Both the position numbers and the translations under genes were made by a program. Under the pieces are notes generated by a model. That model was not told the origin of the DNA and did not search any database. It saw nothing but the letters and a program-made list of their open reading frames with translations. Below are positions 1 through 64,000 of a stretch of DNA of 64,000 nt, piece by piece. This stretch comes from Clavelina lepadiformis (lineage: Eukaryota; Chordata; Ascidiacea; Aplousobranchia; Clavelinidae). The first letter of the stretch is position 1, and every line of letters begins with the position of its first letter. The stretch spans positions 1,490,501 to 1,554,500 of the forward strand of contig NC_135247.1 of assembly GCF_947623445.1 (NCBI RefSeq), in the 5' to 3' direction.

Positions 1-2958
1 TTCTTCATCAGGACATCTCCTTCTTTGATGAGCGAGGCCATGGCACCGGTACCCTCTGCCACAGACTGGCTGTAGACGCCTCTCGAGTTCAGGCTTCCAC
101 AGGGATGACTGTTGGAATTATGCTGAGGAATCTTTCATCATTAGGTTAATAATTAATTTGTACCACATGGAAGCAAGCTTTGATTTTTGTGTTACTGTGC
201 TTTTGTTTTTGTCTTGTGTTAATGACTAAGACCAAGATTTAAGCAATTTCTGGAAAAGGTTTCTAAGATGCCCAAATGTCTAAAGCAAAAGTGTTTACGT
301 TCGCTAATTTTTGTTTCTTTAGTGATTGCACTGGGTCTTGCGTTGGGGTTCGCTTGGAAAGTTGGTCTTGTTTTTTTTGCGTTTACCCCATTCATAATTG
401 CGGGAGGATTCCTCATAAACAAGATGTCATACGAAACATTGGACAAGGGTGGAGCCGAACAAGGCAAAGCAGGTTACAATTATATTTATTACGTAACAAA
501 CAAGCGGCTGAAATAAAGTTTCACAACTGAGCACGAGGCAATGATTGTTTAACTAACCTCACTTCAAAGAAGAGGAGATTTTTCTTTGAAAATGAAACGC
601 AAAACTAGGTTAGAGTCATACTGAAACGAAAATAACAGTTTAAATAAAGTAACGTTTGAAGTCTTTTTGCAATGAATGAACCTGGAAATATCGAAAGTGC
701 ATTGTTATTCTTACTGTTATTAAAGATATAACGAAAATTCTGTTCACAGCCTCCATAGCAAACGAAGCGATCATGAACATACGGACCATCGCAACGTTGA
801 CAAAAGAAGATTACATCCATACCCTTTACGCCAACCATATGATGGAAAATCAGAGGTAGTAAAAGCAAAATAAATCATACGATGAGTAACTTTAGGTATA
901 ATTTGATATCTTCCAAGTTTCATCATAACTTTAAACAGCAGTTGAAGCTTGATGCGTTGTTTCTACTACTTCAACAAAATTTTGCTCCCACCCACAATTT
1001 AGATTTTATTTAGTTAAGGTTAAAAGAGCTGATTTTACTTTTCAATAGAAAAGACAGCTTTGCGTCTGCTATAGAAGGAATAATTTATGGATTTTCACAA
1101 AGTACAATTTTATTTGGGTGTGCGGCTGCTTTTGCGGTTGCTACCGATTCCATATTGTCGGGTGATGCCAATCCAGCGGGCGTTTTCATGTCAGTATGTC
1201 TTTTAATTTTGTCGAATTGTTTTAGAATTAAGGTAATCCTTTCAGTTCATTGTTATCAATGTGTCCCTGCTGTGTTTGTTCCATTTACGCTTCTGCAGTG
1301 CCGTGATTGCATTGCTCTTTGGAGCATTCGGCGTTGGACAAAACAGCGCGTTTCTCCCGGACTTTTTGGAAGCGAGAACTGCTTCCGCTCGAATGATGGC
1401 GCTGTTGGACCGGACTCCAACTATTGATGCGTACAGCACAGATGGAATAGCACCGGTAATCAATTAATTTTAAGGAAATAAACAAGTTTTAAACGTTTCT
1501 TGTGTATTATATTTTTGTAAGGTTTGGACTCAAATTGCTTTCGATTCATTTTCTGCTTAGGTTCAATGTAAGGGAGCAGTAACACTTAAAACTGTTTCTT
1601 TCCGCTATCCCAATCGACCAAATGCGGAAGTCTTGAAAGGAATTGACGTCAGCGTAAAACCAGGACAGACTCTAGCTCTAGTCGGGCAATCTGGCTGCGG
1701 GAAAACGACAATAACCAAGTTGATTTCTAGGTTCTATGATGTGGATAGAAACGGGTCTGTGGTAAGACAAACTTCTACCACATTCAACAACATTCCCGGA
1801 AAATAATGCAGGAAAATTTACGGTGTCTATAAAAGGCATAAAATAAGCTACATTTCCGAACGAGTGGTGATGCCCTATACCAGTACACACGTATCTATAG
1901 AATGCTGTGTACAGCAGACTACAGTTACCTTCTGGACTATAGAATTATTTTAAACTACTACTGCGTAAGCTGCATTATCATGTGGTCCCTCATGCCAAAC
2001 AGATCAACGAAAGTAGGATCCTAGTAATTGTATCAATTTACTTTTAGTATTTGGACGGAATCGACATTCGTGAGTTAAACGTTGCCTGGTTACGTCAGCA
2101 GATAGGGGCTGTCCCTCAAGAACCAGTCTTGTTCAATCGAAGTATTAAGGAAAATATCGAGTAAGTTCACTCGTTCTTTGTGTTCAGTTGGTTGTAGTAA
2201 GTCGTTTCAAATATCACAAAATATTTATTCACAGATACGGCGACTGCACGAGAGAAATAAGCGAAGAAGAGATAAAAGAAGCAACTGAAAAGGCGAACGC
2301 GGCAAAGTTTATCTCGGAATTTCCGGAGGTTTAAATTGAGTTCTTGTATTTCTTTTAAAAAAGCTTTTAAAAAAACAAAATATAAATAATGTCAGGGCTA
2401 CGACACTAGTGCCGGAGCGAAAGGCGAGAAGTTGTCAGGAGGCCAGAAGCAGAGAGTCGCGATATCGCGCGCTCTTGTTCGAAATCCAAAGATTCTTCTT
2501 CTAGATGAAGCCACATCCGCTTTGGACTCTGAGAGTGAAAAGGTTTTGTGTTTGTTTGACGTTAAAATATAAATTAGTGTCAGAACCTCAACCGTTTATA
2601 GAATAATTTTTATAAATAATACAATAACATAACAATGCAAACGACATTTTTTTGAAAGGATCACGCTGTGCATTATGTGCAAACTGAAACTTGTAAGCGG
2701 CCTTGCTAGTTCAAATTTGACGATGTCGTACGTTTCAGTTTTATTCAACCTTTAAAACATTTTCTTGTTTTTCAGCTTGTTCAAGAAGCGCTAGATGCCG
2801 CTAGAGAGGGAAGAACCAGCATAGTGATCGCTCATCGACTCTCCACGGTGAGGAACGCGGATCAGATCGCTGTGATTGAAGATGGAAAGGTGGTGGAAGT
2901 CGGAGTACACGAGACACTTCTTAACAAAAAAGGAGCATATTTTAGGCAAATAAAATAA
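1..2958 (+). CDS. ABCB-family (P-glycoprotein-type) transporter, 3' half, partial
   Basis: Second half of a full ABC exporter of subfamily B, an ATP-driven membrane efflux pump. The gene starts left of the window. Exons: 1-144, 323-472, 750-855, 1049-1189, 1299-1455, 1561-1761, 2048-2160, 2235-2328, 2396-2542, 2776-2945 or 2958. The first five encode the second transmembrane domain. The rest encode nucleotide-binding domain 2, with Walker [11 protein letters not shown]-loop PQEP, signature LSGGQ, Walker [13 protein letters not shown] and H-loop AHRLS, all intact. Exon sizes and phases match the downstream ABCB gene one for one, so the two are tandem duplicates. The last exon either reads through to a stop at 2956-2958 (tail RQIK), or splices from a GC donor at 2946 to 3162-3186 (tail RLVNAQLN), which is the exon the neighbour uses. 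A poly(A) signal lies at 3436. The family is certain; the orthologue (ABCB1, ABCB4 or ABCB11) cannot be told. Confidence 0.93.
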
Positions 2959-3161
2959 CCTTACACTTTAAGTTAAAGTAAAAACACTTCAGATTTAAGC
3001 TAAATTAGTTAAAACTAATAATGTTTAAGCTAATATTATAACCAAAACGTCCGATAAAATGATTTTCTTATAATTTCTAATCATTCAAGAATAACGTTTC
3101 TTTGTTTAAAATTACCATTCTCATTATTTTGCTTAACGTATGTTTCACTTTCTTGTTTTAG

Positions 3162-3186
3162 ACTTGTCAACGCGCAGTTGAACTGA
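3162..3186 (+). other. Probable terminal exon of the first ABCB gene
   Basis: After a polypyrimidine tract and AG there are 25 bases encoding the end of an R codon, then LVNAQLN and a stop. The tandem neighbour ends with a matching 25-base exon encoding LVDAQLE at 18752-18776. Use of this exon needs a GC donor at 2946 (AG/GCAAAT), where the neighbour has AG/GTAAAT. Confidence 0.6.
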
Positions 3187-3559
3187 GCTAACTTCGAAAT
3201 GAATGTGTAAGGCAAAGAGAAGTTCTGAATTTAACGCCGAAATCTGCGGGGTTCTGCCAAAGTTATACCAATTGAAATTTAATTTTAAATGGAAGAATAG
3301 TCATTGCATGACAGAAGAAAACTGAACTGCAGCTGTCAATATTTTTTAGTAAAAGGTTTTTACGTTATACGGTGTACCGTCATTGCTTATTGTATCTTAT
3401 TGTTAATTTTTGTCATTTCTCGGAGACTAGCGACAAATAAAATACTCAACCTGATTGCGTGATGGAATATTGGCTGAAATCTCCGCTAACAAACAACGAA
3501 CAAGTAAAAAAATTGAAAAATCCATCTGATCCTACCCCTACTTCAACGAATTAAGAGGC

Positions 3560-4340
3560 TTGCTCCCTTTAGAGTTCTGCGGGTTCCCTAAACGGTTTGT
3601 GGCCCTTTACAACGTCCGACATTTTGACTAAACGGATAAGTTACTTATTGACTCTAACTTTTCTATAAAATCCCATTTCTGAAGCCTGCGCCTTTAAACG
3701 CACGCACGTTCATGCCTTTGCACCTTTCATGACCATTGGCAAGATTTGGAAGGAATTCTGTATTAAAACTTGAGACCGGTGCGGTTTTAGTAAGCTCTTT
3801 CTTCACGAGAACCGAACGTTGAAACTCACGCATGCCTGCACTTGCTTTTCCAATTCGGATGTCCAGTTCAATGTTCTGCCTTCCATCACTCGTAAATTGC
3901 ACTCTTATGTGCTTTAACGTCTGTATTTATTTCAGTGTTTCTCCGCACATTTTCAATGAGTACTGAGCACAATGATCCAGGTTTCTTGAGAACAGAGAGT
4001 ACTCCAGTATTCTTTATACTTGCTTTTATCCCTAAGTCATAGCAAACAGTCGCAAAACAGTCGAGTCCATGTTAAAGATCAGGTTTGGCAGAAGACAGAA
4101 GTACCGGATCATCTGCAAACCGTAAATAACTAATCTTATACTGTTTCCAATCATGATACACTCGATCTTCACCAAAGCTGTGTATTTCTATTTTGTTCAT
4201 GTAAAATATATGAAGAGAAGAGGCAGCAACAGTACAGTGCACAGACGTTCATGGGGTTGTCATTGGTTTAATTCTTCTTGATTGGATAGACCCGGAACCG
4301 TTTATTCCGATTTTCCTTGACTCCAGGTCTGATTTCCTCT
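3560..4340 (-). mobile_element. LINE (non-LTR retrotransposon) relic, reverse-transcriptase C-terminal part
   Basis: Read on the minus strand near 4130-4220 is a reverse-transcriptase segment, YMNKIEIHSFGEDRVYHD, then YLRFADDPVLLSS. It contains the catalytic motif-C FADD box and the flanking residues usual in LINE polymerases. Further down the same strand, at about 3660-3900, is FTSDGRQNIELDIRIGKASA followed by KKELTK, which matches the region after the catalytic core (the TSDG...IDxRIxxA block of many LINE ORF2 proteins). Stops and frame shifts interrupt it, and no 5' part or endonuclease was found, so this is a 5'-truncated dead copy. The clade cannot be assigned by eye. Confidence 0.75.
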
Positions 4341-5935
4341 ACGTCGGTTTCACAACTCGACAGCCGGAAGGATGTATCCTGTAAATGACGTCTGTTATCA
4401 ACCTAGATAAAATCGACCTCATTTCAGTGCTCTGTGTTTGGAAAGTCTTTGCTTTATCTAATCTTTAACCTCGGACTGAGAAAAATCTTTGCTTCTCATA
4501 TCGCTGGCCGGTGGTGCGATTGAAAACATGATCGTGTTTGACATTTCCAACTTTTTTAAGGAAACGTTTGTTAATAAAGATATATATACTGTGCGATGAC
4601 CAACTATCGTTAGCAATCAACGACCATTGCTACAAGGTTGTCAAGTAAGAAATGAAAATCTTAAATTAACAAATTTGGCATTCAGTGATGCTTGTATACT
4701 GAGATATTTTTGTAAACGCATACTGACTCCATTCGTTTTATCCAGCTTATTCTGTTTATAAGTCAGTCAGAAATCGATATTGGAGCTCGTCAGTATCATC
4801 TCGTCAGCCATAAGTTAACCGAAGCATACAGTTGGCAGGAATGCTTTCTTTGAAAGTAAAACAGCACAAATTTTTCGCAGCATTCCGTATGTTCAGAACA
4901 TCAGGAAGCCTCAGGAAGTAATGCAATAGATGAATACTGCCACCGGTCATATAAGACAGTTACAAAGAATCTCTTTGAAGGAAGGCGGTCGGCAGATACG
5001 TTTTTTTATTTGCACAACACTCACATATGGGGAGTTATTTTAGCGTTGCGAGGTTGGCGAGTTTCCACCCCATTTAGGATACTTTCCACATAAAGTTGTG
5101 TATTTTAACACAGCTTTCGTGTTGCGTTTTGTTCTACTCAGTTTCGAAAATTGCAAAATCTAATGTCAAACCGTTGCTAAGCTGATGTTTCATTATAGTA
5201 ATACAGAAAATCCGGCAGTTCAAGGAAAAACGATGTATTTTGATGTGTGTGCTTATATTGAAGTCAGGTGTATCACTTATATTGAAGTCAGGTGAAGTAG
5301 TTTGATTTGTATCCAGGTATAGATTCGGACGTAAGGTTAAGAAGATGTTGTGGCCGAGCTAGGGTTATCGACAAACATTTTTTACAGTATCAAGTGTAAA
5401 GATTTTTTGTTTTGCCTCGGCCACATATTCATTAAGTTTTCGAAACCGAAATGGCCGAATGTGAGTCGTTTTAATTAATAAATTTCACAATATGAGGCTT
5501 TGTTATGCCTAAATTGGATTTTCAGATAAATATCTTCATGATGTATAAGAATAAACATAGGTATTAAGTAGATGACAAGCTTTGTTGTGTCTTTTGCAAA
5601 TTGGAACATGGGCGGATAAAATGCAATGCGGCAATGCATAAATTAAGGCAGGTGCTATTGGGCTCGACATTTGGTTGAGAGAAAGTTGGTGAGCGTTGAT
5701 GTTGATTAAGGTATTACCTGGAGATCAATGTTATGCACCAACCATTACCAAAAACACGTGTATCACATGAATAGAGTATACAGACGTAACTAAACCCAAC
5801 AGCGACATCAGAAAGAAATTGTTGGACTGAATAAGACTGAATTTCAATCAGGGTGTAGGAAAACAATAGGAATTTTGCTTTGTGTGTTCAAATTTATAAG
5901 TAGACACAAACTAAGTGTAACTGAATGCAAAACAA
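4341..5935. other. Spacer upstream of the second ABCB gene
   Basis: No gene was seen. It should contain the promoter and 5' untranslated region of the ABCB gene starting at 5936. A 21-base direct repeat (CTTATATTGAAGTCAGGTG plus flanks) occurs twice in tandem at 5250-5296. No recognisable TATA box or other site can be supported. Confidence 0.5.
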
Positions 5936-8900
5936 ATGACAGATGCAAACAATAGCGAAACGGATCCTCTGCTTAATAAAGCAAGTGAAAATGAGGAGAT
6001 AGACGAGACATCGAAATTTTCTTTTTTTGACTTGGTAAACTGTTGAGCTCACATTTGCTGTGTTCGATTAGACTACATCATCTAAAAGTTTTAAAATGTT
6101 TTCTTATAAAAGCTTTCATAAGATATCTGCTTATACGTTACTTTCTAGTTAACGTTTATAATGATTAATTTACTCTTGTACTTTTATATTCACTGGCTTA
6201 ACCATTGGTGTAACTTTAACCAAAATGTTGTGATAGCTAAAATAAAAACTTTTATTTGATAGTTTCGTTATGCGGCTCCACTCGACTACGTGTTGATGTT
6301 TCTGGGTTCAATATCGTCGGCTGTAGCAGGTTTGGCGTGGCCCACACTTTTTGTGATTTTGGCCAAGGCTGGCAACACCTTCATATTTTATGGCAAATAT
6401 AAGGCTTGTGGCCTGGCGTATGAGTCTTGCTTCAAACAAAATGTCACAAAATTGAACTTAACGTAAGTATATTTATACGTCATTATAAAGTACAATAATC
6501 CTGTGACAGAGTTATAAGGTCAGCTGGCAAGTGAACCAAGTAGTATAATGTCACAGTGAAGCTTTGGAAAAGGTTGCAAATTTCCTTGTTTCTGACAGTA
6601 TATCAACAGATGTTTTGCGTATGTTATAGGAGTTAGCAAACTCATTCCAGAGCTAACGGATTTTTCTAAATTGTGCAAAAACTTTTCTCCTTTACCATAA
6701 AGTACACATATTGCATTCAGTACCATAGCAAACATATTGCAGTTCAACCGACACAGCCCTATCTTCTAATCCATCCACTATCAGCATAGCCTAATGTTAT
6801 TCCCATTAAATGAAAATTTCTGGAAAAGTGAGCAAGGCTACGGCATATGCTTCATCACAAGTGTATGTCCATGAGTTAAGAGTAACGCAATAAACCACCA
6901 ACAAACGTTCTAGTGTTTGGTGCAGGATGAGCCATGACCATAAATCATAGTAGCATCTAGGGAACGATTCTCTTTAAGAAACTATTTTGAATTTTTCACA
7001 GAACTTGGAACAAAGATGTGCAACCGATGCTCGACTCTTTCCGTGAAAACAGCTTGAACGCCGTTTACGCTTTCGCGATTGTCGGCGCCGTTATTTTTGT
7101 TGCTGCGGGATGCCAAATCTTTTTCTGGAAACTTACATCTGGCAGGTTGGTCGACCCAATTTTACAATCATGACATTGCATTATGACGACATCAAATACT
7201 TTCTTTACGTAGAACATTACACTAAACAGGCTGACTATATATGGAAGCAATTTTGAACCATTTTGTGAATTTCAAAGTAAGCTTCTCCGATCCGTGGTGG
7301 AGCAGTTAGAGCGTTGCTTCGTAAAAAATGCAAATTGCATTTCATTCCCAGTTGCGTTCCTGTTATAATCCTCTTAGGTAAGGTATGAACGACACTTGCT
7401 TCTTTTCAATGGTCCCGATGAACAGATCAAAATCTTGACAATAGAAAAAATAATGGAAAAAACTAATAACTGGTAGTTGAACGGCCAACTTCAATACGGA
7501 AGAAATATTAACGCGAATGTCCTAGAGGAGATAAATCTTTCCATCCAGGTTCCGCTTCAAAACGTAGATGGACGTAGCGGTGACATATACACGCAGTGTA
7601 TATCACGCACGCAGTGTATATCATATTTTGAATTAAAAAAATTGTTTTGATTCGCCCCTAAACAAACCCATAAGGTTTGATGGAAGTTGACGCAAAAACC
7701 GCTAAAATATTAAGGTTTAAAAATTGAAAAGCGGGGAAAACCCTTTGAATTTTATCTAAATGCAAAATTAAGAGCAGAAAGTTTTACACTTTAAAAGGAT
7801 TTTTGCTTGAAGTAGCTTTGCTTAAAACTACAAAATAAGTAGAAAAAATTACAAATAAAATTTTGAAAACTTATGTTTAATTCCGGTTTTGGCTGTGATT
7901 GTCAGATCACGTGATCTAATGTAAGTATCTATCCTTGTTTGGACGGGCGGGTCAGCAAGCGAACAAAATTTCATTGATGTATCGTAAATACTTTTCGAGT
8001 AACGTTAAAATAAAACCAGAAATGTAAAGGCGATTTCCTATAGGTATGGTCACGCGACCAAAGAAATCTTTCTCTACACACATTCTGTGACAACGGCAAT
8101 TATTTACTTCCACTAAGTTTGAAGAAGCTATCTTGAGCCACAAAAAGATATGCAAGAAAACGTGAAATTTTTGGCGTTAGCAAAATAACCCTCATAAATT
8201 GCCCTAAATCTCCTTATTACGTGACCGGACGTGACCGGACGTGACGTTAAGGTGGTTGGGGGAAGGAGTAACTTCAATGCTGTAAAGTTTGAAAGCAAGA
8301 CGACAAAAGATAAAGAAGATATTTACTGTTGAAAAGTGCCAAATTTTGAAAGTTTTCGGACATTTCCCAAAAAAGTAGTCATGTGATCACGCTCATACAC
8401 AAAGTTGACCGAGATTTTATTAAACCCCACCCACATACCAAACTCAAGAACGTCCGATATTATTTACCCCAGTTACCGAACCGAACACCCAAAATGAGGA
8501 GACGAAGAAGAATACGAAAAACAATGCTAACCGAAATTATCGATTTCGATTCGTAATAAAAATGTTCACAAAGACAAGTAAGACGATAACTGGTGTTCGA
8601 GCGGAATCATGGCCGACTTTTTTCCGTTGTATAAAAATTGTTTATGTCCAGCAGAAAACATTGAACATATGCTGGCATAGGTCAACTATTCTACGGGTTA
8701 TGTAAAGTTTAAGTAGTACCAAGTCTCTCCTCATCCCGAAGAAAAACATTATGATTTGTGATGCCGAGTCTTGCGTTCATTTTTCAGACAAATCAAAATT
8801 ATGAGGATTATTTATTTTCGAGCGATACTACGTCAAGACATCGCTTTTCATGACGTCATTTCTTCCGCTGAGCTTTGCACCAAACTTTCCAGGTAAGATA

Positions 8901-11900
8901 AGTTTAAGCTCGGTTAAATCAGTCATGACGTCACTGTATATAAAGTATCCTGTTTTCCTACTCCACAGCGACATCGAGCTGATAAAACGCGCCATAGGTA
9001 TCAAACTCAGCATGGTCGTCATGTGCCTAAGTCTCTTTGTCTCTTCAGTTACACTGGCTTTTGTGTATTCTTGGAAAGTTGCATTGGTCGGCCTGGCTCT
9101 GGTTCCATTAATGGTTATCGCTCTGGTGTTTCTTATATTAGTAAGTTGCCTGGATTAAAATACCTTGACTTCGTTTTAATAAGTAGGAGAATTAGATAAG
9201 AAATACAATGCAATGTGTACAAAATTAGGTTACCGGCAAATTAACTCATTCTCTCTGAATACAATGAATATACAGTACGGTGTTGTGGAGTGGAAGCTTA
9301 TTTAAAAAAAAATTAAATTTAGACTAAAGGTTAAATAACTTCATCCCAAGCTTTGAGTTATCAAAAGTTGGTAAAATTGGCGACAAAGTTGAAAACGTGA
9401 AAAGAAAACAATAGACGCGTTTCTATCCTAGTACCAATAACACCGAAACCCAATACTTGTTTAGGCCTAGTACACTCGACCACTATATGTTCTATCACTA
9501 TATATATTACATAAAGATGAAAAAATATTCCACTGTTACAGTTATAGACTTCACTTCAAGGGTATTACCTTTTAGTGTAGTTAGTTTAAATAGTTAGTTT
9601 TGCCATATTTTAAAGGTGACTGAATATTTTCAAACGCGGGAACTGGACGCCTATTCCAAGGCTGGTGCTATCGTAGAAGAAGCGATCTCTTCAATAAAAA
9701 CTGTTGCGGCGTTTGGTTGTCAGTTAAAGGAAGTTGGAAGGTATACATGCTATAGCCTATGCTTAACCCGGACCGAAAGTGCGTTTCATTTACTGTTGCA
9801 CGTTAAAAGTAATTTTTCTCATTCAACCCTCTTTTCACATTCAGATACATTGAAAATTTAAAAGAAGCCAAAAGACTTGGAATAATGCGCGTAACTGGTA
9901 ATGGGGTGTGCCTAGGAGGCATGTACATGGCCAATTATATCCTTTACGCGGTGACTTTCTATTACGGTGCAACTCTGGTGATTCAAAATGAACTCAAAGT
10001 TGGGGACATGATGTCGGCTGTATTCCTTGTTATGATGATAGCAGTCGCTATTAGCGTTGTAAGGGCTTTGTAACATATTCTTATCGTAACCGTTGTCTCA
10101 AACTTTATTTATCTTTCCACTTATATTATTGCAAAAAAACTTGTTATATATTTTAATGAGATCAAAGCTGTAGTATATAGGCCTATTTTGCACGATTGTT
10201 ACAATCATACGAGGCACTCTGCATCGAGCCATTTTCTCGTTTCAAAAGGCCGGTACTCACCTCGAGGCGTTTCCCGAAGGTCAAGCGGCCGGAGCAAAGA
10301 TATTTGAGGTCATCGATCGTGTTCCCCCGATTGACATTTTTATGGATGAGGGGGAGGACCCGACTCCCGATGACGTCAAAATTGAGTTTCATGACGTTGA
10401 TTTCAGCTATCCGTCAAGGCCAGACGTTCAGGTTGCAGCTACGATCAAACTCTGGCTTAACTTAACTTTGTAAGTTTAACGCAAAGACCCAATTTTTAAG
10501 AAATTTGTTTTGTTAATAGGTCCTGAACGGCATGACATTCACAATCGAAAGCGGACAGCGAGTTGGTCTGGTTGGTCAAAGCGGATGCGGAAAAAGCACA
10601 ATTGTTCAACTCATTCAAAGGTTTTATGACGTCAAGGTAGTATTGCGAGCCGCATACATAACCAAAATACATTTTCTAATTAAGAAGTGCGAGTTATAAG
10701 ATGTTGATGTTGTAGAACGGCAATATTTCAATGGGCGGCAAAGATTTGAAAAGTCTCAACTTGAAAAAGTTAAGAGATTTGATTGGAGTAGTATCCCAAG
10801 AACCGGTCCTTTTTGGGACGAGCATTGCTGAAAATATCCGCTGGGGTCGCACTGGAATAAGCGATGAAGAAATTCAGGAAGCTGCAAAACAAGCAAATGC
10901 TTTCAATTTCATCATGAAGCTGCCAAAGGTTTCTATGAAATCAGAACAAGAATGTTAGATTATCGTAAATGAAATTTTAGTTAAATGAAATCAAAAAATT
11001 AGTAGTTGATTTCAGCAAGATTTTAGGGAAATGTTTGATTTTGACTGAAGTTCCTTTTAAGTGATAAACTAAACTTGGGTTTTCATTTAGCTGCTTTGAA
11101 CATTAGATAAATTGGATTTTATGAAAATAAGGAAGAAAACATGCCTCAGCAAATGGAACAAAACCTTATTTTAAGGCGACTAACAAATTAAACAATCAAA
11201 ATAACACAAACGTCAGCGTTTGATGTGTCCTTGCTTGAATCTTTTAACAACTTCAACTCGTAATAACTTAGAAATTCGATACTTTGGTGGGCGAGGCAGG
11301 AAGTCAATTGAGCGGAGGACAGAAACAAAGAATCGCGATCGCGAGAGCCATCGCGCGAAATCCCAAGATATTGCTTCTTGATGAAGCAACGTCATCACTG
11401 GACACTCATAGTGAAGCGAAAGTTCAAGCTGCCCTGGACAAAGCATCGGAAGGTGATTGCATTTGTGACCCCAAATTGATAAATCTTTTATAGCATATTA
11501 AAAGTATAAAGCTTGACTTCGCTTATGTTAAATTCCGCCCATCAAGACTTTGGTTTTCTTTACTTTTGTTCTTTCTGCTTTCTGCTAAATTGTTTAATGT
11601 TTATGACAACATAACTGTGTTCTCATACAAAAAGAATTGCATTTTTAATGCTCAGGCCGAACGACCATCGTTGTTGCTCATCGCCTGTCAACAATCCGCG
11701 ATTGTGACAAAATAATAGCTATACACGAAGGCCAGATACTGGAGCAAGGAAGTCACAATGTGCTCATGCAGAACCCAGAAGGAGTTTACAGAAATTTGGT
11801 CCAGATACAAAGCTTGAGGGGTGCGGAAGACATGGATGTTCAAACGGGCTTTGATTCGCCGATAATGAAAAGAAAGTTTCTACAGGGAAGTCCACAAAAA

Positions 11901-14900
11901 TCTTTTCTACAAAGTCCAACAAAAGTTCTTGAAGACCAAAAGGATGAAAATCACTCAGTTGATGAAAAAGACGAAGAAGAGCCCAATCTTCCACAGCCTA
12001 ATTTCAAGCGAATGATCAAAATGAATGCGGAGGAGTGGCCTTACATAGTGTGTAAGTAAACAACTAAATTTTATCTGTTTTTGTGGTTAGACTTATTTTA
12101 TGTTTTATGTGGTATCCGATGTAGACTGAATGACTTAAGCGTACCCTACTTCTGTGAGCCGGCGATTTTCTGTAAGTTAGACACCTTGATAACTTTATCT
12201 TGACTTTAGGTGGCTGTTTGTTTGCACTTGTTGCGGGATCAGCCGATCCTCTCAGTGCACTTTTGATCGGTGGATTTTACAGCATCTTTGAAATGTCAGA
12301 TGTACAATTACAGTATCAACGTGCATCCTTATACGCTGGTTTATTTGCTGTCCTCGGAGTTTTTGTTTTGATTGGATTTTCTGTCGAAGTATGAGGAAAA
12401 TGTTTTTAATCCTTTTCAACATAGGAGATTTAAAAAGTTGTCAAAGACCAGAAAATATCATAAAAATCTTATTTGCTTCTTTATGAATATATTAATATAT
12501 ATATATTTTTAAGGTGTGAATTTACTAAAAATTTAACTACTTAAAGATTTCCACATGGGAATTTTTTAATTTTGCACATAGTTATATTAGGCTATAACTT
12601 GGACTAACATTTCATAAAACGCCAACAAAAATCATACATCCAATTTATTTAACAGAGGCACAAAATAGACACATTTTTGGCCTAAGAAATCCAAGTTTTT
12701 TTTAGCAATTTTTTGCATAAACCTGCAAGCGACGTAGGACGTTCCAGTTATCCAGTATGTCAACTAGAAGGGTAATTCCCATGCTAAAAAACAACACCAA
12801 CCATACCGCTGGTAATTGGTCTAGCCAGCAATTTAAATGCTTTCGTAAGAGTCCTATAAAATGACAGAGATCTTTGTTTTACCCAGTTTGATGGCTTCTT
12901 AAAGTGATTGTAACTTTGTAACAGATCAATTAATCTCAATAACAAATTTTTGCAAATACTACATAATAATTTAACACAATCCCTCAATAAGGCAAAAAAG
13001 CGAAGTTTTTTCCTTTTAATTAGACTTGGTGTGCATAGTAGCCGACCAAAATCTGTTTTACAGCTGCCCTTAAATGTGCAATGATTGAAATAATAGGCAA
13101 TATTAAATTTTTCTCGACGACGCGTTTTACATCATCTTTCATTCCTCACACCTCCATTCTGACCAACACTGTTGAGTTTTTCAGGGTGCCTGTTTTGGAA
13201 AATCCGGCATGGAACTCACCATGCGTTTGAGGGAGGGTGTTTTCAAATCAATTCTTCATCAAGACATCTCCTTCTTTGATGAGCGAGGCCATGGCACCGG
13301 TACCCTCTGCCACAGACTGGCTGTTGATGCCTCTCGAGTTCAAGCTTCTACAGGGATGACTGTTGGAATTATGCTGAGAAATATTTCAACACTCGGTAGA
13401 TATGAGGCACCTCATGGAAACAAGCTTTAACTTACAACTAGTTAAAACACGATTTTAAGCTAACACTGGTAATGATTTTTAAATACTTTATGTCTAAATG
13501 TTGCTTGAACTTAAGATTTCATATTTGCTAATTTGTTATCCTTATAGTGGTTGCACTGGGTCTTGCTCTGGGGTTCGCATGGAAAGTCGGTCTTGTTGTT
13601 TTCGCATTTGCCCCATTCATGATTGCAGGGGGATTCCTGGTGAGCAAGTGGGCTTTAACAACAGCGAACAGTGAAGGAACAGAACAAAACAAAACAGGTC
13701 ACACCTATATAAATTACGTAATACGTAAAAAGCTGAATTGAATTGAAAATCATTCCATGATTTGGAATGGGACAATGCGTTTTTTTAATTTATCTTGATT
13801 CCAAGGAGAGGATATTGTCTATACAACAAAACACAAAATTTGGTTAAACTTACACTGAAACGAAAATAAAATATTACAAATGTTGAGCTGAATCCACATT
13901 TGAAACTTTTGAATCTATAGGCGATGTATAATGCCAAAAATACCATCAAAGTCTTGTTGGCTCCATTATAGGCTACAGTGAATTTGCTTAACAACTGGTT
14001 ATTCGAAAAATCCTCCATGGGGCTCTCTCAAATTTTGCATCTCACTTTAGTATACTTTGGACTAACATTCCATAAAATTCCAACAAAAAACATGATTTAA
14101 ATTTTTTTTAAGAGAAGCGAAAAATTGACGCCAGAGTTTTTGGCCTAAAAAATAAGTTTCAGCCACTTATACGACAATTTTTAGTCTAAATTTGCCTGTG
14201 ACTTAGGACATTCAAGAATGCCAACTGGTAAGGTAAATCCCCAGCTAAAAAAACAATACCAACCACACCGCCCTCTGATTGGTCAAGCCAGCTATTTAAA
14301 TGCCATTATAAGACTCTAACAAAATCATAGACATCTTAGCTTTACCCAGTTCGAAGGCTTCTTCATGACCTTCCGTTTTTCTTCTTTCGGATATATAGCC
14401 AGACCCAAGAAGACTGATTTACAATCTTTTATGGGCCTGCTATTTGCAAACCATGTGCATCGATTCGCATCAACAAAAGAAACCTTGTAATAAGACAGCA
14501 AACATGAATTTACGTTTCTTTATCGATTATATTTAAACATTATCATAACTAACCATCTGTTTGTGGTCACATGGGTATAATGTGGTCTTTCAAATTGTGT
14601 TGTCAAGTTTCTCAAAGTTTACGTCAAAACGCTTATTCAAATTATTAATCTGCTTCCTTATGACATTGTTCTAAATTGTTGCACCTTTTCCCGAAACAGA
14701 AGACAAAATGAGAAGAGATAACATGCATGTAGCCTAAATGAAAATGTTCACTGAAAATGTTGCAATGAGTAATCAACTAAAATATTGGGGTATTCTTTTG
14801 GGTTTAAGATTCAACGATTCGCACCGCTTTCAGACCCAAAACTTTTTAATCATTAACTTTCTTTCGTTGTTTGAAAGTGTTTATAAAATTGCTTCTTGTT

Positions 14901-17900
14901 GAAAACTTAATTTGCATCAGTACAAATAAATCTCTGTTTGTAAGATAGGCCTATATGTCAGGCTTAGGAAGGAGATATCATCGAGCCATACGTGACCTAA
15001 AGCACCTATATTTCTTGCCCAGTATTTTGAAAAAAAGATAGCATGGATAAGTCAAACACTAATACTGTGCAAGTTTAACAAGAGGCAGTTTAAGAATCGA
15101 TATTCGGCAAAAACCAGAAAACAAACTTTTTGCAAGACTCAAATTTAACCTTCTGCATCAATTTTGTGTGAAATTGCGTCAAAATCTGCTCAGCATAAAC
15201 CTAAAAAAAATTTTAAACGTTGACAATTATGAGTTACGAGTATTGAGGATTCAATAAAACTTTCGTTCGCAGCCTCCATAGCAAACGAAGCGATCATGAA
15301 CATACGGACCATCGCAACGTTGACAAAAGAAGATTACGTCCATACAATTTACGCGAACCATATGATGGAAAATCAAAGGTAGAGGTTGTAATATGACAGT
15401 CTTTCCAGTTTCACCATAACTTTACACAAAAGCCTGTTCTGCTGTTTCATAACTTTAGCAAACCAATTGCTCCAACTGAATATATATTTTATGTTTACTT
15501 TGAATTAAATTTCACTTAGTCTAAAAGAGCTGCTGTTATTTTTCATTAGACAAGATAGCTTTGCGTCTGCAGCAGAAGGATTAATTTACGGAATTTCACA
15601 AAGTACACTGTTTTTTTCGTGTGCGGCTGGGTTTTCGGTGGCTACTACTTCCGTACTGTCTGGGAGCGTAAATACTGCGGGCATTTTCATGTCAGTTTTC
15701 TCTTAAGTTTATTGAAATATTGTAGGTTATTTACTCAGATGCTTTTTGCAATGTGTTTGTGCATACCAAGTACAGTGAGACCTCGTTAATCCGGACCACT
15801 TCGTTTCGTCAAAAAATGTCGGTTTAGCGGGGTATCCGGATTATTGGAAAGTAAAAAATCAATCAATCTTGCAAATGCAGCACCGTGTTCGATACGCAGT
15901 ATGCACCTTACTCCAATTCTAAGTACCGAGTTTCTGGCTGGACAGCAACTAAAATAAAATTATATTTTTTGTATGATCCGACCCAGTGTCGAACCCCAGA
16001 ACCACCGTATTAAAGACGAATGCTCTAAGCCAGAAGTGACGAACATGCGGCCGCAAATCGGTTTGACAACCGCTCTTGCATGGCGAAGCATTCCGGCGGG
16101 ACCAGCAGTCTAGAACTTTCTTAGGCCTGTTTCCAATTTTTGCGCAATGCGATATCAAAAGCTGATAGCACGATTGAGTCGCAGCAGTATGTCTTCAATA
16201 GATTGCCGCACTCAACCTATGTAATGTACGTATTTTTTTGCGACCGCGGAAGCGTTGTTTGTTAGTGTTGATGAACAATTTATTTTTTCGTTTCTAAAAT
16301 ACTGTACAGTATTTCATAGTATGACTAAAAAGCTGTGCGGCTTACTCAGCTGTAACTAACAAAGTGGCTTGCCACAACGAATAGGACCGTCACCGCTGCT
16401 ACAACGTCATTATGCAACGCAACGTAATTATGCGTAGATAATAATCGGCTATTGTTTCGTCAACAAACTAACAATACTGTATTAGGACAATCGTGAATCA
16501 TTTTCGCTTAACTGTTAATAATCCGGTTTATCGGATTTTATTGCTATTGATTTAGCACATTTGTTCCAAAACTTTTGTGTCGGAGTCGGACAGCGGGGTT
16601 TCCGGATTAAAGGGGTAAAATGCATAGGAAGAAATCCGTTCCCGGCAGTTTTGTGTCGGATAGCGGGGATTCCGGTTCATCGGGGTCCGGATTAACGAGG
16701 TCCCACTGTAGTTCGTAGTTAGTTTAATTACGATCTGCACTTCTGCAGTGCCGTACTTGCGTTAATCTTCGGAACATTCGGTATTGGACAAAACAGCGCG
16801 TTTCTCCCGGACTTTTTGGAAGCGAGAACTGCTTCCACTCGAATGATGGCGCTGTTGGACCGGACTCCAACTATTGATGCGTACAGCACAGATGGAATAG
16901 CACCGGTAATCAATTTAACAGCAATAAACATCTTTAAAATACTACAGTACAATCTAAAACCTTTGAAAAGTTTTTGGCTCAGTGCAAAATGTTCATCATT
17001 AATTTATTCCTTAGGCTCAATGTAAGGGAGCAGTTACACTCAAATCTGTCTTTTTCCGCTATCCCAATCGACCGGAAGTGGAAGTGTTACGAGGTATTGA
17101 CGTCAGCGTAAAACCAGGACAGACTCTAGCTCTAGTCGGGCAATCTGGCTGCGGGAAAACGACAATAACCAAGTTGATATCCAGGTTCTATGATGTGGAT
17201 AGAAATGGATCTGTGGTAAGACAAACTTCTATCACATTGAAAACCATTTCCTAAAAATAACGCAGGAAAATTTATGTTTAAAAGTCATAAAAAACTTTTT
17301 CAAACGAGCGCTGATGCCCTATACCAGTCCCCCAAAACACTCTAATTGTATTATCTTGTGATCTCTCATGCCAAACAGATAAAATCAAAGATGATTTTGG
17401 CAAATTTTTATATATACTTTTAGTATTTGGACGGAATCGACATTCGTGAGCTAAACGTTGCCTGGTTACGTCAGCAGATAGGGGCTGTCCCTCAAGAACC
17501 AGTCTTGTTCAATCGAAGTATTAAGGAAAATATTGAGTAAGTTCACTCGTTCTTCGTGTTCAGTTGGTTGTAGTAAGTCGTTTCAAATATCACAAAATAT
17601 TTATTCACAGATACGGCGACTGCACGAGAGAAATAAGCGAAGAAGAGATAAAAGAAGCAACTGAAAAGGCGAACGCGGCAAAGTTTATTTCGGAATTTCC
17701 GGAGGTTTAATTTGGCTTCTTTTAGTCTGTATAAAGCTTTGAAGAAGGCTGTTGTTTATTCTCGCATCGAAAAGTATCGACCTGTTAAGATTCCTTACAA
17801 ATTCAAACCGGCTTTAACAATGTCAGGGCTACGACACAAGTGCCGGAGCGAAAGGTGGAAAGTTGTCAGGAGGACAGAAGCAGAGAGTCGCGATATCGCG

Positions 17901-18776
17901 CGCTCTTGTTCGAAAACCGAAAGTTCTTCTTCTGGATGAAGCGACATCCGCTTTGGATTCTGAGAGCGAAAAGGTTTTGTGTTTGTGTTTTTAAAACATC
18001 AGTTAGAGTAAGAACATAAGTTAAAGCCCACATTATATTTTTAAAATATAACATAACAGTGAAGACTGCAGACAACAATTTTCTGAAATGTTCAATTGGT
18101 TTACTTATCAGCTTTGCCAGTTCAATCATTAAACAATTTCCTTGTTTTTCAGCTTGTTCAAGAAGCGCTAGATGCCGCTAGAGAGGGGCGAACCAGCATA
18201 GTGATCGCTCATCGTCTCTCAACGGTGAAGAACGCGGATCAAATCGCTGTGATTGATCATGGAAGAGTGGTTGAGCTTGGAACGCACGAATCACTCCTAA
18301 TGAAAAAAGGGGCATATTTCAGGTAAATAAATTAGACAGACCTAAATCTTTAGTTAAAGAGGGAATACTGTAGGCCTATGTCAAATAGGCTTACTTAACA
18401 AAAAAACGATCATCCAATTAACTGAATATGACCAATGTTCCCTCTAATTTTTCACGAGTCTGTGCAAACACACTAACTCCCTGAGCGGTCCCTTGGACCA
18501 CTGTGAGCAACATCAGACGTGGCACGTGCGCACTGTGGCCATTATTATGCGTTTATTTTATTTTCAATTCAGGTTGGATTTTTTTCTTGTGCGCAGCACA
18601 GATTTTCTGTGCGTGGAGAACGTGTCAACAGCGCGCATTTGCGCACGCGCGCAGCTTAGAGGGAACATTGAACATGACCCTTCTTTATTTCAAGCCAATC
18701 CACCCCTTTTTCCTATAATTGCTATACATACAATCCACTTTCTTGTTTTAGACTTGTCGACGCTCAACTGGAATGA
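5936..18776 (+). CDS. ABCB1-like full ABC transporter (multidrug-resistance / P-glycoprotein type)
   Basis: Complete gene of 24 exons predicting 1280 residues, the usual length of ABCB1. Exons: 5936-6034, 6263-6462, 7002-7145, 8788-8892, 8969-9140, 9616-9740, 9845-10058, 10249-10431, 10520-10636, 10716-10928, 11272-11452, 11656-12051, 12210-12388, 13185-13395, 13548-13697, 15273-15378, 15550-15690, 16749-16905, 17015-17215, 17424-17536, 17611-17704, 17827-17973, 18153-18322, 18752-18776. The sum is a multiple of three with all phases consistent. Order: N-terminal tail, membrane domain 1, NBD1 (Walker [10 protein letters not shown] near residue 433, [25 protein letters not shown]), an acidic linker near 610-690, membrane domain 2, NBD2 (GQSGCGKTT near 1073, [25 protein letters not shown]). 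Both ATP sites look catalytically complete, so an active plasma-membrane exporter is likely; the substrate is unknown. The acceptor at 10249 is the weakest call, because the expected GQ before AGTHLEAF is absent. A poly(A) signal lies at 19051. Confidence 0.93.
7146..8787. other. Long intron 3 of the second ABCB gene
   Basis: No exon was seen between 7146 and 8787. At 7294-7325 is a stretch (GTGGTGGAGCAGTTAGAGCG) resembling the A-box half of a tRNA-derived SINE, but no B box follows. At 8221-8247 the 10-base unit GTGACCGGAC is repeated about 2.5 times. ACGCAGTGTATATCA occurs twice near 7590-7625. Confidence 0.45.
12551..12902 (+). repeat. Unclassified dispersed repeat, copy 1 (intronic)
   Basis: About 350 bases aligning over their whole length with 14014-14370 in the next-but-one intron of the same gene. 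Shared blocks include TTGGACTAACATT, TTTTTGGCCTAA, ATTGGTCTAGCCAGC (ATTGGTCAAGCCAGC in the partner) and ATTTAAATGC, with small gaps and many substitutions between. There is no coding potential, and no clear terminal repeats or target duplications were seen. Confidence 0.65.
14014..14370 (+). repeat. Unclassified dispersed repeat, copy 2 (intronic)
   Basis: Partner of the repeat at 12551-12902, in the same orientation and in the 13698-15272 intron. Both copies end at CCCAGTTTGATGGCTTCTT or CCCAGTTCGAAGGCTTCTT, which helps set the right border. The divergence suggests an old insertion family or an old local duplication. Confidence 0.65.
15773..16708 (+). mobile_element. pogo/Tigger-like MITE (Tc1-mariner superfamily), non-autonomous
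   Basis: The left end, CAGTGAGACCTCGTTAATCC, is matched in inverted form at the right end, where reading inward gives CAGTGGGACCTCGTTAATCC. The terminal repeats are about 25 bases long with one or two mismatches. TA dinucleotides flank both ends (15771-15772 and 16709-16710), the target duplication of Tc1/mariner/pogo elements. Sub-terminal blocks with TCCGGATTA recur inward at both ends. No transposase remains in the 936 bases. It lies in the intron between exons ending at 15690 and starting at 16749. The corresponding intron of the upstream ABCB copy (1190-1298) lacks it, so it arrived after the duplication. Confidence 0.85.
15962..16055 (-). repeat. tRNA-derived sequence inside the pogo-like MITE
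   Basis: On the minus strand a TGGCTTAGAGCATTCG block resembles a tRNA A box, and about 35 bases on GGGGTTCGACAC resembles a B box, spaced as in a tRNA or a tRNA-derived SINE. A small CGT/ACG stem sits where the anticodon arm should be. Acceptor-stem pairing is not convincing, so this is a captured relic rather than a tRNA gene. Confidence 0.4.
18433..18670. mobile_element. hAT-type MITE
   Basis: Terminal inverted repeats begin CAATGTTCCCTCTAA and end TTAGAGGGAACATTG. The 8-base flanks AATATGAC (18425-18432) and AACATGAC (18671-18678) match at 7 of 8 positions, as expected for a hAT target duplication. The 238-base interior is GC-rich with many GTGCGCA-type words and has no transposase. It sits in the last intron of the second ABCB gene. 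Confidence 0.85.
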
Positions 18777-21700
18777 GTTAACTACGAAGTTAATTATAAG
18801 AATTGACGCCATGAAGAAGTGCTGGATTTGATGCCACAAATTGATGCCTTCCACGGAAGTTACAGCTTAAAATTTTGTTTTAAATGAAACAGGAATTAAA
18901 TGACATCATAAAGCAGTGCTGTGTATGTCAGTACAAGGTTTTACTTTTTTACATCATACGATAGGGTAGAGGTTTTTATGTGCTAACTGCTTGAATTGTC
19001 TAACTGTTATGTGTCGTTCATTTTTCGTCATTGCTAGTTGGGAAGCAAGAAATAAAATTTAAAAACTATTATAATCAGGTGAAATATTTACTCTGCTAAC
19101 AAAAAAACGAGCTGAAATAGTGGCAAAAGCTCAAAGGCTTAAGACATGCACGGTTTATAAATCAACTCTATAGAAATCAATAATGGTTAGCACGGTCACT
19201 GTGCCCAAAAGATAAAATATAAGAATAAACAGAGAGAAAACAATCAAAATGATAAATTTATGTTACCGCAAATATAAACAGCAAAAATAGAGATGAACAA
19301 GATGAACAACATTAGCTTAAGCCTATCAAAATCAAGGATCGAAAAAGCGTCTATGTCGTCACAATTCCATCGCAGCATAGGAATAGCAGTGCAGCTATGA
19401 CTCGAGTCATTGATTTAACTCAAGTCACATTTTTTCGCAACTTGACTCGAGTAAAAGTCCACATTGACTCAAGCCAAATCGTATATGGTAGGCCTAATCC
19501 ATAGAAATGACAAATTGAAATGTGACTGACCTGGCTTAAGCCACAATTTAAATTGACTCAAATCAAAAGTTAAAATGACCCGACTTGACCGGAGTCCCGA
19601 CCGAATTGAATCGAGTAGGAAAAAATTTTTTGTCTACAACCCTGATGAATAGTGATATGGTGGAACCATGCCAGCCAACTACTGCACCATTGGTAAATAA
19701 GGCTTAGATAAAATGTATTCAATGACTTATCGGTACAGTTAGCATACGATTTATAACATAAAGTTGAGATAAAAATGTTTTGCCTTCTTCAAAATATTCT
19801 AACCGTCACAATTAGCTAAACTCACCTTCGCTACAAGCATAAAATTCTGCAACATTCAAGTTATTTCCTGCATATGCTTCCCTCAAATTTATAGCCAGTC
19901 GCCATTACCCAATCCTTATTTTATTGCAACAACACTTGTCATATACTTGAAATACCACCCTTATATTGCACCCTGTTGTTTCCCTTAAACCATTTCTCAT
20001 TTGTGTCAACCAAAACCAAAGTTACTTCTCCTTACTTTTTCCTAAACCTTAAAATGAATATATATATGTATTAAAATAAATAAACACACATCAACATCTC
20101 AATGCAATTCTAAATGTTACAAAACAAAACTCTTTATGAGTGAGCATTTGAATCAAGTACAATTAAGAAATTTGTATATTACATGTTAATTATTATTTAT
20201 GCTTTCTTTAGGGTAGTTTCTAAATATAAAAAGCATAAAACTGGAAAAGTGCATTTTTAGCTTTCGTTGTCGCCTAAAAATGGCCAATTGATTAAATTTT
20301 GAACTTAAAACAACGTATGTTTTTAGATATTAAATGATTATATATTGGCCAATGGCCCAAAGATGTAAGCAATAGGTTAAAACATTTAGCACTTTTCAAA
20401 ATCCCTTAAAATTGATTTTAGCAACCCAGGTTAAGAAAGGTCGATCTATATAATAGAATAATCCTGTTCATACTTTGACAGCATGCAATTTTGTAGCAGT
20501 GTGGATTCAGTTTTGTCAGTGTTTCATTGGTAAGTGTATGAGTCCTAAACTTCGTCTACTTTCAACCAATTTGATGAATCCTCAAATACTGGTATTTTGT
20601 TTTAAAAAGACTCGCTTTTCATAAAATGCCAAAGGATCTTTCAGGCTCTGGTAGTAGCAAATGTAGTTTAATTCAAATTACTTGACTGAAAAAGTTTGTT
20701 CAGGATAAAAAAATCAGTAAAAACGAAATAAATTGCAGTGTGGTTTTGATAAATGAGGAATGGCAGAGACAAAAATATCATGCCGGTTGTTATTAGCATG
20801 CACTAATGAGTAATGAACAGGAAAAATCTGAAAAAACACAAAAAAAAGCTTAAAACACAAAAAGCTTGCCTCTTGCAAAAGACCTTCTGCAATTTACCAT
20901 CTTGCCACCACTAACTGAAATAAAACAGTACCAGGAACAATAGCTGATAGACTAGCTCAAATGGGTCATTTTTAAAAGTCATAAATAAATGTGCAAAATA
21001 CTTTGTTCGTTGATATGTCTGTTGCTTTGTTACAACAATTTTAAAACTTCAACGGACATTGTTATTTCCTCCACTAGCTTTTCATGCGCATAATTATGGT
21101 CATAAGCATTCAGTTAAAAGAGATGTTCCTTTTATTCAATTGCATGTCATACTTCCAATTGCCTATGAGTCATCTCCAATGAAGCAAGCCTACAGTTGCG
21201 CTGAAATTATCATTAAGGCAAATAAATGCTTTTATTGCAACAACATTCAACTGTGGTTTGATTCAAAATTCCCACTCGAAGATAAGCCTGGTAACATGAA
21301 CTTTGGTAGTGAGATCATGTAGTCGAGCTAACAGCACGAATTCGTATTAAGAGGTCTTATTACTTAGTAGAATTGTAATGAAATGATTGTTTGTCGTTCC
21401 TTGGCCTGTAAGGGCGACCACTTCAATTGCAAAGTTTGTCTGTTTAATTGTTGTCTTCGATGATAAATGAGTCTCAAGGTCGTTGTCTGCTTTTCTTAAT
21501 CTTAGAATTAATTGTACACCTCGACAACTATATATTCTGATTATATTGAAGCTTCACTGAACGAGTACATCAAGATAAAACATTGTTACAGCAACAGCAT
21601 AAAGACATGTTGCGGCGTTGAACGTATTAGCAAGAAGCGACTGAATAAATCAAAATGCACACACAGTAAGCACGAAGCAATCGATTACGTCACGCAGTGT

Positions 21701-23292
21701 TATGCTTCGCTGATTCGATAGACGAGAATTCTATGTTTTACACAATTTTATATTACATTAATTGATATATTTATCACAGAATCATACTGATACTGATGGT
21801 CAGAGTATAATTTTTTGCTGAAATTTGCTAGTGCCGTCATGTGTTACCAGTCTATAGAAGTTGAACTAAGCAAAGGTCTTCTGGGTTTGGTGGCCGTGCT
21901 AACCTTCCATCGTTGTAGCATCACTGTAACTTACACATAGCAAGTTTAAAGCCTCAGCGTTTTTCCGCTCTTTGCCCGTTCGCTTACTGTTTGTGAGCGT
22001 ACTTGTCTGACCATTCTACAGCAAGGTTAGTACCATACTTTTCGCTGCCCACAGTCAATGACGAAAAATAAATAATACAAAAAAGCCGCGGTATTGCAGG
22101 GATGTTCAATTTGCCATCTAGCCTACATTGTGGTATGGCCTTTTACGAACCATTCAAGAGGAGAAAGGGAAAATAATTGCGCTATAGAATTCTAAGTTGT
22201 TACTGTACAAAGTATTAGCCTATTATGTTTAAGCTCAAGTACTTCTGAATCTGGGGCTAGTAGGCTACCATATCTTCCAGACATCAATGATAACATTCGA
22301 AATTCGGTTAAAATCAAACACAAAAATCTTTTACTTTTAATAAATACGAAAATAGATTTAAAATTCGAAGAATTAATACTGTATTTGCATTACTAACAAT
22401 AAACAAATATCAGTTATAAGCAACAGTAAGCCAAATTACAAAAAATTATATTTGCTAAAAACGATGTTGGAAACACAACTACGAAAGATGACGGCACTTG
22501 GATGCTAAAAAAAGTTTGTTTACATCATGAGATTTATGACGTCATCATGCGTCAGTTTGCTCTACAAGTGTGGCGCAACAAGTAGGCTATAGTATATAGG
22601 TTACAGCCTCGTATAGTTCGGCTGAAGCTTTGACAAGCTGCCCTTTCCTTAGCCAACTGGAGCAGCGGTAGTCTAAGTCTAATTTACCATGATTTCAGCG
22701 TAAACGCGTAACGCAATCGCGTTGTTCAAGATGGACGTTTAGGCTATATATAGCCTACAGGCTGTATGTGAAATAAATATAGGCATTACATTAGTAGGCA
22801 GTTAAGCCTCTTGGATCACTTATACTTTTGCACCCTGACTTGAATGGGAAGGAGTTTTGAGGTAATGGAAAAGAAGTTATGACGTAATAATCCCTCCATA
22901 CTCGGTCCTGATATGGGAGTGCAAAAGTAAAAGAGACCCAGCTGCTTGTCCCTAACTTGCTAAGTTGCTTTTAACTATTTAATAAACCGTTATAGATTTT
23001 CAACCGTATCGTAAGGCTGAAGTAGGCTTAGATTCAAAGGTGACTTACTAAGATTAGACTGAAGGTCATATTGGCAATATCTATGTTAATATCAAATATT
23101 ATACATGTCAAACCATTTTTTGGCTTTGTCGTTAACATTTATTATCTGCTGCAGCGTGGATGCCAGAAGTCATTTATTACCCACTTTGTTACTTACTTAT
23201 TACTCAAAAACCAGGATAAAATTATTTTTTTTGTCTTTATCAGTTTTTGTCTACCAGTGTACTTAGTTCTAAGTTCAACTGAATTTTAAACC
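18777..23292. other. Gene-poor spacer between the ABCB gene and the GPCR gene
   Basis: It contains the poly(A) signal at 19051 and the MITE at 19387-19644. The open frames at 21059-21322 (87 codons) and 21512-21721 (69 codons) show no domain, no splice context and no similarity I recognise, and I do not call them genes. TAGGCCTA-like words are frequent but scattered. The right end should hold the promoter and 5' leader of the GPCR gene. Confidence 0.5.
19387..19644. mobile_element. hAT-type MITE rich in ACTCGAGT words
   Basis: The right end reads inward as CAGGGTTGTAGACAAAAAAT. The left end, CAGTGCAGCTATGACTCGAG, is a decayed match. Flanks AGGAATAG (19379-19386) and ATGAATAG (19645-19652) agree at 7 of 8 positions, fitting a hAT 8-base target duplication. 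The interior is imperfect repeats of TTGACTCGAGT and TTGACTCAAG. No coding capacity. Confidence 0.65.
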
Positions 23293-24324
23293 ATGAATGG
23301 CAGCATGCAATGCACACTGTTTGGTGGCGATAATGAAAAATGTAATACGATAATTGCTTTAAAAAGAGTGACTGCATCGCTTTCTTTAGTGGGATGTGTA
23401 TTCATGATATCAACTATATGGCTCTTTCGAAAATATAACGTCCTATCACAAAGACTCATTCTCTTCTTGAGCATTGCCGCTTTGTTTGACTCGATTGGAT
23501 ATTTAATGGGAGATATGACACCTGATGGGCCAACATGTGACTTCGAAGGTTGGTGGTTGACATATTTTGACTGGACAGTCCTGATGTGGGTGTCATGCAT
23601 CACGTACAACTTGTACCAAAACGTTATGAAACACAGGCGTACCGATAGATTGGAAAAGTTTTACCACTTTTTCAGTTGGGTGATTCCCCCACTTTTATTC
23701 AGTCTTCTTCCTTTAATTGGGGATAACTATGGTCCAGCTGGTGCCTGGTGTTGGATTAAGCATGAGTCAACGGCCTGGCGCTTTGCCATTTGGTATGTGC
23801 CACTCTTCGTCATAATCATAGCTCTATTTGGCATCTATATTTACATCATTATTTATCTGAGGAAGCAAATGACTTCTTGGGGTGGTAATTACAATCCAGA
23901 CGATGAATTTAACAACGCTGTCATGGAAGATGACATTAAAGTTTTGAAGGCGTATCCGTTTGTGTATCTAGCTTTGTCAATATTTCCACTTATTCTTCGT
24001 ATCCATAATGCTGCCACAGATGAAGGTGATGATGTTTTCGCTCTTTGGGTTCTGACTGTCCTTACAGCACCTTTGCAAGGAGCGGTCAATGCTATTGTCT
24101 TCGGTCTTGACCCGGAGACAAGAACCAAACTGACCTTGGAAGAGATACAGCTTGCATGGAAAAGTAGATCAGGTGGATCGGCAATTAAAGAGTACCCTAC
24201 AGTGTCTGTCGATCCCAGCAATACAACCGTAACAAACAGTTACGCCATAAATGATGATGTCGACCCAGCAGTAATCCAGAGACAGATTTCTCAAGATAAG
24301 ATTAGTTATAGCTCACTCAATTAA
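23293..24324 (+). CDS. GPR157 / cAMP-receptor-like G-protein-coupled receptor
   Basis: 343 residues in one uninterrupted exon. The start is secure because an in-frame TAA lies three bases upstream. Seven hydrophobic helices are visible: near residues 26-45, 53-72, 88-107, 124-142, 162-190, 215-236 and 247-270. Two features place it in the cAMP-receptor-like family, which includes Dictyostelium cAR proteins and vertebrate GPR157: RTDRLEKFYHFFSWVIP at the loop 2/helix 4 boundary (GPR157 has RTDRL...FHVVSWGVP), and GAWCWI in the second outer loop, with a partner Cys at residue 82. Helix 7 ends LQGAVNAIVFG, the family's equivalent of the NPxxY end. The length is close to human GPR157 (about 335). 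A cytoplasmic tail of about 65 residues is rich in Ser/Thr. The ligand is unknown. A weak poly(A) signal, ATTAAA, lies at 24494. Confidence 0.88.
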   Translation: MNGSMQCTLFGGDNEKCNTIIALKRVTASLSLVGCVFMISTIWLFRKYNVLSQRLILFLSIAALFDSIGYLMGDMTPDGPTCDFEGWWLTYFDWTVLMWVSCITYNLYQNVMKHRRTDRLEKFYHFFSWVIPPLLFSLLPLIGDNYGPAGAWCWIKHESTAWRFAIWYVPLFVIIIALFGIYIYIIIYLRKQMTSWGGNYNPDDEFNNAVMEDDIKVLKAYPFVYLALSIFPLILRIHNAATDEGDDVFALWVLTVLTAPLQGAVNAIVFGLDPETRTKLTLEEIQLAWKSRSGGSAIKEYPTVSVDPSNTTVTNSYAINDDVDPAVIQRQISQDKISYSSLN

Positions 24325-25271
24325 AGAAGAAATGGTTTTGACTCTATTATCTTGCTACCTTGAATGAAATGCGGTAAAACTTGTTGTGCAGCGAACATTA
24401 TTACTCTTGTTTTTTCCTTTAATGTCAATGGTATAATGTCATGTGATTATCTTGTAATTAATTTTTTTGTGAATTGGCTTGCCTACTGTATTCATTAAAT
24501 GTTTATAGAAAATCTTTATTTGGATTAAAAATGACAAGTACTTATGAGTGAATTTCTTTTTCACACTTTGTAAGTAAATGCCAATATGAATTTTGCACAT
24601 AGTCAGACACTATGTGAGTGTCTACATATTTGTTATGTTTATATTTAAAGTGTGCGACTTGTCTTAATGCTCTTATATACCTAAACTCGCACATGTAGCA
24701 AATGCTGAGATATGTTATTTGTTCTTATACATATGTATGTATACAATGATATAATCGAATCGTGACCTAATTTATTTGACCAATCGATTGATAGCTCCCA
24801 ACCGTCTTTTTACTTTTAGTTTTTATGTAACTATAGATGAGTTGCAAAAGTATTAAGTCAAGGAAGTGATTCTTCTGAGTTTCAAACGTGTATAGTTGTG
24901 AAAATCACTGCCCACAATGCATTGTGCATCACAAACCCACACATTTTTTACCTGATGCACTATATCGATAGTCTGTTTGTACAAGTAGTTTTTTAGATTT
25001 CTAAATTTATCTGATGTAAATAAATTATCAAAAAAGCTCTGTAATACATAATTCATATATTTGCGTATAATCAAACTCAAGCTGCGCATTGCAGCTGTGA
25101 GAAATACTGTTGTTAGTTAGTTTAAAGCTGCTTGAACTGTTACTTCTGAATACATTTGCGAAACTTTATTAACTCTATTTTTCTGCGTTAAGTCACTTTG
25201 TTTGTTTCTGTTAAAAACAAGTATATCTTTAACAATATATTCCTAACATAAATTTTTCATTAAATGTGTAC

Positions 25272-25677
25272 TAGGGATGTGCCGCGAGGAAGATTATTCG
25301 GGTTCGTGCGAACCCAAATATCATGAAGGTTGACACAAACGAATCCCGAATCTATTCGCATTAGAACCAAACAATAAAAATTCCTCCAAAAGTTGTCAAG
25401 TCTTGCTTCAAAAATGACGTAATCGATAAACAAATCGCTTTCTTTCGAAAAATAATGTTTAATAATTGTTAGGAAAACGACCTTCATTGTAAGTACTGCT
25501 GACTCTAGTTTAGCATTGTCGGGAAACTAGATCATCATTTTTTACGAAAGTCAGTAAATTTATAAGTAATATTGTATTCGGGTTCGCAATTGTTGGTATT
25601 CGTGTTCGCCCGAATCTTCCACAAAGGCGATGTTCGGCGAATCTATTCGGGTTTGGGTTCGTATCGGCCCATCCCTG
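25272..25677. mobile_element. Inverted-repeat MITE with ATTCGGGTT sub-terminal repeats (hAT-like)
   Basis: The left end, TAGGGATGTGCCG followed by ATTCGGGTTCG, is mirrored at the right end, which read inward gives AGGGATGGGCCGATACGAAC and AACCCGAATAG. Further ATTCGGG/CCCGAAT words occur inside. The layout resembles hAT-type MITEs, but I could not find a convincing 8-base target duplication, so the superfamily is tentative. No coding potential. Confidence 0.6.
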
Positions 25678-26061
25678 TTATGTAGCAATGATAATAATGT
25701 CCAAGGGTATGATGATTCTGCACTTTTGCCAGGGCTGTATATGTATATTCTTCCATGCTTATCGAGTGTTGACTGTTAAAAACCTATTTTACGTTAAATA
25801 AATGCTGAGTTAGTATTTACTCAAGCGAGTAAAACCGACATCCTCTCATACAGGTTGGGTGTAGTTGTGCACCATTGGCTCCAACTATTTAAACACATAT
25901 TTTGCCGAATCTATAGGTTGTTGCCATTGTTGCAAAATATAGTCTTATCATGATATTTTTAAAATACTTTTGTATGATATCAAGTGTTGTAATGACTCTT
26001 TGATGACGGATTTATTTGAGGTATTCTGCAATTTCACTAAACCAGTTTGTGTACCGTACGC

Positions 26062-26637
26062 TAGTGATTGCAATTCTGGGCCAAATTTTAAAACCCGGGT
26101 TTCGGGTATGTGACAGCAAATAACCAGGTAAACCCGTTTTTTTCGAATTTCGAATAAGAGCGATTTTTTTCTGTCAATAATGGACTCGATATGTACTATA
26201 CTATGCACTCCCACTTTGCGCTTACGTCACGTGCTGGCGCTCTTTGCCAAGGTGCTGCGTGTGCCTCTGTGTTAATATCCTGCCCTTACACCTGCTCTGC
26301 TCCTACGTCACACACGAAGGAGTTAAAGCATGGACAGGGAGCGAACATGAATTGTGTGTATGCGCAATGTGCCAGTGACCGTGTGTGATGTAAGTGCAGA
26401 GTGACAGTGCGGGGGAACAGGCACAGAAGCGCCAAATTTTTTTCTTTCGCAACAATCGTATTGCGATGAATATATTATGACGAAGCAGTAAGGAAATAAT
26501 GAACAGTATAAATAGCATTCAACCGAGCCAAATCGCACATTTAAACATTTTATAGTCTTTTCCTAAAACCCCGGGTTTTGGGTTGTATAAAATAGCAAAA
26601 AAAACGGGTTTCGGGTAAACCCGGGTTGCAAGCACTA
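26062..26637. mobile_element. Inverted-repeat MITE with CCCGGGTTT sub-terminal repeats (hAT-like)
   Basis: Left end TAGTGATTGCAA and right end, read inward, TAGTGCTTGCAACCCGGG. AAACCCGGGTTTCGGGTA-like blocks lie just inside both ends. Flanking octamers CCGTACGC and GCGTACAC match at 6 of 8 positions, a possible hAT target duplication. The interior carries ACGTCAC and CACACG words in both orientations and is partly palindromic. The plus-strand frame at 26191-26388 is inside the element and is not a gene. Confidence 0.6.
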
Positions 26638-27390
26638 GCGTACACAGAATGACTTTCAATTTCTTGTTTGGAAAGAAATACTTTACACTTTCCAGTCAGA
26701 GATTTTAATTCAAATTGTTATTGTATTTAAACTTATGGAATAAATATGAATTTAAAGTCAATGCTTGTTTTTGTTATGTTTTGTTTCAACAAAATTTTTG
26801 AAGTATATTATATGCTCATTATCATAAGTAGCATTGATTTGATTGATTTGGCTTATAGTTCCTAATTAACTATAATACCAAGAAATATAATAGCCGAAGT
26901 TTGCATACACAAAAGAGTTTGGGTCAAATTGTTGTTGCAACTTGTCACTTACCAACATATGACAGCGTGTTGCTGTGATTAGCGGTATCACTTTCATCTT
27001 TGAATATACTTTTACAAATATTTCGGCGCTAAAATTTGGTGTGGTTAGCTTTACGGCTTTCACAAATTTCATTCAAAAGGTGGTAAATAGCAACAATATG
27101 TAGCTTTGAAATCAGCAACTGTGTTTACTCAGCAGTTACCTACCAGCAAACCAACGAGTAATGCCAACCGGTTAGCAGCTAAAAAAATTTCTCAGCTGAA
27201 ATTGTAAAACAATGCCCGATTTGTGAAACAAATAGAAACATTGTTACTTTTGAAAAATATACATTTATTAATGTGAATCAGTAAAAAAGATCACATACAT
27301 TTGAACAGTGGCATAAAAAACATTTTGTGAAAATGACAAAGCGTTGTCTTAATGATTACAAAAGGCCATTGAGTTTCGAAGCGAAGTCTT

Positions 27391-30300
27391 TCACCAAACA
27401 AATCCCAGCCTTTTCTTCGCGACAGAAGCGTCACCAACGTCTGACTTTGATTTGATGCTTTCGGTGGTGGAACGCTGATTGTTGGGAAGCTGAACACCAT
27501 ATCTGTGTGAAAAGAGAGAAATTGTGTAGATCTCTAATGCTTGGTATGGGCAATAGAATAATGTTCCCAGGGAAATTTTACAAAGGTTCCGCAGGTCTTT
27601 CTAGAAACACTCATAAAACTAAACTGAGGTTTGTCAAAGCCGATGAAATAATAACAGTCATAAGCTATATTATAAGCTAAGTTATAAGCTTACCCATCTG
27701 TAGTAAGATAGCTTGGTCGAATTCCTCCTTTTCCATTAAACTGGGGTCCCCTACCACCTCCTGAACCTGCAAGAGAAGCTTTGTATAACGGGTAAGGGTT
27801 TCGGTCTTTCTTCTTTGCCTCAGAGATGACCTATTAAACAGTTGAACTTAGTTCAATTACTACTACAAATCTAGAGCTACGTTTTCTTTATCATTAAAAC
27901 CCACTGATTGTAAATATATGTCCTAAGACATTAAGTTAATAATGTCAGGAAAGGTTTCAATTAATGTTATTTGATACAAATATGTTGGCATTTTGAACTC
28001 TACCTGTAGATGGTCATAGAAATTAGATTACTTTATTTGCGTATTGTTGGAATTGTTCCTCCTCGATGGAGTGAAGCTGAAGCAACTTCTCATCGTGGTA
28101 CAAATCATCCTCGCGACCACCACGTTCTTTCGCAGCCCGCTCGTTAACTTGTTCCAAGTGGAATTCTGCAAATAACAAACAAAATGAAAGTTCTTCGCAT
28201 TTCTATGTTTTGTAATCAGTTGACATATACTGTAGGTGTAAACATCGTGCGTTAGTAGCAACATGAAAACTGAATTTTCCATTATTATTGCACAATAATC
28301 AATTGAGCTGATTTTAAATTGTTACCTTGCAGTTTTTTATTAGTTTCTCGTTGATTTTTTCGTCTCTCGGCTTGTTTTGCTGCAAAGACTTGATCTGCTT
28401 CCAACTTCATTTCCTGATGTTCCAATGCATTTTGTCGGTCTTCCTTTGTTTTCTGTTCTTTTAAAGCAAGCTGTGCAACACATTTTTCTTTTAAACTTTA
28501 TGTATTGGATTGTATCATTAACTAGCTATTAACTATTATTAACTAGCGGTAGCAGGTTAAGAAAGACAGTGCTATGAGATGTCACTGATAATTTTTGCGG
28601 AATAGAAAACAACAAACCTGCTCATTTCTATGAGCAGTAATAGCAGCAAGATCTTGTTGCAATTTTTCTTGTTTTTGTGCAATTTCTCTTTGCAGTTTCA
28701 TTTCCTTTTCTTCGGTTGCTTTCTTGATGCGAACATCTTCATCATCAACTTTTTGCTTCAATTGGGCGGCAAGACGGTTTGTCATCCGGTCTTTGTGGTC
28801 CATCACTTCCCTGAAGTACAAAATAATGGTAGAGTACTGGCACTGATTGCATAATTAGTGGCTCTCAATCGATCAATCATATCATTTTACGGAAGTTTGA
28901 TAAAAAATTTTCAAATGATTAGATTTACGGCATAAACAATTTGTACTGAATCTAAATAACAACAAACCTTATTTGACACAAGTGGCAAGAATCAATGCGT
29001 TTCCTCAAAAATTTTATCTTACAAGTTCAGTTTCAAACTCACTTGAACAAATGAGCCTCTTTTTCTTTGCGAAGTTTCAGCATCCTCTTCTTAGCAGCAG
29101 CAAAGAGTCTGATCTCTTCTTCTTCTTCTTCCTCCTTCTGTTCCTCCAGCGCATGGATCGCTGCTCTGTTAATTCAAAAACATCTAAAATTTTACATCGT
29201 TTTCCTAAAGTAATATAATCATGTTGTCGAAGTGTATTGTGAAATGTGCCATAGCATTGAATTACTTTTAGTTATCCAAAGCCAGTACAATGGTCTTCAC
29301 TAGAAAAGCATTTTAGTGGAACTTAGTTAAACTTGAGATATCGAAAACAGTGCAATAAGAGCAAAGTTTAAACAATTGATTTTGATTAAAGTCTTAAAAT
29401 TCATTTGTTTTACAACTGCAAAAATATTTTAACAAGAATGCTGACTGACTTGTTGAGGACGTGATCCTTATGAGATTGCATGATGTTCATTTTTTCTTTC
29501 TTCCTCACTTCTTCCAGTTTCTTCTGTTCCCACTCGTGAAGTTTTGCCAATTTCTGGAGCTCCACTCCTTCCCTCTTGTCATCCACCTTCTCTTTTTCTC
29601 GTTGAACATCGTGCTCCCGTGTTCTGCATGCGATTGTAAGATGAATACAGTTGAAGATGGTTTAAATCGTTATTTAAGTTTGTAGCGGTATGCCTGCCAA
29701 TTAGTCATTACAAATTCGGCAATCGAACTCGAATCAGACTTTACTTTGGAGTACCAAACTACTCAATAGCACACAAGTTAAATTGACCAATGAAATTTTA
29801 CTATTAAATAATACCATATCATTTTATGTAGGCATTGAAGAAAATCTTTTAATATGACTCAGTCAAAATATTTATGCATGCAAATTTTTTTTTTGGTTTC
29901 TTTCACATCTTACTGCATTTTTTGATATTCTGCCACTTTTTTTCGTTCCAGATATCGATCTTTTGCGTTCTTTTGATCTTCTATAGTACCTCGCTCATAT
30001 TCCTCTCTGATTAGTAGATAAAACCAAATCAACGTTAACAAAAAATCACTGATACGATTTAAACTCAAAAAGTTACAATGACCAGGCAAAAATAAATATT
30101 TGTGTTTGGGTTTTCCTGTGGTTAATTGTTTGTAGGAATGGTTTTATTTTGCTATAACGATTAACATTTCACATTTAGTTTCCATGCAACCAACAACACT
30201 AAAGGAAATTCTAATATTTAACCTTGTTTGTGCTTATTGTTGCTATTTTTATAAGATTTCCAAAAAGTTACCTGTAATGTTTCAACAATTCCTGATCTTT

Positions 30301-31330
30301 ACCAACACTGGAGGCCTCTTTTTGTTTCTTGAGTTCAACTTGAGCTTCTCTTTCTTTCAAAACTTCAGTAAGGAGAAGAGCACCCTGTTATATTGACATC
30401 ATCAAAGATAGAAAAGTATTATGGCACAAGCTTCCTTTAATATGTTCACTCACGTGAAAAGATTTTATGCGGTCTGTCTGATAATATTGGGTTGTCTTTG
30501 CTTTTTCTATTGCTTCTTTTCTCTTTGAGGCTTGGAATTGGGCTTCCTCGATATCAATTTTTACTCGATTTTCTTCTTCTTTTGCTTCACGAAGTTTACG
30601 TGCTTGAAGTTTCATCTGTCTCTGACCCTGTTAACAAACTTCTATCTTCACTAACTCTATCGCAAATTTGCAACATCTTTTAAAATTTATTAGTTAGTTT
30701 TTTCGAAAATATCTTACAGCAATTGTGTTTGACCAATTTTGCACAATTTCTTTTGATTCAGCGTGAAGAGCTTCTTTTTCTGCTCTCACTTGACGAATTC
30801 GTTCCATCTCTCGTTCATTGGAATGCAAACTTTGCTGGATTCTGTCCCATTCTTGGCGTGGCAAAACTTTTATCTAAACCCATTTTGAGTTATTTGTAAA
30901 TATTGTTTATAACAAAACGTTTGTGCTTAATTCTTTCGTTGCAACTAACTTTTACTGCATCTTATGATTGGCGTGTTATAATTTTGTGAGGAAAAAATTA
31001 ATTCCTCAAAATCATAGCACACAGCTGACAGGACAATATCACTGCAAGCGTAGCAGAAAAAATAAACAAACAAACTTGGCGCAAATCTGTGCCATCCAAA
31101 GCTGCCATTGGACCAATCATAACTCCTTGTTCAGAATCATTTTCAGTTTCTAAAACAAACAATTTACTGTCCAGTTTTTGTTTGTGACTACGTTTTATAA
31201 ATTTCATAAGCATACAACGAAGCAATCTGTCAAGGGGCCACGAACCTCTAGCTTTCTTGGCAGACTTTGGTTTTGATTTTCCAGCTCTCCTTCCATACTG
31301 GATGAAATTAGCATTTTGTACAGTTGCCAT
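27391..31330 (-). CDS. CFAP210: CFAP210 (CCDC173), ciliary doublet microtubule inner protein
   Basis: 13 exons predict 570 residues (human is about 550). In transcript order: 31330-31246, 31149-31076, 30873-30718, 30627-30454, 30384-30272, 30006-29914, 29623-29450, 29165-29043, 28810-28618, 28470-28326, 28165-28032, 27830-27694, 27502-27391. All junctions are GT-AG with matching phases. The protein is almost entirely charged alpha-helix rich in Glu, Lys, Arg and Gln, of the trichohyalin-plectin-homology type. Diagnostic segments are DLRQ...KVLPRQEWDRIQ near residues 50-65, and KRKEAIEKAKTTQYYQTDRI followed by KSFHGALLL near 145-170, as in vertebrate CFAP210/CCDC173. The family's proteins bind inside the doublet microtubules of motile cilia and sperm tails. 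The last 85 residues are Gly/Pro-rich and unstructured (GSGGGRGPQFNGKGG). Start: the ATG at 31330 gives MATVQNANF; a frame extending upstream has no support. A poly(A) signal on the minus strand lies at 27264-27269. Confidence 0.9.
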
Positions 31331-33081
31331 TGTGCATAGAACTGCAGTCTTAACAATACGCAAAATAAAATAACGAAGGCTGTAAACCAATACGTTCAGA
31401 TGTTCTAGCCTAGGCCTAATCTAACTAAATGATTAATTAAATGTTATACCGTACTGAAAGGCATACTCTGTATTACCCCACCAGCACCGTTTAATTTTTG
31501 AAGATCTTGTCACTGAATTAAAGTACAGTACAATTTGTTTACAAATTCTCCGTTTAATTCAGCACAAGGCACAAATATCGCTGAGCTTTTCAGACCTTGG
31601 TTTGTTTTAGCAAAGACATTATTGATTGTCGTTGTCATGACTACAGTAATCCAAGCATGTTATTCAAACATAGAAACAAAATAAAAGTGAAACCAAAATT
31701 GGACCAATCTCAGTTAACTTAAACCACCAAATTGAAGATAAAAATTAATATTTTGATCAAAAAAAAAAATTTAACTGGTAATAAAATTTTAGTTCACAAA
31801 TTAATTACTCCCGTAAAATAGTACTTTCCATTCAAAGAAAGGTGAAAAGATAAAATAGGTTGTTTTTAATTTTTTAGACACATTATGTCTAAATGCTTCA
31901 ACTTGTGTAAATATTGTTTGTAAAATGATGTGTTTTATGGCGATTAAGCTAAAATTACAGTAAGTCATTTTTAATATCTTTACATTTATCACCTTACAAG
32001 AATTTATAAGTTACTATGAATGTAAGATTTTACTTGTTTAGCGTGATCCCCGCGAAATGCTGAGCATTCCCGCGAAATGGAAAGCAATGAAGCAATTTGA
32101 TGACATGAGTTTGCTGGGTGTGACGATTGCACGATGCTAGGCCTATTTCACCTGAAAAAAGTCTGCACGCGCTATGGCCTAGACTCTTAGAGTCTGGCGT
32201 ATGCTTTTCAAAGATTTTGGTAGTGTAATATCAAACTCATCGGCAAGAAATATATACCCAGAGCATTATCTGTTTAATGGTAACTTAGACCAGCAAGGCC
32301 AAAGCTAATTTAACCTGCGCATAAATATAGTCTTCATTCGATGTTTGTTATATTCTAGGCTACCCTTTCGGTTTTAGCGGCCGTACTGCCGAGTATGGCG
32401 GTTTCCAGCAAATCCTTGGGTACACCAAAAAATGTGTTTTTAATGTAAAAACCGTAATGTGCATACCAAATTAAAGCACACGTCATTGCTTTTAACTCTG
32501 CGAAAGATTTAAAAATGTTTTACCTGTGATCGAAGACTAACACCCTCCATTAGTAAATGACATAAGAACTTTTACAAATTTACCAGCGTAGAACGTGACA
32601 CAACAAAGTTCAGACAACCAATGCGAAGCATGTTATTAGCCTAAAATTAATAACCTCACAAGATAAGGTCAGACCACATTCAGTGAGCATTTCTTTAGCC
32701 TGTGATTTGACAAAAGATAGGTCAACAAAAGGACATAAAAGGCAATAAATTTTTTTTGTTATTGTTATAACTGTTGCGCATTTTTTCGGGACATATCTGA
32801 GTGCGCCCGACTTAGGACGTTTGACCATTTGCATGGAATAAAAATTTGCGGATTTTCACTATCCTGGAAAGGTTGAATGAAAATTTGCATTTAGTTATAT
32901 AAAAATTTTTGCCTGTTATATCCAGTAAAACTTGTGTTATATAGAGAGGTTTGGATCAGCAAAGAAAGAATCTTCTTGAAAATTTGCTGCGCTGCTATAA
33001 ATGACTACAATGTATGTTTGTACAGATTAAATTTGCAGTACAGTACTTGTTAAATTTGCTGAAGTCATCCAAGCAAAGAAG
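31331..33081. other. Divergent intergenic region between CFAP210 and CDCA7
   Basis: The two genes are transcribed away from each other, so this 1.75 kb should hold both promoters. No TATA box or CpG-rich island stands out. Open frames at 31801-31992 and 32610-32834 on the minus strand lack coding features. Nothing else recognised. Confidence 0.5.
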
Positions 33082-34041
33082 ATGACCACGGTTACAATGC
33101 AGCACTCGCGTGACATCCGCGCTTTGTTCGATGAGAGCAGTGATGCGGAAGAGTTCTTTGGCTTTCCTTCAAGCGAAGTCTCATCAGTTGGATCATCAGA
33201 GGATTTACTCAAGGACATTGAAGATTCTGAAAAAATATGTGACACTGATAGTTCGGATGAATCATCTGATGACGATTCTCACGAGAGCATTGTAAGGAAA
33301 CAACGAGCTCAGCTGATGAAGAAGAAGCAATTCCTTGACAATCTGATGAAGGATCTTAACTCAAATCCAGCTTTTCTCAAAATGAAAGCGACAACTCCGC
33401 AGCAATATAAAAGGAGTTTATCTCCAAGGAAAAATCCAAGAAAGAAAACCCAACGTGACATTTATTATCGCGACCCCCCTGTAACAAGGCAGAGGTCAGG
33501 ATCTACAAAACTGCATGAACCGTTAAAACAGAGGTCGTTCAGATCCTTCTTAACAGTTAAGTTCCAGATGAAACGGAAACAGAATATGGAAACAAACATG
33601 GGCCCTAAACGAAGGTATTCATCCCACAATGCCCAAGTTCATGAAATCATTCCAGTTGAAGACGTAACCCGAGAAATGCTGAACAATATTGCTCAGCATT
33701 CAGTCGGAAAGCATTATGATGCAATAAACGGTAGTTCTTGTCACCAGTGTAGACAGAAAACAATCGATACAAAGTCTTGTTGTCGAAGCAAAGATTGTGT
33801 GGGGGTTCGTGGTCAGTTTTGTGGACCTTGCTTGAAGAACAGATACGGCGAGCTCGTGGAAGACGCTTTACTTGATCCAGAATGGAAATGCCCGGTTTGC
33901 CGTGATTTCTGCAACTGCAGTATTTGCCGCAACAGGAATGGAAAGTGCCCCACTGGCATTCTCATCGGATTGGCGAGGCAACATGGCCACAGCAATGTCA
34001 AGGATTATCTGGATGCCTTGAGTAAAAACGGATTGGAATAA
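33082..34041 (+). CDS. CDCA7: CDCA7-type zinc-finger protein (HELLS cofactor)
   Basis: 319 residues in a single exon. The C-terminal 100 residues are the CDCA7 zf-4CXXC_R1 domain. Cysteines at about 220, 223, 233, 234, 239, 247, 250, 270, 273, 277, 279, 282 and 289 fit CHQCRQK, GVRGQFCGPC, NRYGE, DPEWKCPVCR and CNCSICR, closely matching vertebrate CDCA7/CDCA7L. CDCA7 binds DNA or nucleosomes and recruits the remodeller HELLS to maintain DNA methylation. The residues altered in human ICF syndrome (Arg of HQCRQK, Gly of VRGQFCG, Arg of NRYGE) are all present. The N-terminal 110 residues are acidic and serine-rich with a short helix KKKQFLDNLMKDL; the middle is basic. The start at 33082 is the first ATG; a second Met follows five residues on. 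A poly(A) signal lies at 34690. Vertebrate orthologues are multi-exon, so intron loss or retroposition is possible. The CDCA7/CDCA7L distinction cannot be made. Confidence 0.9.
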   Translation: MTTVTMQHSRDIRALFDESSDAEEFFGFPSSEVSSVGSSEDLLKDIEDSEKICDTDSSDESSDDDSHESIVRKQRAQLMKKKQFLDNLMKDLNSNPAFLKMKATTPQQYKRSLSPRKNPRKKTQRDIYYRDPPVTRQRSGSTKLHEPLKQRSFRSFLTVKFQMKRKQNMETNMGPKRRYSSHNAQVHEIIPVEDVTREMLNNIAQHSVGKHYDAINGSSCHQCRQKTIDTKSCCRSKDCVGVRGQFCGPCLKNRYGELVEDALLDPEWKCPVCRDFCNCSICRNRNGKCPTGILIGLARQHGHSNVKDYLDALSKNGLE

Positions 34042-35562
34042 GTGAAGATTATTGGTCACTGCTAGTTCCGATGCCAGTCATTTGTATATAATATCCTAAT
34101 CGCCTATGGAGCTTGTACTTGTACTGCATTTGCAATTTTTGACGTTTGAAGTTAAGTTTTTGTTTTTTATAAACGTGTTCTCGTTCTGTAAGGTGCTATG
34201 TTTCTGAAAAATTCTTTCTTGCCTTTCAACCAGCAGTGTGTTTAGAAATTATGTTATTTAGTGAAATTGACTTATGTATGATTTGTCGTGAAATATTTGA
34301 GCATGCTAGATCTGTGAATTTGTTGCAAATTTTTTTGTTTTATTGTATATAATAACACAATGAGCTGTAAAACGTCATTCACTATTACTTCACATGTTCT
34401 CAAACATTGTAACTAAATGTTAATGAATGTATGCAAAACATGTGCTCGCCCAGTTGTTGTAAAATCCCTTTTGGTGCTACCTAAGAAGTATTTTAAACAT
34501 TTTTACCATGACATTTTTTGAACTATTTTATATGCAAAACCATGATTAGAGCAATCCTTTCCACCTAGTGCAGCATGTATGTACTGGCATGTAGTGTTTA
34601 TCTCAGTGGAAAATGTAAATATGTTTACTGCTTGCTGTGCTATTAACCGAAGCTGCCAATATTTTACCCTGCTACATTTTAGATTTGCAAATAAAAGCAA
34701 TAATGTAAGTTTGTTGCTTAAAATCAGTAGTTCTAGTGGTTATGTCGCCGTACTATCAAAGCAACGATTCGACAATCTTTCATCTATCATATGTATACAA
34801 AGGAATACGAAACGCTAGGTTAAGAGCCAAGAAGGGCGATCACACATGAGAAACATGTCATAGACAGTAAAATTTTTATGAAGTTTAAGGAAACTGAGAC
34901 GAGCATTTGTGTTGCGTCATACGTGAAAAAGAACCATAAAATAATAAATAAGCCTACTGCCCATTTTAATATCAGGTTGTTAGTCGTTATTTCACTTTTG
35001 TGGCAGCTTACTTCAGATTTGTGTTGTGGTCATGAAATTAACTCCTCCATTTTATCTTAAAGTGTTCCGAGCACGCTTGTTAAATCAGAATGTTGTTTAT
35101 CAGAAAGATTAGAATTGTTTGAAGATCATTTTATTCACGAACAGGTTAACAATTGTCACATGTACCAGTGAGAATGACGTCACCACTTTGCCAGAAGCTC
35201 GCCAATTTCCTTGTTTCGTTCAAGTTTGTATCTATCATTTTAAAAGTTTACCGGCTTTAGATGCCTGTTGATTTTGGGATCAATGCTTGTTCCGGTGTGT
35301 TTTCTATGCCATATAAGTTTTATTTTATGTTGTTTTGATGGAAAAGCGGTTTTTTTTCAGTTTACCTGCATTTTTCATCACTTCCGATTGTCTTTTTCTT
35401 CAACTTTTCTTGTTATACTTTGACCATATATAGACCGGGACGTAAATTTGGTTGTCAAATATCTTGCGACTTCCAGCTTCAATAAACCGTCACGAATACA
35501 CTTACGATGTCTATGTGGAAGCCTCTTTGAGGAACAACAACTTCGTCACATGTTAAATAAAT
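34042..35562. other. 3' flank of CDCA7 and spacer
   Basis: It contains the CDCA7 3' untranslated region up to the poly(A) signal near 34690. Beyond this no coding region, element or RNA gene was recognised. The open frames at 34579-34818 and 34878-35060 lack any supporting feature. Confidence 0.5.
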
Positions 35563-36214
35563 CTAATTTGCCCAGTTGGGTGAAGGAGAAATCTAAAAAC
35601 AGGCTTACCTTATAAGCTGTTTGTAATTCAGCCACATGCATAGTCCAAGCAAGGTTTAATTTCCTGCCATGGAAACAAAGACCTTTGGATAATTCTGAGA
35701 AAAATATTAATGTGCAAACGAAGGGTTAAATATTTACATTACGTTTAAATATTTGCCGCAGTGACTTGGTCTCTCGTTACTCGATTTGAACAAGTATATT
35801 GTACAGGCAAAAAGAATATTCTGTCGACACGAAATGACAACACAAAACCTCGCCATTTATATTGTTTTGTAACAAAGGCATTTTGACAAAACCATCCGTG
35901 TAATTCCAGTTCGGATAAAGCCGCGGCAAGATTATGACGAGTGGCCTCAAAGAAGTTCCTTGTTTTGCTTTTCAATGCGATTATTTTTGTTGTGTTTGAG
36001 TTAACGAAAATTTAAAACTGCTGTATTCCGAATAAACGGAAAAGTCCTTTCTACCTTGTTGGCACATCCGCCTCGTTGCTGTGCTTTCGAAGCATTTCTA
36101 CTGACGCGTACAACGGTCGTTCTGCATGAAGCCGGTCAATGGTATAAAAAGCTGGGAACCACTCAAAGGACTTGTTATAGAACACGTTTTGCCGAAATAG
36201 GTTTAAATCTTGAC
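35563..36214 (-). CDS. Unidentified protein, last four exons (5' part not found)
   Basis: Four minus-strand segments join with correct splice signals and phases: 36214-36055, 35958-35849, 35694-35609 and 35592-35563, ending in TAG. They encode about 128 residues, including FYNKSFEWFPAFYTIDRLHA, RHNLAAALSELELHGWFCQN, KGLCFHGRKLNLAWTMHVAE and the C-terminus ISPSPNWAN. The amino-acid mix looks like a folded protein with helices and several Trp and Cys residues. I recognise no family. The preceding exon must end after the first or second base of a codon and was not found up to 38.4 kb. A decayed duplicate of the exon border at 36055 lies at 37811-37992. It could be a real gene whose 5' exons I missed, or a fossil that kept its frame. 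Confidence 0.5.
35973..36051 (+). repeat. Direct repeat, copy 1 (80 bp, near-identical)
   Basis: About 80 bases, including GAGTTAACGAAAATTTAAAA and CCGAATAAACGGAAAAGTCC, recur at 37811-37889 with only a few differences. This copy is intronic and abuts the splice donor of the exon 36214-36055. Confidence 0.85.
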
Positions 36215-37463
36215 CTGAAACAATAATTTGACTCAAATGCGCTTTCACACTGGTTCCATCCTAGGTTTAAAACTTTCACGTAATTGGTTGTGACTCTTGG
36301 AACAAAACTATAAATATTGGAAGAAGACCAAGACCTAATTGAGTAAACAATAGAAATCGTACACGTGGATTTATTTCTTTAATACAGTTGTTCCGATTTG
36401 TATATTATTATGCGATTGGTGACTGATACATTGAAAGGCGCCCTCTTCAAGATACCAACAGATTTAGTCATATTTTTACGGTGGCTTCATTGCAACCTTG
36501 ATTGTCCGTGTTTGTATTAGAAAGTCATTATCAGTTGTTACATCATAGTGGAGAGATCAATTTTTACGCGATAAACATCCACACAGATTTTGCCCGCCAT
36601 TACTTGTGTGACTCAAATCTTCAGAGTTATCTTTTAGTGGTTTGCCTAACACGGAAACTCAACGGATAACCTAGTGCAGCAGTTTTACGCTTTGTTTAAA
36701 GTCTTTTTAAACATCTTTCTACTTGTTATGTCCGTGACACCATAGGTTGAACCTCCGTGCGGATTTTACGTTTGTTTAACCATAGCCAATACATCCCCTT
36801 ACCACATATCATCAATACATACCATCGGGTACGCATTGACTATGGTTTAATCGAGCTAAACGGGCGAGCTGACTTAAATAAACAAACTATAAATTCATCG
36901 GCAAAGCTTTCAGGATAGAACGCGCTGTAACCAGACCATGATATTTTCAGAAGTTGATGGAAAATAGCAACTCAGATTAGAACAAGAAAAAACAAGCACG
37001 TTATTTTGATGACACGTCAGTATAAGTCCAATCAACATAATTTGCTTACGGCCTTTATAATATATACCGTACCAGTCAGCAAATATGCCTTATCAGACAA
37101 AGACTGTACGTTGTTGCTAGACATCTTTGTTCAATATTTAAACAGGCCTCTTCAGCTGTTAATAGAACCCACTGCGATATTACGTTTGTAGAACGCGTGA
37201 AGTTTGGGTTGGAGTTTGACATTATAACTTGTCTTAATGCCCGACACCCGATATTTTGCGGTTATTTGCTTATAATGCTATACGACAAAGGTTTTTTTGC
37301 CAAATCCATTTTTTGCACAGTATTCTTACAATACTGTTATTGGAAAATTAATTATTGTTAAAAGCTAAAGTGCTAATGCAAAATGTTACATCCATGGTTT
37401 TGCAAAAAGCAAAGTAGGCTACGCAAAATGGTTGTTTTGTCGTTAACTTTAAATCCATTTCAG

Positions 37464-37603
37464 AAATGATTTTACTGACATGTTGGAACCTGTATCGGTT
37501 CACACTCTATTGACACAAGGAAAAAAGGCGACTAGAAGGACGAAAGGAACGTTATTTGTCACAGTGTCACATTTTAAGTCATTGCAGTCAACAGTAAACA
37601 CAG
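37464..37603 (+). other. Isolated exon-like segment resembling a myosin loop-2 region
   Basis: Bounded by a good acceptor (pyrimidine tract plus CAG at 37461-37463) and a good donor (CAG/GTAGGT). Open throughout in one frame, giving EPVSVHTLLTQGKKATRRTK and GTLFVTVSHFKSLQ. The RTKGTLFVTVSHFK stretch resembles the loop-2 region of myosin motors (KTRKGMFRTVGQLYK in non-muscle myosin II). No flanking myosin exons were found on either side, so it may be a stray duplicated exon, or the resemblance may be chance. Confidence 0.35.
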
Positions 37604-37810
37604 GTAGGTATTAGCCAGTTGTCGCTATTATTCGTGACTGGAAAAATGGTTGTTTTCAAAAATATTTCAATCAGTAGATAGACAGCTTTGTGACAATAGA
37701 GTATTAGAAACGTTTTCATTTTTTACACTGTGCATTGTGCGTGCATTGATTTTCTCATAGAACAAGTTGAGAAACGTATAAGTTACAAGAAAATAAGCGT
37801 TTTAGTTTTC

Positions 37811-37889
37811 GATGCAATTATTTTTGTTGTATTTGAGTTAACGAAAATTTAAAACTGCTGTATTCCGAATAAACGGAAAAGTCCTTTCT
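37811..37889 (+). repeat. Direct repeat, copy 2
   Basis: Same orientation as the copy at 35973-36051 and nearly identical. The sequence just to its right (GCTGATGTCTATTCAACAAC) also resembles the exon end beside copy 1 (GCGGATGTGCCAACAAG). The duplicated unit therefore probably included part of an exon. Confidence 0.8.
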
Positions 37890-38412
37890 GTGTTGTTGAA
37901 TAGACATCAGCTTGAATAGACATTTCTCCTTTTGTTTTTTTGGCGAGCGTTTCATAGCGGATTGAAACAGCGTATCCTGATTCGTCCGTCATCAAGAGCT
38001 ACGCAAATAAAAAAAAGAGCGTTGTTTGCAAGACTCAGGTGAAACTTCAGTATCGAGCCCAGCTCTATTTTCTCAATACCTGCGCTTTTGCGACCGAGTT
38101 ACTTGTCCTTTTTAGTTCATGTGTTTACGAGCGCCGCAAATTGCCATTCTTAGCTTGTAAGCGACTAAGGTGCGAGGGCCACAGGTAAACGAGCAAAAGC
38201 CAGCGAAGTATTTCTGTGTACTTCACAATTAATTAAGCTATGCCATGGAATGTGGCACTGCAGTTTTCTTGGTGCCAAATGGTCACAAAACTAGTGACTT
38301 ACTGTTTTCTGTAACAGGTGGTTGATAGCAACCTAGTCATACCGAAAAAGTGCTGAGCGTTTTGTTCAAAGAGAAGATGTAGCATGATTGTAGAGTGATA
38401 AATCCAGACACT

Positions 38413-41400
38413 ATGCACTCCCGCTACCGATTTAACCCAAATCGTCCCGCTAGAAAAGGATTTCTTTCCACTCCAGCAAATGTTGGCGTAAAACCCCACC
38501 CGTCTTCGCGTCTAGCTTCAACAATGGCGGCACCTCAAGTGAACATGAGCAACATTATTTACCCCAAACCTTGTCTTTCGTCGTCAGCAGAGTCGCCTTC
38601 GTTTGTTGTCCGATACCCGTCAAATGAAGAAGTTACGGCGTCACAAAACGGTGCGTTTCACCACCAGAGTTTAAGTATCGGGGTCTTGCACGGTACCAAC
38701 AGCTCAAAGCATCCAAGCGTGGCAATCAAGCAGCGACCGTCGCAAACGCCTCAACCGGGTAAGGCGCCTACAGTCATCCGGACGCCAGCTCCACAAGCTC
38801 CGCCCCACCCAAAGAAGCCACAAACGCCAGGTCCAAGGTCTCCACCTCAACCTGCTGTCGTAAATGTGCCGAAGCAACAACGACCTCCTCCGATTGTCAC
38901 GCTAGCACAAAGTCAAACTCAAGGAGCAAAAATGCCCCAAACGGGCAATCCGTCCCCAGTAAATGCAAACAAAACGTCGCCCAAGAAATCTCCTCAGCAA
39001 GGAAGTTCTGGAAGCGCAAAGACAAGCCTAACGCCATCTCAAACGGTAAATAAGTCCGTACCAAAACGACAGTCACCCCCTCAACGTAACCAACCCGTTG
39101 TGCCAGAACACCGAGGTCCTCCTACAAGAAGCTTATCCGAACCACATTATTCTCCAGTGAAAGTAATGGAGAGCTACTCTAACCAATCTGACTTTGTGAA
39201 TGGTTCTGTTCCAACAGCAGTCAACTGCGGAGTTCCAGCGGCACAGCTTCAACCGCCACGTTATCCAGTCGAGCATTTCATGGAAAACCAAGGGAACTTT
39301 GATTACTTACAAGAAGAAGACAACGAAGATGAAGAAAAAGATGTAAACGTTAACAACGAAGTAGAAAAGGATGAAGAAGAATTTTTTGATCAAACTGAAG
39401 CCAGCACGTCAGAGAGCAGCTTTGACGAAAATTCTTATAATTACTCAAAGCCTCCGACGCGTTCTCCACCGCGATCTGGAGGAAGCCAGTGGGATACACC
39501 AACATCACGAAAACAAGCCACGCTGCGGCAAAACTCCCTTCCGCAGCAGGCATCCTCATCTTTTACTGCTCGGCCAAAGAGGCAAGCTTCACATTCAGCT
39601 AAACCTGCATCTATATTAAATATAGTTCAACCTGTGGCGAGCACCGCGTTAGGAGCCCTCATCGCAGGTTTGGATCCCTCACGAGACACAAGTCCACGTA
39701 CTTCCCCTGAAGAGCTTGTAAGTTGGAAACATTAAATAAGCACAAATTTAATCCGCTCAAAAGAGCTCTGTTTTTATCTTGGATGCATAAATAGGATTAG
39801 AGGCTGTCTGCCTGTATCAATTTCGACACTTCTGTTTGCAGAGCTTGTTTGATGTCGTGTCTTTGTACAGTCAACTTCAGCTTTCTTGTCAAACTTATAA
39901 CATCAGAATGGTTGAGGTAAGAGCGAATGTGAGCACTAAACAGCTAACGTCAACTCAATTTGTTAAATACCATCGTGTGCCTTAGGCGTCTGTTGGACTG
40001 GACGACAACAGATTTGAAGTAATTCACCATCAAGAAGCTGCAGACGCGCGAAGGATTTTTGAATCGGCCAGGTATGATATCGGTCAACAGATGTGGCGAG
40101 ATCGCAAAGCTGAGTTAGAAGACTTTCTGAAAATCGAGCGAGAAAGATTTAAAGAGTTTAACCGCACGAAAAGGGTAAACACTGCAAGTACATTAACCTC
40201 TATGCGTCTTGAGGCGTTACACGAACCATAAGTTGGAATTCTTTTTTGTAGGAGCTTAATCAAGAGAAGGAAAAAGTCCGTAGTCTACAAGACCACATAA
40301 ACAGATTAAAAACAAAAGACAAAATGGTAACTAAAGTGAAAAACAACGATTGGTGAAGTTGGTGTTTAGCCTTTTTTGTCACTACGGTGAATTGATTTTA
40401 TAACACAGCAAAGTTAAACATAGAGGTTATTGACCAAGCACCATTAACAAAAGCTTAAATACAACAGGGACCATTTTGGCCTCCTGAGAAAATCAAGTGC
40501 ATTCTATCTAGAGAAGGATTACTTGGAAAAGGTGGGTTTGGAAGCGTTCGTCTGGCGTTTGTTGGTGCTCACGGTGCAGTGGCCATCAAATGCCTCGCCT
40601 TAACTGGAGCCAGGCAGGACATCGAAGCTGCTGAATCCAAGTAAATAGAAATTATTCTATAAAACATCATCATGTTGTCCTACGACTCCAGACAGAAGTT
40701 TGTAGATGTATTTAATTTATTAGAATTAAGGCGGAAATCGAGATGCTACGAAAAGCCAGTCACAAAAACGTCGTTCGAACATTTGGGTATACCAGATGGC
40801 CGGATGCGCTAGGTATTCTGATGGAGTACATGGCCGGAGGAAGCCTCTACACATTGCTGCTGGGCAAAAAACGAAACGGATACTATCAAGTACCTCACCT
40901 ACCTGGATTAATTCTACTTCGAATTTGCACAGATGTCGCTTGTGGCGTGGCCTTTCTTCACCACGATTTCGAAAGTAAGCGCATGACCCATGGCGACCTG
41001 AAGCCACATAATGTGCTTTTAACGGCTGATCTTCAATGCAAAATCGCCGATTTCGGAGGAGCGGACTTGGCAACATGTACAACAACGTCAACCTTAGGCC
41101 TAATTAATGGCACCGGCACATCCCACGAGTATACCCCGATGTATTCAGCCCCAGAGCGACTGGAAAACACCACAGCAAGACCGAGGAAAGCCATGGACGT
41201 CTACAGCACTGGATTGATATTCCACGCTGCCTTGTCACGAGAAGCTCCCTTTCCGAGACATATGAAACGAAATGAAATTGTGCGCTTTGTGTGCAACGGA
41301 AATCGCCCGGAAGTTGACATGATCGAGCGTCACATCGAAAGATTGGATGACGAAGATGAAGTGGAGATCTTTGAACTTATCCAAGACGAGATGAAGAAGT

Positions 41401-41621
41401 GTTGGAGACAGGAACCAAAAGAGCGGCCGACCATGGCGGAGGTCAAAGAAAATCTCCAAAGACTGCTTTCATCGCAAGATATGGAAATGATCCGCAAAGA
41501 CGTTGATGAGATCATGCAGTACATGAAAATATCGGCCAAGACAATATCTGCTCAACAGTACCGGTGTGGTCCAGTAGAAGAACTCATTCCTCCGAGCTTC
41601 ACGCCTATAATAGATATCTAA
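38413..41621 (+). CDS. Serine/threonine kinase (TKL/RIPK-like) with proline-rich N-terminal region
   Basis: Six exons: 38413-39717, 39842-39916, 39986-40174, 40252-40326, 40468-40640, 40724-41621, predicting 904 residues. The first exon encodes about 435 residues of disordered, Pro/Ser/Gln-rich sequence with many PxxP motifs (PRSPPQPAVV, KQQRPPPIVT), then an acidic stretch near 300-330. Residues 436-548 are predicted helical/coiled coil. The kinase domain starts near 555: glycine loop GKGGFGSV (568), VAIK lysine (589), HGDLKPHN (Asp 697), DFGG (715), SAPERLE. Lys, Asp and DFG are intact, so it is probably active, but HRD is HGD. The overall sequence looks closest to tyrosine-kinase-like families such as RIPK. 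Start: the ATG at 38413; an in-frame stop lies shortly upstream. AATAAA lies at 41888. It shares its last five exons with the minus-strand kinase at 49818-56927. The substrate and pathway are unknown. Confidence 0.85.
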
Positions 41622-41882
41622 CGTGCACACCGAGGCGTGATTATAACATGCAAGCCTTTCGCCTTTCATCATTCAGCCACTGTGTTATCGCCTCAAAATT
41701 ATGAACAAAATTCAATGCAAGAAGCTCAACAGGTGAAAAATAACGTCGCAGTAAATTACTTTTCTTTAACTTTCGCAGTAACATCAGTTACCGACCGACC
41801 TTTCAACAATGCAAAGTTGTTTTTTGCAAGTTTTTAGTTAATCTAGTATCATTGCAAATAAATGTGTAGCACGTGCCATTTT

Positions 41883-42500
41883 TGTGAAATAAAAGTAATT
41901 AATCTCTCATAAACATAATCTTTATTGCAATTTAGGCTTTTAGGCAGAAAATATCATAAAAGCACTAATTGTACAAGAAATACAAATCACCTCTAGAAGT
42001 CTCAAGTAGGTAGCAAGTACCGCATTGTTCTTTGTGCAAATAAAGTTTACAATGAAGCTATAAAAGTGACAATAGTACAAATGTTTGGCATGACATTCGG
42101 TAAAACAAAACTGTTCCATTTAGGTTCAAATTTAACTTTAACTATCAAACAAGGAATTTCTGTTAAAAAATCGGAAGCAGTTTTTGCGTCATTATCACAA
42201 ACGCGCTTGGGTAATGTCTTTGGCATAATACCAAGAACAAAAAGAAATACTGGATAAAAGCTCGAGTAACACAACATCGGCCAACATTATGACCTATTTG
42301 GCTTAGCAAATAAAATTATCAACTGTTCAACATAAATTTCGTACACTTCATCCAAACGAGATCACCATAAAATCAATTAGGAATGGCATAGACAAAAGTA
42401 AAAAATATAGAAAAAGGCTTAGAAGCGGAAGAGGCAGCATAAAAGTGACTCGCAATCAAGACTAAGAAAGACCGCAGGGGAATTTGGTTATGGCAAAGGT
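41883..42500 (+). repeat. Large direct repeat, copy 1
   Basis: Aligns with 48878-49665 in the same orientation, for example CAAGGAATTTCTGTTAAAAA and CCGCAGGGGAATTTGGTTAT in both. Copy 2 has about 230 extra bases near 48935-49165. There is no open reading frame of note. It overlaps the kinase poly(A) signal at 41888 and on the minus strand carries AATAAAG near 41925, so it may derive from a gene 3' end. Confidence 0.85.
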
Positions 42501-44306
42501 TTTCACCTTGAAGCATGTCTTCTGTTGCTTTGATTTTTATTGAAACATGTCATTAGTGCACCAATTTTTGCTCAAATTTATATTTGATACTTTTAAACTG
42601 GGCAAGACAGTGTTGGAATAAATTTCACTCGATCTGTAAATTGTTTAACAACATCCGCCATATTTAGATATTGTGCTTGCAACGATACTGATTTTCTTTG
42701 AATCCAAAACTTTGCTTTTTGATAGTTTCAGTTGAATTCAAAATTTGGTGACTTTTAATTTTCTTTTTATACATCTCAGTTATAATGGCGATTTACATGG
42801 TGGGTTTTGAATGACATCATAACTGACATTTGTGGAAAACTAATTTGAAGTAAAATTTTTGGCTATTGGAAGCCCTGCTTGCTACAGGTTATATATATCT
42901 TGATGGAATATTTTGTAATTGTTTTTGTGTCAGTGTGTGTTGTGTACGAGCTTTACGTTGTCATTGTGTTCGCTATTCATAGGTTTGACATTTATTGTAG
43001 CCTATTTGTGAAATGAAATGCCGGTACGATTGGTCTTAACAATTATGACCTAACAATCAACTTGCCTGGTTTCCAGGATCGATTGCATTGAGAGAAAAAG
43101 GACGGTAATTTTGTGACGCAGAATTGGTCAGTATAAACGATCAAAAAGTCATACGTCATCACACGTCATAAACAGCAGCACAATTACAATGAATTCATTG
43201 GACTGAGATAATTGATGTAAATTAATGTGATAATATTTCAGTTTAAGAGTTTCAAGTTATTATTACTACGTGTAACGATTTACTCTTTGACGTACAAACG
43301 AAGCAGCTTTCAATACACCAGCCAAACTATATTTTCGCTACAGTCACCAGAAAACCTATGTGTATGGCTGAATTAACACGCGAAACGCCGCTTCACATCA
43401 ATCAGCTGCGCTTCAGGCAAAATACAGAATGAGCTCAGCAATGAAAACGGTTCACAAATTAAGCCACAAATACTTGCAAACCAATCAGGGGTTTGCTGCC
43501 TTACATGTGAAACATGCTGTTTGTGACACAGATTCTGGCGTAACGACAAGAGTCAAGAAACATTGAAGGAAGGAAGAAGATAGATTTATGTTATAACATT
43601 TAAGTTAAGTCAACAAGAAACTGTGCAAAATAGCTGCGAACACAATTTGTTTCAGTGAAATAGCAGCTTTAAAATTATGGTAGATTTGAAGAAAACTTTG
43701 TAAATTGATTTAAATTATTTACTAATAACATTTTTTGCTTGTAGAGTCCTCTGCGTAGGTGCGGTGATAAATTTGAGAATTTGTTGACTAATTGTATAAT
43801 TAACTGATTTACTGAAGGCATGTGGTCTAAGCTTATCGTAGATTGTCGACTAACAGCTCGTTTGAAAAGCTCTCTGCAGAAAACAGAATGATTTTACTGG
43901 GCCTTGGATAGAGTTCACTATTATTATTCCCAGTGATTAATATAACCAGCGCGCAGCTGACAGACGCAACAGGCGCAATAATTTCTCGTGAGTTTGCATA
44001 CTTGCCATTGATTAGTACTATAGATTAACATTAGTTTTTTGTGATATCATAATATAACAGTGGTCGGTCAAGTCAACCCATGACTTGGGTTGTGCTGCGC
44101 TAAACGGACCTTGAACTCAACATAACATTTTGCTATATGTGCTGTAATTTGCCATTTGTTAGTTTAACGTGTTGTGTGAAAAGAGTGACAGTTTGTCAGT
44201 GCATAATAATGCTAATTAGACATTGAGTATAAATTGTTGGTATGCTGTTTTCAGGTTGCATGAAGTCGTGCTTTGGTCATTATTACCTTGTCTGTGTCCC
44301 TGAGGC

Positions 44307-44618
44307 ATGGAGAGCATTGCTGCGTCTGTTGTGGCTTGCCAGGCCAATGAGAACGGCTACGAGGGAACGTCATTATATAGAGGTGACGTCATGTGGTACA
44401 GCGTTGTCTTAGTTTTTCTTATCACCATTCATGTTGTTTATATAATCAGGACGACATGTACAATGACTTTTCTGTCTGATTCTGGTGTGGTCCGTGTGCT
44501 ATTTGTCAGCTCACACGAAAGATGGATACGTTCAGTTACACGAAGTACTGCTGCTCGTGCGATGTCTGTTATAGTTGTGAGGACAATACTGTTGCTTTTC
44601 TTTAAACTTTGCTCATGA
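44307..44618 (+). CDS. Doubtful 103-residue open frame with one or two hydrophobic segments
   Basis: The ATG at 44307 opens a 103-codon frame with a strongly hydrophobic stretch near residues 29-48 (VMWYSVVLVFLITIHVVYII) and a second near 85-100. An AG after a pyrimidine tract lies near 44255, upstream of the ATG. There is no recognisable family, no conserved motif and no confirmed downstream exon. It could be a small membrane protein or chance. Confidence 0.2.
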   Translation: MESIAASVVACQANENGYEGTSLYRGDVMWYSVVLVFLITIHVVYIIRTTCTMTFLSDSGVVRVLFVSSHERWIRSVTRSTAARAMSVIVVRTILLLFFKLCS

Positions 44619-45302
44619 TGTCATGGACTACATATTTATTTTCCCCATTTAATGTGCTTTCAATTTTTAGCTTTGGCTGAGTTTTTCGTGCACTTCAACA
44701 CACTACACAGTACATCCGGAATTACGTGTTTGAAATCGTTATTTCATAAACTTATTCCATTCCTGCCGTCACTTCGTCACGTCGTCAATCACGTGCCCGC
44801 CCACTTTGCTCTCTATTCTATTTGCGTCTGAAATTTGTTGTTTGGAAAATTTGCGTTTATGTCTGCACCGATGTGCATTGATGAAATGACAAACAATATA
44901 AAAGACATTGTCCTTAGTATTTGCATCATGTGATAAAACGTTTTTATTATGCATAGATATTAAACCATGCTCATATAAAGTTGGTTTTCTGCAAGACAGA
45001 AAAGTGATAGATTAGAAGCCAACCATTACATGGAACTGATTTTAAATTATGCCAATTGTAACACAATCATCGCACATCAATGATAAAGCCCCATAAGGTT
45101 GCAGCCATAGAATCCCTTCATATAATTTTGTTTCAATCGCTCCAGGCATCAGGTCCACTTACTATTTACGTCAGCGGAAAATAATCCTCACGTCATGATT
45201 TAGGGATAATTCAATACAAAGTCACTAAATCAAGCTTCACTTCATTTACTTTGAAAAAAAAACATTTGATGGTTGTATGTATTTTTAACTGTATTAGAAA
45301 AA

Positions 45303-45378
45303 CCGTGGTGTAGCTCGAGGACAGCTGAAATACATTCAGTGCAATGGGTACCGGGTTCGAATCCCTGTATGTAACCTT
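45303..45378 (+). repeat. tRNA-derived SINE head
   Basis: GTGGTGTAGCTCGAGGACAG carries a Pol III A box. 30 bases on, GGGTTCGAATCCC is a perfect B box. Spacing is tRNA-like, but the acceptor stem does not pair well and no CCA context exists, so a SINE head is likelier than a functional tRNA. A second GGTTCGATACC lies at about 45480-45490. Confidence 0.5.
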
Positions 45379-45597
45379 TCCTTTATACAAGAATCAACAC
45401 CTGATGCATGGTTAAATACGATAATTTAACGTTGTCTAGTTGCCACTTGCGTCCTGCGACACTGCACTCGTTGCGATAGGTTCGATACCCAGCTATGTAC
45501 GGCAGCCCAACTCACGGCCATAAGCGTAAGGGCCGTAAGTCACTTTTTCCACACTTAAAGCCACTCTTTACGTGAAGAATTAGAATTCCCCATGGGA

Positions 45598-46150
45598 GTT
45601 TTCCTATTTTTAAGACTTCTCTCGAAGTTAAGTGTTTTATCTAGTTTAAGTAATTGTCTAGAAAGTAGGTGCTTTCTCTAATTATAGGACTTTTCTACGC
45701 ATCAGGTGCTTTCCCTACATTTACAACTTCTCTATAAATTAAGTGCTTTACCTACTTTTAGGACTTTTTGATTATTTAGGTGCTTACCCTACTTTTAGGG
45801 ATTATCTATGCATTAGGTGCTTCCCCTAATATTAGGAATATTCTATAAATTAGGTGCCTCCCCTACTATCAAGGATTTTCTATGCATTAGGTGTTTCCCC
45901 TACTTTTAGGAATTTTCTATAAATTAGGTGTTTCCCCTACTATTAGGAGTTTATTATGAATTAGGTGCTTCCCCTGCTATTAGGAATATTCTATGCGTTA
46001 GGTGCTTCCCCTACTATTAGGAATTTTCTATGCATTAGGTGCTTCCCCTACTATTTAGAATTTTCTATGCATTAGGTACTTTCTTTAGCTTTAGGACATG
46101 TCCAGAAATTAGGTGTTTTTGCCTAGTTTTAAGAGTTTTCAAGGAATTGA
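45598..46150 (+). repeat. Minisatellite, about 37-bp unit, about 14 copies
   Basis: The unit is approximately GTGCTTCCCCTACTATTAG followed by GAATTTTCTATGCATTAG. Copies are most uniform at 45800-46070 and increasingly degenerate towards both edges, as expected if the centre turned over most recently by unequal exchange or slippage. No coding frame. Confidence 0.9.
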
Positions 46151-46912
46151 GTATTTTTTACAGTCATGCGACGATGCACTGCACATAGTAAACGACGCAG
46201 TTGGAATATTTGGGTTGACGCCAATGTCTGGCTTTAATCAACTTCTCTTATGGTGACTGCAATTCTTAGGACAAGCAAACTGACCTGTCAACAACACGCA
46301 TTTTATAACACGCCTGGTACGTCAGCCGTTTTGACTTTCGAAATTAAGGATTCCACATCTCATCTTATTTTGGTTCGGCCGAAAATCGAACCATCACTTC
46401 TACGAGCAAGTCTTAGTATTGCAGCCTTTAGCCTTGGCTAAGCGATATATTATTTAGATTAGTATTCACTCTTGTATTTGCTGTTTTAAAACCTGTAACC
46501 CATAAAATCATTTTGGTAAGAAAGTTTGCATTTCATTCCCAACACCAAAACCGTAATGATATAGCAACAAAACGAAAATAAGGAGGAACATGCGCTATGT
46601 ATATAAGCTTGAAATTAAGTGAAAATAAAAGGAACTTGTATATAAAAAGGCACAGAGTTAAATAGAAAAATATCAAGGCAGGTTAAGCATCAACACCAGC
46701 CCATTTGCAAAATTCTGATATAACGATCAAGTAGAGATTTTCTTTAGCAAGCAACTAAGTTTCGGTCGTCGGTTAAAAGAACAGTAAAATGAGTCTTTGC
46801 ATTTTCGCCATTGGTTAGCTCTTCGTACTTTGGATCACAGTAGTATCAAATCGTCGTTTGTCCCGTACAAATGTAAACCACGTTTCGTGTTGATCCTCTA
46901 TCATAATTAAGC

Positions 46913-48634
46913 TTGGTGGGGGTTAGAATTCACGAACCTTGTCACCCGTATCCAACTGGATCTGGAACAGAAACAATTGGAGAGGGCTGGAGCTTTGGGT
47001 GGCGTGTTAACGAAAATTTCTGCTGTAGAATTCCACCACCATTGCGGCAATCTCTTTCACCTTTATTGCGTGATCAGTGCTCCCCGTACTGTCTTGGGTC
47101 AGACCTTGCAATTCGGCCAACACTGAACAACAAGCAACAGCTATTAAGGATTCAAGCCATGGTAAACTAGGTAAATGTTTCTACAACTTACCAACAAGTG
47201 GGACTACTCCAATCATGAAGAGACCGAGGACTGAAACAGGGTTTTACGAATTAGGAATTAGTTGTGGTTTAACATGGACAGTACCATTACGTGTGTCACC
47301 TGACTCCAGAGATGTCTGACGCAAAAAGAAATAACATACCAGCAAATTCTTGTCTTTAAAAGTCGAAAATTGGTAAACAAACTTGATTTATGCACGTCTA
47401 ATGTTGCAAGAAGTAGCATCTTCATCAATAAGCATCCTAAATCGAATAATTAAACTGTGGCTAACGCTCACGCCAATGCATTCAATATCAAAACACACCA
47501 TGAGGTATTGCAGATACCTCAATGAGGTGGGTAAAATTACCGGCATAAACATGTCATTACATTAAAAGGTTTTCGAGCAATAATTAGCAAGTACATCACC
47601 ACCAAATATTTATTTAATTTCTTGAACAATACCAGTACATTAGTTTAGTAGTTTTGGTGACAAAAAGGCATTTCTGATAGCATTAGCCACAAATTACCAT
47701 GTCGTTGTCAAACCTGTATTTGGTATTTTTCTTTTTTTGTGTTTAAGTTTTTCTTTCTTAAGTGAATCGCATAAAGCTCTCAACTGGAATAAAACATCAT
47801 CCTGTCTGGTTTCCTCCTCTGACTCAATGTTTTGGAGTTTTGCATCATCTTCGAGGATCTTGTCAAAATAACATCATAGCTGGTTTAGTACTGCAAAAAC
47901 ACATCGCCAAGATGACCATAAAAGCATTTACCGTTTCAGGTTGATCATCCACACTCGACAAGCAATGAGCTGATTCTTGCAAGGAAACCACATTTTCAAT
48001 CACCACCACATACCTGGCAACAACAAATTGGTTGAAGGGTAAACGTACAAAACCTTAATGCACAAATTAGTGACTATCTACTGTATTTGACGGCGTATGC
48101 TATTAAGTATTTTCCAGAAAAAAATGATTTCATAATGACTAAGCATATGTGCGCAGTAAAAGAAAGCACAACTGTGAATTTATCTTTCATGGAAGCATTT
48201 GATAAAATGTGGCAAGAAAACAAAATCACCTCATATACAGCAGAAGGCATTACGCAAAACTTTAGCTAGAGTCGGCATAAAGTAACTTACACCTATGTTG
48301 TGAAGCTAAGATACCTTCCTTACTTGAATACAAGTAGTTGGCTGCTTCATTCCGCAAAGATATTCCACAATGTCACAAATCAAGTCAAGATGTATGCAGT
48401 TGAAAGCTTTCACTCACTGCTGAGGGGAAGCACATTCTGTGATGAGAACAAATCGTGGTTCATGTTCGGTTTGTGACAAAGGTGCAAATCCAGAAAACAG
48501 AAGTCTTCTCGTAAACTGACCTGTAGGAAATTTTTTATTCTTTTAGTAAATGACAGTTTTAATGTATTACCGATAGTGTTTTAGTAAAAATTTTGTAAAA
48601 GTATGTTTGTGTTAATGCAGGTACTTAAGACGGA
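46913..48634 (-). other. Region with several exon-like fragments, gene not resolved
   Basis: On the minus strand, 48013-47932 is bounded by an acceptor and a donor and reads YVVVIENVVSLQESAHCLSS on to DDQPET. 47858 downward reads ILEDDAKLQNIESEEETRQ after an AG. 47223-47185 lies between an acceptor and GTAAGT and may read VLGLFMIGVVPLV. Near 47110-47050 a frame reads LAELQGLTQDSTGSTDHAIK. Near 48420-48340 a frame with one stop reads LDLICDIVEYLCGMKQPTTC. Phases do not all agree and no family is recognised. This may be an unrecognised or decaying minus-strand gene, or chance. Confidence 0.3.
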
Positions 48635-48870
48635 CGGACGACTCCGTATGTTCCTCTGCCTAAGAACCCATCTTCAACCGGTGCTAGTATATCACGTGGT
48701 GGGTGGTATAGTGATGTCTATGAAAAGACAATTTTCGTCATGCTGCTACCATGAAAGCTATTGCTAACATAAAATGTAGCACAGTATAACGGATGTGCAG
48801 CGGTCCCAAATAAAAACATACGCTGCACAATGACAACAAAAAAAGTTATACCATGAGTCCTTATATGCCC
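48635..48870 (-). pseudogene. Broken duplicate of the kinase N-lobe exon
   Basis: A close copy of 50987-51228, covering the 5' half of the kinase exon (HPPRDIL, EDGFLGRGTYGVVR) and the adjoining intron up to the GTATAAC donor border of the exon before it. The coding part breaks off just after the glycine loop, where the sequence stops matching and a stop follows. The VAIK-lysine half is absent. It lies 1.2 kb beyond the 3' end of the intact gene, in the same orientation. This is a fragment of a former tandem copy or a partial duplication. Confidence 0.8.
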
Positions 48871-48877
48871 TTTTGGG

Positions 48878-49665
48878 TGAAATAAAAGTTAGCAACCCAG
48901 TTTGTCATAAATATAATGTTTATTGCAATTTTCGCTGTACACCTTCGCTGTACGCTGTACTTTTAACAAAAAACAACTAAAATATTTACAGCAATTTTGT
49001 ATGCAAAAGGATTAAGTGTGATTAAGAATCACAATGAGAATTACTTGTGTTCCAAGCACATTCATTATGACAAAATATTGCATACGCTTGATGTCAAGAC
49101 GTTGCATACGTAAACAAAAATTGGATTTTGGTGCAAATTGCTACGATGAAGAAACTATCAAACTGCTCGGCAAAAAATATCAAAACAGTACAAATTGTAC
49201 AAGAAATACAAATCACCTCTAAAAGCCACAAATAGGCAGCAAGCACCGCATTGTTCTTTGTGCAAATGAACTTTACAATGAACCTATAAAAGTGAAGGTA
49301 AAGCAAGATTGTTCCACTTAGGCTCAAATTTAACTGTAATTATTAAACAAGGAATTTCTGTTAAAAAATCGGTAGCAGTTTTTGCGTCACCATCACGAAC
49401 GCGCTTGGGTAATGTTCTAGGCGAAACGCAAGGAAAAAAAAGAAATACTGAACAATAACTTGAGTAACACAACATCGGCATTTGGCCTCTACTGTTTAGA
49501 TGTAATAAAATTATCACCTACAAAATATAAATTTTTTACCCTTAATCCAAAGGAGATCACTATAAAATCAATTGGAAATGGCATAGATAAAAGTAAAAAA
49601 TATAGAAAAAGGCTTAGAAGTGAAAAAGGAAGACCGCAGGGGAATTTGGTTATGGCCACGATCAC
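48878..49665 (+). repeat. Large direct repeat, copy 2
   Basis: Partner of 41883-42500. It lies within the likely 3' untranslated region of the minus-strand kinase. TTTATT at 48919-48924 would serve as that gene's poly(A) signal on the minus strand. Confidence 0.85.
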
Positions 49666-49817
49666 AATAAATTAGCTATGGCCATTACAACATACAACAC
49701 GATCAACTACGGTAACAAGGTAAGGTAACAAAACTATCAGCAAACTAGACACATTTGAAAAGGGATGAAAACATTGAAAGCATTCTTAAGATTGATCTGA
49801 AGTAAAACTTTAGAGGT

Positions 49818-52800
49818 TCAACGAAAGGTGAAGAAATCAAAATTTGGCGGATGAAAATGCTGAATAGGCTTACAGGCATCTGGGTCATAGGAAGGAACTT
49901 TGATGTCTATGTGCTTGGTGATATCGGCCACATGCTGAGCAATGACAGCTTGATCCTTGGTAGAAAGACACTGCAGGAGACGATCACGAACATCCATCAT
50001 GGAAGGCCTCTCATCAGGATTGTGCTCCCAGCATTTCACCATTTCATCCTTGAGAAGATCAATGATGGCAACATCCGCATCATCAGTCAAGCTTGCCTTG
50101 AGATCCTCAACATCATCAAGAGGAGGACGGTAGTGGCTAGAACGAATGAGAACAACGTATTGGTCCGGTGACATATCTTCTTTACTGTTCTGATGTGGAT
50201 GTTTACGAATCAAGGCTGCTCTAAGGGTCATAGCAAAGCTGAAAGTGTCCATAGATGTTCTTGTCTTTGTAGGGCCTCGAAGACGTTCAGGTGCCGCATA
50301 AACAGGCGTCAGCTCTTTGTGCCGTGGCTCTGCATCAGCGGTCGTGGTGTTGCCACTGCACGTGGCAAGTTCGGCGCCACCCAGGTCACTCAATTTGCAG
50401 TGCAGATCTGCTGTCAGCAAAATATTTTGAGGCTTCAGGTCGCCGTGAGTGATGCGCTGTTGGCTGGTTGAACCATCGTGAAGGTAGGACATGGCACCTG
50501 CCACCTCGGTAGAAATACGCAGCTGCACGACTGCTGGTATGAAAGGAACTTTAAACCTGTTTCCAACTTCACTAAACAGAAGAGAGCAAAGAGTACCGCC
50601 TGGTAAATACTCAAGCAGTATACCCATAGCACCATGCCACTGCGTGTAACCAACGATGTCAACAAGGTTGGTGTGACGAACTTTGTAAAGTAGCTTCATT
50701 TCTTCAACACACCTAAAGCACGATAAACATTAAAATCTAACAGAATAACAAGATTATTACTCTTGTGATACTTTCTTTAAACATATATACGTTTTCGAGC
50801 TTGATTATCATATGTAAATCGACAACGACAAACAACACCGGTACGTACTGAGGATAATAAAAACAGTGTTGACAGTTTTAAAAATATTTCCTACTTCCTC
50901 ATTTTTTCTGAAATTTCCTCCGCAGATCCAGTTACAGGCAAGCACTTAACAGCCAAAGCACTATGGCTTTTTGTGAAGACACGGCGGACGACTCCGTATG
51001 TTCCTCTGCCTAAGAACCCATCCTCAACCAGTGCTAGTATATCACGTGGTGGGTGGTATAGTGATGTCTATGAAAAAACAATGTTCATCATGCTGCTACG
51101 ATGAAAGCTACCGATAACATAAACAGTATTACATCTTTCACTTAGAGCATTGTATATCAGATGTACAGCATTCTCAAATAAAACATATGCTACAACGGTA
51201 ATAACACTTAAGCTATACCATGAGTCCCATTTTGTCAAGTTTTGTCATTTTCTCCATTTCATGGGAACGATGTTTCAATTCCTGTTAAAGAAGACATATG
51301 ACAGCAGGGTAAAAGATAAATCACACAGCCACAACAAAAACACAACCAACAGTATGTTGGGTTTAAAAGTCATCATACAAACAAAACAATTAGTTCACGG
51401 TTATTGAGAACTGAACATGTTTTGGATTCGAGACTTCCCAATTGAGAGGATGTCATATTAAAACAAAGAAATGTTATAGATGAATATTCTAGTGACATGT
51501 CATAGGTATAATAAATGTAAGCACAGATTCCATAAATGTAGCAACTTATGTCATCCAGTGCCAAATAGCATTTTTAAGCACTGCAAAAGTAGGCTACTAC
51601 TTGCGCAAGATAATATAATAGCATTGCTTGCCTTGACAGAAATGCTTGCGTAAAAATGGTTTCTGTGAAGCAAAAAAGGAGGGGACCCAAGTGTAAAACC
51701 TGAATCAGTGGGAACATTCAACATGATAACAATGATGTCAAACGTCCAGGCTTGGTTTTGGATTCAGCATGCCGATAATTCAATCATATCAGCATAAAGC
51801 ATCCAAATAAAAGTATCATATCATTGGAAACTTTTACCAGTTTATTTCAGAAGTTCTTTTACCTTCAGAGTTTTACAACATGATCAATTTAACACTAGAA
51901 CGGCCGGAAAACAAGTTTACCTCTAACGGCCGGTGGTGTCGAAAACGACACCATCCTTAAAAATGTACTTTTTGATTTAATTTAGCGAAAAACTCAAAAC
52001 TAAATACTTCCGTAATGAATTTAGGATGTATTTTTCTTGTTCAGTAGAAACAAAAACTAACATAGCTACAGCAATTCGACCTTTGATGACGTTGCACAAG
52101 TTTGTAAGAAACGAAAAAAAACAATATTTATGAGTTGAAACATAAACAATCATTATTCTGATGGTAGGTATCTTAACAAAACGCTAACTATTGCAGAAAA
52201 AGCTCATATGTTTCCCACACACAATGTGATAAGTCTTTAGAGTTTACAGCAGGACCCATGTTGATCTATTTACGTCGGGCAGTTTTTGCATTGTGTAAAT
52301 TTCCAGTCGCCGTTACCACACACTCCGCAAGTTGGCCTGTTGCAGTGACTTCAAACTGTAACTATATAATTTTACGACTTTCTTCCGCACATTTCCTTCG
52401 CTTTCCAGATGGTCTTCTCTGCGCTGGGTTCACTTCTCTTTGGACCACCTGCTTCTGCTTCACCACGTAAGCATCCCTCAACCCCTCCGTAAGCTGGAGT
52501 ATGAAGCTTCGTCGGCCGATTTTGCTACCGAAACATTTTCTGTGCAGAATCCAGGAATTTAGCTCTACTATGTCCAGTAGTTTTGTCCAAACAGCCAAAG
52601 GTCATCGTCTACTTGCTGCATGAGTTGTGTATTTTCTCGCCGTTTGGTCATTAAACGTCCACGCCTACCTTCTTTTGTTTTGGCCTACTGTACAGTTTAT
52701 AGCCTAGCTCTGCTAATAGCGTATGGCATACACTCCATACGTTGCACAAAAACTGTCGTGTGCATTTTACAGTTCGCCTTCGCTGCAAAGCAAAGCGAGT

Positions 52801-55800
52801 TTGTATTGTGCAAATGTACATGGACAAAGTACGTTTAGGATGTCATAAACTCTCCGTAAAAGTTGTATCTAAATGAGATAAACAATCACTTGAAAAGATA
52901 AAAACTGGGCTAATCTCAAGTATATGTTAGTTGCAAGTGCAATCGTGCGAAGTAAAAAGATTTTGTAGTCTACTGAACCTCTAAAATCATCTTGGTGTCG
53001 ATTTCGACACCTCGGCCGTTGAAGGTATAACAGGTTGTAAAAAATAAATCGAAAATCAAATTTCGGTAAATGTTACTTATCCATACTCTTTCAAGAAAGT
53101 TAGGAAGCTACTGAAAATTTTATATCGTTGCAACTGCTTTTACTAAAAAAAAATATACATCAAAATTCAAAAAGTGTCGATTTCGACACCTCGGCCATTC
53201 TAGTGTTAATCAATTAGATTTTCAGTACATTGCATGGTGGTTGGTCGATTCAACCAACGAACGATTAAACCCAGAACAATCCAGCCCACAGACGTTGTTT
53301 GGGTCGTCCTGTCTTTAGCCGTTCTGGGTTAAATCGTCCTGGGTTGAATTAACTTGGAACTATATGGTACACACACAATATTAATTATCCTGTAAAAACC
53401 TATAAACTGTTGGGCAAAAATTACTGCTATTTATGACTATAAAATAGTGATACAAGTCAAAGTTTTACTGTCAGTGGCAAAAAAATCGAGTTCTTGTACG
53501 TTCATAGGCTTCAGGGATACGCGAGACCGAAAGGACCTCCTACCTGTTGCCTCTCGAAGGTTTTCCTCATCTGAAATTCAACCTCCTGTAGATCCTTTAG
53601 AAAAAGAAGGATACTGGAGGAAAACAGGAGCTGAAACTCAGGATGTTTGGAGCAACAAGCTTCAAATTCTATAAGAGCCGCATCATGAGCTTTGCAATGC
53701 AACGATTGAAAACTTTCAAGCGATGTGACTTGTGAGATGCCAGCCTGGAAACATCAAAGAAATTAGATGTTCAAGCCCAATGATAACCATCCACACAGTA
53801 CAATGATATAGTGGAAGACATCTTTCAACAGTAGTCGCAAACTAATAGAACCAGAAACTTAATATGTTACCGCCTCAAATAAAATAACGAATTTTATTTT
53901 TGTCTGTTTTGGACATTCAGATAAAAACTTGGTAATATTGCTTTAAATGAGAAAACAATCACTTGCTTATGAAGTCATGAATATTCACCTGCAGTTCATC
54001 TTCATATTTCTTCACACAGACAAATGAAAATTGTCTGCAGACATCATTAAGGTTTTCCTGTGAATTAAAAATTTCAAATAAAAAACAGGAACGATTTTTA
54101 CAGAAATAAATCACATTCTGTACCTTTGTTATGTCAACCAATTAACATTGTTTAAGTGAACATACCTTAAACTTCATGAGGTCTTAAAGTGTATATAAGG
54201 CTGTGTTACCGCTATTATATTGCTATTCTTACAGCAACAATTGTATTCACAGCCTACAGATATTGTTTATGTGGTTTTACCTTCCTTTCATTGTTTTTAG
54301 AAATGAAACAGCTCCTGCACTGCATCAGGTCATTTTCAAGTATCCCAAAATATTCCAGATAAATTGAGCATTCATTCACCGGCTTCTCACAATGCCCTTG
54401 AAAGTATGCAATTGCGGTTCGAAACGCTCTGTCGCTGATGTCTTTCAAGACGTCATCAGGTACCCATTGATTCTTGACATTTTGCTGACAATGGTTGACA
54501 TGAAAATTGATCAAATATACAAGCCAGAAAAAACAGTCGTCACCAGTTACTAATTGCCACCATGCAATACACAATGCTTTGCATGTCTTTCACTTTAATC
54601 TTTTCAGAATCAAACCTCGATTTTCCAGACACTTATTAATTTGCAGCAACTAATTAGCACAATTAAAAATTTATTTGTTACTGAGTACAGTTGCTCACCA
54701 CAACTTGCCTTTTGTAATGATCAAGAGATAGTTTTCTTACTTCTTCCAATATTTTAGTCAGCATTTCCTTTTAACGTATATGCACAATATAGCTAAGAAT
54801 TATGACAGCAACTTTTTATACAAAACCCAAGAAAATGTAGATAATAGATAGACTACATAGTAGATAATTAGGTATACATAGAACTGCAGGCGATTCCCCG
54901 AAAGTTTTGTTTATATAATGTTAACATGTGCAGTATACCATACCTGATTTTTCTCCTGGTACACTATCTGCAGTCTGTCGAAAGTATTTGTCAACTTTTC
55001 CAGGAGATGCCTTTTCAAACCCGGGTTGATCATGTAAAAATTACTGTTTAAAGCACACTCATGTGCGTTGCGTAGTTGGTCATCTGACAACATCACATGA
55101 CAACGCTAAAAATAAAAAACAAACTGCAAAATATATGATAAATACCCATATACTATAAATATAAATGTACCGCAAAAAGTCAAATATATGCCGCAACGTG
55201 TTTCTTAGTACAAAATTGGTGCAACTTCAAACATTTATATTATTTTTTTGTCATTGATGCGATGAGGACGAAACAACACGACACCATAGTCACTTATTGT
55301 GTCTGTCTTAAAAGTAGAACATAAAATACAATTTTAAACACAACACAGCACGGGTAATGCTGTGTAAAACTATGAAATTAAAAGTCATACACAAATATGG
55401 GAAATACTAGAATACAGACCTCTTCCATAAAATCTTTGTAATTTTGCAAAAGCTCACATTCAATCTATATATATAATACACAAAACAGTAAAATTGGAAC
55501 CAGTTGGTTCACAAAGCTCAGAATACTACCATAATCATACCCATATTTAAAGATATAATAACATGAATGTATTTTAAAAGCAGCTAAACAAAAGAAAGTG
55601 CTTAACGTGTTATCAAACACAATAAATTTTCTTACCTCTTGAACAATCTTAGGACAGACCGTGATCTCCAAGACCACTTCGCTTGACAAGACAACAGCAG
55701 GGTGCAATGATATTTGCCCAAGTTTCACTTCACCACGCCATACCTATACATAGACACACATTAACATGACAAATATACTTTGACACGCCACGATATATTA

Positions 55801-56927
55801 ATGAATTTTTTGCTTGCAGAAAACATAACACTAATGCTGTACAGATACAGAATGTAATACAGAGGGCTGTCTGTGGTATATGTTTAACCTTTTTCCCATT
55901 CCGTGTGAAAAAGATTTCAACAGTATTCGGCAACTTGCTTTTTCGCAAACCGCATCCAACTGAATCCTTGGAGTTATATGGATGGGCCTGACACGTTCTC
56001 TGCAAGCTTCCGGTACAAATACTAAAAAAGAAAAAGTAAATAAAATCCAAAACACTCATTCACTCAACAGGCAATCAGGAAAAAAGCTTTTTCGAAACAG
56101 TAATTCAACTTTAGTTGAACCAAAATCTTTCATTAACTCAGAAATGAAATAAAGTTTGTGCCCGCATTACTACAAACTCATATTCACCTTCCATCTGGCC
56201 AGTAACCAAAAGAGTCTTTGGCCCATCCTGGATTGTGTCCAAAATTATAATCAGTTGGGACCAGTCCAACAACAACACCTAAGAATACGAGAAATAGTAT
56301 TTATTTGCATTAACTAAACTTATCACAAACTCATGCAACAAGCTAAGAACATAATTACTGCTAGTTTCCAATAGTTGCCCTTACCCAGAAGAAAGTTCAG
56401 CCAGTTCATAACATTTAAGTCATTAAAATTAAAGCTTTAAAGCTAATCACGCCCGAAAGTATATCATGCCTATGATTTTCAACATTTTTAAACTTTGTTT
56501 TCAAGCTTTAAACACAAGTTCTTAATAGTACATAAAATTTCAAGAAAATTTTGCCTTGTGTATTTATTAAATTCATCGCAAACCTTTTCCCCTTTCCTGA
56601 TGTAAAATCGTCACTTCAAAGTAGTTTTCTTTTTCAGTAAGACTTGATGTCAGAACAAGATGGCCGTGGCATGGTTTAGACTTGTCGTTCCTGACAAAAA
56701 TTGAACTGATTAAGAATTATCTTTCAGCTTGCGATGTTTGGGCAATAAAATAAGTATATACTTCTCAGAGATTATAAATATTACTCAGATATTATCGTTT
56801 TATTAATTAGCATTATTATTATTATTGTTTTATTGATTAATCTTATTATTTTATTATTTCCATACTAAATTCACCTTACAATGTACCCGTCTAAGTTTAT
56901 TCCAGTTGCTTTGTACCAATTTTTCAT
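49818..56927 (-). CDS. SPRY domain - helical region - serine/threonine kinase (TKL/RIPK-like)
   Basis: 13 exons with matching phases predict 767 residues. In transcript order: 56927-56875, 56690-56584, 56278-56188, 56021-55889, 55743-55636, 55464-55420, 55105-54944, 54484-54281, 54057-53989, 53744-53544, 51281-51219, 51067-50895, 50712-49818. Residues 1-165 form a SPRY domain: WYKATGINL start, YFEVTIL, GVVVGLVPTDY, GWAKDSFGYWPDG, DSVGCGL, VEIFFTRNGKK. These folds usually bind proteins. Residues 165-412 are helical with several cysteines. The kinase follows: GRGTYGVV (432), AVK lysine (453), HGDLKPQN (Asp 561), DLGG (579), AAPERLR. Lys, catalytic Asp and metal-binding Asp remain, with HRD changed to HGD and DFG to DLG. 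The last five exons (69, 201, 63, 173, 895 bases) mirror those of the plus-strand kinase. Start: first in-frame ATG of the SPRY exon, with a stop six codons upstream. An intron carries a piggyBac relic. Role unknown; an adaptor-coupled signalling kinase is a fair guess. Confidence 0.82.
51893..53205 (-). mobile_element. piggyBac-like transposon, internally reduced, inside a kinase intron
   Basis: TTAA flanks both ends (51889-51892, 53206-53209), the hallmark target duplication. Terminal inverted repeats start CACTAGAACGGCCG and CACTAGAATGGCCG, each followed by GTGTCGAAATCGACAC-like sub-terminal palindromes. Minus-strand frames near 52640-52265 keep the transposase C-terminal part: ARKYTTHAASRR, then PLAVWTKLLDIVELNSWILH, RRSFILQLTEGLRDAYV, and in a shifted frame the Cys-rich finger CNRPTCGVCGNGDWKFTQCK. 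At least one stop (where a Trp is expected) and one frame change interrupt it. The N-terminal part and the DDD catalytic core are missing, so the copy is dead or non-autonomous. Confidence 0.85.
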
Positions 56928-59900
56928 TGTTGGATGGATTTCTGATTACGATAAATATCCTACAAGCAGCAGTTGCCTATAGGTCATATTGGAAAAATGC
57001 TGGAATGTAAACGGACATTAACAAAAACTAGAATGGTTGCCCAGGCACTTGTGTAAGATTGTTACAGAATTGTTTAGTAGGAAATAGAAGTTGCAGCGAC
57101 TCTAAAACATAAATATATAATGTTACAATATCTGATTACTAAACTTGATGTCTTTGGAAAGTGATTATCTGAAAGCAACTCATTTAAATTCTATTTTGCC
57201 AATAGACATAACCAACATGCTCTATGTATAACATATACTTTATTTTCTTCCTACCCAATACACAAATTAGGTATTTTCTGTCGGGTTTGTTTTGTGGAAA
57301 TTATAGCCAAAACTTAATAAAATAAATTTACGTCTAAGTATATCTTCTAGGCTAATTTAAATTTCTGATATCATAATCAAAGAATATGGTAAATCAAACA
57401 GCAAAGTTTTGTTTTCCATGAGCCATGGCGGTGCACTTTAGATGTGTAATTTTGTTGCAATTCTTCTGCACACTCAATTTTTGTTGATTTAGAGATTGAA
57501 ATAGTCTAACTGCATACATTACTGTGAAATTACCTCAGTGCACCTTTTCAGGTCATACGATCTTTTTTGCACACCTACACTTTTCATTTTTGGTTAATTG
57601 ACACACACAAGATTTTGCTGAAAACGGCCATACCCTGCAGTCTGGAGGTAGGCCCAACTGTAAAACATGGCAGTTTTCGACTGGAAATAATGCGTGCAAA
57701 GACAAACATTTTGGCATGATGACATGCACAGAAACCTCAAATTCTTTGTTTATTTACCATCAATCGATGTAACAATTAAAAAGTTTGCTGTGCAAGGGCA
57801 AGATTCTAATACGTGCAGAGTTGCCATCATTTCTATTATCGACGTAACCTACCAGACTAAGACTGATTGACTATTGGCTACTCTGTAAAGTTCAAAGGTA
57901 TGAGAAAAACATCAATTTTTTTATTTTGAAAAAATCTTTACATTTTTATATTAATTCTAGCTTTATCATGTGCATACTAGTCATAGTGGAAAGCATTGCA
58001 ACTGCAAACCATGCATAGAAAATCTTTATGCTGGCGTGGCGTAAGAGCAAATATCGTTAGGCCATTGACATAAAAATTAACTTTAGCCTTTCTGGCATGG
58101 TGTAACAAATTCATGTGTGAAAAAGTATGCATAAAACGATTGCAAGTGCAGTGAAATCCTCTTTTGCCAGTTGTAACTTGACAGTGGCACAAATAGCCTA
58201 ATCAAGGCGAAGTTAATTGCTTTTCAATTGGCTCCATTCATTTAAATAATGAAATAAGAACTAGTTGCAGTGAAAAACAATTAGACTACTACTGACTTAA
58301 TACTTATTATTACGACTTAATACTGGCGCGCCGGTCTGTATTTTGTGGCAGCTGCACACTTGAGATAAATTCCAAGCAAACTTTCTGCACGCATGCACAT
58401 AATAAATAGCTGCCAAGTTAAACTTAATTTAATTAAATTTAATCTAAACTTATCCTCTAATCGGTGATTTGTTCAATTGTTATATAATTGTAAAATACAA
58501 CTGTAACGTTTGTAGTACGTAGTAAAGCAAACGCCTCAATGCTTACTTCGCATAAAACACCAAGTAAGGACATAATCATAGCAGGGAAAAAGTTCCAAGC
58601 ACAACGTTGAAAAATAATTAGAATAATCTAAGCGTGACAAATGTGTACGAGTGGCTTCATCTAATTAGACATAATTGGCTAAATTTCCAATAGCAGTTTT
58701 AACTAAGCATGTGCTAAAATTTTCTCGTGACAAATTGCAGCATGATATTTTTGAGTAGCACCCTGCATGTAGTGTTATGTATGATTGTTGTACATCAGCC
58801 TGCTGTTTTCAAATAACACCCTACTGCTATAGGCTGTTTACTACTCAGTAGGTGAACTTTTGCTAGCTGCTGCACATCTGTACACTTGAGTTACCGGGTC
58901 TGCATAACCGAGATCTCGGCGAATCCTGCCATGAAATACAGACCTACTGGTGCGTGGTAAAACATGTACACTAATTTTTTCGGCGAAAATCTCCCTGCGA
59001 AAGTCCAAACTTTCCATACAGGCTGAACCCTCAAGATTTTTCAAAATTGTGCTGGGTGCAACCGAATGTTCATTTTAAAGAGCACACATAATTACCGTGG
59101 AGAAAGATTGCATGCACAATGATTTTGTGTTTAAGCTAGAGTTGACTGCAAAATGTATCAACATAGCTGCCTAGTACACCATTTTGCACTCGGTCGCTCC
59201 GATTTTGACCGTCCTGCACCTACGAGATCTCGCCAGAATGGGTCGTGCTTTCCAGTCTCGCGTATTTGATGTACACATACCGAATCCTGAAATCAAGCTA
59301 AGTTTCAAAGTTTGTCTAGTCTCAAATTTTATGAAAATCTGAGAACATAACTAGCCTGTACCCGATACTAAAACATTGATGAACTGTGGTCTTGAATAGA
59401 GTAGCGCAAAAGTAAAAAAAACAAAATATTCCACTCTTATCTACGCCTCTTCAAAACAACTCAAACAGATAAAAAGCGTTTATTGGATTGAGAAATCACC
59501 TGGGGTAAATTCCCTTCAAACAATTCCCATTTTAAACATCTTATAAAACGCTTTTCAAACAAAAACTAAGTCGCACTGAACGCAAAGACCAAACATATCA
59601 AATTTTTCATTACTTAAAATAAGAAAAAGTATAAGTGTTACCGAAATTTTATTTGAATTTATTAGCAACATATCAATTTTTCTTCAAATATTGCACAAAA
59701 AAAGATAATGCACTTGTCACAAAATAATCTGATTAAGAACTCGTTCAACTTATTTAAAAAATAGGTCAATTATTGCATAGACTGTCACAACGGTGCTATG
59801 AGCAGATACAACACACAGGCGGTTGAAAAATAGACAAAATAATCGAAGAATTTTGGACGCTAAGAAAACATGGACACAGTTATGTACGATAGAGAATATT

Positions 59901-59996
59901 CTTGTCAGTTTTATGCCACGGAATGAAATTCCCCATTCTGAAATATAACAATGATTAGTAACATACTGCGTTAAAATTATGTTTGTTGATAAACAA
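56928..59996. other. Spacer between the SPRY-kinase gene and the lectin-receptor gene
   Basis: Both genes run on the minus strand, so this holds the kinase promoter (near 57.0 kb) and the 3' flank of the lectin gene. Minus-strand frames at 57977-58192, 58841-59044 and 59750-60007 have no recognisable features. GAGATCTCG occurs at 58910 and 59225 within weakly similar surroundings, perhaps an old repeat. Nothing else recognised. Confidence 0.45.
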
Positions 59997-62900
59997 TCAA
60001 GTATCACTTACATCACCCAAAGCCATGGGATTGTCGAATCCTTTGGAGGTCTCGGCATTGCTGGAAGGGCTCTTTGTTGAGGAAGTGAAGTTGGGCATTG
60101 TGAAGGATGGCATGCTCACGCTCGGCATACTCTTACCGGACGATCCCCTGAAGAAATAGACTCCTCCGGCAATAAGAACAATCACGACAAGCACGCCGAT
60201 GACTATTCCAACGATGGCACCAGCAGATAAACCATTGCCAGTTACCGGTTCTTTGGAAGGGTTTACCGTGACCGGTAGTCCGGAAGGACCAATAATGGTT
60301 CCTAAAATAAAGTCGGTTTAATTAAGCCAAACATAGTGAACGTTCTAGCACTTGTAACATTGCTGCATTCGGAAATGCATTGCCGTCTTTATATGGGTTA
60401 TTTGAGTTCATGAAAGACTGAGACTAGTCAGTTATTCACGTCGCAAAAGTGCGTTCTATTATGAGTCTACAGGCTTTAGCTGTTATAACCACATCATGTT
60501 ATTTTCTAAGAGTTTCCACTCATAAGTTACATTTCAAACAGGTATATGATACTACGTTTCGTAAAAAACAAGCTATTTGTTGATATGCCTATACCTTCAG
60601 GGTAATAACAACCACTGATGTTGTATTGGACGCTGACAAAACTTGCATCGAAGCAGCAACCACGCCGAGAAACACATTGGTATTCGTCGATTCCTTCATA
60701 TCCGCAATCGTATCTGTTGACATTGGCGACACTGCATTTGGTGTTTCCTGGTAAAATAACCGAATTATGAAAAGCCGGTACATCTATCACATCATTTGTA
60801 TGTCAAGCAGTTTGTTCTTGGTTATTTCATGAGAGTGAGAATTTACAAAATCTATAAAATTCTTGCAATGTTAGCTTAGTAATGACATTCCTACTTCACT
60901 CACCTTGAGTAGTTCTGCAAACGTAACCTCGGTCTTCGTAGCAACTAACATCGTTCCAGGTTCCATCCCATGGATACATTTCAACGCACTCCTCTCCATC
61001 CTGGCCGTTTGGTTCGTTATTTCCCCAGTTGAAGAAATCAGCCGCTGTGCCATCTTTCCACTGCCAGCCGTCTATTGAAATAAGTAAGACAATGTAACCT
61101 GAAGTAATTGATGTTATGAACATAGGTTCTTTAATACCAAATAGACGCTGCAACTTATAACGTTCAACACTAGTATCAACTGTTGGTTATTGTATTTTTC
61201 TGAAAAGCTTTTTCAAGTAAAGATGAAAATACATAAAAAAAATTGTTTCCTAAGAATCTTTGTAAACTCGTAAATTCGTTCCTCAAAAAATACAAACTGA
61301 TATTGAGAGAAACAAAACTATATGAAACGCATTTTACCAAATCCATTGCTAGACATCCCAATGAATAGATTGTGAGATGTGGTGGAGCCAATGGTACCAA
61401 TCACAGCTTGCACTTCTTCAATGTTGTGGAAACTCGCAAGGGCGGCTCCCCTTTCTTCACACTGGATGGCAGACTCGAACCAAGAACGCGATGTGGCATC
61501 AGTCGTTCCAAACTATGAAAGTATTAGGCCTAATAGTTTTCTAAAATCTTGCTTTATTTGATATCTATATTTAAAAGCTTTGATTTTTAAAACAGAAAAT
61601 TACATTGATGAGATAGCAGTAGTCGCCGTACGCAAAGAACCCAGGATCACAGGTACCGGTACCAGGCACAGGAGTCGTTGGAATTGTACCAAGTGTTTGC
61701 TTGCAGACAAAGGGCAAAGATGTAGCGCAAGATGCTCCGGTGCCTGTGGTAGGGACTGCAGACCAACTCCCATCCCTGGATAGAGAAAATAAGAAAAAAA
61801 ATGTTTTTAGCCTACTTTGACAAAACCAGGCTTTAACGTGAGAGTGCTGGGAAGTGTTGGGTTAACTGTTGGGACTCATACGTAAGTTAGAACAAATACA
61901 AGAGACAAGTGGAAGATAAACTTTTTATTAATCAAAGGGTTCGGTCGGTATACTCGGACCTTACCGGTTCATCAACACGCAACCGCTGCCGAAGTCTGTG
62001 GCGTCAGTGCTCGGTTCATTCAAGGCCCAGTTTGTGTATGAGGTAGGCCACCCATCTGCCCATGTAAACTGTACACTTGTGGCGCCGTTAGCTGAGGTCT
62101 GCAGTTTCAAATGCATTGGTAACTAAAACCCAGTGCTACATTGCTAAGCACTTTTAAAAGAAGTAATTCTCGAAATTTACCACGACGACAAAGCTCATTC
62201 CGAGCCACATGCTGTCTCCGGATGTGATGTCACGCCAGAACCAGCTTTTAATGAGGTCATTGTCGTAAATCTCGGTGACGCTCACCAAATCGGTTTTGGA
62301 GCCTGTGGAAGTATAATCCAGCCAGTATAGAACTAAAAATATCTTATAACAATAAAAGCAGATTTGCTACTTCCTGTTATTACTCATTTGTTACTGACTA
62401 AAGCATCTCAACAGGCGTTCAAGCTTAAGAATTATAACAAGAATTAAACCTTCAGCTTGACAGGCTTTCCTTGCATCGTCCCAACTCATGGCTACATCCA
62501 TCAGTTTGTAGCACGCTTCTTCGTGTGTTGACGACAAGTATCCATTTTTGCATCCTATAGGACTCTGGGTGTTAGGAGGGGCCGGGTTCGAAGTCGATTT
62601 TCTCACGGAACAAACGAACTGGTTGTAACCGTAACAGTCGGCGTCGGCCCAGTAACCATCATTGCTAGGTGATACCACCGCGCATCCTTCCTGCGCAGAA
62701 AATATAGTTCAACATGACAACAGTTAAGAGAAAATTTAAATGGTTAATAATAAATCGTTGCTTTGATATGTACGGCTTCTATGAATTACTCACGTAAGAT
62801 CCATCAGGTTCGCCAGGAGCCCAGTTGGTATAGGCGACTTCTGATTGGTCAATCCACACGAACTGACCGCTACCTGTAAAACGGTCACTCAGACCAATCC

Positions 62901-64000
62901 AAAACGTGGATCCTTTCTCGTAGAGATAGTTGTTGAGAAAAGACTGTAACAGATGAACAGACGTTGAATGCAAAACGCAAATTTAGTTAAGTTCTTGCGC
63001 GTGTACAACTCAGTTTGCTGTAAATTTCTTGTAGTTAATGTAAAATCTATATCCCATAATAACAAACGACTGATGTTCTAACCTGCTCGTATTCGTTGCC
63101 AATGACAACGAGTTCAGCGGAGTTGTTCTTGCACCATTCCCGCGCTGTTTCCCATGTGTATGTCTTTTCACCTCCAGTGACGTAGCAGTTGTTTCCATAC
63201 GGTGAAAAACCTATATGGCAGTTACTTCATATATAACAACTCATAAGCAATCTCTGACGTTTTACATTGCATGATGACGTGTCCACAAGCAGAAAATCGT
63301 CACCTGTTGGGCAGTTTCCAGTAGCCTGGGGGGTTGGATCAACTTGACCTCCAGTGGAGCCAATAATCTTTTCACAAACATACCCGAACGTTCTACCGCA
63401 ATTGTCGTCATTCCATAATCCGCCGTCCGGTGATATGGTGACGCAACCTGTGATGAAGACGATGACGTAGAGTTTCAGAGTTTTACCCTCCAACTTGGAC
63501 GCATAGATTAAGCACACCGACAGAGCTTTATTGTCAAAAAGCAAGTTGTGCAACAATCTACCTTCGCTGTCGTAGTAGTTGTTTGGTTCTCCTGGCGACC
63601 AATTTGTGTAAACATATGGGGAACCATCTGCCCAGTAGAAAGCGCTTCCGCCAGAGTTCTGTTATGAATGCAATGAAAAAAGTTGATTTTAAGTTTAAAC
63701 AGTAACAAAGAATCAGGTCTTTCTAAGCAAACACGTGAATCATACCATAAATATATAACCAACGTCACAATGATACATTCGTAAGCCATTACCCTCAGTC
63801 CAATCCAAAGAGCTTGCGCAGTCGTCTGATAACCTCTCGACAGGATGAAGCTATTCTCGTCAGCGCTCTGTATCGCCACCAAATGTCCACCTTTCGTAAT
63901 ACAGTCGTTCTCAGCATACTGCCAGCCGTGATTTATGTTGTCGATGAACATGTAACATTTGTCGTCGCCGGTATCTGGTACTTGGTAGCGAATCTGCATT
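59997..64000 (-). CDS. Mannose-receptor-like membrane protein: four or more C-type lectin domains, trefoil domain, one TM helix; 5' end outside window
   Basis: Minus-strand exons: 64000-63793, 63658-63562, 63447-63304, 63210-63083, 62943-62794, 62690-62450, 62302-62181, 62098-61975, 61775-61604, 61512-61338, 61071-60904, 60747-60595 (border within a few bases), 60301-59997. They encode four consecutive C-type lectin domains. CTLD1 has EPN with WND, CTLD2 EPD with WAD, CTLD3 EPS and no WND, CTLD4 EPN with WND. By the known rule, domains 1 and 4 should bind calcium and mannose-type sugars. Then comes a trefoil (P-type) domain with CSVANVNRYDCGYEG and RRGCCFDAS, a linker, and a single helix (GAIVGIVIGVLVVIVLIAGG). 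The cytoplasmic tail of about 45 residues is rich in Ser/Pro/Met, with a PSVSMPSFTMPNF repeat and FDNPM, which recalls FxNPxY endocytic signals without the Tyr. Probably an endocytic or pattern-recognition receptor at the cell surface. An internal GTAAGT six codons before the stop could allow another tail. Confidence 0.88.

Follow-up and report, generated by a model that had tools for sequence, protein, structure and literature searches.

A locus of the sea squirt Clavelina lepadiformis raises the question of whether a SPRY domain and a RIPK-like kinase are carried by one and the same protein and, if so, what such a protein might do. The region lies at positions 49,818 to 56,927 of the window, by which we mean the whole 64,000-nucleotide stretch of contig NC_135247.1 that was analysed. 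The gene, here called gene A, is sited on chromosome 8, at 1540318-1547427.

Structure of gene A

Gene A runs on the minus strand from 56927 to 49818 in 13 exons, with GT–AG borders throughout and consistent phases, in agreement with the 13 in-phase exons of a preliminary description. The resulting reading frame of 771 codons contains neither a stop nor a frame break and specifies, in this order, a SPRY domain, a linker of 256 amino acids and a C-terminal TKL kinase. Exon 1 (56887..56927, minus strand, as are all the others) carries MKNWYKATGINLDG and ends in phase 2. The SPRY domain is divided into four consecutive parts, all recognised by Pfam, over exon 2 (56584..56690, conserved in the paralogues B, C and D described below), exon 3 (56188..56278), exon 4 (55889..56021, with the GCG / FFTRNG core) and exon 5 (55636..55743), the last three of which were aligned with the paralogues. 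Six linker exons follow, each of phase 0-0: exons 6 (54944..55105), 7 (54699..54767), 8 (54281..54484), 9 (53989..54057), 10 (53544..53744) and 11 (51219..51281). Exon 12 (50895..51067) encodes the kinase N-lobe, including the GxGxxGxV loop and the AVK lysine, and ends in phase 2, while exon 13 (49818..50712) supplies the remaining kinase with the HGD catalytic loop, DLG, APE and the stop codon. Intron 10, which separates linker exons 10 and 11, is 2.3 kb long and harbours a mobile element copy (51889..53209, no strand assigned) with TTAA ends and 18-nt inverted repeats.

Exon 1 is the least certain of the exons: its position and phase are those of exon 1 in paralogues B and C, and its sequence likeness to them was judged by eye. 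An alternative exon 1/2 junction, ATT|GTAAGG to ACAAG|TCT, also keeps the phase and gives 767 amino acids by arithmetic, the length proposed in the preliminary description. We favour the GG|GTACAT junction, and hence 771 residues, because exon 1 of both B and C ends in phase 2 and their SPRY exon 2 starts with one base. A search upstream of gene A found no DNA similarity, and since the likeness of exon 1 was seen by eye only, confidence in the gene model is lowest at its extreme N-terminus. The window gave no Rfam match at gathering scores, and a bacterial promoter/terminator scan and a count of poly(A)-like hexamers returned nothing usable for this animal gene.

Domains and linker

In the Pfam scan, residues 37-154 matched SPRY (PF00622, E 9.9e-11) with 42.2 bits, above the curated cut-off of 26.3, and the SPRY assignment made earlier therefore stands. 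The best PDB match of this domain is SPRYD3 (2yyo, 7.2e-18), and the SPRY domains of SPRYD3 and RanBP9/10 are its nearest relatives in the PDB; we know of no kinase in these proteins. The best intact SPRY match in the genome outside the SPRY-kinase family is likewise a RanBP9-like ORF (C8:12.57 Mb; PDB RanBP9, E 5e-199), whose match to RanBP9 spans its whole length. With TRIM and B30.2 proteins gene A has the SPRY recognition module in common, but their layout (RING, B-box, coiled coil, PRY-SPRY) is not that of gene A, in which the Pfam scan found no RING, B-box or PRY and only SPRY and the kinase exceed the cut-off. The PF00622 search of the genome yielded 18 exon matches, none of them from the exons of A–D, so that SPRY-kinases elsewhere may have escaped it if strongly split or diverged.

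The kinase domain occupies residues 433-715 (PF00069, E 2e-33; PF07714, E 5.9e-26; both above curated cut-offs) and retains GxGxxGxV, the AVK lysine, HGDLKPQN, DLG and APE. The DLG motif also occurs in RIPK1, and the HGD loop is of the non-RD type in all 21 of the 21 family kinases aligned. By sequence, RIPK1 is the first match in the PDB (1.7e-23), followed by RIPK2; similarly, when exon 13 was modelled with AlphaFold (pLDDT 81), the best 50 chains listed for its fold were 45 of RIPK1 and 5 of RIPK2 (TM 0.57-0.68). The RIPK-like character proposed earlier is thus confirmed against solved structures, and the kinase appears to be part of an extensive TKL branch that undergoes duplication and stands closest to RIPK1/RIPK2, a position defined among solved kinases and not by a full TKL tree. 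Of the 20 family loci examined, 16 have the phase-2 kinase intron in this position. The architecture is a different matter. In RIPK1-5 the kinase lies at the N-terminus and precedes RHIM, death, CARD or ankyrin parts, as described in the accessible text of PMC9573974, whereas the gene A kinase is C-terminal, behind SPRY, even though RIPK1 and RIPK2 are its nearest solved kinase domains, and none of these parts gave a Pfam match. Neither Pfam nor a pattern search for the RHIM core found a RHIM or death domain in the protein.

The helical nature suggested earlier for the region between the two domains is unconfirmed for the linker. Its heptad statistic was reached in 276 of 300 shuffles, and we make no claim of a coiled coil; the sole point in favour of helices is the low content of proline (1.6%) and glycine (2.0%). 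Pfam returned only two matches, both below the cut-off (SAM_Exu, E 0.057; RtcR, E 0.061), and the PDB none at E up to 1. Within the Clavelina genome the linker has no relative, all six matches being its own exons, and the corresponding segment of paralogues B and C measures only 31 amino acids against 256 in gene A, so that a common oligomerising role of the linker is unsupported.

Paralogues and gene conversion

Three more loci (B, C and D), situated ~0.7 Mb from gene A, have the same order, with SPRY exons first and the kinase exons behind them on one strand. The modelled paralogues B and C have ATG starts and reproduce gene A in the phases of their SPRY exons (2,1,2,0,0), in having linker exons of phase 0 and in the phase-2 intron of the kinase. 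The two halves have diverged to different degrees, gene A sharing 28, 30 and 35% identity with B, C and D in SPRY and 62, 63 and 56% in the kinase. Kinase dN/dS is 0.23 for both A-B and A-C. For SPRY it is 0.32 (A-C, at a dS of 2.5 that is near saturation) and 0.34 (B-C), the A-B value being unobtainable with synonymous sites saturated, and for the linker it is 0.28 (B-C). The shared intron phases of the paralogue loci, together with dN/dS values of 0.23–0.34, indicate that the SPRY-kinase fusion is real and replicated. At 0.32-0.34 the SPRY domain as a whole shows no positive selection, and its faster divergence may accordingly reflect relaxed constraint or homogenisation of the kinase. Between B and C, SPRY exons 4 and 5 have dN/dS values of 1.03 and 1.23, each derived from 5 changes, a number too small to be decisive; the domain is a mosaic in this pair, dS being 0.03-0.04 in exons 4-5 and 0.6-0.9 in exons 2-3.

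A tract of ~180 nt in exon 13 (49930..50110, minus strand), within the kinase C-lobe, is 93-98% identical to B, C and D and is flanked by sequence of 42-73% identity, a pattern that bears the mark of gene conversion. The kinase tree leaves D unresolved with A, B and C, and many kinase copies of the same family are present in the Clavelina genome. Broken fragments occur ~1 and ~7 kb past the 3' end of gene A; the window contains an incomplete and broken duplicate of exon 12 that includes intron sequence from upstream of it (48635..48783, minus strand, 91% identical) and a decayed SPRY stretch (42519..43250, plus strand) that is 75% identical to the SPRY exon 2-3 region of paralogue B and has in-frame stops. 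A second kinase of the family (40444..41621, plus strand) is 40% identical to that of A, and tblastn found no SPRY exons with it. That a block of B, minisatellite and C was copied whole into the window is only a guess, because the minisatellite matches in opposite orientation. Overall, the sea squirt SPRY-kinases form a small, fast-changing family.

Could the model have wrongly joined two adjacent genes, one for a SPRY protein and one for a kinase? The 2.3-kb intron 10 between linker exons 10 and 11 would allow it, but all four of the four loci with an intact SPRY of this type have a same-strand kinase behind it (weak C8 matches left out), exon phases stay consistent across the linker in all three modelled genes (A, B and C), and at none of the four loci does the exon for the kinase N-lobe offer an in-frame methionine ahead of the glycine loop. 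We consider such a misjoining very improbable and reject it on this replicated co-occurrence, the phases and the missing start. It is less credible still that gene A is a decaying or non-functional duplicate: the broken fragments beyond its 3' end and the mobile element in intron 10 are what one might cite for decay, and against them stand 771 codons free of stops and frame breaks and the low dN/dS. Gene A thus very probably encodes one protein, one of four predicted SPRY–linker–kinase relatives in Clavelina lepadiformis.

Upstream modules of sister kinases

Two loci of the same kinase subclade as the SPRY-kinases (L027 and L028) have GBP GTPase exons upstream on the same strand, identified by Pfam, and a third (L025) has a probable GBP, represented by one exon with a 35% match; the three are spread over three chromosomes. 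The clade uniting SPRY and GBP kinases received 94/93 support, just under the program's star. It seems, then, that the kinase is fixed and the N-terminal module variable, the GBP loci being candidate fusions. Other upstream sequences were set aside. The N-terminal ORF pair of L039 was dropped, its kinase-adjacent ORF having no Pfam match and the other only a sub-cut-off one to MRP-S26 (E 0.045), with a poor AlphaFold model (pLDDT 43). TPR-like ORFs near the kinases of L033, L034 and L036 are ambiguously placed relative to the kinase and are not claimed as fusions (the TPR matches of L033 and L036 fall below the cut-off), and the exons upstream of some family kinases that we take to be XDH-like, SLC5-like and P4H-like were read as belonging to neighbouring genes.

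Precedents

The Dictyostelium kinase SplA, from which SPRY takes its name and which has a SAM domain and a larger size, is one point of comparison. According to the accessible text of PMC5071358, SPRY was first described in SplA, an amoeba protein that unites SPRY with a tyrosine kinase in one chain as gene A does, a likeness of description and not of sequence. Our guess is that the two domains were joined independently in SplA and Clavelina. Amphioxus RIPK-like kinases bear Zalpha, LRR and DEATH modules and resemble those of Clavelina in being RIPK1-5-like kinases of a chordate, duplicated within the lineage, with Zalpha N-terminal of the kinase, as far as the accessible text reports (PMC9573974). 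The same text contains 0 occurrences of SPRY, whereas Clavelina has SPRY, GBP GTPase exons in sister loci and no death domain that we could find. Further SPRY partners are catalogued in the part seen of PMC11788884. Among the listed titles and abstract openings of the open-licence literature surveyed, there was no case of a SPRY kinase in tunicates or other animals. The earlier view that no well-described animal family has this order is incomplete, since SplA already combines SPRY with a kinase, amphioxus RIPK-like kinases carry other modules and gene A is one of four loci. The SPRY–RIPK-like architecture of Clavelina is real and new as a variant; the combination of SPRY and kinase is not new in itself.

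Proposed function

A role as a target-sensing kinase may fairly be inferred for the gene A protein from its domain order. We see about equal chances for and against a more specific reading, in which the family would act as a sensor with an immune-type output, combining SPRY recognition, activation by proximity and diversification. Inside the cell, SPRY would bind a protein of cellular or foreign origin; the linker would set the distance and, in some copies, perhaps allow pairing; kinases thus brought together would trans-phosphorylate one another and could trigger an alarm output like that of RIPK or IRAK kinases, presumably in immunity. Duplication, loss, gain of linker exons and gene conversion would let the recognition half diverge and at the same time hold the output kinase uniform, which is the expectation for a recognition family under changing targets. 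More tentatively, and in our estimate with the balance somewhat against it, a single two-exon, RIPK1-like non-RD kinase cassette might provide the shared output of interchangeable detectors at the N-terminus (SPRY at four loci, GBP GTPases at two or three), with gene conversion keeping the kinase end uniform, an animal intracellular counterpart of plant receptor-kinase repertoires.

A developmental or housekeeping signalling kinase, whose SPRY docks to a fixed endogenous partner and which has no immune role, would fit SPRY and kinase dN/dS values well under 1, and SPRY does serve non-immune adaptors such as RanBP9/10, a RanBP9 relative being the best intact match outside the family. This explanation nevertheless strikes us as rather unlikely in view of a birth-and-death pattern, to which the window's decayed copies, mosaic conversion, many kinase copies and variable upstream modules point, and of the non-RD loop in 21/21 aligned kinases. 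We judge it improbable, although less so than a misjoined gene, that the protein is mainly a scaffold, with SPRY recruiting and the kinase domain signalling through assembly and not catalysis: the loop glycines, the lysine and the catalytic and metal-binding aspartates are retained and kinase dN/dS is 0.23, even if HGD and DLG differ from the usual HRD and DFG and the kinase activity of RIPK2 is dispensable in NOD2 signalling, as stated in the accessible text of PMC6120666.

Should the sensor reading be true, SPRY/B30.2 and perhaps GBP, both modules of vertebrate intracellular immunity, would be coupled directly to a RIPK1-like kinase. Human RIPK1 is a cell-death kinase, and the Clavelina family would show the fusing of a sensor and a death/inflammation kinase in a single chain. 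It would also provide concrete genes with which to ask whether RIPK-type signalling works without RHIM and death-domain recruitment.

Gene A and its paralogues

The window is C8:1490501-1554500, on chromosome 8 of the aplousobranch tunicate Clavelina lepadiformis. The gene that we call A occupies its minus strand (56927-49818) and consists of 13 exons with GT..AG borders, whose 12 introns have phases 2,1,2,0,0,0,0,0,0,0,0,2 and which join into 771 codons without a stop. The preliminary description also had 13 phase-consistent exons; the 767 residues proposed there fit an alternative possible junction between exons 1 and 2. Its exon 1-2 layout is that of paralogues B and C, in which a first exon reading MAMxRxxRSNSIQVxGNxL ends in phase 2 and one base then opens SPRY exon 2. 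Exon 1 of A resembles theirs by eye; a DNA comparison found no similarity upstream of A. A Pfam search recovered both domains previously read from the sequence, SPRY at residues 37-154 and kinase at 433-715; the 256-residue linker between them (161-416) matched no Pfam family above the cut-off.

When A was compared by tblastn with 20 regions of 10 kb, picked from genome-wide kinase matches, SPRY exons turned up at three loci, each of them on chromosome 8: B (C8:808930-811795, plus), C (C8:818627-814782, minus) and D (C8: about 828.6-823.9 kb, minus). At each, kinase exons come after the SPRY exons and lie on the same strand as these. The intron phases of B and C are identical to those of A, with two phase-0 linker exons (31 aa) versus six in A, and the linker region of D holds charged, coiled-coil-like ORFs, as judged by eye. 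In none of the four genes does the glycine-loop exon (exon 12 of A) contain an in-frame methionine ahead of the loop. Nei-Gojobori dN/dS was 0.23 for the kinase (A-B and A-C) and 0.32 for the SPRY of A-C, the latter with dS 2.5; synonymous sites of the A-B SPRY were saturated, hence no ratio. Between B and C the values were 0.27 (kinase), 0.34 (SPRY) and 0.28 (linker), with 1.03 and 1.23 in SPRY exons 4 and 5, on five changes each. The shared phases, the methionine-less loop exons and the constraint along the chain together argue strongly that A encodes a single SPRY-linker-kinase protein, in agreement with the earlier reading.

When the genome was queried with the SPRY of A, C and D, no further intact SPRY of the A type appeared; the other matches were a decayed exon in the window itself (42784 on), weak ones on C8 at 1.00, 1.95 and 5.25 Mb and a gene at C8:12.57 Mb that is RanBP9-like over its whole length (PDB, E 5e-199). 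A genome-wide scan with the Pfam SPRY model matched 18 exons, but the exons of A-D were not among them, so diverged, exon-split relatives may be missed.

The kinase and its wider family

By sequence, the closest solved structures to the A kinase are RIPK1, RIPK2 and RIPK4, then BRI1, RIPK3 and IRAK4 (best 60 of 1445). An AlphaFold model of exon 13 alone, without the glycine-loop exon, built from 21 family members (mean pLDDT 81), likewise retrieved RIPK1 first in a fold search (45 RIPK1 and 5 RIPK2 chains among the 50 listed; TM-scores 0.57-0.68, normalised on this model), so that the label "RIPK-like" is upheld by sequence and by predicted fold. The HGD catalytic loop is invariant in 21/21 aligned family kinases, and the family is therefore non-RD, a feature linked to innate immune signalling (PMC8463890). 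A and D have DLG instead of DFG. Neither a RHIM core pattern nor a death domain was found in pattern and Pfam scans of the A protein.

The A kinase exon matches 134 genomic places at E <= 0.001 (208 candidates, 132 scored), a figure that takes in fragments and perhaps other TKL kinases and should be read neither as a number of genes nor as an upper bound. A phase-2 intron lies at the same place behind the glycine loop in 16 of the 20 loci examined; a simple donor filter did not show it in L027, L038, L040 or L041. In a tree of 21 kinases, computed with the C-lobe left out, A, B and C group together (99/96), D is not resolved with them, and a clade of nine (94/93, unstarred) unites A-C, D, the L025-L027-L028 group, L026 and a second kinase of the window (40444-41621).

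Several of these relatives have other exons upstream. L027 (chromosome 3) and L028 (chromosome 2) are preceded on the same strand by guanylate-binding-protein exons (two ORFs with Pfam E 7e-19 and 1e-8 in L027; joined ORFs with 5e-15 in L028), and both regions appear among the 129 exon matches of a genome-wide PF02263 list; their sequence suggests a likely, putative guanylate-binding-protein-kinase fusion. L025 (chromosome 1) has one exon with a 35% match to the L028 exon following the GTPase exons, no Pfam match of its own, and no match seen in its region on that list. The close relative L038 gave a weak match only, and L041 none. Exons of PF02263 are numerous on several chromosomes, with clusters for example at C3:17.9 Mb, C4:22.1 Mb and C9:12.4 Mb. 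L026 (C5:1755301-1765300) has ankyrin-repeat exons upstream on the same strand, with FEM1B/C among their PDB matches, which are perhaps a separate gene. In the remaining kinases examined we recognised no module that we would claim as fused. Upstream of the second kinase, a charged exon (39986-40356) is seemingly common to L026, by eye.

Mosaic history

Outside one stretch, the last exon of A shares 42-73% DNA identity with B, C and D; within it (window about 50110-49930) identity rises to 93-98%. A-B dS is saturated in windows up to codon 648 and falls to 0.14 and 0 in two 25-codon windows from codon 674. At the protein level B, C and D are 92-95% identical to A here, against 53-62% for L025-L027. 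Protein constraint by itself does not account for identity at silent sites. These sequence patterns fit gene conversion, although some other constraint acting on the DNA may keep the stretch identical. A fragment at C8:806.4 kb has most of it as well. B and C are themselves mosaic in dS (0.03-0.04 in SPRY exons 4-5, 0.6-0.9 in exons 2-3, 0.11 in the kinase).

The window also holds remnants related to the B-C place, among which we count a broken copy of exon 12. A decayed B-like SPRY stretch lies on the plus strand at 42519-43250 (decayed exon from 42784 on; 75% identity to B), and a 37-bp minisatellite at 45652-46081 recurs between B and C (C8:813.1-814.0 kb). The order of SPRY remnant (plus), minisatellite and A (minus) mirrors that of B, minisatellite and C, and from this parallel both loci may have been copied from a single tail-to-tail pair; a simple copy of the B-C block into the window, however, is at odds with the opposite orientation of the minisatellite.

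Other features of the window

Intron 10 of A contains a 1.32-kb mobile element (51889-53209) that is bounded by TTAA and carries 18-nt inverted repeats; from its TTAA target it may be piggyBac-like. Because at least 32 other near full-length copies exist at 93-98% identity (49 listed; 126 candidates, 40 scored), it must have moved recently. Elsewhere, a single ORF at 23290-24324 encodes a seven-helix receptor of the same type as the cAMP receptors of slime moulds (PF05462, E 9e-16), here in a chordate; an ORF at 33031-34041 has a zf-4CXXC_R1 domain (E 3e-38) and is a CDCA7 relative (PDB, E 7e-52). Between the latter and the second kinase lies a proline-rich ORF of 450 codons (38383-39735); its part beginning at 38464 matches nothing in Pfam or NCBIfam. 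A C-type lectin exon (PF00059, E 2e-5) is found on the minus strand at 63227-63661.

Known systems and possible role

The SPRY domain was originally recognised in ryanodine receptors and in SplA, a kinase of Dictyostelium (PMC5071358). The 19 RIPK homologues of amphioxus include duplicated copies, and some of the 19 carry Zalpha, LRR, DEATH, SH3 or ZU5 parts; the paper that describes them (PMC9573974) makes no mention of SPRY. No SPRY kinase came up in our literature search, but as most subscription papers fall outside that search, its result counts for little. The preliminary description knew of no well-described animal family with this domain order. The general kind is already known from SplA and the amphioxus homologues; the Clavelina SPRY-kinase form is new.

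In a hydropathy scan of A the highest 19-residue mean was 1.65, located in the SPRY domain. SPRY domains bind peptides or proteins, and RIPK and IRAK kinases act once brought together. A would be a cytoplasmic kinase whose SPRY domain picks a target, and clustering of the kinase would launch signalling. Given its relatives, the non-RD loop, the turnover and the exchange of modules, we consider the chances that this family serves an immune purpose to be about even.
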